Below are positions 1-42,830 of a stretch of DNA of 42,830 nt, one piece after another. Under the pieces are notes generated by a model, which saw nothing but the letters and a program-made list of their open reading frames with translations, had not been told where the DNA came from and did no database searches. The DNA is from Candidatus Woesearchaeota archaeon (GTDB taxonomy: Archaea > Nanobdellota > Nanobdellia > Woesearchaeales > DSVV01). Position 1 is the stretch's first letter; the number at the start of each line of letters is the position of its first letter. Position numbers and translations under genes: made by a program. The stretch spans positions 1-42,830 of the forward strand of contig JAGVYH010000006.1 in assembly GCA_018303325.1 (NCBI GenBank), read 5' to 3'.

Positions 1-97
1 TCCATAGGATATATGCCACCAGAAGAGTTTGAAGCAGAGGTTTTAAATACAATTAAGATTTCGTAAACTGGTTGTCAACCAAAAGGGGTTCACTCCA
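1..97 (+). mobile_element. Right end of an IS3-like insertion sequence (partial)
   Basis: The first 21 codons, ending in TAA at 64-66, read GYMPPEEFEAEV before the stop. This resembles the C-terminus of IS3-family OrfB integrase-type transposases, which often end in a YMTPEEFE-like motif. The next 31 bp end in CACTCCA. In reverse complement this starts TGGAGTGAACCCCTTTTGG, the TG...CA style and C-run of IS3-type terminal repeats. The element therefore seems to end near base 97. The rest lies left of the window, so the family call rests on this short tail. Confidence 0.55.
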
Positions 98-264
98 TTG
101 CTCTCCGTTATCAGGAGATTGTTGAGCCGCTTATTGGCCTTACTTTTCTTTGTGCTACTTTACTTTTTGGTTCCACTGGTTTTGTTATTTATGTTTGCGG
201 TACATTACCTAAAAATTTAAATAATGGAAACAATAAGCTAACCCCAGTAGATACTCAAAAATGA
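98..264 (+). pseudogene. 3' fragment of a membrane protein gene broken by the IS
   Basis: Immediately after the IS end, frame 1 is open up to TGA at 262-264 and reads as plausible protein: a short amphipathic stretch (ALRYQEIVEP), one hydrophobic segment of about 22 residues (LIGLTFLCATLLFGSTGFVIY), then a polar tail. No start codon lies between the IS stop and this frame. The simplest reading is that the IS inserted into a gene and left its 3' part here. The product family is not recognised. Confidence 0.45.
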
Positions 265-286
265 GAAATAATTAAGGAACTGTAAA

Positions 287-442
287 ATGAAATCAACTTC
301 ATCAGAAAATTCAACTAAATTTATAGATGTGAACATTGTAGTTGACAAGCTAGCAAAGAAAAGTAAACTAACAAAGAAAAAAGTAGATGAAATAGCACAT
401 AAGATAAACAGAGAGGTCTTTGAGGAGCTTGACAAAAGATGA
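287..442 (+). CDS. Small charged helical protein, possibly antitoxin-like (51 aa)
   Basis: This ORF is absent from the supplied track. It starts at ATG with GGAAC 8 bases upstream and ends in TGA. The product is Lys/Glu-rich, with a predicted helix-turn-helix-like stretch (KLTKKKVDEIAHKINREVFEEL). No family is recognised; size and charge would suit an antitoxin or a small DNA-binding protein, but that is only a guess. Its stop overlaps (ATGA) a 12-codon ORF at 439-477 reading MKIIVELLGEET, which looks like the first strand of a ThiS/MoaD sulfur carrier cut short by a stop. Both lie directly before the ThiI-like gene. Confidence 0.4.
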   Translation: MKSTSSENSTKFIDVNIVVDKLAKKSKLTKKKVDEIAHKINREVFEELDKR

Positions 443-505
443 AAATTATTGTTGAGCTTCTTGGTGAAGAAACTTAATTAGAGTAAAATAAAAAAGTGGA
501 TTAAG

Positions 506-1180
506 ATGATTAAAAAAAAAGCGCTCCTTTTATTGTCAGGCGGGTTTGACAGCCCTGTCGCTGGATATTTGATGAAAACTCAGGGTTTAGAAATTATCGC
601 ATTACATTTCTCGCTGGAGCCATTCACAGATAACAGCGCAGAGATTAAATCAAAAAAGATTGCAAAACATTTAGGCATTAAAAAATTCATCACAATAACA
701 AACGGACAGCAGCAGGCAGAGCTTACTAAGAAATGCGACCATAGATTTTATTATATTCTCCAAAGGCGGCTTTATTTAAGAATCGCAGAAATTATCGCAA
801 AAAAGAATCCAGAAAATATATTTGGAAAACAAGGAAAAGAAGGAACAGAAGAAAAAGAAGGCTGCGCTTACCTTATCACTGGCGACAACATAGGTCAAGT
901 TGGCTCACAAACATTAAAAAACATGGAAGTGATCACACGTGCAGTCAACCTCCCAATTTTAAGGCCAGTTTTATGCAATGATAAAAACGAAACAATAGAT
1001 TTTGCAAAAAAGATTGGAACATATGAATTATCAGTCGGCCCTGAAATGTGCTCTGTTCTCGGCCCAAAACATCCAGCGACAACATCAACACTTGAAAAGG
1101 TTGAGAATGAGGAGAGAAAAGTTGATATTAATCAATTAATTGAAGGTTCTTTGAAGACGATGAAGATTGAAAGTTTATAA
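506..1180 (+). CDS. ThiI-like tRNA sulfurtransferase, PP-loop domain only
   Basis: 224 residues correspond to the ATP-pyrophosphatase domain of ThiI, the enzyme that adenylates and thiolates U8 of tRNA. The PP-loop SGGFDSPVAGYLM is at residues 11-23. TGDNIGQVGSQTL, near residue 125, matches the ThiI TGESLGQVASQTL block. PEMCSVLGPKHPAT, near residue 178, is the usual cysteine and PKHP block. The N-terminal ferredoxin-like and THUMP domains of standard ThiI are missing, as is a rhodanese domain, so tRNA binding must come from elsewhere or the substrate differs. Only one cysteine is seen in the C-terminal motif. The gene stands alone, transcribed away from the IS remnant. A stand-alone member with another thiolation target is possible. 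Confidence 0.8.
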   Translation: MIKKKALLLLSGGFDSPVAGYLMKTQGLEIIALHFSLEPFTDNSAEIKSKKIAKHLGIKKFITITNGQQQAELTKKCDHRFYYILQRRLYLRIAEIIAKKNPENIFGKQGKEGTEEKEGCAYLITGDNIGQVGSQTLKNMEVITRAVNLPILRPVLCNDKNETIDFAKKIGTYELSVGPEMCSVLGPKHPATTSTLEKVENEERKVDINQLIEGSLKTMKIESL

Positions 1181-1213
1181 AAAAGTGGGAAGTTTATAGT
1201 TAATTTTTTGTTT

Positions 1214-1246
1214 AGTTCCAAGGCGAAGCCACACGTTCACTATGAT
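1214..1246 (+). repeat. Left-end fragment of dispersed GGCGAAGCC element
   Basis: GTTCCAAGGCGAAGCCACACG matches the left ends of the elements at 29118, 41515 and 15681 (reverse strand). It is followed by AT-rich sequence without the right-end GGACTGCGTCCCAC hairpin. It lies between the ThiI-like and Gfo/Idh genes and looks like a decayed copy. Confidence 0.55.
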
Positions 1247-1339
1247 TGTTTAGTTTATTATTATTTTATCTATTCTTCTTTCTTGTTGTCTTCCTTGTTA
1301 CAACATCATTTTATAATCTAAATTAAACTTATATATCCT

Positions 1340-2518
1340 ATGAGAAAACTAAATATAGGAATAATTGGCTGTGGTGGCATATCAAAAGCACATATAAATT
1401 CATATATTGGACAGATTTATAGACCTCAAATCTCAGAAGATAATACCACAGGCAAATATGTCCTCAATCTTGAAGATACAAAAGCAAATGTTGTGGCAAT
1501 TTGCGATTTGTTGGAAGAGAAGGTTGAAGAAACATCTAAATATTATGCTGAGCAAGGCTATACAATTGCTCATAAATTCTCTGGAGAAGATTCATACCAA
1601 CAACTTTTAGAATTAAATCTCGATGGAATCAGTATATGCACACCACCGATACCTGATAAAGAAAAAATTATCCTCGCAGCACTTTCTGCTAAAAAAAACA
1701 TTTTAGTTGAAAAACCATTAAGTTATGACTTGAAACCTGCCAAGCGTATTGCAGATGCGTTCGAGGGAACCAATATTTCTGCAATGTGCTATAACTGGAG
1801 AAATACTTTTATCATGAAAAGATTAAGAGAAATAATTAATAATAATGCAAATGGTAAATTACAGCATCTTTCAGTAATTCACGTTGAGCCATGGAATTAC
1901 TTTGAAGAATCATTCTATACCAAATTAGGTTATTTGCTAGAGCATAATATTCATGATGTAAATTATCTTAGATTTTTGAATGGTGAAATCAGAGAAGTTG
2001 AGGCAGTAGCTTATGGAAGTTATGGGCGGCTGCCAAAAAATCCTTCGTCGATAACCATAAATTTTACATATGAAAATGGCGTAAAAGGTGTGTTTCATTC
2101 AATGAATGGCACAAGAGAAAGCTCATTTAATATTACTGCTGTATTCGAGAAAGGAATAGTTCATGGTTTTAAATCTGACATAAATCCAGACTTTGAATGG
2201 CAAGATGTGCCGTATTACAGACTTTTTGGACCAGACGGAAGAGAAATATACTACCAATCTTCACCAAATCTATCATTAAAACCAAACCTATCATCAAAAC
2301 CAATTCTAACACCTGACGGAAAAATTTCATGGATAACTGTTAATGAACAAGGTGTCAACGGCGGCTTATCGCACAATCAAATAATAAATGATTTCTTAGA
2401 AGCAGTACAATACAAAAAAGAGCCAAGAAGCAGTGTTGTCGACGGATATAATGACATCAAAGTTATTTCTGCTGTAACTCAGTCAATACAGGAGAACAAG
2501 AGAGTTATTGTGGATTAA
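1340..2518 (+). CDS. Gfo/Idh/MocA-family NAD(P)-dependent oxidoreductase
   Basis: 392 residues. The N-terminal Rossmann fold has GIIGCGGISKAH at residues 7-18. EKPLSYD near residue 122 carries the conserved lysine of the EKP motif. A C-terminal alpha/beta dimerisation domain follows. Family members oxidise or reduce sugars and cyclitols (inositol, glucose, UDP-sugar derivatives); the substrate cannot be read here. TTTTATAATC about 26 bp before the ATG suggests a leaderless mRNA. The 3' end overlaps the convergent MATE gene by 4 bp. An insertion around residues 35-50 makes the protein slightly longer than the 330-370 usual for the family. Confidence 0.88.
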   Translation: MRKLNIGIIGCGGISKAHINSYIGQIYRPQISEDNTTGKYVLNLEDTKANVVAICDLLEEKVEETSKYYAEQGYTIAHKFSGEDSYQQLLELNLDGISICTPPIPDKEKIILAALSAKKNILVEKPLSYDLKPAKRIADAFEGTNISAMCYNWRNTFIMKRLREIINNNANGKLQHLSVIHVEPWNYFEESFYTKLGYLLEHNIHDVNYLRFLNGEIREVEAVAYGSYGRLPKNPSSITINFTYENGVKGVFHSMNGTRESSFNITAVFEKGIVHGFKSDINPDFEWQDVPYYRLFGPDGREIYYQSSPNLSLKPNLSSKPILTPDGKISWITVNEQGVNGGLSHNQIINDFLEAVQYKKEPRSSVVDGYNDIKVISAVTQSIQENKRVIVD

Positions 2519-3882
2519 ATAAGTTTATTGTATTTAGTTCGAGTTCGCTTCTCCTCTGCTTTCCCTATCTCATACAAAAACCAGATAATAGAAACAATAG
2601 CAGCAGCAATATTTCCAATCAGCGCAGCCACTGCAACTGACAAATACCCATAACCTAACACAAACACGAACAAATATGAAAGAGGAACAGCTATAATCAA
2701 TGATCTTATAAGATTTACAACAAATCCAGGCATTCCATTTCCCATTCCCTGCATTGCCCTGCTTATGATCATAGTGACGACGATAAATGGAAATGTTAAT
2801 ATATCTAATTTAAGGTAAGGTATCCCCATCAAAATAAGATTAGTGTCCGCAGTAAATATTCGTATAGATAATGAAGGAAATATAAAGAACAATAATGCTA
2901 TAACCAATGTAAACATTATGCCTATTTTAGTGCCATATTTAACGATTTCTTTCACTAAATCAATTCTTTTTGCGCCGTAAAACATTCCTACTAACACCAT
3001 TATTGCCATTGACAGTGCTACAATCGGCATGATTGCAACGCTGTCTAATCTTGAAACCAAGCCAAAAGATGCAACGTAGTCTGTTCCAAAATAAGCCATT
3101 AATCTGTTAATAATCATTACATACAAAGACATCATTAACATTATCAGGCTGGCAGGAATTCCTATAAACATAATTTCTTTCAATAATTTTGATGAATACT
3201 TAAACGAGCGCGGATGAATAATAAGTTTAGAATCTTTTTTCAAATAATATACAGACAGCATCAGCGAGAGGAAAATCGAAATAACAGTGGCAATTGCAGC
3301 GCCTTTGACTCCCAAGTTAAATGTATAAATAAATATTGGGTCTAGAATTATGTTTGTAACCAGTCCAAAAATCTGAATTTTCGTAGGTGTTTTTGTGTCT
3401 CCCTGCGCAGAGAAAATACTGCTTATGATAAACGACAAGAACATAAATATCATTCCGTAAAACAAAATTGACATATAACTAATAGAAAGGTGAAGAACTG
3501 TTTCAGTAGCTCCAAACATTGAGAACAATGGTTTAATAAATATCATTCCAGTTATGGTTAGAACAATACTAAAAATAATAGAAAGAATGATTCCATGCAT
3601 GGCTGTATTTTCAGCGTCTTCTTTTTTTCCTTCTCCTAAAAATCTGGATATTCTTGAGCTCATTCCTATCCCAAGGCCAGCATTTAACCCAATTAAAATA
3701 AAAAATACAGGAAAGGAGAATGTTAATGCAGCAATTGATTCTGCGCCAAGCCTGCCGACAAACGCAGTATCAACTATATTATACATAACCTGAACAAACA
3801 TTCCTATAACTATTGGCAGTGATAATTTGAGCAATGCTTTTTTTGGCTCCTTAATAAAGCTCTCGATGCGTTTATGCAGCAT
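2515..3882 (-). CDS. MATE-family multidrug/sodium antiporter
   Basis: 455 residues, almost entirely hydrophobic, with about 12 membrane helices. The start LLKLSLPIVIGMFVQVMYNIVDTAFVG is the classic MATE N-terminus (P.....V..YN.VDT.FVG). A second internal repeat begins near residue 235 (IGIPASLIMLMMSLYVMIINRLM). This is the usual two-bundle architecture and length of DinF/NorM-type exporters that use Na+ or H+ to expel cationic compounds. It is transcribed toward the Gfo/Idh gene. A large hairpin element lies 48 bp upstream of the start. Substrate unknown. Confidence 0.92.
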   Translation of the reverse strand: MLHKRIESFIKEPKKALLKLSLPIVIGMFVQVMYNIVDTAFVGRLGAESIAALTFSFPVFFILIGLNAGLGIGMSSRISRFLGEGKKEDAENTAMHGIILSIIFSIVLTITGMIFIKPLFSMFGATETVLHLSISYMSILFYGMIFMFLSFIISSIFSAQGDTKTPTKIQIFGLVTNIILDPIFIYTFNLGVKGAAIATVISIFLSLMLSVYYLKKDSKLIIHPRSFKYSSKLLKEIMFIGIPASLIMLMMSLYVMIINRLMAYFGTDYVASFGLVSRLDSVAIMPIVALSMAIMVLVGMFYGAKRIDLVKEIVKYGTKIGIMFTLVIALLFFIFPSLSIRIFTADTNLILMGIPYLKLDILTFPFIVVTMIISRAMQGMGNGMPGFVVNLIRSLIIAVPLSYLFVFVLGYGYLSVAVAALIGNIAAAIVSIIWFLYEIGKAEEKRTRTKYNKLI

Positions 3883-3929
3883 ATATTCAGAACAGAAAGA
3901 GGGGATTTATATTTGTTTGGGATTGATGG

Positions 3930-4112
3930 GCTTCATCAAAAAATTCAACAAAATACTTTTCTATGCAAAAAATAATAACAATGGCCGGGCGAGGCGAAGC
4001 TTTAGCTGAGTCAAGTAGAACTTTTTCAGAGAAAAAGTCCGTCTGTGTCATGATTGTTGTTGTTTTTTGCCCATACTATTACTCAGAAACTCTAAAAATT
4101 TTTTGATGAAGC
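3930..4112. repeat. 183-bp hairpin element with 16-bp perfect ends
   Basis: GCTTCATCAAAAAATT at 3930-3945 is repeated inverted at 4097-4112. Inside, GCAAAAAATAATAACAAT and ATTGTTGTTGTTTTTTGC pair with two G-T wobbles. The core contains an ACTTTTT/AAAAAGT hairpin and a GGCGAAGC loop. The whole block folds into one long branched stem. It fills the space between the MATE start and tRNA-Lys. A structured RNA or a miniature palindromic element are both possible. Confidence 0.6.
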
Positions 4113-4184
4113 AATTATGAAATGAAAAATCATATTAATTCAGAGTTGAGAAAGAAATCTTCAGTTGTAACTAAAGAAAAAATA

Positions 4185-4301
4185 TGAGCCATAAGGGATT
4201 TGAACCCTCGACCTTCCGATGTCTTTTGCTGTTTGTGACTTCTTGCGAAAATCACAGCACATTAAGAGTCGGACGCTCTAGCCAGACTGAGCTAATGGCC
4301 C
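4185..4301 (-). tRNA. tRNA-Lys(CTT) with a 42-nt intron
   Basis: On the minus strand the exons give a complete cloverleaf: acceptor GGGCCAT/ATGGCTC with one G-T, anticodon stem TCCGA/TCGGA, loop CTCTTAA with anticodon CTT, and T-arm loop TTCAAAT. The anticodon loop is interrupted after position 37 by an intron at 4221-4262, whose ends can form a bulge-helix-bulge for the archaeal splicing endonuclease. The intron itself pairs TGCTG/CAGCA and TGTGA/TCACA. A TTTAAAAAAG box lies about 40 bp upstream (4335-4344). RtcB, encoded nearby, would ligate the halves. Confidence 0.92.
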
Positions 4302-4414
4302 AAAATGATTCATATAACTATGAGTATATGGCTCTTTTTTAAAGTTTGTTGTTTTTGTTTAGTTCTAATTCTTAATGTCAAGAAAAAGATTAAAAAAACC
4401 TCAGAAATTAACCT

Positions 4415-4930
4415 TCACTTCCCCTTCAGCAGCTTTACTATCGCTTCGCCAAACTTCTTCGCAGCAGAAGGGCCGTTTGCAGTAATTATTCTTCCGTCGA
4501 CAACAACATCTTCCTTGACATAAGTTGCCCCGCTCTGCTTTAAAGCTTTCAGTGATTCTGGTGTTGGGAACACAGTTGCCTTTTTCCCTGCCAAAATACC
4601 TGCATATGCCAATAACATCGGTGCAATGCAGATGGCTGCAATCTTCTGTTCATTGCTGTCAGCTGTCTTAATTATTGTGTTGAACTCAGGCAAACCGCCA
4701 AGCGCAGGTGCGCCAGAACCTCCAACAACAATAATTATATCATAATCTATCTCGACAACTTCGCTTAATGTTAAATTAGGGGTTACTTTTCCACCTAATT
4801 TACCATTGCATTCTTTAGTTGTTGTGCTGGCTGTCTCGACTTCAATTCCAGCGTTTTCCAAAATTTCTTTTGGCTCAAAATATTCTTCATCCCTAAAATC
4901 TTTAGGAGCAATAATAAATAATGCTTTCAT
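4415..4930 (-). CDS. DJ-1/PfpI-family protein
   Basis: 171 residues of the DJ-1/PfpI (class I glutamine amidotransferase-like) fold. Visible blocks are DYDIIIVVGGSGAP (oxyanion strand) and IAAICIAPMLLAYAGIL, the nucleophile elbow, with cysteine near residue 101. Most PfpI relatives have CHGP; here the residue after Cys is Ile rather than His, so the usual Cys-His pair is altered and protease activity is doubtful. Members act as deglycases, chaperones or stress proteins. The start has a strong GAGGTGAT site 5 bases upstream, preceded by a 13-bp inverted repeat at 4951-5012. Confidence 0.88.
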   Translation of the reverse strand: MKALFIIAPKDFRDEEYFEPKEILENAGIEVETASTTTKECNGKLGGKVTPNLTLSEVVEIDYDIIIVVGGSGAPALGGLPEFNTIIKTADSNEQKIAAICIAPMLLAYAGILAGKKATVFPTPESLKALKQSGATYVKEDVVVDGRIITANGPSAAKKFGEAIVKLLKGK

Positions 4931-4950
4931 GATATCACCTCATATTGATG

Positions 4951-5012
4951 CTGGGTGCTAGGTTCTAAATGCTAGCAACGAATAATCATCGCCACCAGCA
5001 CCTAGCACCCAG
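4951..5012. repeat. Word-repeat hairpin upstream of the DJ-1 gene
   Basis: CTGGGTGCTAGGT (4951-4963) pairs perfectly with ACCTAGCACCCAG (5000-5012) across a 36-nt loop. The surrounding 90 bp are built from recurring GCTGG/GCTAG words. It fills the gap between two minus-strand genes, and comparable hairpins of unrelated sequence sit before the ThyX-like and PhoU-type genes. Confidence 0.7.
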
Positions 5013-5026
5013 AAGCCAGCACCTCG

Positions 5027-5776
5027 TTAATACCCCTGTGTTTTTATTTTTTTTGGGTCTACACCCATATCAATTAATATCTTCTTGATACCCTCAAAAA
5101 AATCAGACGAGCCGCAGACAAAATAATTCTTTTTTTTCAGATTTATATTATTATCATTTGTATTTCTAATCATGGCGGTTAATTTATCTTTATCCAGCCT
5201 TCCAACAAATCCAAACTCAGGATTTTTCTCAACCTTTGTATAAGTTATAAAAAACCTGAAATTTTTGTGTTTCTTCGTCAATTCCATAAATTTATATTTG
5301 AACACAACATCTTCTGGAGTTCTGGCGCTGATTATTTTTGTTATTTTTACGCCATGTTCAACGTCGAGTTTATTCTCAAAGATATAATTAATCATTGAAT
5401 AAAAAGGCATCTGCGCATAACCTCCAGATATAAACACAGCATCTTTCATAGCATCTTCATAAACAAAGTTGCCATAAGGTCCTGCAATGTCCATTGTGTT
5501 GCCCACTTTTAATGTCATAACATGTTTTGACATCAAGCCATTAGGTAATTCTTTGATAGTTAAATCGATATATTCATTGTTAGATCCATTGTTAGGTATA
5601 GAAGAGATAGAATAAGCCCGTTTAATAATCTGTAAATTACCATTAACCATTAATTCTGCGCTTAAGATGACAAAATGACCTGGCTTAAAGTCAAAAACCT
5701 TGCCTTTGACAGGCTTTAATCTAAACGTTTTTGTGTCTTTTGTTTCCTGAATTAGTTTAATTATTTTGTATTCCAT
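5027..5776 (-). CDS. Ferredoxin-NADP reductase-type flavin oxidoreductase
   Basis: 249 residues with the two-domain FNR layout. The FAD-binding barrel holds FKPGHFVIL and the RAYSISS motif (about residues 30-60). GPYGNFVYED near residue 97 and ISGGYAQMPFYSMI near 115 begin the NAD(P)-binding domain, where the usual GGxGxxP is GGYAQMP. CGSSDFFEGIKKIL near 220 and a short aromatic tail (QGY) close it. There is no 2Fe-2S domain, so electrons probably pass to a separate partner such as the ferredoxin at 24938. It lies between the DJ-1 and RtcB genes on the same strand; co-transcription with RtcB is possible but the 75-bp gap leaves this open. Confidence 0.85.
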   Translation of the reverse strand: MEYKIIKLIQETKDTKTFRLKPVKGKVFDFKPGHFVILSAELMVNGNLQIIKRAYSISSIPNNGSNNEYIDLTIKELPNGLMSKHVMTLKVGNTMDIAGPYGNFVYEDAMKDAVFISGGYAQMPFYSMINYIFENKLDVEHGVKITKIISARTPEDVVFKYKFMELTKKHKNFRFFITYTKVEKNPEFGFVGRLDKDKLTAMIRNTNDNNINLKKKNYFVCGSSDFFEGIKKILIDMGVDPKKIKTQGY

Positions 5777-5851
5777 TTTTAAGTATAAAATTATTTGCGA
5801 TTAGCTAGTTATCTCTTGATAAAAGCTAGTAAACTATTAATAAAAACTTAG

Positions 5852-7324
5852 TTATCCTTTAATTACACCCAGAGGTTTTAATTTCACAACAAGATTGCCT
5901 ATGCCAACTTCATGGCTCACTTTCACGACTTCATTTATATCTTTGTAAGCTTCTGGTGATTCTTCTGCAATGCCTTCCCATGACGCGCCTTTTAGGAAAA
6001 TATTCTTCTTGAGAAGCTCCTGCTGTATTTTTTGCCCTCTGAACCTGCTTATTGCCTCGTTTCTTGACATTACTCTTCCTGCGCCGTGTGCTGTGCTGCC
6101 AAATGAAACTTTACCTGCCTTTTCTGTTCCGACAAGAACATAGCTTGCAGTGCCCATTGATCCAGGGATTAAAACTGGCTGGCCTGTCTTTTGGTAGCAA
6201 GACGGCAGTTCTTTTCTTCCAGGGCCAAAAGACCTTGTTGCGCCTTTTCTGTGCACGCAGACTTTTCGTTTTTCTTTTGGTTTGCTTTCTTCACTTAATA
6301 TTTCATTACCACCATCGCCGCTGTTTTCATCGTTTACATAATGCTCCTCTATTTTCGCAATATTGTGGCAGACATCATAAACTACATTTACTTCTGCATT
6401 GCCCAAAACTTTTTCTATACTTTCTCTGACCCAATGAGTAATCATCTGCTTGTTTGCAAAGGCAAAATTAGCAGCTGCATTCATTGCCCTGAGATATTTC
6501 TGGCCAAGCTCTGACTGAATTGGCGCATTAATTAATTCCCTGTCTGGAAGATTTGCATGGCCGTACTTCTGCTCCATTTCTTTAATATAATCGCTGGCAA
6601 CCTGATGCCCTAAACCTCGGGAGCCGCAGTGAACCATAATAGTAATGTGGCCTGTATTATCTATTCCAAAAACTTTTGCTATTTTGTCGTCGAAAATCTG
6701 CTCAATCTGCTGTGCTTCCAAAAAATGATTTCCAGAACCTAAACTTCCAAGCTGGGGCATGCCTCTTTTATAAGCCATCTCGCTGACACAATGAGGGTCT
6801 CCTTTAAGATTTCCGCTGTCCTCTGTCCTTTCCCAATCTTCTTTCTTGCCGTAACCCTGCTTAACTGCCCATTGCGCACCGTCTGCAAGAATTTCCTGCA
6901 GTATCTCTTTTGTAACTTTGCCTATTCTACCTTTTGAGCCGACACCGCTTGGAACATTCTTGAAAAGCTCATTAATTATCTGCTCGCGGTGTTCAACAAA
7001 CTCTTTGACAGGAATTGTCGTCGACAAAAGACGGACTGAGCAATTAATATCATAACCGACTCCGCCCGGAGATATAATTCCCTCTTCGAGATCAAACGCA
7101 GCAACGCCGCCTATTGGAAATCCATACCCTTGATGTGCATCAGGCATTGCATAAGATGCTTTTAATATACCTGGCAAACACGCAACATTTTTCACCTGCT
7201 GTAAAGTGCTGTCTTGCTGTATCATCTTCATTAATTGCGGCGAGGCATAAATAATACCAGGAACTTTCATCTTGTCTGTTTTTGGCAATTGCCAAATATT
7301 TGGCTGAATCTCTTTTACATCCAT
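5852..7324 (-). CDS. rtcB: RtcB RNA-splicing ligase
   Basis: RtcB joins 2',3'-cyclic phosphate and 5'-OH RNA ends with GTP and Mn2+, completing tRNA splicing and RNA repair in archaea. Family motifs are intact: PDAHQGYGFPIGG near residue 62, GGVGYDINCSVRLL with the metal-binding cysteine near 95, GSLGSGNHFLE, HCGSRGLGHQV, and VHRKGATRSFGP with the histidine that carries GMP. Length (490 aa) is normal. The ORF track begins at TTG 7342; I prefer ATG 7324, which has GGTG six bases upstream and starts MDVKEIQPNIW. Archease (9575) is nearby, separated by the ThyX-like gene. Confidence 0.96.
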   Translation of the reverse strand: MDVKEIQPNIWQLPKTDKMKVPGIIYASPQLMKMIQQDSTLQQVKNVACLPGILKASYAMPDAHQGYGFPIGGVAAFDLEEGIISPGGVGYDINCSVRLLSTTIPVKEFVEHREQIINELFKNVPSGVGSKGRIGKVTKEILQEILADGAQWAVKQGYGKKEDWERTEDSGNLKGDPHCVSEMAYKRGMPQLGSLGSGNHFLEAQQIEQIFDDKIAKVFGIDNTGHITIMVHCGSRGLGHQVASDYIKEMEQKYGHANLPDRELINAPIQSELGQKYLRAMNAAANFAFANKQMITHWVRESIEKVLGNAEVNVVYDVCHNIAKIEEHYVNDENSGDGGNEILSEESKPKEKRKVCVHRKGATRSFGPGRKELPSCYQKTGQPVLIPGSMGTASYVLVGTEKAGKVSFGSTAHGAGRVMSRNEAISRFRGQKIQQELLKKNIFLKGASWEGIAEESPEAYKDINEVVKVSHEVGIGNLVVKLKPLGVIKG

Positions 7325-7382
7325 TGTTGCACCTTTGTACAAATTTCAAATGTTACTATTAAAAATATTACTATTAACTTTC

Positions 7383-7407
7383 ACGAATTTGTCAAAACAA
7401 ATTTCGT
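7383..7407. repeat. Short perfect-stem hairpin before rtcB
   Basis: ACGAATTTG...CAAATTTCGT forms a 9-10 bp stem with one extra T and a TCAAAA loop, about 60 bp before the RtcB start and 150 bp before the DUF2892 gene. It could be a regulatory hairpin. It is not followed by a clear T-run on either strand, so a terminator is unlikely. Confidence 0.45.
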
Positions 7408-7429
7408 ATAAAAAAATAGAAGTATATTA

Positions 7430-7558
7430 TTTATATAATTTGTGTATTGAATTAGCTATATTCATATTTTAACCTCTTTTTGTGTTCTTAACAACAAATT
7501 ATATAAATAAAAGAAATCAGGTTATATAATACTATATATCTAAAAAGAGGTGTAAAAA
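7430..7558 (+). promoter_or_regulatory. Leader of the DUF2892 gene with candidate anti-Shine-Dalgarno stem
   Basis: ACCTCTTTTT (7472-7481) is the exact complement of AAAAAGAGGT (7542-7551), which contains the ribosome site of the next gene. A 14-bp pair, TTTATATAATTTGT/ACAAATTATATAAA (7430-7443/7494-7507), crosses it. If transcription starts upstream of 7472, the first pairing would hide the ribosome site. The TATATAATAC box at 7522-7531 could instead give a start downstream, making the upstream pairing irrelevant in RNA. Confidence 0.4.
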
Positions 7559-7753
7559 ATGAAACAAAATTTAGGAACCTTGGACAGAGTATTAAGGTTT
7601 GCATTAGCCTTTTGGTGGCTTGGGCCATGGGCGCTGACATACCAAACAGCATGGATAAATTTGTTAATATTTATAGTTGGATGGATAGCACTCATAGAAA
7701 GTTTCTTTGGCTGGTGCTGGCTCCATGATTTATTAAAGATAAAGAGCAAGTGA
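7559..7753 (+). CDS. DUF2892-family small membrane protein
   Basis: 64 residues beginning MKQNLGTLDRVLRFALAF, which fits the N-x-G-x-x-D-R-x-x-R start of the DUF2892 (YgaP membrane domain-like) family, followed by two membrane helices and a short basic tail. Bacterial homologues are often fused to or next to rhodanese domains, but none is present here. The function of stand-alone members is unknown. GAGGTG lies 6 bases upstream of the ATG. Its leader contains a sequence complementary to the ribosome site. Confidence 0.8.
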   Translation: MKQNLGTLDRVLRFALAFWWLGPWALTYQTAWINLLIFIVGWIALIESFFGWCWLHDLLKIKSK

Positions 7754-7792
7754 ATTGTTGATTTATTTTTTTATATTTTTATTCAATTACTC

Positions 7793-9484
7793 CTACTTAT
7801 CCCCATACTTCTCCTTTGCTATCTGTATCAGTTTTTGTGTTTCTATCTCTGCCCTTAACCTGCCAAGATATTCCTCGTCCATGCTTAGGGCAATGTACTT
7901 TGCAAACAAAGGATAAGTTTTGTTAACTTCTTCCCAGCATTTTTGCGCAACTTTTCTGTAAGAAATGTGGCCCTGCACAGAGCTTCTCAGCCTTATAAAA
8001 TGCTCTAATTCTCTAATGTTCCACGTGAACAAAAACCTTTTTCTGAATGCAAGCGGTATAATATACTGCGATTCATAAGGATATTTTTTTGATAGGTTTT
8101 CATACAGTGCTTTAACCTTTTCCATGACAGAAACATAGCCATCAATAATGCTTTTATCATTTTTACCTAAATCAACAATCTCTTCAGGTATTTCATAGCC
8201 AAGATGAGTAGAAAATAATGGTGTTGTTTGTGTGTTCATCCTGTGCCTTTGTATATCCCTAAATGCTCCATAATCGCAGACAATCTCCATTGTGAAATAC
8301 GCATGCTCTAATGCTCTCATTGGCCTGTCGAAAGGACCTTTTCTCTTGATATATTCATCAAGTATATTTTCCTTTTCTGCAAATGATAATGTTTTAACTT
8401 TTTCAAAAACCATTGAATAATCATAATGGCTGTCAACTGGACCGAATTCATACAGGATTGCTGCGATTATTTTGTCGTCGGCATTTTCATCAAAAAATAA
8501 GGTTTTGACGTGGGATTCAGTTTCTACATGCTTTTTTTCATTGATAAGTGTCTGTTGAAACTGTTTACTGACAATAACATTTGCAATCTTCATCATTTCA
8601 TTATTTGTTTCTGCGTAGAATTTATTATAGCCGGCAAACATCAGCAGAGTAGGGCAAATCTTGCTGCCCTCATCGAGCATTCTTTTGCCAATATCCTGCG
8701 CCTCTTTTAATGGATGAGAAAGCAATTTTGATATTGCATGCTCAGCTGTCCTTGCATTGAAAGTAAAGCCCATTGACGTCAATGTTCCTGCAGGCAGAAG
8801 ATATCTTACTATGTCGCAGACCTTTGCGTAAATTGAATTTTCATACGCTCTTTCATTGACGCCTTCTTTCCTCGGATTTCTTTGTTTAACATATTCCTTG
8901 AATATCGGCTGGAATCTTTCGTATACATCAAACAATTCAGAGATAACTTGTTTTACCTCTTCTGCATATTCGCAGCTCATTAATTTTTCATCCCAGTAAA
9001 ATACATTCTTGTCAAATATCTGATATCGTGTAGATTTTTCAGTATAACTTCCCAGGCGATTGTCTTCAAGAATTTTAGTTGCAACGATTGAAAGCTTGTC
9101 AATTGCAAATTTTATGCTTGCGTGCTCTGCAACACTGCCGTGGCCATAGCCAACAACCCATTTTTCATGGAATTTCTTTGCCTTTTCCTTTGCTTTTGCA
9201 AGTTCTTCTGCATCAATACCAGATACATTTCCAGATACATCTGCGCTGCTGCCACTATTAGCATCTTCATTGGCTTTTCCCAAATCCAAATCACCGCTGC
9301 CTAAAAGAATCAACAAATTTCTTTTGAAAGAATTCGGGCTTCTGCTCACGTAGGCAAAAAGAACAGCAACAACCTCTTCGGGAAGATTTTTTATACAGTA
9401 GATATCGTCGTTAATATTTGTAACGTGCTTTTTTAATACTGCTTTTTCATCTTCTGTAAACACTTCTTTTTTCATCTCTGCCAT
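7793..9484 (-). CDS. Double-domain ThyX-like (FAD-dependent thymidylate synthase family) protein
   Basis: 563 residues, over twice a normal ThyX (about 220-250), made of two ThyX-like halves. The first half has GHGSVAEHASIKFAI followed by NRLGSYTEKSTRYQ, which keeps the S-x-x-E-x-S-x-R-Y part of the signature but not RHR. The second has ALEHAYFTMEI and QRHRMNTQTTPLF, which keeps RHR but loses the SxNExSxRY part. If active, it would make dTMP from dUMP with methylene-THF and FADH2; complementary loss in the two halves raises the chance of a composite active site or another function. A 20-residue Gly/Ser/Asp-rich loop sits near residue 75. ATG 9484 is preferred over 9496 because GGTGAT lies 6 bases upstream. 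Confidence 0.78.
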   Translation of the reverse strand: MAEMKKEVFTEDEKAVLKKHVTNINDDIYCIKNLPEEVVAVLFAYVSRSPNSFKRNLLILLGSGDLDLGKANEDANSGSSADVSGNVSGIDAEELAKAKEKAKKFHEKWVVGYGHGSVAEHASIKFAIDKLSIVATKILEDNRLGSYTEKSTRYQIFDKNVFYWDEKLMSCEYAEEVKQVISELFDVYERFQPIFKEYVKQRNPRKEGVNERAYENSIYAKVCDIVRYLLPAGTLTSMGFTFNARTAEHAISKLLSHPLKEAQDIGKRMLDEGSKICPTLLMFAGYNKFYAETNNEMMKIANVIVSKQFQQTLINEKKHVETESHVKTLFFDENADDKIIAAILYEFGPVDSHYDYSMVFEKVKTLSFAEKENILDEYIKRKGPFDRPMRALEHAYFTMEIVCDYGAFRDIQRHRMNTQTTPLFSTHLGYEIPEEIVDLGKNDKSIIDGYVSVMEKVKALYENLSKKYPYESQYIIPLAFRKRFLFTWNIRELEHFIRLRSSVQGHISYRKVAQKCWEEVNKTYPLFAKYIALSMDEEYLGRLRAEIETQKLIQIAKEKYGDK

Positions 9485-9505
9485 TGGTATCACCATTTAA
9501 CGTTG

Positions 9506-9557
9506 GTCGTTAGTCGTATATCGTTAGTGGTTAGTTAAACGACCTACGACTAACGAC
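9506..9557. repeat. Word-repeat hairpin upstream of the ThyX-like gene
   Basis: GTCGTTAGTCGTA (9506-9518) pairs perfectly with TACGACTAACGAC (9545-9557). The block is composed of iterated CGTTAGT/ACGAC words and fills the gap between the archease stop and the ThyX start on the minus strand. A hairpin built from the same words lies at 16698-16761. Confidence 0.7.
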
Positions 9558-9574
9558 AGACGACTTACAATTAA

Positions 9575-10081
9575 TTATAAATCCACAACAACCTGAACAT
9601 ATTTATCTGTTACTTCCATCTCATTATACGTGACTGCTTTAATATCTCCATGTGTTTCATAATCTTCTATTTTACAGTCACCATATACTTTTGCATGGAG
9701 AACCTTGCCTTCGATAGTTAATTCAACTATGCTGTGCAGTAAAAATGATTCAGTATCTATCAGGAAAAGCAGTTGCTCAAGAAAATTATACAAAAGCTGG
9801 TATTCATCATCTCCACAAACATTTATTTCTTTAATTACCAGTGGACTGACAGTTGTTGTATCAACAATTATATTAAACATCGCAAGTGCAGCGTTGGAAA
9901 ACATTTCCTCAATTGTCTTTCCATAAGCCTTAAACTTGCAGTCAGCAGTATGCTGGAGGTATTCATATGGTTGTTTATTATTGTGTTTAAATTGTTTTAT
10001 TTTAGATAGTATTGGTTTTTTAGGCCGTTGGCTAGTTTTTTGTTTCTTATCACTATTTTTAGCTTTAGTTAAATTATTCAT
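9575..10081 (-). CDS. Archease (RtcB activator)
   Basis: The archease fold begins near residue 38: YEYLQHTADCKFKAYGKTIEEMFSNAALAMFN matches the family start HTAD...A.G.t.eE.F.nAa.AMf, and the C-terminus ends in VQVVVDL. Archease speeds RtcB guanylylation and gives multiple turnover, so it belongs functionally with the ligase at 5852. The first ~37 residues are a Lys/Gln/Asn-rich extension absent from typical archeases (about 140 aa). The start could be internal, but no better Met lies before the domain. It is on the same strand as ThyX and RtcB. Confidence 0.9.
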   Translation of the reverse strand: MNNLTKAKNSDKKQKTSQRPKKPILSKIKQFKHNNKQPYEYLQHTADCKFKAYGKTIEEMFSNAALAMFNIIVDTTTVSPLVIKEINVCGDDEYQLLYNFLEQLLFLIDTESFLLHSIVELTIEGKVLHAKVYGDCKIEDYETHGDIKAVTYNEMEVTDKYVQVVVDL

Positions 10082-10141
10082 TTGGCAAATGGGGAGTACA
10101 TAGATTTAAATGTTTTTCTGTATGATTTATTGTATAACTGG

Positions 10142-11005
10142 TTAAGAATTAAGTAATTTTTTACTAACCTCTTGGGTTGTAAGCTTTTTTCTCTTATCTT
10201 TTTCTGGCTCTGCTAAACAATTATCAGACACAATTACTGTTTCTCCTGATGCTAATTCAAGATTTTCTCTGGCATCTCCTGCTATCTTTCCACCTTTTTT
10301 TGCTGCATCTTTATTCTCAATAAAACCAAACGCATTCCTGCCTCTGGCAATCTTTGTTGTTGACGCTTCACCAAGCATTGTAAAAATTAGTTCTAAATCG
10401 TTCATGTGATCTCTTAAATTCTCTTTTTTTAGACCTTTGAATTCTTTGTATTCGCTAGGAGTCATGCCAAATGTGGCTTTTGAAATTTCTGATGTTAATA
10501 TTCCATATTCTTTTTCAGTTTTTACATCTCTTTTCTTCCATTCATCAGTAAGTTCATCTCTTATCGCGATACCTCTAACTCTTTTCTCAATCCAATCTTC
10601 AGAATATCCTTTAGCTTTGTAGATTTCCTTCATGCGTTTTTGGGCTAGTTCAGGATTTTGTATTTCTTGGACACGCTCATAACCAACTTGAGCTAGCCAA
10701 AGTTTGAAAGGTTCTGCTTTTGGTGAAGGAATTGATTGAATAATTCTGAATGCCCCTTCTGTATTTACACAGTTCATATTTTGATTACCACCAGATGTAT
10801 TTACAGAAAGGGTATGTACAATTTGTACCCATCCTTTATCTAGCTCTTCATCTCTTTGTTTCATCTTTTGGATATATTGTTTAGGATCACTAGAATCAGT
10901 TAGTACAAAGACAATATCTTCGATTACAAACCACCACTCTTCATTAAACCAAGTCCTTCTAATTTTCTTTCCTTGAAAGACAACCAACGCATTATTTATT
11001 TCCAT
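10142..11005 (-). CDS. BRO-N / DNA-damage-inducible protein D-like protein
   Basis: 287 residues. The N-terminal 110 are a Bro-N type DNA-binding domain: VVFQGKKIRRTWFNEEWWFVIEDIVFVLTDSSDPKQYI, then NTEGAFRIIQSIPSPKAEPFKLWLAQVGYERVQE. The remainder (KGYSEDWIEKRVRGIAIRDELTDEWKKR ... SEISKATFGMTPSEYKEFKGLKKENLRDHM) matches DinD-like proteins of bacteria and phages. Function is poorly known; DinD inhibits RecA filament activity in E. coli, but this copy has no tested role. A TTTATATAG box centred 27 bp before the ATG predicts a leaderless transcript. Probable transfer from bacteria or a virus. Confidence 0.85.
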   Translation of the reverse strand: MEINNALVVFQGKKIRRTWFNEEWWFVIEDIVFVLTDSSDPKQYIQKMKQRDEELDKGWVQIVHTLSVNTSGGNQNMNCVNTEGAFRIIQSIPSPKAEPFKLWLAQVGYERVQEIQNPELAQKRMKEIYKAKGYSEDWIEKRVRGIAIRDELTDEWKKRDVKTEKEYGILTSEISKATFGMTPSEYKEFKGLKKENLRDHMNDLELIFTMLGEASTTKIARGRNAFGFIENKDAAKKGGKIAGDARENLELASGETVIVSDNCLAEPEKDKRKKLTTQEVSKKLLNS

Positions 11006-11209
11006 TCATAAAGCAGAGGAAACAGAACTATATAAACCTTACGCCGACTTGTCCAGTGAGATGTTCTAAAACACATAATAACTTAATTCTTTGTGGTTAT
11101 AAGGGTTTTAAGCCAGTGGACAAAAGAAAGATTAGAATGGAATAATTAATATAACCTTTATAAATGAAACCTCGTTTCTTTCCTGTGTTTTAGGGGGGTA
11201 TAATATATA

Positions 11210-14200
11210 ATGGTTAAATCGCAGAAACAGGAAGAGAAACTAGACTTAACATTTCAAGACCAGACAACAGAATCTGACATAACACCCAACATAACACCCA
11301 ACATAACACCCAACATAACACCCAACATAACACTCAACATAACACCCAACATAACACCCAGCATAGCACCTAACACATCACCCAGCATAGATTCTGTAGT
11401 CTTAGAAAGATTGTGGCACATGATCCCAGATGATGCAAGATTGGAGAATAACCTTCTGTCAACCAGTGGTTTTTCCAGCAAGACAATGAGCGAATGCGCC
11501 TATATGATCTCTAATGAACACCAAGACAGTGAAAGAAGTGTTGCGAATGCAGGCAAAAAATTGGTTTATTTCCTGTTTCCTGACACTACATTTGAATATT
11601 CACTTAATGATGAAGGGGTATTTGTTAAATCTACCAAGAAAAAAATAGACCCTAAACATACATGGACTTTTCATATGGCTAATGACGAAGCTGTATTCGA
11701 CGAGAGAATGGGTTTTTACAATTTATTCTCAGACAAAGAGCATGAAGTGGCAAAATTCCTGCATGTTTTTTCATCTCGATTAGCGCTTTCAACATCTAAT
11801 GAAGAAATCTTACAAGAAATAAAAGAATTTCAAAGAGTAACTCATCTCCCATTTGAAGTCTTAGAATATTTCTATGAAAAAGTAAAACACAGGGATATAT
11901 TCCAAGATTTGCCGTCGACACCAGAGTTAAATAGTGGTAATGTCGATGGTGATTTTTGTTATAATGCCAGTAGGGATTTCATAAATGATATGAGAAGCAG
12001 GCGGTTTGGATATGGCTTCAAAGCTGATGATGAGGGCCTTTTCTCAAAAATTCCAGAGAAAATTCTAAATGGTATATTGGTAGAAGGCGCAGAGGTTGCA
12101 TTAAGGCGGCAAAAAGAAAAGCTTGAACATAGGTTAAAACATTGGGAAGGGATGTGGCCTCCAATTATATATGGCAAGGCATTTGACCCTGAAAGAGTGT
12201 CTACTGACGACAAGATAATTGATTTTTTTCATGAGCTGAATACCGGCATTGATTTCCTTATGCACATGACACCTGATTATAGGCTTGAAGAAAGATATGA
12301 ATTCAAAAAAAGATTGCTTGTTGAAGAGTACAAAAAGCTGTGCAAACAAATTACAATGTCACCATTGATATTCACACATTATGTTCATTCTTATATCTAT
12401 TTCTGTTATCTTACTCATGACAGAGAAGCATTAAAAGAAATGGTTAGTGTATATTTGGACATCTTTCAGCAGAATAGAATTATTGAGAAGCATGAATGGA
12501 ATAAGGTATATCATGGTGCTGCCAGAAATCTTTTTGAGGCTGATGTTTGGGATAGTAAAGATTTAGATTTAGTAAAAACACTTTTGTTCTCATGGAATGC
12601 GATGAAAACAATTGAAAAGAAAGAAGGAGAGAGTGATGACGCAGTAGATTCTTTAATAGAGAAAATAAGAAGTGTAGTAATTAATGATATTATAAAAGAT
12701 CACGTATTAAAAAAGCTGCCTGAAGTCTTTGAGAAAGAAACATACGACCTAAGTAACTTTGATTATATGATGGTTTTATCGCCATTATTGGGTGTGTTAG
12801 GTGATTCTGAATTAGATTATTGCGTTCTGGAAGCAATAGCAAAACAGACATATGGCCATCCAAACAAATTATTAATGGCAGAAATGTATGCAAGCAATAT
12901 CTTAGGCAGGTATTTCTGTCTCCCTAATGAGCCGGTTAAGCAACTCTCAAATTATAATACTCCAATTCGTGTATTATGGGATATTACTACGCAATCGAAA
13001 ACATCAACCAAAGAGCAATTAACTTATTGGCAGCAAAGATTTATTGAGCTATTCAAGCCAATTGCTGATAAAGATGCTGCAAATCCAAATGGATTTAAAA
13101 GTGCAATTGATAGGGCTGAGGAAAGCAATAGGTTTAGAGCAAGGAATAAAGATAATCAGCATGGTGATACCAACCATGATGTCAATCATGACACAACCCA
13201 TGACATCAATCATGATACCAATGATGATGCTCGCAGAATATATCACACTTGGGGTGGTGCATTTCTCGGAGATTATGTTTATTATCATGAAAATCAAAGA
13301 AGATACGCACAGGCGCATCTTGAAAGGTATGATATTGCATCAGCAAGGCGGCATTTTGCAGCCATTGATGAGAAAGTTGATTATTTTGGCTTAGCTTCAA
13401 AAATGCTTGATGATTTAGCTGGTTCAAATAAAAAACATCTTTCTAAAACAAAAATATTAAACTTGGTTAGAAGCTGCACACTCCTAAGGGGGCTTATTAG
13501 TGGCCATAGGACAATGCTGTCAGAATGGTTTTCAGAAAATATATGTGATAATGAAAACCTTTTCTCTAGGGAAATAATAAATATGAAATACAACTCAAAA
13601 TTTCAATTTTCAAAATATGTAGAGGAAAAAACAAAAGCAAATGAGGAAATGGGCGAGGAAATATTTGAGAAGATAATGGAATATGCAAGCAGATTTTACG
13701 ACGAGGATATATTGCTAGCTGGCGGAAAATATTTGTTGTCGAGAAATGAGCCGTTATTTCCATGGCTGAGAGATTTCTGGCCGAATTTTTCCAATATATC
13801 TATTCTAAGGGATAATGAAGATGTTCTCTGCATAGATGAGATGTGTAATGAAGATATAGATATTGAAGGGAATTTTGCTAAAATTGTTTCCAAGCTTAAG
13901 GAAGAAGCAGTTGCATTTATCGAGAAGAAAGAATACGCATATGCACACATGATTTACAGAAAAATCAATCCAAAAAAAGGCAATCAGGAATTTTTAAGAG
14001 AAGTTTATTCGAGAAATCTGCAGGAAGTGCGTTCGGATGATAAAAATGATGGCACAATTGGATTAACTTTTGTTGACGACAAGGGAAAAGAAACAAAAAT
14101 TACATTCCACACACAGTCTCTCGCAGGGTTTGGCTCAGTTGGTGTTGCAAAACATTCTATTACGGTGAATCACGACGGCAAATCTAAAAAAGGGCGGAGA

Positions 14201-15490
14201 GTTATTGTCACCAAAATAAATGATGATGAAAGAATTACAAAAATTGAATATAAAATCTATAATGAGCTTAGAAGCGTAAACCTTTTCAATGTTGCCAAGC
14301 CATTGGCAGTTAACGGCAGGGAGATTGTCGTCGAATATTCTGGACAGACACTTGTTGAATATGCGCAGAGATATATGCAGGAATTTGCACAAAATCCAAA
14401 TCTTGACTTAAACAGGTATATACGCTATTTAGCGGATGCTATCTCCCAAAAAGTTATGATAAACCAAGTGTTATCCTCAATATTGAGCCATGAAGACAAA
14501 GCTTATCTTGAAGAAAGAAGAATTAAAAAAGTGTTGGAGTATTTCAAAGGAAAATATTCTGAGCGTGAAGTTAATGAGCAATATCATGCATTCAGGGTAA
14601 TGCGCGCGTTCGGTTTTGATGATGAAATGTTCAGGGCTGCTTATACGAGAACGATAGGAAAAGCGCTTAGCGCAATCCCTGAAAAATATAAATCATGGTT
14701 AAAAGACAGTTACGGCGCAAATTTTGCTGTTGAGGGTAGTGAACATTTTACAAGTGACAATAAAGACAGCAGTGGAAAAGCAGACGACAAAGTAGCAAAC
14801 AATGGGAACAACAGAGTGATTGTATTTGATTTTAATAATATCACCTATGATGCGGCGCAGCTTGACGACTCAATACTTATTCATACTTATGGTTTAGGAT
14901 TAACTGAAAAAGGAGAAGAGCAGATGCTGAATGAGTGCATGTTGGCAATGAACTTAGACGAGCATGAGTTTGGAGAAGTAACAGACAAAAGGTGCGGATA
15001 CAAAAGAGGGTTTATCCCGGCAAGCGTGCATAGAAACCTTTTGCTCGCAGGAAACATATTAAGGGCAGTTGAATATGGAAGAGCATCTGAAGAAAGAACA
15101 GCAGATGTTGAGCATCATATCAGAAGAAGCATGAGTTATATACAGAAATTTAAAGATATTTTAGGGCAGGAGTATAATGTTGATAAAGAAGATTTAGTTT
15201 ATATTATCAAAACAGTTGAAGCAAGATGCATGACTTATTTTGAACATAAAGGACATAAGAAAACAGAAAGAAAAAGCACAATGGGTGGAAGCATAATAAG
15301 AGGAAGCACAGAGGGAGAGAGCACAATGGGAAGAAGCATAGAAGGAGAAAGCATAGAAGGAGAAAGCATAATGAGAGATGATTCTTATGGTTCTTCTCAA
15401 GGAATTGTTTCTGGCGATAATTTGGGTAATTTAGGAACAAGTTCTAGTTCTATTCACAATTTAGAGTCAACGCTTGGGTTTAGTGAATGA
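11210..15490 (+). CDS. Giant 1426-aa protein with C-terminal protein-kinase-like domain
   Basis: No overall homologue is recognised. Residues ~25-60 are a TPNI repeat encoded by a 12-bp DNA repeat; ~70-640 look alpha-helical; ~650-675 is an NHDT/D-rich repeat; the last ~65 residues repeat GESI/GRSI. A kinase-like core lies at ~950-1260. It has a glycine-rich loop AGFGSVG, RVIVTKI supplying a VAIK-type lysine, a glutamate in KIEYKIYNEL, LKDSYGANF with D and N spaced as in HRDxxxxN, and VFDFNN in the DFG position. All catalytic positions are therefore filled, so activity is plausible, either as protein kinase or as APH-type phosphotransferase. No signal peptide or membrane helix was seen. It follows an AT-rich promoter and is not in an obvious operon. 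Confidence 0.75.
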   Translation: MVKSQKQEEKLDLTFQDQTTESDITPNITPNITPNITPNITLNITPNITPSIAPNTSPSIDSVVLERLWHMIPDDARLENNLLSTSGFSSKTMSECAYMISNEHQDSERSVANAGKKLVYFLFPDTTFEYSLNDEGVFVKSTKKKIDPKHTWTFHMANDEAVFDERMGFYNLFSDKEHEVAKFLHVFSSRLALSTSNEEILQEIKEFQRVTHLPFEVLEYFYEKVKHRDIFQDLPSTPELNSGNVDGDFCYNASRDFINDMRSRRFGYGFKADDEGLFSKIPEKILNGILVEGAEVALRRQKEKLEHRLKHWEGMWPPIIYGKAFDPERVSTDDKIIDFFHELNTGIDFLMHMTPDYRLEERYEFKKRLLVEEYKKLCKQITMSPLIFTHYVHSYIYFCYLTHDREALKEMVSVYLDIFQQNRIIEKHEWNKVYHGAARNLFEADVWDSKDLDLVKTLLFSWNAMKTIEKKEGESDDAVDSLIEKIRSVVINDIIKDHVLKKLPEVFEKETYDLSNFDYMMVLSPLLGVLGDSELDYCVLEAIAKQTYGHPNKLLMAEMYASNILGRYFCLPNEPVKQLSNYNTPIRVLWDITTQSKTSTKEQLTYWQQRFIELFKPIADKDAANPNGFKSAIDRAEESNRFRARNKDNQHGDTNHDVNHDTTHDINHDTNDDARRIYHTWGGAFLGDYVYYHENQRRYAQAHLERYDIASARRHFAAIDEKVDYFGLASKMLDDLAGSNKKHLSKTKILNLVRSCTLLRGLISGHRTMLSEWFSENICDNENLFSREIINMKYNSKFQFSKYVEEKTKANEEMGEEIFEKIMEYASRFYDEDILLAGGKYLLSRNEPLFPWLRDFWPNFSNISILRDNEDVLCIDEMCNEDIDIEGNFAKIVSKLKEEAVAFIEKKEYAYAHMIYRKINPKKGNQEFLREVYSRNLQEVRSDDKNDGTIGLTFVDDKGKETKITFHTQSLAGFGSVGVAKHSITVNHDGKSKKGRRVIVTKINDDERITKIEYKIYNELRSVNLFNVAKPLAVNGREIVVEYSGQTLVEYAQRYMQEFAQNPNLDLNRYIRYLADAISQKVMINQVLSSILSHEDKAYLEERRIKKVLEYFKGKYSEREVNEQYHAFRVMRAFGFDDEMFRAAYTRTIGKALSAIPEKYKSWLKDSYGANFAVEGSEHFTSDNKDSSGKADDKVANNGNNRVIVFDFNNITYDAAQLDDSILIHTYGLGLTEKGEEQMLNECMLAMNLDEHEFGEVTDKRCGYKRGFIPASVHRNLLLAGNILRAVEYGRASEERTADVEHHIRRSMSYIQKFKDILGQEYNVDKEDLVYIIKTVEARCMTYFEHKGHKKTERKSTMGGSIIRGSTEGESTMGRSIEGESIEGESIMRDDSYGSSQGIVSGDNLGNLGTSSSSIHNLESTLGFSE
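11275..11394 (+). repeat. In-frame 12-bp tandem repeat (AACATAACACCC)
   Basis: About nine copies of the 12-mer AACATAACACCC, the last ones degenerate, encode iterated (N/S)-(I/T)-(T/A)-P. Because the unit is a multiple of three, copy-number change keeps the frame, so the N-terminal linker could vary in length between strains. Confidence 0.85.
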
Positions 15491-15532
15491 GTAAGTATAT
15501 TTGTAAGTTTATTAATTCTCACACTTTTTTCT

Positions 15533-15681
15533 GCTCACAATCCGTTTGTGGGACGCAGTCCACCGTTCACGAATAAAGGTAAGATGGTAATATGGTTTGA
15601 TGGTCTGAAGGTACGACGAAAACAAGGCGTTACCATCAAACCATCTGACTATTCATGAGACGTGTGGCTTCGCCCAGGAAC
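15533..15681 (-). repeat. Complete dispersed GGCGAAGCC/GGACTGCGTCC element, reverse orientation
   Basis: Read on the minus strand it begins GTTCCTGGGCGAAGCCACACG and ends with GGTGGACTGCGTCCCACAAACGG, matching both ends of the elements at 29118 and 41515. The middle holds a different insert: ATGGTTTGATGGT pairing with ACCATCAAACCAT. It lies between the convergent giant gene and PhoU-type gene, so it may act as the transcription end for both. Confidence 0.7.
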
Positions 15682-15712
15682 TAAAAAAAATACTGAAAAA
15701 GAAAAAAGATAA

Positions 15713-16678
15713 TTACAAAACCAGCGCCATATACGGCCCAAACATCTCAAACACCATGCTCTCAATATTAATCAAGTAATGCACAACAACCTTTTCATTG
15801 TCTTTCTTTTTCTTTAAGAGCTCAAACCCTTCTTTCATGACTTTTTTTCTTTGTGCGCCAAATTCTTTTGCCTTCTCCATGCTAAAATTAAAGAATAGGT
15901 CATTAAACATTGCAATACTTTTATTCACATCCTCAAAAAGCAGGAATGTATCTGTGCTTATCTTTAATTTCTTATTTTCTCCTTGTTTTTTATTCTCTTC
16001 ATATCTTTTATTCTCGTCACCTGTCAAAAAGTCGCATAAAAATTTGAATTCATCAGCGCATTTCTCCAGCTGCTCAACGATAGTGTACATGAAAACAGTT
16101 TTATTATATTCTTTATATCCATTTTTTACCAAAGCTCTTCTGCAAAAATGAGTAAATTTATTATTGGTTTTTTCAAGGTCTTTTATTGTGGAGATTGTGT
16201 TGTAATCATTGTTTTTCAAGGCAGTCAGCAAATCTTCACCCATAACTTTTAACAGCAGCAAGGTTCTTCTCAGCAAAGAATCAAACTCTTTTGGGTCTGC
16301 CTCTGAAATGCTTCTGACAACACATTTGTTTTTTTCTTGCCTAACTATTTCAAAAGCCATTGCTTCATTGTCTATCGCAGTTTTCACATCTTTCAATTGT
16401 TCGGGATGAGTGTAAATAACTTCAATCTCATCATATCCAGCTTTATACATAGCATCAAAGCTCCTTCTCGTTAAAACACCTGTTTTTGAAACATCAAGAA
16501 CACCTTTTTTAAATGGATTCTCGCTGATATTTCCTGTTTGCAGATACAAAAATAGTTTGTCATCTTTTTCTACAATCTCAATTTCATCGCCCTTTTTCAG
16601 GTTAAACTTATCTGTCCATTTCTTTGGCAGTGAAACTGTAAGAGAAGTATTTCCATGCTGAACTAGTTTTCGTTTCAT
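15713..16678 (-). CDS. AbrB-PhoU domain phosphate uptake regulator
   Basis: 321 residues. The N-terminal 45 form a SpoVT/AbrB swapped-hairpin domain (MKRKLVQHGNTSLTVSLPKKWTDKFNLKKGDEIEI). Two PhoU-like helical repeats follow. This fusion is the common archaeal form of PhoU-type regulators thought to repress Pst phosphate transport genes by binding DNA through the AbrB part. No pst genes are nearby, so the target is elsewhere or different. A word-repeat hairpin lies 20 bp upstream of the start. Confidence 0.88.
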   Translation of the reverse strand: MKRKLVQHGNTSLTVSLPKKWTDKFNLKKGDEIEIVEKDDKLFLYLQTGNISENPFKKGVLDVSKTGVLTRRSFDAMYKAGYDEIEVIYTHPEQLKDVKTAIDNEAMAFEIVRQEKNKCVVRSISEADPKEFDSLLRRTLLLLKVMGEDLLTALKNNDYNTISTIKDLEKTNNKFTHFCRRALVKNGYKEYNKTVFMYTIVEQLEKCADEFKFLCDFLTGDENKRYEENKKQGENKKLKISTDTFLLFEDVNKSIAMFNDLFFNFSMEKAKEFGAQRKKVMKEGFELLKKKKDNEKVVVHYLINIESMVFEMFGPYMALVL

Positions 16679-16697
16679 ATGAATTGTTCCTTATTTG

Positions 16698-16761
16698 TTA
16701 GTCGTAAGTCGTTTGTCGTTAGTCGTTCGTTAAACGACAAACGACCTGCGACAAACTACTA
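16698..16761. repeat. Word-repeat hairpin upstream of the PhoU-type gene
   Basis: GTCGTTTGTCGTT (16708-16720) pairs perfectly with AACGACAAACGAC (16733-16745), closed outside by TTAGT/ACTAA. The iterated GTCGTTAGTCGT words are the same as at 9506-9557. Confidence 0.7.
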
Positions 16762-16852
16762 ACCTAAATATTAATAAATATGGCCTGCCCCTAAACATAT
16801 ACCTCAAAAACATCAAAAATAATATTGAATTTATAAAGTTTACCAAAAATAC

Positions 16853-17959
16853 ATGAAAATGTACAAATATACATTATACATGAAAAAAGTATATACATGG
16901 CTCACAAAGCTCTTGAGAGCTATGGCAGAATTAGCGGGATTAGACACACTAATAATTGGCACAGAAGCAGGAAGAATCTCAAGAGAGATTGCAGCAGGAA
17001 ACATAAATGCAAACACAATTGTTACATCAGAACAATTTTCTGCAGCAGATAAATTAGTTACTGGAAAAATGCTTGCTGGCTTAGTTGACCATACACAGTT
17101 AAGTGCATTTGCATCACTAAAAGATATAGAAAAGCTTGCAAAAGAGGCGCATGCTCTAGAAACAGCATCTGTTTGCGTCAATGAAGGAAGGATCAGGGAT
17201 GCAGCAGATATATTGTATGATTTAACTTCAAAAGTAAAGGTTTGCTGCGTTATCGGATTCCCTCTCGGTGCTGCAACAAGTCATATAAAATCTTATTCTG
17301 CAGTTGATGCAGTCAAAATAAGAGCAGATGAAGTTGATATGGTTATTAATGTTGGGTATTTGAAAGATAAAGATACTAAAAGATTTAAAGAGGATATTGA
17401 CAGGGTAATGTTTCATCTCTGGGAATATACCTCAAACCACAAAAAAAACGATGTTGTATTAAAAGTAATATTAGAAAACTGCTACTTAACGTCTGAAGAA
17501 ATTGTTTACGCTACACAAACAGTAGCAAAACTAGCTAAAAATTATTTACCCACTAGAAACCATTCAGGACTAAAAGTATTCGTCAAGACATCGACTGGTT
17601 TTGGCACGCCTGCAAAAGGACATGTTCCTAAAAAAGATTATGGCAAAGGAATGGTTGACACAGCAGTTGGTGCAGCAATCGAAGATGTTTATTTAATGAG
17701 GCAGGCGATTGACGAAGTAACAAAAGTAACAAGACATGGAGACACACCTAGTGACACAACCAATCAGGATGATAATTATAAATATGTTGTCGGCATAAAA
17801 GCAGCAGGCGGCGTAAAAGACAGAGAAACAGCACTGAAAATGATGGTTGCAGCTGGATGTTTAATAAGAGACGAACAAACCAGCGAATACAAACTTAGAG
17901 ATGATTACAAAGACCTTTTTAGAATTGGGGCTAGCGCAACTAAAGAGATATGTAAATAA
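16853..17959 (+). CDS. deoC: Deoxyribose-phosphate aldolase
   Basis: DERA splits 2-deoxyribose-5-phosphate into glyceraldehyde-3-phosphate and acetaldehyde. Seen: LAGLVDHTQLSAFAS (family start LIDHTxL), VCCVIGFPLGA, ADEVDMVINVGYLK, VKTSTGFG with the Schiff-base lysine, and GIKAAGGVKD with the second catalytic lysine. At 368 residues it is longer than bacterial DeoC (about 220-260) because of an N-terminal ~70-residue extension and inserts near 270. TTTATAAAG at 16830-16838 places transcription start about 16857-16860, so a leaderless start at ATG 16853 or 16859 is likely. deoB follows 148 bp downstream on the same strand. Confidence 0.93.
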   Translation: MKMYKYTLYMKKVYTWLTKLLRAMAELAGLDTLIIGTEAGRISREIAAGNINANTIVTSEQFSAADKLVTGKMLAGLVDHTQLSAFASLKDIEKLAKEAHALETASVCVNEGRIRDAADILYDLTSKVKVCCVIGFPLGAATSHIKSYSAVDAVKIRADEVDMVINVGYLKDKDTKRFKEDIDRVMFHLWEYTSNHKKNDVVLKVILENCYLTSEEIVYATQTVAKLAKNYLPTRNHSGLKVFVKTSTGFGTPAKGHVPKKDYGKGMVDTAVGAAIEDVYLMRQAIDEVTKVTRHGDTPSDTTNQDDNYKYVVGIKAAGGVKDRETALKMMVAAGCLIRDEQTSEYKLRDDYKDLFRIGASATKEICK

Positions 17960-18107
17960 TCTGTGGATATTTGTAACTAATCTATGCAAGAATGCTATAA
18001 TTTTCTTAACATTTTTAAAGTGGAATATGTTCCCTTACCTTATATTTAATTTATAGAAAGATTATACAAAGTGTATAGAAATATAGAAAACCACACAAGG
18101 TGAAAAC

Positions 18108-19502
18108 ATGAACATAAACAGAGTAATTTTAATGGTTCTCGACGGCGTTGGTATTGGCGCACAGCCAGATGCAGATCAATATTTCCAAAGAGGTGAAGAC
18201 GGTAAACCTGTTTCTGACAAAAGCGCAGCCACATTGCAAAACCTTGCAATGAAAGTTGGCGGGTTTGATTTGCCAAATTTTGAGAGAATGGGTTTAGGCA
18301 GTATTCTCAATTTTGTTAAAGGAGAAGGTATTGCAAACATGAGGCCAACATATTCACCTATATGCTTCTATGGCAAAGCACTTGAAGCTTCAGGAGCAAA
18401 AGACACTGTGTTCCTGCATTGGGAAATGATGGGAATAATTTCTAAAGGTGCTGCTTTATTTCCAGATGGTTTTCCTGACGAGGTTATTGGCGCAATAATC
18501 AACGCAGATTATAGAGAAGAAACGAAAAATCTGGGAATAACACCAGAAACTTGCAAATGTTTAACAGATGATTATAAGCTAAAAGGAATAATAGAGAAAG
18601 CAAACATTCCTATTTCAGGAACAGATGTTATAAAATTATATCATAAACCCCATGCAGAAACAGGAAAACTTATTGTGTACACGTCTGCAGACAGTGTATT
18701 GCAGGTAGCTGCAAGCGAAGAAATTCTTCCACCAAAATTATTGAATGCAATATGCGCAAAAATTAGAAATTTATTAGGCAGCAACACAGAGCTAGGAAAA
18801 AAATATGGTGTTGCAAGAATTATCTCCAGACCTTATACTGGCAATGATCATGAGCATCTGGAAAGAACATCTAACAGACATGATTTTCCTCTTGCGCCGC
18901 CTGAGCCAACACTTGTCGACAGGCTTCATGAAGCCGGCATACCAACAATAGGAATAGGAAAGGTTGCTTCGCTTTTTGACAACAGAGGATTTAGTGTTGT
19001 TGACGAGAAAGGAAAAGACTCTAATATTGAATTAATGGGAAGAACACTATCAGCAATGGATAAGTATAAGCAAGGATTAATTTTCTCAAACCTTCTTCAT
19101 TTTGACCAGAGTTATGGACATAGACGAGATTCAGTTGGTTTTTACAGAGCATTGAGAGAAGTTGATGCAATGCTGCCTATATTCTTTGAAAGAATAGGAA
19201 TGAATGATTTATTAATCATCACAGCTGACCATGGAAATGACCCAACATATGTTGGTTCAGATCATACACGAGAATATGTTCCTTTGTTTGTTTTTCATCC
19301 ACAGGTGAATGGTTTATTTTCTTATCATGACCCAAATGGTTCTTGTCGAATGACATATACATCTATAGATAGAATGGCGAATCTCAAAACAAGGACATCA
19401 GAGGCAGACATTGGGCAAACAATCGCAGAAGCATTGTTAGGAACACCATGTTTGCAGAATGGACAAAGCTTTTACAGGCAGATGAAAAAAGCGCTGGGAT
19501 GA
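18108..19502 (+). CDS. deoB: Phosphopentomutase
   Basis: DeoB converts (deoxy)ribose-1-phosphate to the 5-phosphate, feeding DeoC just upstream. Alkaline phosphatase-superfamily blocks are present: VILMVLDGVGIGAQPDA with metal Asp, KDTVFLHWEMMG with the phospho-accepting threonine, GIGKVASLFDNRG, NLLHFDQSYGHRRD, ADHGNDPTYVGSDHTREYVPL with metal-binding His/Asp. Length 464 is above the ~390-410 usual, with an extra C-terminal stretch (about residues 405-435). AAGGTGA lies 5 bases before ATG. Together deoC-deoB form a nucleoside-sugar catabolic unit; no nucleoside phosphorylase is in the window. Confidence 0.93.
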   Translation: MNINRVILMVLDGVGIGAQPDADQYFQRGEDGKPVSDKSAATLQNLAMKVGGFDLPNFERMGLGSILNFVKGEGIANMRPTYSPICFYGKALEASGAKDTVFLHWEMMGIISKGAALFPDGFPDEVIGAIINADYREETKNLGITPETCKCLTDDYKLKGIIEKANIPISGTDVIKLYHKPHAETGKLIVYTSADSVLQVAASEEILPPKLLNAICAKIRNLLGSNTELGKKYGVARIISRPYTGNDHEHLERTSNRHDFPLAPPEPTLVDRLHEAGIPTIGIGKVASLFDNRGFSVVDEKGKDSNIELMGRTLSAMDKYKQGLIFSNLLHFDQSYGHRRDSVGFYRALREVDAMLPIFFERIGMNDLLIITADHGNDPTYVGSDHTREYVPLFVFHPQVNGLFSYHDPNGSCRMTYTSIDRMANLKTRTSEADIGQTIAEALLGTPCLQNGQSFYRQMKKALG

Positions 19503-19533
19503 ATAAACTTTCCCCAAATAAATTCCATAAAAT

Positions 19534-20550
19534 TCACAAAAATAAATTCCAATAACTATTATACATTTCAAAGGCACAAAAATCAATTAAATCCGAATAA
19601 TAAGCTGCTGTTGAAGTTGTAAGTTTACACTTGTCTGCCTTATTTAATTTGTTTAGGTACATTATTCTATTTTTCTTTTTGATTATTAAAGGAGGATTTC
19701 CTTTTTTCAGAAGAATTAAATTAAGCAACATTCTACCTGTTCTGCCATTGCCGTCCATAAATGGATGAATCTTCTCAAATTTATGATGAAAAATAATTGC
19801 TAAAGCAAAAGGGTGCAGCTTATGTTCATTCTCTTTGTACCACTTTAATAATAGCTCCATATCAGCTTTAACGTACGGCGCTGGTGTTGACTCAAAATTT
19901 GCCCTGAATACTCTCACGTCAATGGTTCTGTATCCTTTTCTTACGTCAATATTATTCATAAGAGAATCATGTATCTCACAAATAAACTCATGATTTATAT
20001 CTTTGTTAACTTTGTTAAGTTCGTCAAATAATCTGAAAAAAACTTTCTCTGTGTTTTGTAAGTCATAAACTTCCCTTAAGCTTTTATCTTTTGGCGTAAT
20101 GTTCTCAATTAATAAATCTTGAGCCTGTTTTAATGTAATTGTATTGCCTTCTAAAGAAGCTGTATTAAATGCGAATTCAATAATAAAATTTTTTAATATC
20201 TCTTTTTTAGTAAGCTCATCTAATTTGTAGAACTGATTATCCCAATGCAGTTTGCAAGACTCAATGTATTCTAACGCTTCTTTACTTAAATAACTGTCTT
20301 TTTTTAGTTTTAAGCCTTTTATTTTTTCTAAATAAATGTTTGTTTCTATAAATCTGTTTATTGTGCGGTATGCTTTTTTAATATCATTATAATATTTTGA
20401 TGGAATTTTTTTTAGTTTATCCTTAACTGTGTTTATATCATCCCCTAAATACATTATATCCTTTGTGATTAATTTATTCTTTCTTTTAACAGAGGCTCTT
20501 AAGTAATAATATGCCTTTTTTCCAACAATTTTCTTGTATATATATACCAT
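19534..20550 (-). CDS. Fic-domain protein (AMP-transferase-like)
   Basis: 338 residues. The catalytic Fic motif HPFMDGNGRTGR is intact near residue 245, so nucleotide transfer (usually AMP onto Ser/Thr/Tyr) is possible. TASLEGN near residue 130 fits the inhibitory (S/T)xxxE(G/N) helix placed before the Fic core, giving a self-inhibited class II protein. The first ~110 residues are Lys-rich and resemble the N-terminus of other archaeal/bacterial Fic proteins with a wing-like domain. A TATA box about 27 bp before ATG indicates a leaderless transcript; two matching palindromes lie just upstream. The target is unknown and no separate antitoxin gene is visible. Confidence 0.9.
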   Translation of the reverse strand: MVYIYKKIVGKKAYYYLRASVKRKNKLITKDIMYLGDDINTVKDKLKKIPSKYYNDIKKAYRTINRFIETNIYLEKIKGLKLKKDSYLSKEALEYIESCKLHWDNQFYKLDELTKKEILKNFIIEFAFNTASLEGNTITLKQAQDLLIENITPKDKSLREVYDLQNTEKVFFRLFDELNKVNKDINHEFICEIHDSLMNNIDVRKGYRTIDVRVFRANFESTPAPYVKADMELLLKWYKENEHKLHPFALAIIFHHKFEKIHPFMDGNGRTGRMLLNLILLKKGNPPLIIKKKNRIMYLNKLNKADKCKLTTSTAAYYSDLIDFCAFEMYNSYWNLFL

Positions 20551-20571
20551 TCTAAGTATATAACATCAACT

Positions 20572-20741
20572 TATATATATATTTTACCCTTTATTTTTGT
20601 AAATTTGAATATAAAGGGTAAGAAGTATAAAAAACACACATCTCACAGAATAGACGTTATAATTAATAATACTCATTATTATGATAACTTATTTTTACGT
20701 TTTACCCTCTATTTTTTAAAATCTCAATGTAGAGGGTAAAA
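20572..20741 (-). promoter_or_regulatory. Fic promoter with two matching palindromes
   Basis: The TATA-like run is at 20572-20582. Directly behind it TTACCCTTTAT/ATAAAGGGTAA (20584-20594/20611-20621) forms an inverted repeat. About 118 bp further out TTTTACCCTCTA/TAGAGGGTAAAA (20700-20711/20730-20741) repeats the motif. Twin palindromes sharing TTACCCTYTA next to a promoter look like operators, or hairpin elements of one family. The 20622-20699 stretch holds nothing else seen. Confidence 0.55.
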
Positions 20742-20819
20742 CACATGATAGACACAATATAAAGACAAAAGAATCATAGCGTTAGCAAAAACAGTTCTTA
20801 TCTAAAAGAATACACTTTG

Positions 20820-21425
20820 CTATTCATCAATTATCCCAATTACCCTGCATGGTGCTCCATCTGCATCTTTAATCTTCAATGGTAGAATATAGCATTTAAA
20901 CCTTTTTCCTATTAATTTTTCCAGATTAACCAGATTTTCTACAATTAATATATCATGTTTGAAAAATAATTTGTGGATTTCAAACGGCGCATTATCTGGC
21001 GTAAAAGAATCTAAACCAACTATTTTGACTTTTTTATCTATCAATCTCTGTGCAAGGAGTTTACTTATAGTTGGATTATTCTTGAAAAATTCTTCTGAAC
21101 CTGCTTTCTTTGTATGTTCTGTATAGAAAAACACAATATCATTCTGTTTAACCTCGTCTAAGCTTGGTTCAGGATTATTCTTAGTATCTATCACAATTCC
21201 CTCGCCAATAAATTTATCCATCTTAAAATCTGTAAGTTTTTTCCCTTCTTTTAGCATATGAAAAGGTGCATCAATATGTGTGGAAAAATGAGAACTAAAA
21301 CTAATCCTTTTCTCGTTCCATCCATCTTTTTCAATTGTAGCAGTTTGTTTGATTTCTTGTTTTAAGCTATCAGGAAAAACAGGTGTCTGTTCATCAATCA
21401 TCATTGTTAAATCAAATATCTTCAT
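20820..21425 (-). CDS. Cyclase-family metal hydrolase (kynurenine formamidase-like)
   Basis: 201 residues from the preferred start MKIFDLTMMIDEQTPVFPDS. SHFSTHIDAPFHMLKEGKKLTDF matches the family HxGTHxDxPxHf metal site. VIDTKN, IVFFYTEHT and IVGLDSFTPDNAP follow in the usual order. Relatives hydrolyse N-formylkynurenine, isatin or similar amides/lactones; substrate unknown. The ORF track starts 18 codons earlier, but that part is encoded by a palindromic module, whereas ATG 21425 has GGTGG 6 bases upstream. It is the first of four same-strand genes each separated by module chains. Confidence 0.86.
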   Translation of the reverse strand: MKIFDLTMMIDEQTPVFPDSLKQEIKQTATIEKDGWNEKRISFSSHFSTHIDAPFHMLKEGKKLTDFKMDKFIGEGIVIDTKNNPEPSLDEVKQNDIVFFYTEHTKKAGSEEFFKNNPTISKLLAQRLIDKKVKIVGLDSFTPDNAPFEIHKLFFKHDILIVENLVNLEKLIGKRFKCYILPLKIKDADGAPCRVIGIIDE

Positions 21426-21444
21426 TTTTCCACCATTTGTAATT

Positions 21445-21540
21445 ATACTAAAAGTCCTTAGCTTCCGAACAAAAAACAAGGACTTTTGTATATACTAAAT
21501 GGAATTAATTTGTTCGGAAACTAATTCCATTTAGTATATA
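21445..21540. repeat. Palindromic module chain A (modules P1-P2)
   Basis: P1: AAAAGTCCTT (21450-21459) pairs with AAGGACTTTT (21478-21487) around a CTTCCGAAC-containing loop. P2: a 19-bp perfect stem, 21489-21507 with 21522-21540 (TATATACTAAATGGAATTA), with TTGTTCGG in the loop. Outer arms of both end in TATACTAAA/TTTxGTATA. The same P1-P2 pair recurs at 23541-23633. Confidence 0.85.
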
Positions 21541-21594
21541 TCGACGAATTTGATACTGGTTTTTTGATTTGCGTTTCAATATTTTCGCTTCAAC

Positions 21595-21930
21595 TTATGT
21601 AATTCTAGTTCCAGTATCAATCTCTTTCTCTGTTGTTAATAAAACACATTCTGTTCCATCTTCTTTTTCAGCGCAGAGCAGCATTCCTTCTGAAAGTTCG
21701 CCGGCAAATTTAGTTGGTTTCAAATTTACCAGTACAACAATCTTTTGGTTTATTAGCCCTTCTTCTTTATAATACGGAACTAAACTAGTAACAATCTGCC
21801 TTGTTTTTTCACTCCCAACATCAACTTGCAGCTTGTATAATTTTTCTGTTCTATGGATCCTTTCTACTTTCACGATTTTCCCAACTCTTATCTCTAATTT
21901 TTTAAAATCTGAATATTCTATTTGTTCCAT
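21595..21930 (-). CDS. tRNA-binding (EMAP/Arc1p-like) domain protein, MetRS beta-type
   Basis: About 111 residues forming one OB-fold tRNA-binding domain: FKKLEIRVGKIVKVERIHRTEKLYKLQVDVG, then IVTSLVPYYKEEGLINQKIVVLVNLKPTKFAGELSEGMLL. This is the pattern of the C-terminal domain of methionyl-tRNA synthetase, often a separate beta subunit in archaea, and of CsaA-like proteins. It would raise tRNA affinity of MetRS in trans. The catalytic subunit is not in the window. GAGGTAA lies before ATG 21930, which is preferred over the track start at 21951. Module chains lie on both sides. Confidence 0.87.
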   Translation of the reverse strand: MEQIEYSDFKKLEIRVGKIVKVERIHRTEKLYKLQVDVGSEKTRQIVTSLVPYYKEEGLINQKIVVLVNLKPTKFAGELSEGMLLCAEKEDGTECVLLTTEKEIDTGTRIT

Positions 21931-21963
21931 TTGAGTTACCTCGTAATACACACTTCATTAAGG

Positions 21964-22058
21964 ATATACTAAAAGTGATTAATTTTCGAACAAATTAATC
22001 ACTTTTGTAAGTTGGAAAGCAAAGCTTTCTAACTTCTCAGGAATCTCTGATTCCCGAG
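21964..22058. repeat. Palindromic module chain C (modules P3-P4-P5)
   Basis: P3: AAAAGTGATTAATTT/AAATTAATCACTTTT, 15-bp stem with a TCGAAC loop. P4: AAGTTGGAAAGC/GCTTTCTAACTT with AAA loop and one G-T. P5: CTCAGGAATC/GATTCCCGAG with TCT loop and one mismatch. P4/P5 overlap the 3' end of the following gene (minus strand) and provide its stop codon. The same P3-P4-P5 order is found at 40026. Confidence 0.88.
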
Positions 22059-23471
22059 TTTTGTTGCAATTTTTGTGCCTACAATGCAAGGAATGCCTAA
22101 TTCTCTAGAAACAATTGCAGCATGGCATGTCATACCGCCTTCGTCAGTTATTATTGCAATTGCTTTTCTCATGCCGACGACATAATCCGGCGCTGTCATA
22201 GGCGTAACAAGAACATCCCCTTTGTTTATTTTGCTGATTTCTTTACCAGATTTAACAAGTTTAACTGTTCCTTTAATTCTACTCTTGTTCCCAATGCTTA
22301 CAGATATGCCTTTGAATTCCTTCAGATTCTTGTCAATCTTAATATCTACAAAAGGCTTAATGATTTCTTCGACTTCTTCGCCAGAAAAGAATTTGTTAAT
22401 ATTCTCCTCATTATAATAATTTCTCATATGATAATCTTTTCTTGTCTTAATTTCTGATGAATGGACTAATTTATGATTATTCAGCAATTCTGTCAAATCT
22501 TCAAACCTGTAGTAATGCAGGTCGTCAAAAGGAATATTGTATATCTCAGAAACCTTTTCTAATAACTCATCTATAAAATGATTAGCAATAAAAATATGCT
22601 TTTTTCTGTTGTCCTGCCACCAGATACAGAAAGCTAATCTGTGCATAATCTTCTCGACATCTTTAGAAAGGCTGTAGGTTTCAATTAATTTTTTCTTTTC
22701 CTTTAATATATTTTCTTTTAAAGCAGTTATTTTCATCAATTTGCCTGGTGCTTCTTTCACAGATAAAGCGCTAAGCTCTTTTTTAAAATGCTCCACAGAC
22801 AATATTTTTGTATGGTGATAACTGTTCAGGAGCCAGAAAAATTTCTGCCGGTGCTCTGCTAGTTTTTTGTCAAATTCTTTCTTGTTGTTTTCAAATCTCT
22901 TAATTTTAAGCAAATCCAATTCTTCTTCCTGATAAAATGAATAATCTTCAGGAGCAGATAACCTTTCAAGGACAAAAGAAAACTCTTTTTCATTTTTTAT
23001 TTTTTTGCTGAGTTCTTTTCTTAGCATCTGCTCTCCGCCCCAGTTGCTAAGCTCAGGCAATAATCCAATCACCCAAAATTTTTGGTAAATTGAAAAAAAG
23101 CAGTTAAAAACATCTCTTAATTCTGCTTTATTCATGTTTTCTATTTTTGTTTTACTCTTTTCTACAGTATACTTAAGAAATTCTTTAATAATTGTCTGCC
23201 ATTCATTATAATTTTTTCTAAATTCGTTATCTGCTAAAATAAATTTCTTAAAATTCTCCTCGCCTATGTCACGAAGCTGTTTGTAATCACAAATAAATGT
23301 AATCTTTTCTTCATGAACCCACATAAGAAAAGACGGCCAAGCCACAAAACGTTTTCCAAATTGAGTTAAAGCGCTGTACCAAATATCAGGATAAACAGGT
23401 CTAGCGTCAATCGGCCCCCAGATGAATAATTCTTTGTTTGGATTTATGTTAATCTTATTAATCTGCTTCAT
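22029..23471 (-). CDS. PEP-utilizing-enzyme mobile-domain protein, C-terminus replaced by repeat
   Basis: 480 residues. The last ~90 form a phosphohistidine swivelling domain as in PEP synthase and pyruvate phosphate dikinase: GTVKLVKSG, GDVLVTPMTAPDYV, then ITDEGGMTCHAAIVSRELGIPCIVGT with the catalytic histidine. The N-terminal ~370 residues are helical and resemble the non-catalytic part of archaeal PEP-synthase-like proteins without an ATP-grasp domain, so it may take phosphate from a partner or be regulatory. The usual end of this domain (a G-D-x-V-x-V-D strand) is missing. After GTKIATK the frame runs into palindromic modules P5/P4 and ends NQRFLRS, losing perhaps 20 residues. Confidence 0.82.
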   Translation of the reverse strand: MKQINKININPNKELFIWGPIDARPVYPDIWYSALTQFGKRFVAWPSFLMWVHEEKITFICDYKQLRDIGEENFKKFILADNEFRKNYNEWQTIIKEFLKYTVEKSKTKIENMNKAELRDVFNCFFSIYQKFWVIGLLPELSNWGGEQMLRKELSKKIKNEKEFSFVLERLSAPEDYSFYQEEELDLLKIKRFENNKKEFDKKLAEHRQKFFWLLNSYHHTKILSVEHFKKELSALSVKEAPGKLMKITALKENILKEKKKLIETYSLSKDVEKIMHRLAFCIWWQDNRKKHIFIANHFIDELLEKVSEIYNIPFDDLHYYRFEDLTELLNNHKLVHSSEIKTRKDYHMRNYYNEENINKFFSGEEVEEIIKPFVDIKIDKNLKEFKGISVSIGNKSRIKGTVKLVKSGKEISKINKGDVLVTPMTAPDYVVGMRKAIAIITDEGGMTCHAAIVSRELGIPCIVGTKIATKLGNQRFLRS

Positions 23472-23494
23472 TTTTCATACTCTTTCTGCATAAA

Positions 23495-23693
23495 TATACT
23501 AAAAGTGCAAAATAATCGAACATTATTTTGCACTTTTGTATACTAAAAGTCCTTAGCTTCCGAACAAAAAACAAGGACTTTTGTATATATAAATGGAATT
23601 AGTTTGTTCGAAAACTAATTCCATTTAGTATATATCTCGGGAATCAGAGATTCCTGAGAAGTTAGAAAGCTTTGCTTTCCAACTTACAACTTT
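23495..23693. repeat. Palindromic module chain B (P6-P1-P2-P5rc-P4rc)
   Basis: P6: AAAAGTGCAAAATAAT (23501-23516) pairs perfectly with ATTATTTTGCACTTTT (23522-23537), loop CGAAC. Then a near-identical copy of P1, a variant P2 (stem AAATGGAATTAG with compensated loop TTGTTCGA), and P5-P4 in inverted orientation relative to chain C. The chain fills the whole space between two genes and enters the 3' end of the endonuclease IV-like gene. Confidence 0.88.
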
Positions 23694-24498
23694 CTGAAAT
23701 AACAACACCCTTTATTTTGTAGTCTTTAAATGCCCTAACCAATTCTTTATATTTCATGTCGCTGTCAGGCAGATTTAAATGATTCTTCTCACCCTTTTGC
23801 CCATATTCTATTCCAGAAACATGAATATGCATATTATTTAATGCCTCTTTTCCTAAATGTTTTTCGACGTAACTCAAAATTTCAGAAAATTCTTTGTAAT
23901 TATTATATTTGCTGGCATTTAGTTCAGGTCCTGCATTTCTTGCATGCACATGACTAAAGTCAATGCACGGAAGAACCTGCTCAATTTCCTGCGACAATTT
24001 AACAATCTCCTGAAAAGTTCCCCATTGTGTTCCTTTTCCTGTTGTTTCTGGCCTTATCCAAATTTCATTGCCTTCGTTTTTCAGAGTTTTCATAATATCC
24101 TGCATTTCTTTCTTGACTTTTTCATAAACTTTTTCTGGCGGCATTTCCATATTATAAGCTGCATGAAAAGTTAAGCTGTACCCTCCGCAGAGCCATGCGA
24201 TCCTTGCAGCGTTTAAAATGCGCTGGACAGACGCATTAACTTTTTCAGTTTCCAGACTGTTTAGATTTATAAAATATTGGCCGTGGCAAGTTAGAACAAC
24301 ATTATTTTTGGCAGCAATTTCTTTTACTTGCGGAGCTTTTTCTTTAGAAATATTCACCTGCCTGACAAACTCAAGCTCCATTGCATCTAAACCTAGCTTT
24401 CTAACGTGAACAATACCATTAGAAATGTTTCGTTCTGGCGTTGATAAAGGCACGCCTGCTGTGCCGAATAAAAGTTTATTTATCTTATGTTTACTCAT
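23662..24498 (-). CDS. Endonuclease IV-like TIM-barrel protein, C-terminus supplied by repeat
   Basis: 278 residues of the AP-endonuclease-2/xylose isomerase-like barrel. Metal-ligand blocks include VLTCHGQYFINL, YSLTFHAAYNM, IWIRPETTGKGTQWG, PCIDFSHVHAR, MHIHVSGIEYGQKGEKNHL and GVVISES. These fit archaeal endonuclease IV, which cuts 5' of abasic sites with three Zn2+. The final residues CKLESKAF and the stop are encoded by module P4 of chain B; typical homologues continue with another short helix, so the protein seems shortened by a few residues. Core metal ligands remain, so activity is plausible. It lies in the same strand series as the DUF1858 and ferredoxin genes. Confidence 0.85.
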   Translation of the reverse strand: MSKHKINKLLFGTAGVPLSTPERNISNGIVHVRKLGLDAMELEFVRQVNISKEKAPQVKEIAAKNNVVLTCHGQYFINLNSLETEKVNASVQRILNAARIAWLCGGYSLTFHAAYNMEMPPEKVYEKVKKEMQDIMKTLKNEGNEIWIRPETTGKGTQWGTFQEIVKLSQEIEQVLPCIDFSHVHARNAGPELNASKYNNYKEFSEILSYVEKHLGKEALNNMHIHVSGIEYGQKGEKNHLNLPDSDMKYKELVRAFKDYKIKGVVISESCKLESKAF

Positions 24499-24546
24499 AA
24501 AAAAGATTAAGAATAAGGATATTAATAAATTTTTGGGTTGATATAA

Positions 24547-24885
24547 TCACTTCCTTTTTACTGTTTCCTTCTTTTTTGTGTTTGTACTCCCAGATCCACC
24601 AATCTTCTTGTTAATATCATCAACCATCTTATCGACGTCTTTTTCGCTCATGCCGTGCATCAGGCTGCCCTGTTCAATTGTCTCAAAAGCAGCGCCGTGG
24701 CAGCCAATACAATGCAATCCGCAGTTTTGCATAACTTCCCATGATTCAGGATATTTAGTCAGAACATCAGCAAAAGTCATATTCTTGTTAACCTTTATCG
24801 TTTTGGTATTCTTGTTGATATCTATTGTTTTAGTATTCTCGTTAATCTTTACTGTTTTAGCTTCTTTTTTTTGTTTACCAGCCAT
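24547..24885 (-). CDS. DUF1858 (ScdA N-terminal-like) redox disulfide protein
   Basis: 112 residues. Positions ~30-95 match DUF1858: MTFADVLTKYPESWEVMQNCGLHCIGCHGAAFETIEQG, with CGLHCIGCH giving closely spaced cysteines, then a helix hairpin (MSEKDVDKMVDDINKKI). This domain occurs beside hybrid-cluster proteins and in iron-sulfur repair proteins. The N-terminus repeats NxNTKTIxxNKN three times, an imperfect strand-like repeat not usual for the domain. The ferredoxin gene lies 52 bp upstream on the same strand, suggesting a shared redox role. Confidence 0.85.
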   Translation of the reverse strand: MAGKQKKEAKTVKINENTKTIDINKNTKTIKVNKNMTFADVLTKYPESWEVMQNCGLHCIGCHGAAFETIEQGSLMHGMSEKDVDKMVDDINKKIGGSGSTNTKKKETVKRK

Positions 24886-24937
24886 AATTTCACTCTCCGT
24901 TTGATTATACTGAACCTAAATATGTAAAACATAAAAT

Positions 24938-25132
24938 TTACTGCACTTTTATTGCGTTAACAGGGCAGCCATCTACAGCTTCTTTTACTTTTTTCTCGTC
25001 TGCCTTCCCAACTTTTTCTTTTCCTTTCTTTACATCTGCCTTTGTATCGTCGCCCATCTCAAAATATTCTGGGCAGATTGCAGCGCAGGCTCCGCATCCA
25101 ATGCAAGCGTTTTTATCAACAGATACTTTCAT
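24938..25132 (-). CDS. Single [4Fe-4S] ferredoxin
   Basis: 64 residues. ACIGCGACAAICPEYF plus the later DGCPVNAI give the cysteine set of a one-cluster archaeal/thermophilic-type ferredoxin; the second cluster's motif has been replaced by a Lys-rich insert. It is a likely electron carrier for the flavin reductase at 5027 or other redox enzymes. ATG 25132 is chosen over the track start at 25141 because AAAGGTGAT is placed 6 bases before it. It is followed by the DUF1858 gene. Confidence 0.93.
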   Translation of the reverse strand: MKVSVDKNACIGCGACAAICPEYFEMGDDTKADVKKGKEKVGKADEKKVKEAVDGCPVNAIKVQ

Positions 25133-25232
25133 CGATATCACCTTTAATTATTATTTATATTATTTTTTGTTCATACTTTATTCATTTTTTCTCTTTAAAT
25201 AACTTATTAAATTGTAAATTATTAAAAAAGAG

Positions 25233-25356
25233 TCCCCGCAGGCGGACTCGAACCGCCAACCTTTCGGTATTGGCTGGGTACTTTTCATTCAAGCAAGTAA
25301 ATTGCAATTCAAAGCACCATCTACAGCCGAACGCTCTACCATTGAGCTATGCGAGG
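25233..25356 (-). tRNA. tRNA-Tyr(GTA) with a 52-nt intron
   Basis: Minus-strand exons form a cloverleaf with acceptor CCTCGCA/TGCGGGG. C1-G72 is the archaeal identity pair for tyrosine. Anticodon stem TTCGG/CCGAA and loop CTGTAG-A give anticodon GTA; T-arm loop is TTCGAGT. The intron (25269-25320) lies after position 37, as in canonical archaeal introns. A TATA-like AATATAAAAAC lies about 30-38 bp upstream of the 5' end. Confidence 0.93.
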
Positions 25357-25479
25357 GTATAATGTCTGTTTTCGAGGAGTGTTTTTATATTTTGTGGTAA
25401 TTTATGTATAATCTAGAAAAATATGGTTTTTTTACATCATAAAATAAACAGTAAAAAAGTAAAATCAAACCACAATCCC

Positions 25480-26988
25480 TCACTTCGCCGTAATCTTATT
25501 GGACAAAGTCCTTTTAACACTTTCTCCTTTGCCTTTGAATTTAACAACTGCCTGAGGCAGTGAAAACCCGCCAATAATCTTTAATTTTGACTGGATTGTA
25601 TAAGAGATTATTCTTTCCTCGAATGGCTCTAATGTAGGTATGTCCCACCTGATAATAGTGCCTTTGTGTTCGTGCTTTATTACTTTCGATGGATGCAGTG
25701 TGCCTACTGAAAACTCTGTGTCGAGCATGCCCATTTGGGGAATTCTGTCAACAAGTTTTACATCTTCAACTGATTTATTAGTTCTGTTTTTCAGATGGAG
25801 CAATATTTTAACATCAGATATGCCCTGATTATCAACATTCATTATCTTTGTTTCTTTTTTAATCACAATAGGGCTTCTGAATATATAATATAAAACTATT
25901 CCAATAATGATAAGGAGAATTATATAAATCAATGGCCTGTAATTTTTTGTTACTAAAACTGTCTTTGACTCTTGAGACTCTAATTCAATGTTCCAAGAGA
26001 AAGATCTTCCATTATCGTCTTTAACCAGCGCTGCTTTCGGCGATGTTTTCATAAAAGGAAGCATAAACAGGGAAGTTGGAACCTTGACTTCTTTTGTCTC
26101 TTTTACATTCCCATTATTTGTATAAGTATAACTTAATATCCATTTGAAGAAAGAGCTGGTTTCATCCTTCTTCTCAGGTATGTCTGTGTATTCAATAATC
26201 TCAATTTGTTTAGTCGCTGGTGTAAACTCAACATCGCCAACTTTTATCTTGACTGTGATTGTATCTTCTTTTGGTGGCTGTGTTGGATTGTAATTAACAG
26301 TAAACAACTCTGTTTTTTTCTCAAGCGAAGCAAGAGACACTATTCTGTCTATATTGTATAAATCGCTTCTTATTGTTATTAAAACATCTGAAAGAGCAAG
26401 AGGATTTTTATTATCCAGCAGAACCTTTAATGTAACTGGCTGCCTTGGATCAATCTTTTCAGGAATATCAAAATTAAATGCAACTGTTGGCTGGTATTTG
26501 GTAACAGGTGGCGTTGGATTTCTGTAAAATATCATAAATGATGCTTCTTTAGAAATGCCTGTTTTTTTCGAATTGAACATAACTTTGAAGTTTTGAAGGC
26601 CAAATCCCAATGCATCGCTGCTTGGGGTTATGGATAAAGGAAAAGTTATTGTTTTGCCGGCACCAACATTAACCCCTGAAAGATAAGACGCAGGATCAGT
26701 AGTAAAGCTCCATTTAGGTATTGCCCCAAAATTAAATTTAAATTCATCTTCCTGTGCTAAGGTGTTATTGATAGTTATCAAAAACTTTGCTGTTTGGGTG
26801 GGATAGATATCATTAACAACAGTGTCAATTTGAACATTAAATGTGTCAGCTGAAGTATCTGTATCTGTTAATGTGCCTGAATCACCTGTTTCTCCATATA
26901 CGGCGCTGACATTAACTATAGAAACAATAACTGGAGCAATAAACAGCCATGTGATTAACAGAAAAAAAAGAAACAACTTACTTTTCAT
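25480..26988 (-). CDS. Exported, membrane-anchored protein with Ig-like/DUF11-type repeats
   Basis: 502 residues from ATG 26988 (GAGGTG upstream; the track start at 27051 is less likely). A signal peptide (KSKLFLFFLLITWLFIAPVIVSIVNVSAVYG) is followed by beta-rich segments with the N-N-x-A/E-D-x-F style of archaeal COG1361/S-layer-related proteins. A membrane helix (PLIYIILLIIIGIVLYYIF) lies near residue 355, and a final DUF11-like domain (VEDVKLVDRIPQMG ... ERIISYTIQSKLKI) follows. Most of the N-terminal part should face outside. Role in envelope structure or adhesion is an inference from architecture alone. Confidence 0.75.
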   Translation of the reverse strand: MKSKLFLFFLLITWLFIAPVIVSIVNVSAVYGETGDSGTLTDTDTSADTFNVQIDTVVNDIYPTQTAKFLITINNTLAQEDEFKFNFGAIPKWSFTTDPASYLSGVNVGAGKTITFPLSITPSSDALGFGLQNFKVMFNSKKTGISKEASFMIFYRNPTPPVTKYQPTVAFNFDIPEKIDPRQPVTLKVLLDNKNPLALSDVLITIRSDLYNIDRIVSLASLEKKTELFTVNYNPTQPPKEDTITVKIKVGDVEFTPATKQIEIIEYTDIPEKKDETSSFFKWILSYTYTNNGNVKETKEVKVPTSLFMLPFMKTSPKAALVKDDNGRSFSWNIELESQESKTVLVTKNYRPLIYIILLIIIGIVLYYIFRSPIVIKKETKIMNVDNQGISDVKILLHLKNRTNKSVEDVKLVDRIPQMGMLDTEFSVGTLHPSKVIKHEHKGTIIRWDIPTLEPFEERIISYTIQSKLKIIGGFSLPQAVVKFKGKGESVKRTLSNKITAK

Positions 26989-27181
26989 AACCGACACCTC
27001 TCCCTTTTTTAATAGACAAAATTTTTCATACACACACTTTAAGACGTACACATCATTTTTAATTACCAGCGAATAATCCTTTTTTGCATATTATATCAAA
27101 TTTATTATTATATGAACAATCCATGTGTTTACTTATATATATAATTTTCTTTTTATGTAAATTGCCGCAAATTTTCGTTAA

Positions 27182-27193
27182 CTTTTTAAATAC
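27182..27193 (+). promoter_or_regulatory. TATA box of the L15e gene
   Basis: CTTTTTAAATAC fits the archaeal BRE/TATA pattern. Start of transcription would be about 27213, giving a leader of some 70 nt, unlike the leaderless genes in this window. The leader ends in GGAAGTGAAAACATG. Confidence 0.55.
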
Positions 27194-27284
27194 ATCCTTT
27201 ATTCAATCCAGTTATAGAGATGTGGGTAGTCACTTGCCTGAATCTATAATCAAATAGAATAATTAAAACAACGGAAGTGAAAAC

Positions 27285-27884
27285 ATGTCAATGTACAAAT
27301 ATATTAGGCAAATTTGGAAAAAGCCAGAATCTTCTTTAGGAGATGTTTATAAACGTAGGATTTTCTTATGGAGAAGAGAACCAGCTACAATTAGACTGGA
27401 ATATCCTACAAGGCTTGACAGAGCAAGATCCCTTGGTTATAAAGCAAAGCCAGGTTTTATTATTGTAAGGCAGCGTTTACCAAGAGGAGGAAGAATGAGG
27501 GCAAAGCCAGCAGGTGGCAGAAGGCCTAAAACTTACACAAGAAGAAAAGACGTCAAGATAAATTATCAGGTTGTTGCTGAGCAAAGAGCAGCAAAGCATT
27601 ATGTTAACTGCGAAGTCTTAAACAGCTATTGGGTTGCTCAAGACGGTGAATACTATTGGTATGAGATCATTCTGGTTGACAAGAACCATCCTGTAATTAA
27701 AAGCGATCCTCATATTAATTGGATTTGTGAGCCGCAGAATAGGGCAAGAGTCTTTAGAGGATTAACATCTGCAGAAAAGAAGAGCAGAGGATTACGCCAT
27801 AAAGGTATTGGCGCAGAGAAATTAAGACCAAGCAAACATGCAGTATTCTGGAGAAAGAAAGAAAACAGAAAGAGAACTGTTTAA
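27285..27884 (+). CDS. rpl15e: 50S ribosomal protein L15e
   Basis: 199 residues, normal length. Clear family blocks: MYKYIRQIWKKP, RLEYPTRLDRARSLGYKAKPGFIIVRQRLPRGGR, YWVAQDGEYYWYEIILVD, and the basic tail GLRHKGIGAEKLRPSKHAVFWRKKENR. L15e is a large-subunit protein found in archaea and eukaryotes only, and is the best single evidence that this is archaeal DNA. It has its own promoter and a 55-bp gap to the next gene. Confidence 0.98.
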   Translation: MSMYKYIRQIWKKPESSLGDVYKRRIFLWRREPATIRLEYPTRLDRARSLGYKAKPGFIIVRQRLPRGGRMRAKPAGGRRPKTYTRRKDVKINYQVVAEQRAAKHYVNCEVLNSYWVAQDGEYYWYEIILVDKNHPVIKSDPHINWICEPQNRARVFRGLTSAEKKSRGLRHKGIGAEKLRPSKHAVFWRKKENRKRTV

Positions 27885-27939
27885 GTTTTTTGTTTTTCCT
27901 TTTTTTTATTTAATTTTAATATAATTTAACTGTGATAAC

Positions 27940-28338
27940 ATGATACAGCCTAATTGGGAAAATGTAGCAAAACATTTTTTGAGATCATTAACTTCTATGC
28001 ATCCTTATCTTCACCCTACACCAATTGACGTGATGATTGAATGGAGAAAGGGGATGTATATTGGCCACATACAAATAATTTTTCCAGATTATTCGCCAGA
28101 AATTGTTTCTTTAAGTAAGTCTACTAATCCTTTACATAATGGTTTAGTGGACGCAATAAGAAAATTAGATCATGAAAGGCTTAACTTAATGGCAGATGAA
28201 AAATTAGATTTAACAGGCCGAAATCATGTCTTACGAAGGTTGGAGAACATATTAACAAACCTAACACCAGAACAAACTAAATATATGATTGCTCATCCTC
28301 TTAATTATTATGAGGTTGGTGCAAACATAAAAAACTAA
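27940..28338 (+). CDS. Unknown conserved-looking protein downstream of L15e
   Basis: 132 residues, not recognised. No signal peptide or membrane helix; mixed alpha/beta with an aromatic/Pro-rich start (PNWENVAKHFLRSLTSMHPYLHPTPIDV), a central strand (MYIGHIQIIFPDY) and a helical C-terminal half (LRRLENILTNLTPEQTKYMIAHP). The 55-bp gap to L15e and GTGATAACATG before the start suggest the same transcript. Codon use looks like that of neighbouring genes. Confidence 0.7.
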   Translation: MIQPNWENVAKHFLRSLTSMHPYLHPTPIDVMIEWRKGMYIGHIQIIFPDYSPEIVSLSKSTNPLHNGLVDAIRKLDHERLNLMADEKLDLTGRNHVLRRLENILTNLTPEQTKYMIAHPLNYYEVGANIKN

Positions 28339-28417
28339 ATCGTGGGAGTGACCATATACAAAAAGGAACCCCAAACTACTGCAAGCATAGAATAAAAAAT
28401 ATAGATTACACTTTTTT

Positions 28418-28675
28418 CTACCAACTCAATTCATTTAAATCTTTATCTAAATTATCCAAGTCGTTATTATTAACATCCTGTTCTATTTCTTTTATGTCTT
28501 TTGTTGCATCAGATGTTTGCTGTGTTTCTGGCAGTTCTTTCACAAGTTGGGCATCAGGTATTGTTTCTATTGTTGGTGTAGTTTCTGGCTTAACTTTTGA
28601 TTTTGCACAGCCTGCTAATCCTATTAAGAAAATTGTAACTATTACAACAAAGATTAAAGTTAATAATTTTTTCAT
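28418..28675 (-). CDS. Small lipoprotein
   Basis: 85 residues. A Lys-led hydrophobic signal (KKLLTLIFVVIVTIFLIGLAGC) ends in a lipobox LAGC, then a Thr/Pro-rich linker and an acidic Asp/Asn tail (DIKEIEQDVNNNDLDNLDKDLNEL). It would be lipid-anchored on the outer face of the membrane. GAGGTGCGAACATG gives a good start. Function unknown. Confidence 0.72.
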   Translation of the reverse strand: MKKLLTLIFVVIVTIFLIGLAGCAKSKVKPETTPTIETIPDAQLVKELPETQQTSDATKDIKEIEQDVNNNDLDNLDKDLNELSW

Positions 28676-28840
28676 GTTCGCACCTCACGTTTTTATGATA
28701 TTCAATTATTAATGTCTATGATTACACTGAAAGACATTAATTCCATGGATATACTTAATCTCACAACATATATTTATAACTTTTGGATTAGAATTCTTGA
28801 AAATCTATATATATCACTAAATGTTTTTCACATTAAATAT

Positions 28841-28915
28841 GGACCAGTGGCCTAGCTTGGATAAGGCGACAGCCTCCTAAGTTGTAGATCGTGAGTTCGA
28901 ATCTCACCTGGTCCG
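28841..28915 (+). tRNA. tRNA-Arg(CCT)
   Basis: Full cloverleaf without intron: acceptor GGACCAG/CTGGTCC, anticodon stem ACAGC/GTTGT with one G-T, loop CTCCTAA (anticodon CCT), T-arm GTGAG/CTCAC with TTCGAAT, discriminator G. CTATATATATC about 35 bp upstream is the likely promoter. The last 20 bases plus the following T-run are duplicated 179 bp downstream. Confidence 0.94.
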
Positions 28916-29099
28916 TTTTTACACTATTATTATCATTATTATTTCTATTGTTATGAAAGTGGTATTGAACGCAGTGAAATACCACCGAAGGTATTTTCCG
29001 AGGTTAGTTTCAAATCGAAGATTTGTAACTTCCCAAAAACCGAAGGTTTTTGTGATTGGCTTGCCCAAAAGCTCTTCGAATTTCACCTGGTCCGTTTTT
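28896..29099 (+). mobile_element. Hairpin insert at the tRNA-Arg 3' end, bounded by a 25-bp direct repeat
   Basis: TTCGAATCTCACCTGGTCCG plus TTTTT (28896-28920) recurs at 29075-29099 with one C/T change, as left and right boundaries of a tRNA-targeted insertion would. Between them are hairpins: GTGGTATT/AATACCAC with loop GAACGCAGTGA (28959-28985), CAAATC/GATTTG, and CAAAAACC/GGTTTTTG with GAA loop. No ORF of an integrase is visible. A matching arrangement exists at tRNA-Ser. Confidence 0.65.
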
Positions 29100-29117
29100 G
29101 TTTTTTTGTGTTTTTTC

Positions 29118-29255
29118 GTTCCAAGGCGAAGCCACCCGTTTCATTAATTTATTTATTGGTTTGTTTTTACGAATTTTATTTTCTGAGAAAACTCTTCGAA
29201 AAAACTTAAACTTTTCATAGGACGGGGGACTGCGTCCCACATACGTGTTGGGAAC
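29118..29255 (+). repeat. Complete dispersed GGCGAAGCC/GGACTGCGTCC element
   Basis: 138 bp from GTTCCAAGGCGAAGCCACCCG to GGGACTGCGTCCCACATACGTGTTGGGAAC; the outermost six bases, CGTTCC/GGAACG, are inverted. The AT-rich centre contains CTTAAAC as in the copy at 41515. No reading frame is conserved across copies. Confidence 0.7.
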
Positions 29256-29301
29256 GAAAAAAAGAGGTTAAGAAACAGGATCTCATCTAACTTAACCCGT
29301 C

Positions 29302-29418
29302 TCATTCTTTTTGCTCTCTCAGACAAACAGGGCAGTAACATCTATCTTGATAAACATAATCTCTTACTTTTGTTATTGCTTTGAATTTACAATATTTGCA
29401 GGTCATTTTATTGCACAT
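29302..29418 (-). CDS. Zinc-ribbon microprotein (38 aa)
   Basis: Too short for the ORF track. On the minus strand ATG 29418 opens MCNKMTCKYCKFKAITKVRDYVYQ and continues with DRCYCPVCLREQKE, then TGA. CKYC and CYCPVC give a C-x2-C ... C-x-C-x2-C arrangement able to bind one Zn2+. GGAAG lies 5 bases before the ATG. The next 170 bp upstream hold only a promoter for the divergent glycosidase-like gene. Function unknown; a nucleic-acid-binding role is typical of such ribbons but not shown. Confidence 0.5.
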   Translation of the reverse strand: MCNKMTCKYCKFKAITKVRDYVYQDRCYCPVCLREQKE

Positions 29419-29552
29419 AATTCTTCCTTAACATTTATTAAAAAATTACTCTGTGCTTACAGGTAATATATAAAATGCATTAAATAGTATATTAATCTCT
29501 GCTGTCTGTAATGCTACGACAGAATTTGAACAAGTTATTTACCAAAGGTTAA

Positions 29553-29562
29553 CTTTAAATAG
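29553..29562 (+). promoter_or_regulatory. TATA box of the surface-glycan operon
   Basis: CTTTAAATAG is centred 28 bp before ATG 29586, predicting a leaderless mRNA for the gene cluster 29586-33517. Confidence 0.55.
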
Positions 29563-29585
29563 ATATCCCGCATAAAACAACTGAA

Positions 29586-30725
29586 ATGATACAAGAAGCA
29601 TTTTTCATGTTCAAACGCAGAATAAAAGGCATTAAAGCCGTTAAAACCTATTCAGGCAATGAAAAGGAAATCTGTTCTCAAATTATAAAGAACTGCTTTA
29701 ATGGTGAATTCTTTCAAGCCAGCGCAGGTAATTTCGCATGTTTTTATATCAGAGATTTCGGCATTTGCATTAAATCACTGCTGGCACTCGGATATAAAAA
29801 GGAAGTAGAATCCACACTTTCATTTGCGCTAAAAACTTATGCAGAACAAGATAAGATTACAACAACAATAACAAAAGACGGCAAATGCGCAGATTATTTC
29901 AACATTGCTCCGGACAGTTTGGCTTTTTTGCTCTATTCATTAAAGATTGCAAGGGATAAAAAGATTGCAAAAACAAAAGCACTTGTTCTTGAATACAAAA
30001 CTTTTTTAGAGAAAGAAATCAGAAGATATTTCGAAACCATTGTCGACAAAAACACAGGGCTTGCCAGAAAAGGATATTTCTCGTCAATAAAAGATCATGC
30101 AGTAAGGAATTCAAGCTGTTATGACAATTGTATGCTGGCGATGATAAGCAGGGAAGCAGATGTTTTAGAGCTGGAAAATCCATTTAAGAAGTTTAATTAT
30201 CCTGCATTAATAAAAACCCATTTCTGGAATGAGGAAAAAGGATATTTTAAAGACGACCTTGATAATGATATTCCAACAGGAGACGCAAATGTATTTCCTT
30301 ATTGGTGCGGCATATTTGATGATAAAAATATGATTAAAAGTTCAATAAAAGCAATTCAGGAAAACAAACTAGACCATCCATTTCCTTTAAAATACTCTTC
30401 AAATACAAATTATGGGAAATTTCTATTCTTGCCTTCTCTATTTGCAAGGAATTATGAGGAAAACACAATTTGGATGCATCTTGGCCTGTGTTATTTGGAT
30501 GTTATTGCAATGACTGATAGAAAACTATTTAAGACATATCTTAATCAATGCCTTAATAAGTACAAAGAATTAATAAAGACTTATAATAATTTCCTAGAAG
30601 TATATAATGCAGATGGCACAGTATACAAAACACCTTTTTATTTATGCGATGATTCGATGTTGTGGTGCAGCAAGTATTTGGAGTTATCCCTTTCAATCAA
30701 ACAAGTTAATAAAAATATAAAATAA
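29586..30725 (+). CDS. Six-hairpin (alpha/alpha)6 glycosidase-like protein
   Basis: 379 residues with repeated helix pairs typical of six-hairpin glycosidases (GH15/GH37/debranching types): FACFYIRDFGICIKSLLALG near residue 50 (R-D-F block), CADYFNIAPDSLAFLLYSL, SSCYDNCMLAMISREA, DANVFPYWCGIFDD, ENTIWMHLGLCYLDVI. Acidic residues in RDFG and DDSMLWCSKYLE could be catalytic, but the exact family is unclear. It probably acts on sugars of the cell surface, since it leads a cluster with glycosyltransferases. No signal peptide, so it should be cytoplasmic. 18 bp separate it from the next gene. Confidence 0.7.
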   Translation: MIQEAFFMFKRRIKGIKAVKTYSGNEKEICSQIIKNCFNGEFFQASAGNFACFYIRDFGICIKSLLALGYKKEVESTLSFALKTYAEQDKITTTITKDGKCADYFNIAPDSLAFLLYSLKIARDKKIAKTKALVLEYKTFLEKEIRRYFETIVDKNTGLARKGYFSSIKDHAVRNSSCYDNCMLAMISREADVLELENPFKKFNYPALIKTHFWNEEKGYFKDDLDNDIPTGDANVFPYWCGIFDDKNMIKSSIKAIQENKLDHPFPLKYSSNTNYGKFLFLPSLFARNYEENTIWMHLGLCYLDVIAMTDRKLFKTYLNQCLNKYKELIKTYNNFLEVYNADGTVYKTPFYLCDDSMLWCSKYLELSLSIKQVNKNIK

Positions 30726-30743
30726 ACTCACAACAAACTAAAA

Positions 30744-31664
30744 ATGAAAACAAAAATAAACATAATTGAAGAGAAATATTTTACAACATCGCAGGGATAT
30801 AAATTATTCTATAAATTATTTAGGGGGACAACAAATAAATCTAAACTTACAAATAAGCTTGAACTTCCAAATAAATTTAAAACCAACAAAAAACCATTTA
30901 TAGTTTTTCAGCATGGGTTGACAGGAAACCATACTGTATGGAACGGTCATATGAATTATATGTTCGAGCATGGTTATCCTTTTATTATAATAGACCTTCT
31001 TGGGCATGGTAATTCACAAAAAGCAATAGGCAGGAAATGTTACACAATAGAAAGTCAAGGGGATTATATCTGGCAGATTTTAAAGCACGAAAATATTAAG
31101 GATTACATTTTTGTTGGACAATGTTTAGGTGCTATGATATGTTTGAATAATGAAATTGCTGGAAAGACAGATTCAAAAGCAATAGTCTTAATAGGCACGC
31201 CGTTAAGAAAAATGGTTTCTATATTTATTCATCCTTGGGCAGAGCCGTTTAGGTCAATCTTAAAATTATTTTTTGTTTATTTCTTTGGTGTTTTAGGCAT
31301 GATTTTCAGCAGAAGAAAATACCCTCTAATTCATTATTATAATCATCATAAAGCAGGACGAATTAAAGTGTTTTTGTTAGATATGATTGGAACACCAAAA
31401 GTAGCGTATGGCTGGACAATTGAAAGTATGCTGAACATCAACTTAATACCCTATCTCAATAAAATTAAAAAACCAGTTTTATTGGTTTATGGCGAGCACG
31501 ATATGGAACAACTGAATGATTCATACGAGCAGCTAACCCGCAATCTTAATGTAAAAAGAGATGTAATTTTAACAGGTGTTGACCATCTTGTCACTTTAAG
31601 AGCGCCAATTCAGTTAAGCAAAGAAATAATCAAATTTATTAATGAAATCAAATACAATAATTAA
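30744..31664 (+). CDS. Alpha/beta hydrolase with cysteine at the nucleophile elbow
   Basis: 306 residues of the alpha/beta-hydrolase fold: FIVFQHGLTGNHTVWNGHM (oxyanion HG), IDLLGHGNSQ, nucleophile elbow VGQCLGAMIC near residue 130, acid in VYGEHD near 248, histidine in GVDHLV near 276. The elbow GxSxG has Cys in place of Ser (GQCLG), as in dienelactone hydrolases; it may favour thioester or lactone chemistry. A hydrophobic stretch (ILKLFFVYFFGVLGMIF) in the lid may bind lipid or membrane. It is spaced 18-20 bp from its neighbours, so clearly part of the operon. Substrate unknown. Confidence 0.82.
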   Translation: MKTKINIIEEKYFTTSQGYKLFYKLFRGTTNKSKLTNKLELPNKFKTNKKPFIVFQHGLTGNHTVWNGHMNYMFEHGYPFIIIDLLGHGNSQKAIGRKCYTIESQGDYIWQILKHENIKDYIFVGQCLGAMICLNNEIAGKTDSKAIVLIGTPLRKMVSIFIHPWAEPFRSILKLFFVYFFGVLGMIFSRRKYPLIHYYNHHKAGRIKVFLLDMIGTPKVAYGWTIESMLNINLIPYLNKIKKPVLLVYGEHDMEQLNDSYEQLTRNLNVKRDVILTGVDHLVTLRAPIQLSKEIIKFINEIKYNN

Positions 31665-31684
31665 CAAATACAATCTCAAATAAA

Positions 31685-32404
31685 ATGTTATCTATAATTA
31701 TTCCGACATTGAATGAGGAAAAGTACATAAACAAGCTTCTTAATACTTTAAAAAACCAATTTTACACAAATTTTGAGGTTATTATTGTTGACTGTGGCTC
31801 AACAGACGCAACTGAAATGGTTGTGAACAAATTCAAGCACCGCTTTAAACGGTTGGATTTTATAAGAACAACTGAAAAAAATGCATCAAAACAGAGAAAT
31901 ACCGGCGCAAGAGTTGCTGTTGGTGATATCTTGGTATTTCTCGACGCAGATATGATTCTTTATGACCAGCATTTCCTCTCAAATATAGTCAAGATTTTCA
32001 AGGCTCAGGATTATTTTGGCGCTCTTGTAACTTATATTATGATAGACCCAAAAGAAGCAACTGTATTCGATAATCTGTTTTTTGCAGTGAATAATTTCTG
32101 GTTAAAAATACTGTCAGCAATTGGCATACATATTTCCAGAGGCGGCTGCATGGTTGTGAAAAAGCAGATATTTGACAAGGTTAAAGGATTTAATGAGCAG
32201 ATGTTTGTTGCCGAAGACATAGATTTATTTAGAAGACTTTCCAAAGCTGCGAAAATCAAAGATACTGATTTGGTTGCGCATGAATCTGCGCGAAGATACC
32301 GTCAAGTGGGCTATTTTAAATTATGGTGGCAGTGGACAATAAATGGAATCTGGTGCTTTTTGTTCAAAAAGTCATTGATTAAGGAATGGAAGCCTGTGCG
32401 ATAA
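31685..32404 (+). CDS. Family 2 glycosyltransferase
   Basis: 239 residues. The GT-A start LSIIIPTLNEEKYINKLLNTLKNQ, then VIIVDCGSTDAT, RNTGARVAVGDILVFLDADM (DxD metal/nucleotide-sugar site) and GCMVVKKQIFDKVKGFNEQMFVAEDIDLFRRL (acceptor-side ED block) are all in order. No membrane helices except a weak C-terminal hydrophobic/aromatic segment (LWWQWTINGIWCFLF). It transfers a sugar from a nucleotide- or dolichol-linked donor to a glycan or lipid. Co-transcribed with the hydrolase. Confidence 0.9.
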   Translation: MLSIIIPTLNEEKYINKLLNTLKNQFYTNFEVIIVDCGSTDATEMVVNKFKHRFKRLDFIRTTEKNASKQRNTGARVAVGDILVFLDADMILYDQHFLSNIVKIFKAQDYFGALVTYIMIDPKEATVFDNLFFAVNNFWLKILSAIGIHISRGGCMVVKKQIFDKVKGFNEQMFVAEDIDLFRRLSKAAKIKDTDLVAHESARRYRQVGYFKLWWQWTINGIWCFLFKKSLIKEWKPVR

Positions 32405-32483
32405 TCTTAATAATCCACCATTTATTAAATTATTATTCAACAAAATAAACCTTCAACAAAATAAAAATTCAGCAAACTTAACA

Positions 32484-33517
32484 ATGGCAAAAATATTATA
32501 CGCGCTTTCTGGCGAAGGATTCGGGCATGCTACACGAAGCAGTATTATAATCAAAAGATTATCGCAAATTAAGAAAACGTCTCAAATTCACAAAATCAAG
32601 ATTGTTTGCGGAGGGAAAGCGTATTTTTATCTTTCAAAGCACTTTAACGACGTGGAAAAAATACAATCCTTACATATTAAATATTTTAATAATAAAGTAA
32701 GCGGTATCGGCACGTTTTTTGTGAATTTGGTTACATTGCCGCAACAAATATTTTCTTATATCAAAATAAAAAGGCTGATTAAAGAGTTTAAGCCTGATGT
32801 TATCATAAATGATTTCGAGCATTTGACTTCTAATGTTGCATTTTTTAACAACATACCACTTATATCAATAGGAAACCATAATGTGATATCAAATTCACAG
32901 ATTAGTATTCCTTTAAAATATTTATGGGAATCTATTAAATCAAAGCTGGTGATAACTTTTGTAATACCTTCTTCTAATTATTATTTTATAACTACTTTTT
33001 TAAGCCAAAATATAACGGCTACATCTTTGTTTATCAAACCTCAAAAACAAATAATCATCTTATAACCCTTTTAAAAACATTTGATAAACAGTTTATCGTC
33101 TATGGATTTAATATTGACAAAACAGATGGCAATATTTTGTTTAAATCATTTAAGGAAAAAGAGTTTTATAAAGATCTGGCAAACTGCAGTGCAGTTATAA
33201 TCAACGGCGGTTTTTCTTTGATGTCAGAGGCGATTTATTTAAAAAAGCCGGTATATTCTGAACCTGTTAAGGAGCAGTTTGAGCAAATCTTAAATGCAAT
33301 CTATCTGCAAAAGTTAGGTTATGGTCTGTTTGCAGAGACCTCCTGTAAAGAAAGCCTATTAACCTTCTTTTCAAAACTTGATGAATACAAAAAGAATTTG
33401 AATAAACTAAACACAAAGAAATTAGATGATGATTTTGACAAAGCAATTGTAAATATTAATGAGAAGATATTATCTCTTGCCAATACTAAAACTTCGTCCA
33501 ACACCAAAATGAAATAA
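32484..33517 (+). CDS. MJ1255-like glycosyltransferase encoded in two frames joined at a -1 slippery site
   Basis: Track ORFs 32484-33065 and 33137-33517 are one gene. The first carries the GT-B N-domain (ILYALSGEGFGHATRSSIIIKRL, FKPDVIINDFEHLTSNVAFFNNIPLISIGNHN), the second the donor-binding half (FYKDLANCSAVIINGGFSLMSEAIYLKKPVYSEPVKEQFEQ). Frame -1 is open back to 32996 and reads FKPKYNGYIFVYQTSKTNNHL, giving continuous homology. The switch falls exactly on T TTT TTA (32996-33002), in frame, followed by a small AGCC/GGCT stem. Either programmed -1 frameshifting or a one-T loss in the run (mutation or sequencing error) explains it. The joined product would be about 344 residues, normal for the family. 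Confidence 0.72.
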
Positions 33518-34554
33518 TACTTTTCTCAGAAAATTGCTGTTATACGCTTTATTCAGGAATTTAAACGGATTGTTTTTTGCTTTGTCTACAAAAAATCTGT
33601 ATCCTCCATTGCCAAGCTTTTCGTAGAAAAATCTATTGACTGCGCTTGTTTTTAATTGGTTAACAAAGCGCTCTTTTATTAATTTATCATACAGATAACC
33701 TTTCACTTTCTCAATCTCCCCAATATTATTTCCTTCAATTTCTTTTATCTTGTTTCCTTTAACATCCCTGCTTTCAATTATGCTTTTCGCAGCAAGATAT
33801 CCTGATGTAATTGCATATCTCATGCCAAATCCCCAAAGCTTATCCTGCATTCCCGCTGCTTCTCCAACCCAATATTTCTCGTCTTTAAAATAGTTGTCCA
33901 TGATATGAAAATTTCCAAATCCGCTTATTTTTTTGATATTTGTTTTTTTCACATTAATATAGCAAGCACAGTAGCAATGCACCCTTTCCCTTTGCTTACT
34001 AAAATATATCCGTATGCTTTCGGCGCGATACTGTCGTCAAGAATACCTATAGCAATATCTTTATTGTTTGTTCTGAAAGAAATTCCTACTGCAACCGCGA
34101 AAACATCTTTAGGACCTGATGCTATAATATAAATATTGCTCTTGTCATTTTTTATGTCTTTCTCACTCAATGTTTTTCCATAATGAATTTTGACTCCTGA
34201 ATCTAATGCCTGCTTTTTTAGCCCATAATCAATGCTTCCTTTTAATGCGCCCCTTTGGACAATATAAAACATCGGCCGTTTTGATTTAATTACCTTATCT
34301 TTCAATTTGCTGTCTCTAACATGAAGCACATGATACGGGTTTGCGCTAAAATTAATCTTAATATTCATGGAAGTTAGGTCTTGAAGAATATCTTTCTCCA
34401 TTGACCAGTTTTCCAAACCCTGAAGATCGCCGTTAAAGCGCATGCCAGAATCTTTGTTTTTCTCGTAAACATCTATTTTATACCCTGCTTTTGCCAGATT
34501 TATTGCTGCTGTTAATCCGGACAAACCAGCGCCGAGTATTTTTATTGAAGCCAT
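33470..34554 (-). pseudogene. Geranylgeranyl-reductase-like FAD protein, frameshifted and internally shortened
   Basis: Two track ORFs make one gene. 33949-34554 carries the FAD-binding start (IKILGAGLSGLTAAINLAKAGYKIDVYEK) and the middle (GYILVSKGKGCIATVL). 33470-33982 carries the C-terminal part (ISGFGNFHI, YWVGEAAGMQDKLWGFGMRYAITSGYLAAKSI). The second frame is shifted and about 30 residues normally between these blocks seem to be absent, so this is more than a single indel. Intact relatives reduce isoprenoid double bonds of archaeal lipids. Its 3' end overlaps the convergent glycosyltransferase by 48 bp. Likely inactive unless the assembly is at fault. Confidence 0.68.
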
Positions 34555-34612
34555 AATTTGTTTATTTATTTGAGATTTTTTAAATCTTGTTGTTTTAACC
34601 TATTTTAAAATG

Positions 34613-34949
34613 GTATGTATTAAGCCTACCCTAATTTTGTCAGTTTTGCTATCATATCTCGTAAGACTATCAGGAAAGCGAAAACCATCTGTAAACTCAA
34701 GTTCCTTTGCTGTGTCTTAAATATAGGCACGGACATTAATTATTGAGCATAAGATTCCGTGCCTATATACGAGGAACTGTAGTAACTGACGTAAACTTTA
34801 TATCAATAATGTCAGTTACTATATCTGCTGAACATAACTATTAAGATAAGTCTTTATGTTCAGCATTATAAACTAAATTGATACAATTATTTAGTTCCTC
34901 CACTATAATCAGGTTTTCGCCAAAGCTGACCGGTAGGCTTAATACATAC
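34613..34949. repeat. 337-bp multi-stem element with an 18-bp perfect terminal inverted repeat
   Basis: GTATGTATTAAGCCTACC (34613-34630) is inverted at 34932-34949. Inside, GCGAAAACC pairs with GGTTTTCGC and GTCAG with CTGAC, extending the closing stem. Three further hairpins project: ATAGGCACGGA/TCCGTGCCTAT, GTAACTGAC/GTCAGTTAC and TGCTGAACATAA/TTATGTTCAGCA; AGTTCCT/AGGAACT can close the first. No conserved motif of RNase P or SRP RNA was found. It sits between the FAD gene start and the adenylate kinase promoter and could be a structured RNA or a miniature mobile element. Confidence 0.75.
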
Positions 34950-34991
34950 TTAAAACGAAAAACAATAAAAACAAGCAAATATTTTAACCTA

Positions 34992-35001
34992 TTTATATTT
35001 A
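34992..35001 (+). promoter_or_regulatory. TATA box of adk
   Basis: TTTATATTTA lies about 40 bp before the ATG, so a leader of roughly 15 nt with GGTGA (35028-35032) is expected. Confidence 0.5.
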
Positions 35002-35036
35002 AAAATAGCTGAAAGAATTATAAAACTGGTGAAAAC

Positions 35037-35687
35037 ATGATATTAATCCTACTTGGCCCGCCTGGATCTGGGAAAGGCACACAATCAAAAAGATTGGTGG
35101 AGAAATATAAATTGCCTCAAATCTCAACAGGTGATATTCTAAGAGCAGAGGTTGCTAAGGGTACTGAATTAGGCAGAAAAGCAAAAGCAGTTATGGATTT
35201 CGGCAAACTCGTCAGCGACGATATTATTTTAGGCATAATTAAAAACAGAATTGAAGAGTCAGACTGTAAAAAAGGATTTATTTTCGACGGTTTTCCAAGA
35301 ACAATACCACAAGCAGAAGGCTTGAAAGAATTATTGAAGCAGAAAAAACTGAAAATAACAAAAGTTCTTAATATAATTCTCGACGATGAAACTGTTGTCC
35401 AGCGATTGGGCGGCAGATGGACATGCACGAAATGCGGCGCAATATTCCATACATTTACAAATCCGCCAAAAAAGAAAAGAACCTGCGACAAATGCAATGG
35501 TGAACTCTACCAAAGAGACGATCAGAAAGAAAGCGCAGTAAAAGAAAGGCTTAATGTTTACAAAAGGCAGACAGAGCCATTGATAGAATTCTACAAAAAG
35601 GAAAAATTATTGGTGGATATTGACGGAAAACCCCAGATTGACGAAATATTCAAAGAGATTACTGAGTTATTGGATGGGGATATTTGA
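35037..35687 (+). CDS. adk: Adenylate kinase with zinc-binding LID
   Basis: 216 residues. P-loop GPPGSGKGTQ at residues 7-16, STGDILRAEVAKGTELG, FDGFPRTIPQAEGL (AMP binding), RLGGRWTCTKCGAIFH with CDKCNGELYQRDDQKESAVKERL. The four LID cysteines bind Zn2+. This is the bacterial/long form of Adk (ATP + AMP = 2 ADP), unlike the short archaeal AdkA type, and is common in DPANN archaea. GGTGAAAACATG start. It is a single gene followed by a convergent nuclease gene. Confidence 0.97.
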   Translation: MILILLGPPGSGKGTQSKRLVEKYKLPQISTGDILRAEVAKGTELGRKAKAVMDFGKLVSDDIILGIIKNRIEESDCKKGFIFDGFPRTIPQAEGLKELLKQKKLKITKVLNIILDDETVVQRLGGRWTCTKCGAIFHTFTNPPKKKRTCDKCNGELYQRDDQKESAVKERLNVYKRQTEPLIEFYKKEKLLVDIDGKPQIDEIFKEITELLDGDI

Positions 35688-35768
35688 GAAACTTAACTTT
35701 CAATAAATACTTATTTTTCATTTATACTTAAATTTTATTAATACTTAGCTCTTGTTTATACTTAATTC

Positions 35769-36743
35769 TCACTCATCATCCTTGCACACATCATAGAAAT
35801 CACACTGCCCCGAATGCCATTTGCATAAAGAAGTAATATTCTTTCGATACTGTTTTTTGTCAGTGGTTTTTGTGTTTTCGTGTATCTTTGCAACTTCTCT
35901 CTTTGCCATCTCAACCAATTCTTTGTCTACATCAAGATACAATGGTGCGCTGTCAAATTTCAGAAAGTCCAAACCTGCTTTTTTCGGCAGAAACCCATAC
36001 TTCTCTTGATATAACAGCGCATATATTGCCAATTGCAGGCGGTATTCAGTCGTAATTACTGCCTTTTTGCTTGTTTTGTAGTCGATAAGATAAACTTCTT
36101 TCTCGCATCTGCTATGAATATTCCCTAAAATATTAGCGTCACTTTTGCCAGAAGGGTTTGAAACATCCTTTTCATATTCATAAATAGCGTCAATAAAACC
36201 TCTGACACCATGCTCCTCTGAAATAAACTCCTCTTCTGTCTTTGGCGTGTGTTTTTTGAAGGCATTTATTAATCCCACTTTGTTCATGTCGTCTGCGATA
36301 TTATGTATAAATCTTTTGAACCATGAAATAACCATTTCTTTAGTTTCCTCGTGGTAGAAATTAATCTCATTTTGCGTTAAGTCAAGATCGTTTATTTCAT
36401 CAGCGTTTTCATTCCAGTGTTTCTTGAACAGTTCCATCAGCACAATCCTTAATTCAAACATGAAATTGCTTTCACTTACTTTAGTTATATCTACTTTAAA
36501 AAAATCTTCAAGAACAGAATGTGTTAACTTGCCTCTTATTAAATGAATTGAAGGAAAAGTTTCAAGCTCTTCGATATAATTATAATAATATTTTCTTGGA
36601 CATTGATTGTAAGTATTAATGGAAGAAGGCGACTGTACTCTTTTGAATTTGTCGCTTTTTATCTCTCTTGCTCTGTGGTTATTCCTTTCTTTTTTATTTT
36701 TTTCACTTGCTTTTTGATTACTTACCCTTTTTTCATCCATCAA
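35769..36743 (-). CDS. RecB/Cas4-like PD-(D/E)XK nuclease
   Basis: 324 residues. SPSSINTYNQCPRKYYYNYIEEL is the usual start of PDDEXK_1/RecB-like nucleases with the first Fe-S cysteine; LIRGKLTHSVLEDFF carries the conserved histidine; EHGVRGFIDAIYEY supplies the catalytic Asp; VYLIDYKTSKK is the (D/E)xK core; RLQLAIYALLYQEKYG is the QhxxY motif; CKWHSGQCDFYDVC closes with three cysteines, so a 4Fe-4S cluster is likely. The first 35 residues are basic and disordered. No CRISPR array or cas genes accompany it, so general DNA repair is the better guess than adaptation. Confidence 0.88.
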   Translation of the reverse strand: MMDEKRVSNQKASEKNKKERNNHRAREIKSDKFKRVQSPSSINTYNQCPRKYYYNYIEELETFPSIHLIRGKLTHSVLEDFFKVDITKVSESNFMFELRIVLMELFKKHWNENADEINDLDLTQNEINFYHEETKEMVISWFKRFIHNIADDMNKVGLINAFKKHTPKTEEEFISEEHGVRGFIDAIYEYEKDVSNPSGKSDANILGNIHSRCEKEVYLIDYKTSKKAVITTEYRLQLAIYALLYQEKYGFLPKKAGLDFLKFDSAPLYLDVDKELVEMAKREVAKIHENTKTTDKKQYRKNITSLCKWHSGQCDFYDVCKDDE

Positions 36744-36926
36744 ACTCTCAAAAAACTGAGCTTTTATAAAGATTTTTGTTGTGAAAGATATAATTCTTCT
36801 TATCCTCTTATAATTGTGTTAAACAAATTCACATATAATATCATGTTATATCCAATAAAATTTGAGTTCCTATAAACTAAAACGAGGGGGAGTTCCTAAA
36901 ACGACGAATAGCGAGAAAACTTAGGC

Positions 36927-38618
36927 CTATTTGTCCCGATTCATGTGATGAATAGCTAATTTTGATAATGCTCTTACAAAGAAATCAGTGAACCTTCTAT
37001 CATAATCATCTGCCCCAGTAACTTGATGCCCTAATTCGTGAACATAAGTTTCAACAAAATCCTCAAGTTTACCCAATCTTGTTCTTTTTATCCCTATATA
37101 CTTAGTCCCATCTTGCTCAGTTATGTGAACTCCGTTTGCACATTCAACTTCCCTACCTGATTTCAAAAATAGACCTGAATAAACACGGACATCTACTGGT
37201 GCTACTTGACCCAACACAACTTCATTTATGGTTTTAACTCTATCCAGCATTTGAGTTTCTGCTTCTGTAAGGTCAGAAGTGCTTACCCACTTGTATTCTT
37301 GTTCACATGTAACTTTATCAGCACTTTGTATACCGAGGCTTGCTAAATAATTTGCAATAGAAATATTCAATCTAACTGTCGTATATCCCATCAGTTTTGC
37401 ATCCTTATTGGCATTCACATCATGTGAAGCAATTACAGCATTGACTCCGTATAGTTTTCTAAATGAAGTGACCCACAAATTCTCTGGTGGATATTTATTA
37501 AATATGTATTTCTTGATTAAATCCGTCTTTCCTTTTCTTTCGGATAAATCTCTTCTCATAGTCAATAACATCATCCTATTTTGTGGTAGTCCTCTATCTC
37601 TAAATGCTTCAAACTCATCACAATATCTTTCTGAGGTCTGACATGCAACAGCCAATACTCTCTCAATTATTTGGGTATTACTACAATTTTTTAGTATACT
37701 TTCAATCTCATCAAGAACGCTATTTCTATCTGCAAATATTCTGTCAGGTGAGATGTTTTCTATTCCCAAATCATAACTAAAAATGGAATTCGTTTCTTGA
37801 ATTATTACTCCTTTTATGAAGAGAGCAGTTTCCTCCGTTCCCAAATCAATGATTCTTGAATTGTATCCCCATGATTTTGTTGGTGCTTTTCCTTCGATAC
37901 CTAAAGAGGGAGTAAACAAATTCCCTACTGGTTGTATATCTGAATTGATTAATCCTTTAAAATCAACTTGAGAACAGTCTATGATATATGGATTGATTAA
38001 TCCTTTAAAATCAACTTGAAAATAGTCTATGCTGTCTTTTTCACTATATAGCTCCCGATAAGTGTCATTAAGAGCTAACACTTTGTTAGGAAGTTGAAAC
38101 ACCTCATCCATTAATTCTTGAGATGGATTTGTAAAGACTGTTCTTGAGCCTGCTAGATTATCGCCGTTTTCTGTTACTCGGAAGCAAAGTCTGCTTATAT
38201 TATGCCCCCCTATGTTTTCTGGTTTTGTATAAGGAGAAGCCATCCAATTCCTGGAACGGTATTCTACCTTTAAACCATGACGGATGGCTGCTGTAGCGAC
38301 GAGTTTTAAACCCTCTCCAAACTGACCAACGCTTAAATCATCAGCTGCTTTTGGAGAAAAGAGAACTGATAGCAAACCTGCGTCGTATCCGAAGCCGTTA
38401 TCCTCAAATATAACTTCTTCTGCGGGTTGTGTTGGGTCAGCTTTTTTCAAATCTGCCCATTGACCATCTTGTTTAATTCTTACCGTAGTCACCGTTCCTT
38501 TACTATCAGCAGGAAGATGATTAGAAACGCTATCCAAAACAATTCTCTCTATACCCCATGCAGATTTTCTATAATCTGTTGTTAATGAGGTTTCAATATC
38601 ATAGGTTGTTTTAGACAT
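36927..38618 (-). CDS. GHKL ATPase fused to a HExxH zinc-protease-like domain
   Basis: 563 residues. The N-terminal half has GHKL motifs: N-box WGIERIVLDSVSNHLPADS near residue 22, G1 FEDNGFGYD near 72, and GQFGEGLKLVATAAIRHG near 98 for the ATP lid. The C-terminal domain ends with FVETYVHELGHQVTGADDYDRRFTDFF, a zincin HExxH plus a downstream acidic region that may give the third ligand. So ATP binding and metalloprotease modules appear in one chain. Residues ~207-240 contain a tandem duplication (QVDFKGLIN twice). The start overlaps the stop of the RHH gene 38611-38754 by 8 bp, so the two are translated together. No family name is known to me; a toxin or defence effector is an inference. Confidence 0.78.
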   Translation of the reverse strand: MSKTTYDIETSLTTDYRKSAWGIERIVLDSVSNHLPADSKGTVTTVRIKQDGQWADLKKADPTQPAEEVIFEDNGFGYDAGLLSVLFSPKAADDLSVGQFGEGLKLVATAAIRHGLKVEYRSRNWMASPYTKPENIGGHNISRLCFRVTENGDNLAGSRTVFTNPSQELMDEVFQLPNKVLALNDTYRELYSEKDSIDYFQVDFKGLINPYIIDCSQVDFKGLINSDIQPVGNLFTPSLGIEGKAPTKSWGYNSRIIDLGTEETALFIKGVIIQETNSIFSYDLGIENISPDRIFADRNSVLDEIESILKNCSNTQIIERVLAVACQTSERYCDEFEAFRDRGLPQNRMMLLTMRRDLSERKGKTDLIKKYIFNKYPPENLWVTSFRKLYGVNAVIASHDVNANKDAKLMGYTTVRLNISIANYLASLGIQSADKVTCEQEYKWVSTSDLTEAETQMLDRVKTINEVVLGQVAPVDVRVYSGLFLKSGREVECANGVHITEQDGTKYIGIKRTRLGKLEDFVETYVHELGHQVTGADDYDRRFTDFFVRALSKLAIHHMNRDK

Positions 38619-38754
38619 CTTTTACCTCTTCCAAATATTTCTGTGTTGCCAACTCAATAAAATGACTTTTATTTCTATAAATTTCATTTTTCACAATCTT
38701 CTCAACATCCTTTAATGTGAGGTCTTCCATTGATATTGATACCTTTATCTTCAT
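38611..38754 (-). CDS. Ribbon-helix-helix protein (47 aa), candidate antitoxin/autorepressor
   Basis: Missing from the ORF track. ATG 38754 begins MKIKVSISMEDLTLKDVEKI and continues VKNEIYRNKSHFIELATQKYLEEV: a beta strand, then two helices separated by a turn with N-K-S, the CopG/Arc-type RHH pattern. It overlaps the GHKL-zincin start by 8 bp (ATG inside GATGTCTAA). A TTTAAAT box 29 bp upstream predicts a leaderless mRNA. Two copies of CTACTATTTA (38776-38785, 38804-38813) overlap and flank this box and are good candidates for its own binding sites. Confidence 0.65.
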   Translation of the reverse strand: MKIKVSISMEDLTLKDVEKIVKNEIYRNKSHFIELATQKYLEEVKDV

Positions 38755-38820
38755 CGTAAGAAGTAGTAAATATTGCTACTATTTAAATGTTTCTATTTTG
38801 TAACTACTATTTAGTTATAA
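38755..38820 (-). promoter_or_regulatory. Promoter/operator of the RHH-GHKL module
   Basis: The minus-strand TATA core (CATTTAAATAG, about 38778-38789) is overlapped by one CTACTATTTA copy; the second copy begins 28 bp further upstream. AGTAG/CTACT adds a short inverted pair. Repeated 10-bp sites spaced by nearly three helical turns are typical of cooperative RHH operators. Confidence 0.5.
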
Positions 38821-38840
38821 ACCTAATTTCGCCACTTCTT

Positions 38841-39852
38841 GAGAGTGACTACTGAAACGAAAGATATAAATATAACTTAATTCTAAGAATATACAGTTTT
38901 TACGTCATGAAATAGGTGTTTTTATGCCAAAGAAAAGAAGAAAATTAGATGTATTCTGTCAAAACTCTAAATGTAGGGATTTCAATAAAAAAGGTCTAAA
39001 AAATATTGTTCGCAACGGAAAAAAGAAAAATGGAACTCAAAATTACAAGTGCGCTACTTGTAATGTTTCTTTTGTCAGAACAAAAGGCACACCATTATAT
39101 TATTCAAAACTTCCAAAAAAAGAAGTAGAAAATATTTGTAATCATTTCTCTGAAAAAAATAGTTTTAGGGGGATATCAAGAACAACGAAGCATTCTCTTA
39201 ATGCAGTTTATCGAGTAGCAAATAAAGTTGGAAAACATTGTGAAAAAATAGATGAAAACTATTTAGTTAATCTGGATTTGGATATGGTTGAAGCTGACGA
39301 GATGTTCAGCTTCATAAAAAAAAGGAGAAAAATTGCAATCACTATGGCTTCAAAAACTGCGAGACGGGCACGAACTACACATACATAGCTCTTAAAAGAA
39401 AATCACGGTTAATGCTCAAACCTTTCGTCGGTAAATTGAATGAAATTAGCTGTCTGGAATTCTGGAAAGAAGTAAGTAAACGATTTATTCCTGCTACTGC
39501 AAAATATAAATTCAATACTTGTACCGACGGGAACAAGCAGAATCTCTCTGCTTTGCAAATTGCTTTTCAAAACGGAACTGTAAATTATTCTAAAGTTAAA
39601 AAAATAAGAAATGGAGATATTGTTATTGGTATGATTAACAAGTGTATTTTAGGAAATATGCCGAAAGAAGAAATAGGAATTAGGCATATTGATGGTTTTT
39701 GCGCAAGGCTTCGAGAAAGAGTTTCAAGATATTGCAGAAAATCAAAAACTTTCTCAAAAAAGAAGACACCATTTTATCTGCATCTTTTCAAAAAAGTGGA
39801 ATTGGAAAGATGTTTTTATAGATTATTGTCAGTCATCTTAGTAGTCACTCTC
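38841..39852 (+). mobile_element. IS1-like insertion sequence with 15-bp imperfect inverted ends
   Basis: GAGAGTGACTACTGA (38841-38855) is inverted at 39838-39852 as TTAGTAGTCACTCTC, one mismatch. The 1012-bp element holds a zinc-finger DDE transposase split by a -1 frameshift. No convincing target duplication is visible (left flank ...CTTCTT, right flank CTTTAC...). It lies 20 bp from the RHH module promoter. Confidence 0.75.
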
Positions 39853-39906
39853 CTTTACCTGTGTTATCATCTTCTGATTCATTATTATCAACCATATATT
39901 AAATAA
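38924..39906 (+). CDS. IS1-like transposase, two ORFs joined by -1 frameshift
   Basis: The first ORF (38924-39388) has an InsA-like zinc ribbon (CQNSKCRDFNKKG ... YKCATCNVSFVRTKGTPLYYS), an HTH, and the first catalytic Asp in VEADEMFSFIKK. Its frame is lost at A AAA AAA G (39316-39323); slipping back one base gives KKKEKNCNHYGFKNCETGTNYTYIALKRKSRLML and continues into the second ORF, with TCTDGNK (second Asp) and the C-terminal RHIDGFCARLRERVSRYCRKSKTFSKK. IS1 uses the same kind of A-run frameshift. The usual third acidic residue (E) is Asp here. The frame runs past the right inverted repeat for 18 codons, so its natural stop has been lost. Confidence 0.8.
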
Positions 39907-40025
39907 TGGCATAATTGTTTATATACCTATGTTGTAGCGGCAAGAACAACTTACCAGCAACATTTTTCCATTTATTAACAAAAAATATTTAAACCCGCAC
40001 AGTTATGGTATCAATGTGTTTGATG

Positions 40026-40190
40026 TATACTAAAAGTGATTAATTTTCGAACAAATTAATCAGGTTTGTAAGTTGGAAAGCAAAGCTTTCTAACTTCTCA
40101 GGAATCTCTGATTCCCGAGATATAATCTCTGATTCCCGAGATATACTAAAAGTGCAAAATAATGTTCGATTATTTTGCACTTTTAGTATA
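40026..40190. repeat. Palindromic module chain D (P3-P4-P5-P5 partial-P6)
   Basis: P3 (with CAGGTTTG instead of CACTTTTG at its 3' edge), P4 and P5 follow in the same order and orientation as chain C. Half of P5 is then repeated (AATCTCTGATTCCCGAG), followed by P6 AAAAGTGCAAAATAAT/ATTATTTTGCACTTTT with its loop inverted (GTTCG versus CGAAC). It separates a TATA-like ATATTTAAACCC (39988-39999) from the next gene. Confidence 0.87.
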
Positions 40191-40296
40191 AATAGTAATA
40201 AATGATTATGGTAAAATTGTTTGAGATGGTCATAAGTTCTATAAGGAAATACCACCTTCAAACTCTCTTACCTTCGTACCATCAAACCATTTTATC

Positions 40297-41016
40297 ATGT
40301 GGATTTGTAAGCTTAAATGGAAGCATGATTGCATCATCGGAAAAAGATGCGAAAAGTTTAAAGTCAAAGTAATAGGTTATCCTATAGATTTCTATGAAGA
40401 AAGTGCAGTTGTAACTATAAAAGGAAAAGGTATAAACATAAAAGGCAAAAAGAAAAAAGTAACCCAGCAATATTATCTGCATTTTGAGAAGATTTATGGC
40501 GATGAAACCAAGATTAAGCAGTTCTTTTCAGATTTTAAGAAAGACAGGAGATTAAAGCATTTGGAAATAGAAGGCAATACTTTTTTCTTTGCGTATAAAG
40601 TGTCAAAAGAAGATATTCCAACTGCCCATTACTCCAAAAGAATATTTTTCCTAAAACCAGTAATTGTTGACGAGAAAGGTTATGAATCATGGGAGATTGC
40701 ATCATGGAGCAAGGAAAATTTAATGGATTTTATCAAAGAAACAAAAAGCAAAATAAAAGACATGATAGACTTCAAAGTATTGAAGATTGAAAAATCAAAA
40801 CTCAGCGATATTTACTTCCCTCAAATTTTGCCTGAGCTTTCCATAAACCAGCGAAAAGCATTGGAGCTTGCAAGCCATGAGGGATATTTTAATTATCCCA
40901 GAAATATTGAGTTAAGGCAGCTTGCGAAGATTATGAAGATTTCTTTGTCGACATATCGTGAGCACTTGAGAAGGGCAGAGGCAAAGATTATTCCTAATGT
41001 TAGCGAGAATGTGTAG
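40297..41016 (+). CDS. Bat-type HTH transcription regulator
   Basis: 239 residues. The C-terminal ~55 match the bacterio-opsin activator HTH_10 domain: LSINQRKALELASHEGYFNYPRNIELRQLAKIMKISLSTYREHLRRAEAKII. The N-terminal part (WICKLKWKHDCIIGKRCEKFKVKVIGYPIDF) resembles the sensor-like N-domain found in many DPANN and haloarchaeal relatives. Cysteines in CKLKWKHDCIIGKRC could bind metal. It probably regulates a distant target; no obvious partner is adjacent. Chain D lies between it and its apparent promoter. Confidence 0.88.
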   Translation: MWICKLKWKHDCIIGKRCEKFKVKVIGYPIDFYEESAVVTIKGKGINIKGKKKKVTQQYYLHFEKIYGDETKIKQFFSDFKKDRRLKHLEIEGNTFFFAYKVSKEDIPTAHYSKRIFFLKPVIVDEKGYESWEIASWSKENLMDFIKETKSKIKDMIDFKVLKIEKSKLSDIYFPQILPELSINQRKALELASHEGYFNYPRNIELRQLAKIMKISLSTYREHLRRAEAKIIPNVSENV

Positions 41017-41019
41017 AGT

Positions 41020-41277
41020 TTAAGAAAGCCCTTTCATAGTATACTTTCTTTCTAATTTTTCAATCTTTCTTTCAAGCAATTCTTTATCATAAACTAAACC
41101 AAAATCAGGAAAACCCCATCTTTCTTCTTGCGATTTCTTTGATAATTGTTCTGCCTCGTTTTTGGTATAAATTCCGTATCCTATAACAATCCCAAACGGA
41201 GGACTAATCCACGATGCAATTACATGCTCTATTCCCTCTTCGGAAGATTTGTGTAAATCATTAGTTACTCTTCTCAA
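41020..41277 (-). CDS. Small unknown protein, start uncertain
   Basis: 85 residues, not recognised. Contains a hydrophobic/Gly segment (IASWISPPFGIVIGYGIY) and a helical charged C-terminus (KELLERKIEKLERKYT). The track start is TTG without a ribosome site. The same frame stays open upstream (YINLRTTNDITIL), into the alternating hairpin region at 41315-41400, so the true N-terminus may have been lost to that insert. It converges with the Bat-type gene with a 3-bp gap. Confidence 0.5.
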   Translation of the reverse strand: MRRVTNDLHKSSEEGIEHVIASWISPPFGIVIGYGIYTKNEAEQLSKKSQEERWGFPDFGLVYDKELLERKIEKLERKYTMKGLS

Positions 41278-41314
41278 AATCGTTATATCATTAGTAGTAC
41301 GTAAATTAATATAG

Positions 41315-41400
41315 AGGGTTTTGAATAACCTATAAAAATAGTCAAAACCCTTAATAGAGCCGCTTTGAAAACCAAATAAAAACAGGGTTATTCAAAGCTC
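41315..41400. repeat. Mutually exclusive hairpins
   Basis: AGGGTTTTGA (41315-41324) can pair with TCAAAACCCT (41342-41351), or TTTGAATAACC (41320-41330) with GGTTATTCAAA (41386-41396); GAGCNNCTTTGA (41357-41368) competes for TCAAAGCTC (41392-41400). The arms share the same AAAACCCT/TTTGA words. Confidence 0.6.
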
Positions 41401-41514
41401 TTTATAATTATTAATGTTCTTATCTCTTTTATGCCATTCTTTGTTAGTGTATTAACTTTTAGAGAAATCTAAACTTTTATTAATTTTGTGGAATATGCTT
41501 TTTTGTATTATTTT
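41401..41514. other. AT-rich spacer without visible features
   Basis: No reading frame, RNA or repeat recognised here between the hairpin region and the dispersed element. Confidence 0.4.
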
Positions 41515-41679
41515 GTTCTAGGGCGCAGCCACCCATCCCATAATTTTTTTTAATTTCCTACTTGATTGGACACGTTCATGATGATTTAGTTTTTTTGTTA
41601 GTTTAATATGACATTTCTTAAAAAACTTAAACAATAATCATGTAACGGTGGACTGCGTCCCACAAACGTGTTGAGAGCG
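41515..41679 (+). repeat. Complete dispersed GGCGAAGCC/GGACTGCGTCC element (diverged)
   Basis: Begins GTTCTAGGGCGCAGCCACCC and ends GGTGGACTGCGTCCCACAAACG then TGTTGAGAGC. About 165 bp, longer than the 29118 copy through AT-rich insertions. It shares CTTAAAC and CATG before the right hairpin. Confidence 0.65.
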
Positions 41680-41818
41680 GTCACATGAAATTAAGAGGAA
41701 TTAATCATCTAAACCAATCTGCTTTTTTTAATAATCTGTCATTGTTTGGGTTTATACTTATTATCAACATAAACATTTAAATAACTCCAAATAAATCAAA
41801 CAGAATAAAGCAGTTAAA

Positions 41819-41880
41819 GCCAGCGTCGCATACACAAAGACAAAGTCTTTGGTCGCGACGCTGTCATTCGTTTCACTCAT
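41819..41880 (+). mobile_element. Hairpin insert at the 5' end of tRNA-Ser, with duplicated tRNA start
   Basis: GCCAGCGTCGCATA, the first 14 bases of tRNA-Ser, also occurs at 41819-41832. AGCGTCGC of that copy pairs with GCGACGCT (41856-41863), with inner AAAGAC/GTCTTT. A TATA-like CATTTAAATAAC at about 41772-41783 is spaced correctly for the upstream copy but is ~100 bp from the real tRNA start, suggesting insertion between promoter and gene. Confidence 0.55.
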
Positions 41881-41964
41881 GCCAGCGTCGCATAATCCGG
41901 TAGTGCGGTCGCCTCGAAAGCGACTGTCCGCAAGGACTTTCAGGTTCAAATCCTGGCGCTGGCG
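41881..41964 (+). tRNA. tRNA-Ser(CGA)
   Basis: Class II tRNA: acceptor GCCAGCG/CGCTGGC, anticodon stem GTCGC/GCGAC with loop CTCGAAA (anticodon CGA), long variable arm GTCC-GCAA-GGAC, T-arm TCAGG/CCTGG with loop TTCAAAT, discriminator G as required for serine. No intron. Both ends are partly duplicated in flanking DNA. Confidence 0.95.
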
Positions 41965-42094
41965 TAATTTCTTTTAATAGTCTATGTTAGTTGGACTCCG
42001 AACGTAGTGAGGATGTCCAACCAGCTGACATTTTCCCAGGTTTTGCGCACGCAAAAGCTGGTGGTAATCCTGGCGCTGGCGTAATTTCTTTTAA
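41949..42094 (+). mobile_element. Hairpin insert at the tRNA-Ser 3' end, bounded by a 29-bp perfect direct repeat
   Basis: AATCCTGGCGCTGGCG plus TAATTTCTTTTAA (41949-41977) is repeated exactly at 42066-42094. Between lie GTTGGACTCC/GGATGTCCAAC with loop GAACGTAGTGA (41990-42021) and TTTTGC/GCAAAA with GCAC loop. The loop is the same 11-mer as in the tRNA-Arg insert apart from C/T. No integrase gene. Confidence 0.68.
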
Positions 42095-42208
42095 GTGTTC
42101 ACTAATATAAGAAAAATGATATGTTTTTATCTTGCTTTCTCAAAATGGCACGCAGCGCGTACCGAATTGACTTGATTTAATTATAACTAAACACACAAAA
42201 CTTAAAAA

Positions 42209-42218
42209 TTTATAAATA
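42209..42218 (+). promoter_or_regulatory. TATA box of cmk
   Basis: TTTATAAATA is centred 28 bp before ATG 42241, so the mRNA should be leaderless; no ribosome site is seen before the ATG. Confidence 0.6.
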
Positions 42219-42240
42219 AGTTCTTTCTTGTATTTTCCTA

Positions 42241-42830
42241 ATGATCATCACACTCTCCGGCAACATTGCATCAGGCAAATCAACTGTTGCGGAAGCGCTT
42301 TCTCAAAAATTAGGCATGAAACATTACAGTACTGGAGAATTCATGAGGCAAATGGCAAAGCAGAAAGGGGTTTCTCTGCAAGAGCTTGGAAAAAAAGCTG
42401 AGAAAGATTTCTCCATAGACAAAAAAATAGATGACTGGACAATAAATTTGGGTAAATCAGAGGACAATTTTATTATTGACTCAAGATTAGCGTGGCATTT
42501 TATCCCAGACAGCATTAAGATATATCTTTTTGTCGGAAAAAAAGACCAGATGAGAAGGTTAATGCTTGACCAAAAATTGAAAAGAAGGAAAGCAGAAGAT
42601 TTCAAGAATGAAAACGATGCAGTCAAGAAAATAATTGCGAGAGAAAACAGCGAAGATAAGCGGTACAAGAAATATTATAAATTGAATTATCATGACAAAA
42701 AACATTATGATCTATGGCTGAATACAGACGGAATGACAATAGATTACTGCGCTGAAGTTTTAAGAAAATTTATTGAGGAAAAATACGAATTCAAAGGGGC
42801 AGAAACAAAGGGGTTTTTTAATAAATTTTT
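42241..42830 (+). CDS. cmk: Archaeal-type cytidylate kinase (3' end beyond the window)
   Basis: Not in the ORF track because no stop is reached. Translation starts MIITLSGNIASGKSTVAEAL (P-loop GNIASGKST), continues with HYSTGEFMRQMAKQKGVSL and the typical short-kinase block DNFIIDSRLAWHFIPDSIKIYLFV, then ARENSEDKRYKKYY. This is the small archaeal CMP kinase (CMP/dCMP + ATP to the diphosphate), not the long bacterial form. About 196 codons are visible, slightly beyond the usual ~180-190, so the end should be close. Confidence 0.93.
   Translation, partial: MIITLSGNIASGKSTVAEALSQKLGMKHYSTGEFMRQMAKQKGVSLQELGKKAEKDFSIDKKIDDWTINLGKSEDNFIIDSRLAWHFIPDSIKIYLFVGKKDQMRRLMLDQKLKRRKAEDFKNENDAVKKIIARENSEDKRYKKYYKLNYHDKKHYDLWLNTDGMTIDYCAEVLRKFIEEKYEFKGAETKGFFNKF

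Follow-up and report, generated by a model that had tools for sequence, protein, structure and literature searches.

A giant protein with a strongly diverged kinase-like domain is encoded tail-to-tail with an AbrB-PhoU regulator in a Woesearchaeota archaeon

In a 42,830-nucleotide stretch of a Candidatus Woesearchaeota contig (hereafter the window), a gene for a giant protein was analyzed. The protein is best read as one of a set of kinase-like proteins that Woesearchaeota and a neighbouring order encode tail-to-tail with an AbrB/PhoU-like regulator. On balance, the giant is probably the kinase arm of a fast-diversifying regulatory pair of kinase and AbrB-PhoU protein, in which a helical scaffold would be joined to a diverged kinase-fold domain.

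The reading frame starts with ATG and encodes 1426 amino acids without an internal stop (Table 1). The search for DPANN homologues that had been proposed at the outset yielded a relative from the same genus (78%) and a full-length relative from another family (31%), and the C-terminal domain is common to about a dozen smaller Woesearchaeota relatives. Searches of phages, plasmids and viral contigs returned no relative and so gave no hint that the gene came from a virus or plasmid. The three separate tandem arrays given in the preliminary description were recovered by TRF, and all are in frame. Array 1 is shortened in relative G001 and missing from relative G309; array 2 is largely missing from G001 and wholly from G309, and overall the arrays are missing or almost so in G309. 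The repeats are lineage-specific linkers, and a place for them in the functional core was rejected because the G309 homologue lacks them. The C-terminal tail showed a dN/dS of 0.63.

Table 1. Features of the giant gene and its convergent neighbour (positions in the window).
Feature	Position	Strand	Basis
Giant kinase-like protein gene	11210..15490	+	open frame; full-length homologues L005/L062 (78%), L026 (31%)
Tandem repeat 1, 12-bp unit x 9.4, N-terminal TPNI linker	11277..11389	+	TRF, alignment
N-terminal region, residues 61-889, predicted all-helical	11390..13876	+	conserved in G309; low-confidence helical model
Tandem repeat 2, 12/24-bp unit, NHDT/DINH loop within helical region	13165..13228	+	TRF
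TPR-like helical hairpin directly before kinase-like domain, residues 890-946	13877..14047	+	top-scored helices in both low-pLDDT models
Glycine-rich loop LAGFGSVG, residues 972-979	14123..14146	+	three full-length proteins aligned
K1002, VAIK-type lysine (VTK)	14213..14215	+	invariant in 11 relatives
E1013, helix-C glutamate	14246..14248	+	invariant in 11 relatives
Catalytic loop D1166-SYGA-N1171	14705..14722	+	N invariant in 11 relatives
Polar insert from residue 1175 to 1201, between catalytic loop and DFN	14732..14812	+	absent in G309 and most relatives
D1207-F-N1209, DFG position	14828..14836	+	D and F invariant in 11 relatives
Tandem repeat 3, 15/45-bp unit, 'ESTMGRSIEG', C-terminal tail	15263..15378	+	TRF
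AbrB/MazE-type DNA-binding domain and PhoU-like helical domain, 321 aa, convergent neighbour	15713..16678	-	Pfam MazE_antitoxin; partner in other families

The kinase signature spans residues 973-1209, and its motifs (G973-F-G975, K1002, E1013, D1166-SYGA-N1171 and D1207-F-N1209) lie where the preliminary description had placed them. Judged from the sequences, they exceed chance, because the catalytic residues K1002, E1013, N1171, D1207 and F1208 are invariant in 11 relatives with domain identities of 21-87% to the giant. G973, G975 and S976 are kept in all three full-length proteins; in the 11-relative alignment the invariant glycine meets a glycine outside the giant's loop, which reflects an alignment shift. 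K1002 and E1013 provide the lysine and helix-C glutamate pair of the protein-kinase-like superfamily, and D1166, N1171 and D1207 provide the D-x4-N loop and the metal-binding aspartate of DFG. The HRD/HGD histidine and the DFG glycine, which are typical of the superfamily and not universal, are replaced in the giant (WLKD and DFN, respectively) and are variable across the family. Constraint was strongest on the kinase core, with 93% identity and a dN/dS of 0.07 in the N-lobe. The previously described polar insert of about 35 residues corresponds to a 35-residue spacer between N1171 and D1207, which is longer in the sister species G001 and short in the other full-length relative, G309. Since the insert is lineage-specific and, at 63% identity, apparently unconstrained in the dN/dS comparison, it was rejected as an active-site feature. 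An AlphaFold2 model of the kinase domain from two sequences reached a mean pLDDT of 36.5 and is not a confident model.

Compared directly with Pfam, NCBIfam, PHROG, PADLOC and PDB, the giant gave nothing over the cut-off, and neither it nor five relatives had an above-cut-off match to Pfam APH (PF01636). A PDB match to circumsporozoite protein concerned only a low-complexity PN-rich linker, and weak matches to PADLOC HamB and Pfam FliJ were dismissed as chance matches of helical stretches. Profile-profile comparison placed the family near known kinases: it matched a Bud32 set at helix C and the N-lobe (P 3e-7) and a set of TPR-APH proteins from the catalytic loop to the C-lobe (P 1.9e-7), as against best values of 0.05 and 0.13, respectively, in 60 column-shuffle controls. 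With the enlarged set A11 of TPR-APH proteins, the match (P 1.7e-7) extended over 235 columns spanning both lobes and kept Lys, D-x4-N and DFx in register. All 30 PDB matches of the A11 profile at E<=10 were kinases or APH enzymes; the family's own PDB match was the APH structure 3csv (E 0.018), aligned at the catalytic loop and DFx. Bud32, RIO and APH enzymes were also among the weaker matches of the profile search of 371 genomes. That the giant carries a strongly diverged, putative kinase-fold domain of the protein-kinase-like superfamily is well supported by these alignments, whose profile-profile P values lie between 1.7e-7 and 3e-7.

Whether such a domain would transfer phosphate depends on the weight given to the altered motifs. 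Some family members may be pseudokinases, because the HRD/HGD histidine is absent, DFN stands for DFG, and one relative (G330) lacks the catalytic-loop aspartate; this residue is shifted in G343, and the DFx aspartate is missing from L043 and L047, two distant relatives. The giant itself may likewise be a pseudokinase scaffold that keeps the fold and perhaps ATP binding and acts by binding the AbrB-PhoU protein or another partner, with no transfer of phosphate. We regard this as a serious minority reading, since K1002, E1013, D1166, N1171 and D1207 are kept under strong constraint in the giant and most relatives, and APH-like kinases lack the DFG glycine as well. Somewhat unlikely is a small-molecule kinase of the APH/choline-kinase type, which would phosphorylate a metabolite whose product the regulator senses through its PhoU-like domain. 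APH-like enzymes are the closest C-lobe profile matches, and PHP phosphoesterases and a protein of the inositol-monophosphatase family are among the other convergent partners of the regulator; however, very large helical scaffolds are unusual among metabolite kinases, and two further partners are protein kinases of eukaryote type (best E 1.2e-29).

The N-terminal region had been described as some 900 unrecognised residues. This holds in that it had no match in Pfam, PHROG or PADLOC, but residues 890-946 resemble a TPR hairpin. The hairpin shares 95% identity with G001 (dN/dS 0.07), while the N-terminal region shows a dN/dS of about 0.14-0.17. Its AlphaFold2 model from two sequences was helical at a mean pLDDT of 34.6. 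The large helical part is probably a TPR/solenoid-like scaffold.

Downstream of the giant, separated by 222 bp in the window, lies the convergent AbrB-PhoU gene; in G001 a small ORF intervenes. MazE_antitoxin (PF04014) matched this neighbour at 2.6e-8 and was found in six of seven members, and the PhoU match was weak (0.49 for the neighbour; three of seven members, best 0.006). An AbrB/PhoU-like gene was downstream and convergent in all 16 relatives with readable context, immediately adjacent in 14 of them and often stop-to-stop. None of nine Bud32/RIO/APH matches from the same profile search had such a partner. Because the relatives' genes lie end-to-end with one kind of regulator, these data point to an undescribed pair of kinase and AbrB-PhoU protein that occurs commonly in these tiny archaea; in open-access full text, no paper was found that joins AbrB or a kinase with PhoU and Woesearchaeota.

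The pairing was also recovered from the side of the regulator, at loci chosen by AbrB-PhoU score. Kinase-like proteins were encoded by 21 of 63 convergent neighbours, a profile count whose seeds include convergent neighbours themselves, as against 1 of 61 5-prime neighbours and 5 of 687 other genes. Among 49 convergent neighbours, Pfam assigned APH to eight and Pkinase to two; the families listed for 49 5-prime neighbours included no kinase. The D-x4-N...D pattern was too weak for recognizing kinases: 13 of 49 convergent neighbours carried it, but shuffles averaged 4.3 and went up to 13. Profile searches took its place. The kinase-like partners fall into several subfamilies that are unrelated to one another and come from two orders; this genome itself has a second such pair. 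In the other order, about 10 of 21 convergent neighbours were kinase-like as judged by eye. The partner subfamily follows the regulator tree, with 16 changes versus 32.8 after shuffling (0 of 200 shuffles), and the window's regulator falls in a starred clade of seven, all paired with the giant's kinase family. The p-values of the pairing overstate, since the genomes are related. It is rather unlikely that the pairing is positional, with AbrB-PhoU genes sitting at convergent gene ends of compact genomes and kinases being frequent neighbours by chance. Against a functional pair, genes placed tail-to-tail do not form a single operon, 68 of 77 regulator genes (88%) converge with a neighbour of whatever kind, and half or more of these neighbours cannot be recognised as kinases (PHP, GatB, S9 and others). 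Yet the kinase enrichment is confined to the convergent position, the reverse search from the kinase family was without exception, and partner subfamily tracks regulator phylogeny.

The MazE-type domain, the several regulator copies per genome and the rapid partner turnover recall a toxin-antitoxin-like conflict module with the kinase as toxin and the MazE/AbrB-type protein as antitoxin. We consider this improbable: the tail-to-tail genes are not one operon and so differ from the co-directional HipBA arrangement, the regulator is about 300 aa long with a PhoU-like domain, many of its partners are giants or housekeeping genes, and PADLOC gave no convincing match. Moreover, the regulator is not sporadic, since it was found in 322 of 353 genomes. 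The preliminary description had also inferred a host-interaction or signalling role from the size of the protein in a small-genome archaeon. With 1.97 Mb, the genome is not especially small for DPANN. The kinase-like nature stood, given the conserved catalytic residues and the Bud32/APH profile matches, and signalling gained indirect support from the conserved neighbour. A host-interaction factor of an episymbiont is hardly credible: the giant is a large repeat-bearing protein of a DPANN archaeon, but its kinase core is conserved and paired with a regulator, no secretion or surface feature was seen, neither the protein nor its relatives showed anything that points outward, and the G309 homologue does without the repeats.

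For the favoured kinase-regulator pair, ATP binding, catalysis and functional coupling would most likely proceed as follows, with signal direction and substrate being guesses. The helical part would bind a partner or ligand, and the kinase domain would bind ATP-Mg via K1002/E1013 and N1171/D1207; D1166 would probably serve as catalytic base. The kinase state would be passed to the AbrB-PhoU regulator through binding, or through phosphorylation either of the regulator or of a ligand recognized by its PhoU-like domain, and the regulator would then change transcription. More tentatively, the tail-to-tail pairs, each of one fast-evolving kinase-like sensor and one AbrB-PhoU regulator, might form a paralogous signalling system of Woesearchaeota and relatives, with a role like that of histidine-kinase two-component systems; where gene ends overlap, antisense coupling may come on top, and the giant would be the large-scaffold form. 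Little is known about DPANN signal transduction, and the repeated, orientation-specific association of one regulator family with kinase-like proteins unrelated to each other is a concrete, testable candidate system. The pairing gives the otherwise unannotated giant a context, and the convergent neighbour of AbrB-PhoU genes offers a genomic handle for kinases missed by sequence search.

Among known kinases, the APH/choline-kinase-like enzymes (PF01636, PF02958) share with the giant the D-x4-N loop, IDF/FDF without the DFG glycine and a long helical stretch from the hinge to the catalytic loop, and 3csv and 6sui align in register. The giant differs by the missing Pfam match and HGD histidine, by its giant helical N-terminus and by the roughly 120 residues that separate the hinge from the catalytic loop. 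The small archaeal kinases Bud32 and RIO align at helix C and the N-lobe, but comprise about 200-270 aa, keep HGD/HAD and IDFG or IDFS intact and lack an AbrB-PhoU partner; the giant departs in motifs and size from the small single-domain Bud32 family with its GAEA, HGD and DFG. Similar in architecture are the TPR and APH-like A11 proteins that these archaea also encode (L165 is an example from this genome), in which helical repeats precede a kinase-like domain and most of which have a convergent AbrB-PhoU neighbour; several, however, have apparent membrane segments, and identity is below pairwise detection. HipA/HipB toxin-antitoxin pairs also set a kinase beside a DNA-binding protein, but form an operon with an HTH antitoxin, whereas the giant's pair converges and its regulator is of the AbrB and PhoU-like type. 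Finally, bacterial PhoU-PhoR likewise links a PhoU-like protein with a kinase; there, in contrast, the kinase PhoR is of the histidine type, and PhoU carries no domain for DNA binding.

The giant gene encodes 1426 residues without internal stops and is present as one copy in the 1.97-Mb genome. The kinase-like residues were confirmed where the preliminary description had placed them (G973-F-G975, K1002, E1013, D1166-SYGA-N1171 and D1207-F-N1209). Across 11 aligned relatives, K1002, E1013, N1171, D1207 and F1208 were invariant, D1166 was kept in 9, and one relative lacked the catalytic Asp. The domain departs from the kinase canon in that the HRD/HGD histidine is absent and DFN replaces DFG. 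Pfam, NCBIfam, PHROG and PADLOC models did not convincingly recognize the protein, and structure prediction from two sequences (the window's and one close relative) yielded low-confidence models (pLDDT 36.5 and 34.6). The profile of the kinase family, i.e., the giant protein and its relatives, matched a Bud32 set in the helix-C region (P 3e-7) and TPR-APH proteins in the catalytic loop and C-lobe (P 1.9e-7). Its alignment with an enlarged set of TPR-plus-APH-like proteins from the same archaea spanned 235 columns across both lobes (P 1.7e-7). As controls, the best of 60 column shuffles gave 0.05 and 0.13, and reversed alignments gave 0.4-0.55. All 30 PDB chains listed for the enlarged set were kinase or APH proteins, with modest E-values (0.002-2.2). 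In the PDB search with the family itself, the aminoglycoside phosphotransferase 3csv ranked second (E 0.018), behind a designed protein; its catalytic loop and DFx aligned in register. Thus, sequence profiles and conserved catalytic residues support the kinase-like reading as a predicted fold of the C-terminal domain; kinase activity is likewise predicted only.

The N-terminal 890 residues are predicted, at low confidence, to be all-helical. They end in a TPR-like hairpin (residues 890-946), the top-scored part in both models. A homologue from the same genus (G001; record JACQSP010000074.1, a groundwater Woesearchaeota MAG) has 1492 residues and matches the giant protein at 78%. Compared with it, the hairpin and N-lobe were under the strongest selection (93-95% identity, dN/dS 0.07), with less constraint on the N-terminus (0.14-0.17) and on the tail (0.63). 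For the 27-residue polar insert, no selection was detectable in this comparison (ratio about 2, few changes). With residues 900-1350 as query, a search of 353 genomes of the order recovered a homologue of 1158 aa from another family (G309; 31% over its full length and 41% within the best segment), together with remote relatives of 370-640 aa. The three tandem repeats described earlier were recovered by Tandem Repeats Finder. The G001 homologue carries a further 40-residue NPNLNPNP repeat after the hinge of the kinase-like domain, absent in the window, which represents new growth of repeats within the linkers of this genus. Since the polar insert is missing in G309 and the asparagine-proline repeat is extra in G001, the repeats and inserts are lineage-specific linkers. 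A BRO-N protein, of a family common in viruses, is encoded next to the giant gene here and in G001. No relative of the giant protein was found in the phages, plasmids and viral contigs searched.

Coordinates of features in the window and in compared loci
Feature	Sequence	Position	Strand	Length or unit	Remark
Giant gene	window	11210-15490	+	1426 aa	kinase-like C-terminal domain
Tandem array 1 of giant gene	window	11277-11389		12 bp	in-frame
Tandem array 2 of giant gene	window	13165-13228		12/24 bp	in-frame
Tandem array 3 of giant gene	window	15263-15378		15/45 bp	in-frame
AbrB/MazE-domain protein	window	15713-16678	-		weak PhoU match; downstream of giant gene, convergent
BRO-N domain protein	window	10142-11005	-		adjoins giant gene
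tRNA gene	window	4185-4301	-	117 nt	Rfam, no ARAGORN detection; probably intron-containing
tRNA gene	window	25233-25356	-	124 nt	Rfam, no ARAGORN detection; probably intron-containing
NPNLNPNP repeat	L005 (G001)	12984-13115		40 residues	in homologue of giant protein
Second AbrB-PhoU pair	L165 (contig 32, window's genome)	6001-9256		763 aa (partner)	convergent
Convergent partner	L177 (G330)	3074-5989		972 aa	APH-like domain

The result of interest is a recurrent pair of kinase-like and AbrB-PhoU genes. When the genes surrounding the kinase-like gene in G309, G181, G159, G330, G157 and G222 were compared by BLAST, an AbrB-PhoU gene was found beside it in each, and no other common neighbour. It was downstream and convergent in 16/16 family members with readable context (the window, these six, G001, G296, G297, G294, G343, G106, G111, G006 and G334; a 17th, G160, was left out as its context ends at a contig end). 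It was immediately adjacent in 14, mostly at -40 to +20 bp from stop to stop, and separated by one ORF in G001 and G181. None of nine Bud32, RIO and APH enzymes from the same profile search had this neighbour.

AbrB-PhoU homologues occurred in 322 of the 353 genomes, often several per genome. In 73 loci selected by AbrB-PhoU match, mostly best-scoring, 68/77 AbrB-PhoU genes had a convergent 3'-neighbour, compared to 160/468 other genes, with median gaps of 7 and 42.5 bp, respectively. By profile search, 21/63 convergent neighbours were kinase-like, a figure that leans upward because some profile seeds were such neighbours themselves, versus 1/61 5'-neighbours and 5/687 other genes. Pfam alone, which is not circular, assigned APH to 8/49 and Pkinase to 2/49 convergent neighbours, and no kinase was among the 25 families it listed for 5'-neighbours; a Lrp/AsnC ligand-binding domain in 12/49 of the latter marks a second recurrent neighbour. 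The kinase-like partners formed several clusters without mutual detection: the giant's family, TPR-APH proteins, a compact APH cluster, eukaryote-type kinases and singletons. Among roughly 21 convergent partners in a second order of the class, about ten had a D-x4-N...D motif on visual inspection. Partner classes required 16 changes on the AbrB-PhoU tree versus 32.8 when shuffled (0/200), and the window's regulator fell in a starred clade of seven, all paired with the giant's kinase family; loci with giant-family partners were partly chosen for that partner, and near-copies favour clustering.

The 763-aa partner in the second pair of the window's genome has TPR-like repeats and a kinase-like C-terminus (NKDAHPENW...IIAIDWDE), and is conserved in G001 (L174). 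The 972-aa partner continues after its APH-like domain (MHGDLFPVN...IDWNDAKYG) with a hydrophobic segment and then another domain. PHP-like phosphoesterases replace the kinase in L118, L123, L125, L114, L161 and L175; Pfam found PHP in 4/49 convergent neighbours, the remaining cases being judged by eye. At least half of the convergent partners were not recognizable as kinases, and these may be undetected kinases, other phospho-enzymes such as PHP, or unrelated genes.

The pairing is more specific than chance can explain. Together with the co-variation of partner and regulator, it argues that a kinase-like signal protein is functionally linked to a transcription regulator. The signalling role proposed earlier is plausible, and the suggested host interaction found no support. 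In the open-access literature, no paper combining AbrB or kinase with PhoU and Woesearchaeota was found, and nothing beyond passing mention of AbrB-PhoU in archaea. A signal could pass to the regulator by its phosphorylation, by phosphorylation of a ligand or by mere binding, all compatible with the pairing. Unlike an operon, the convergent layout would allow separate control of the two genes, with possible antisense effects where they overlap.
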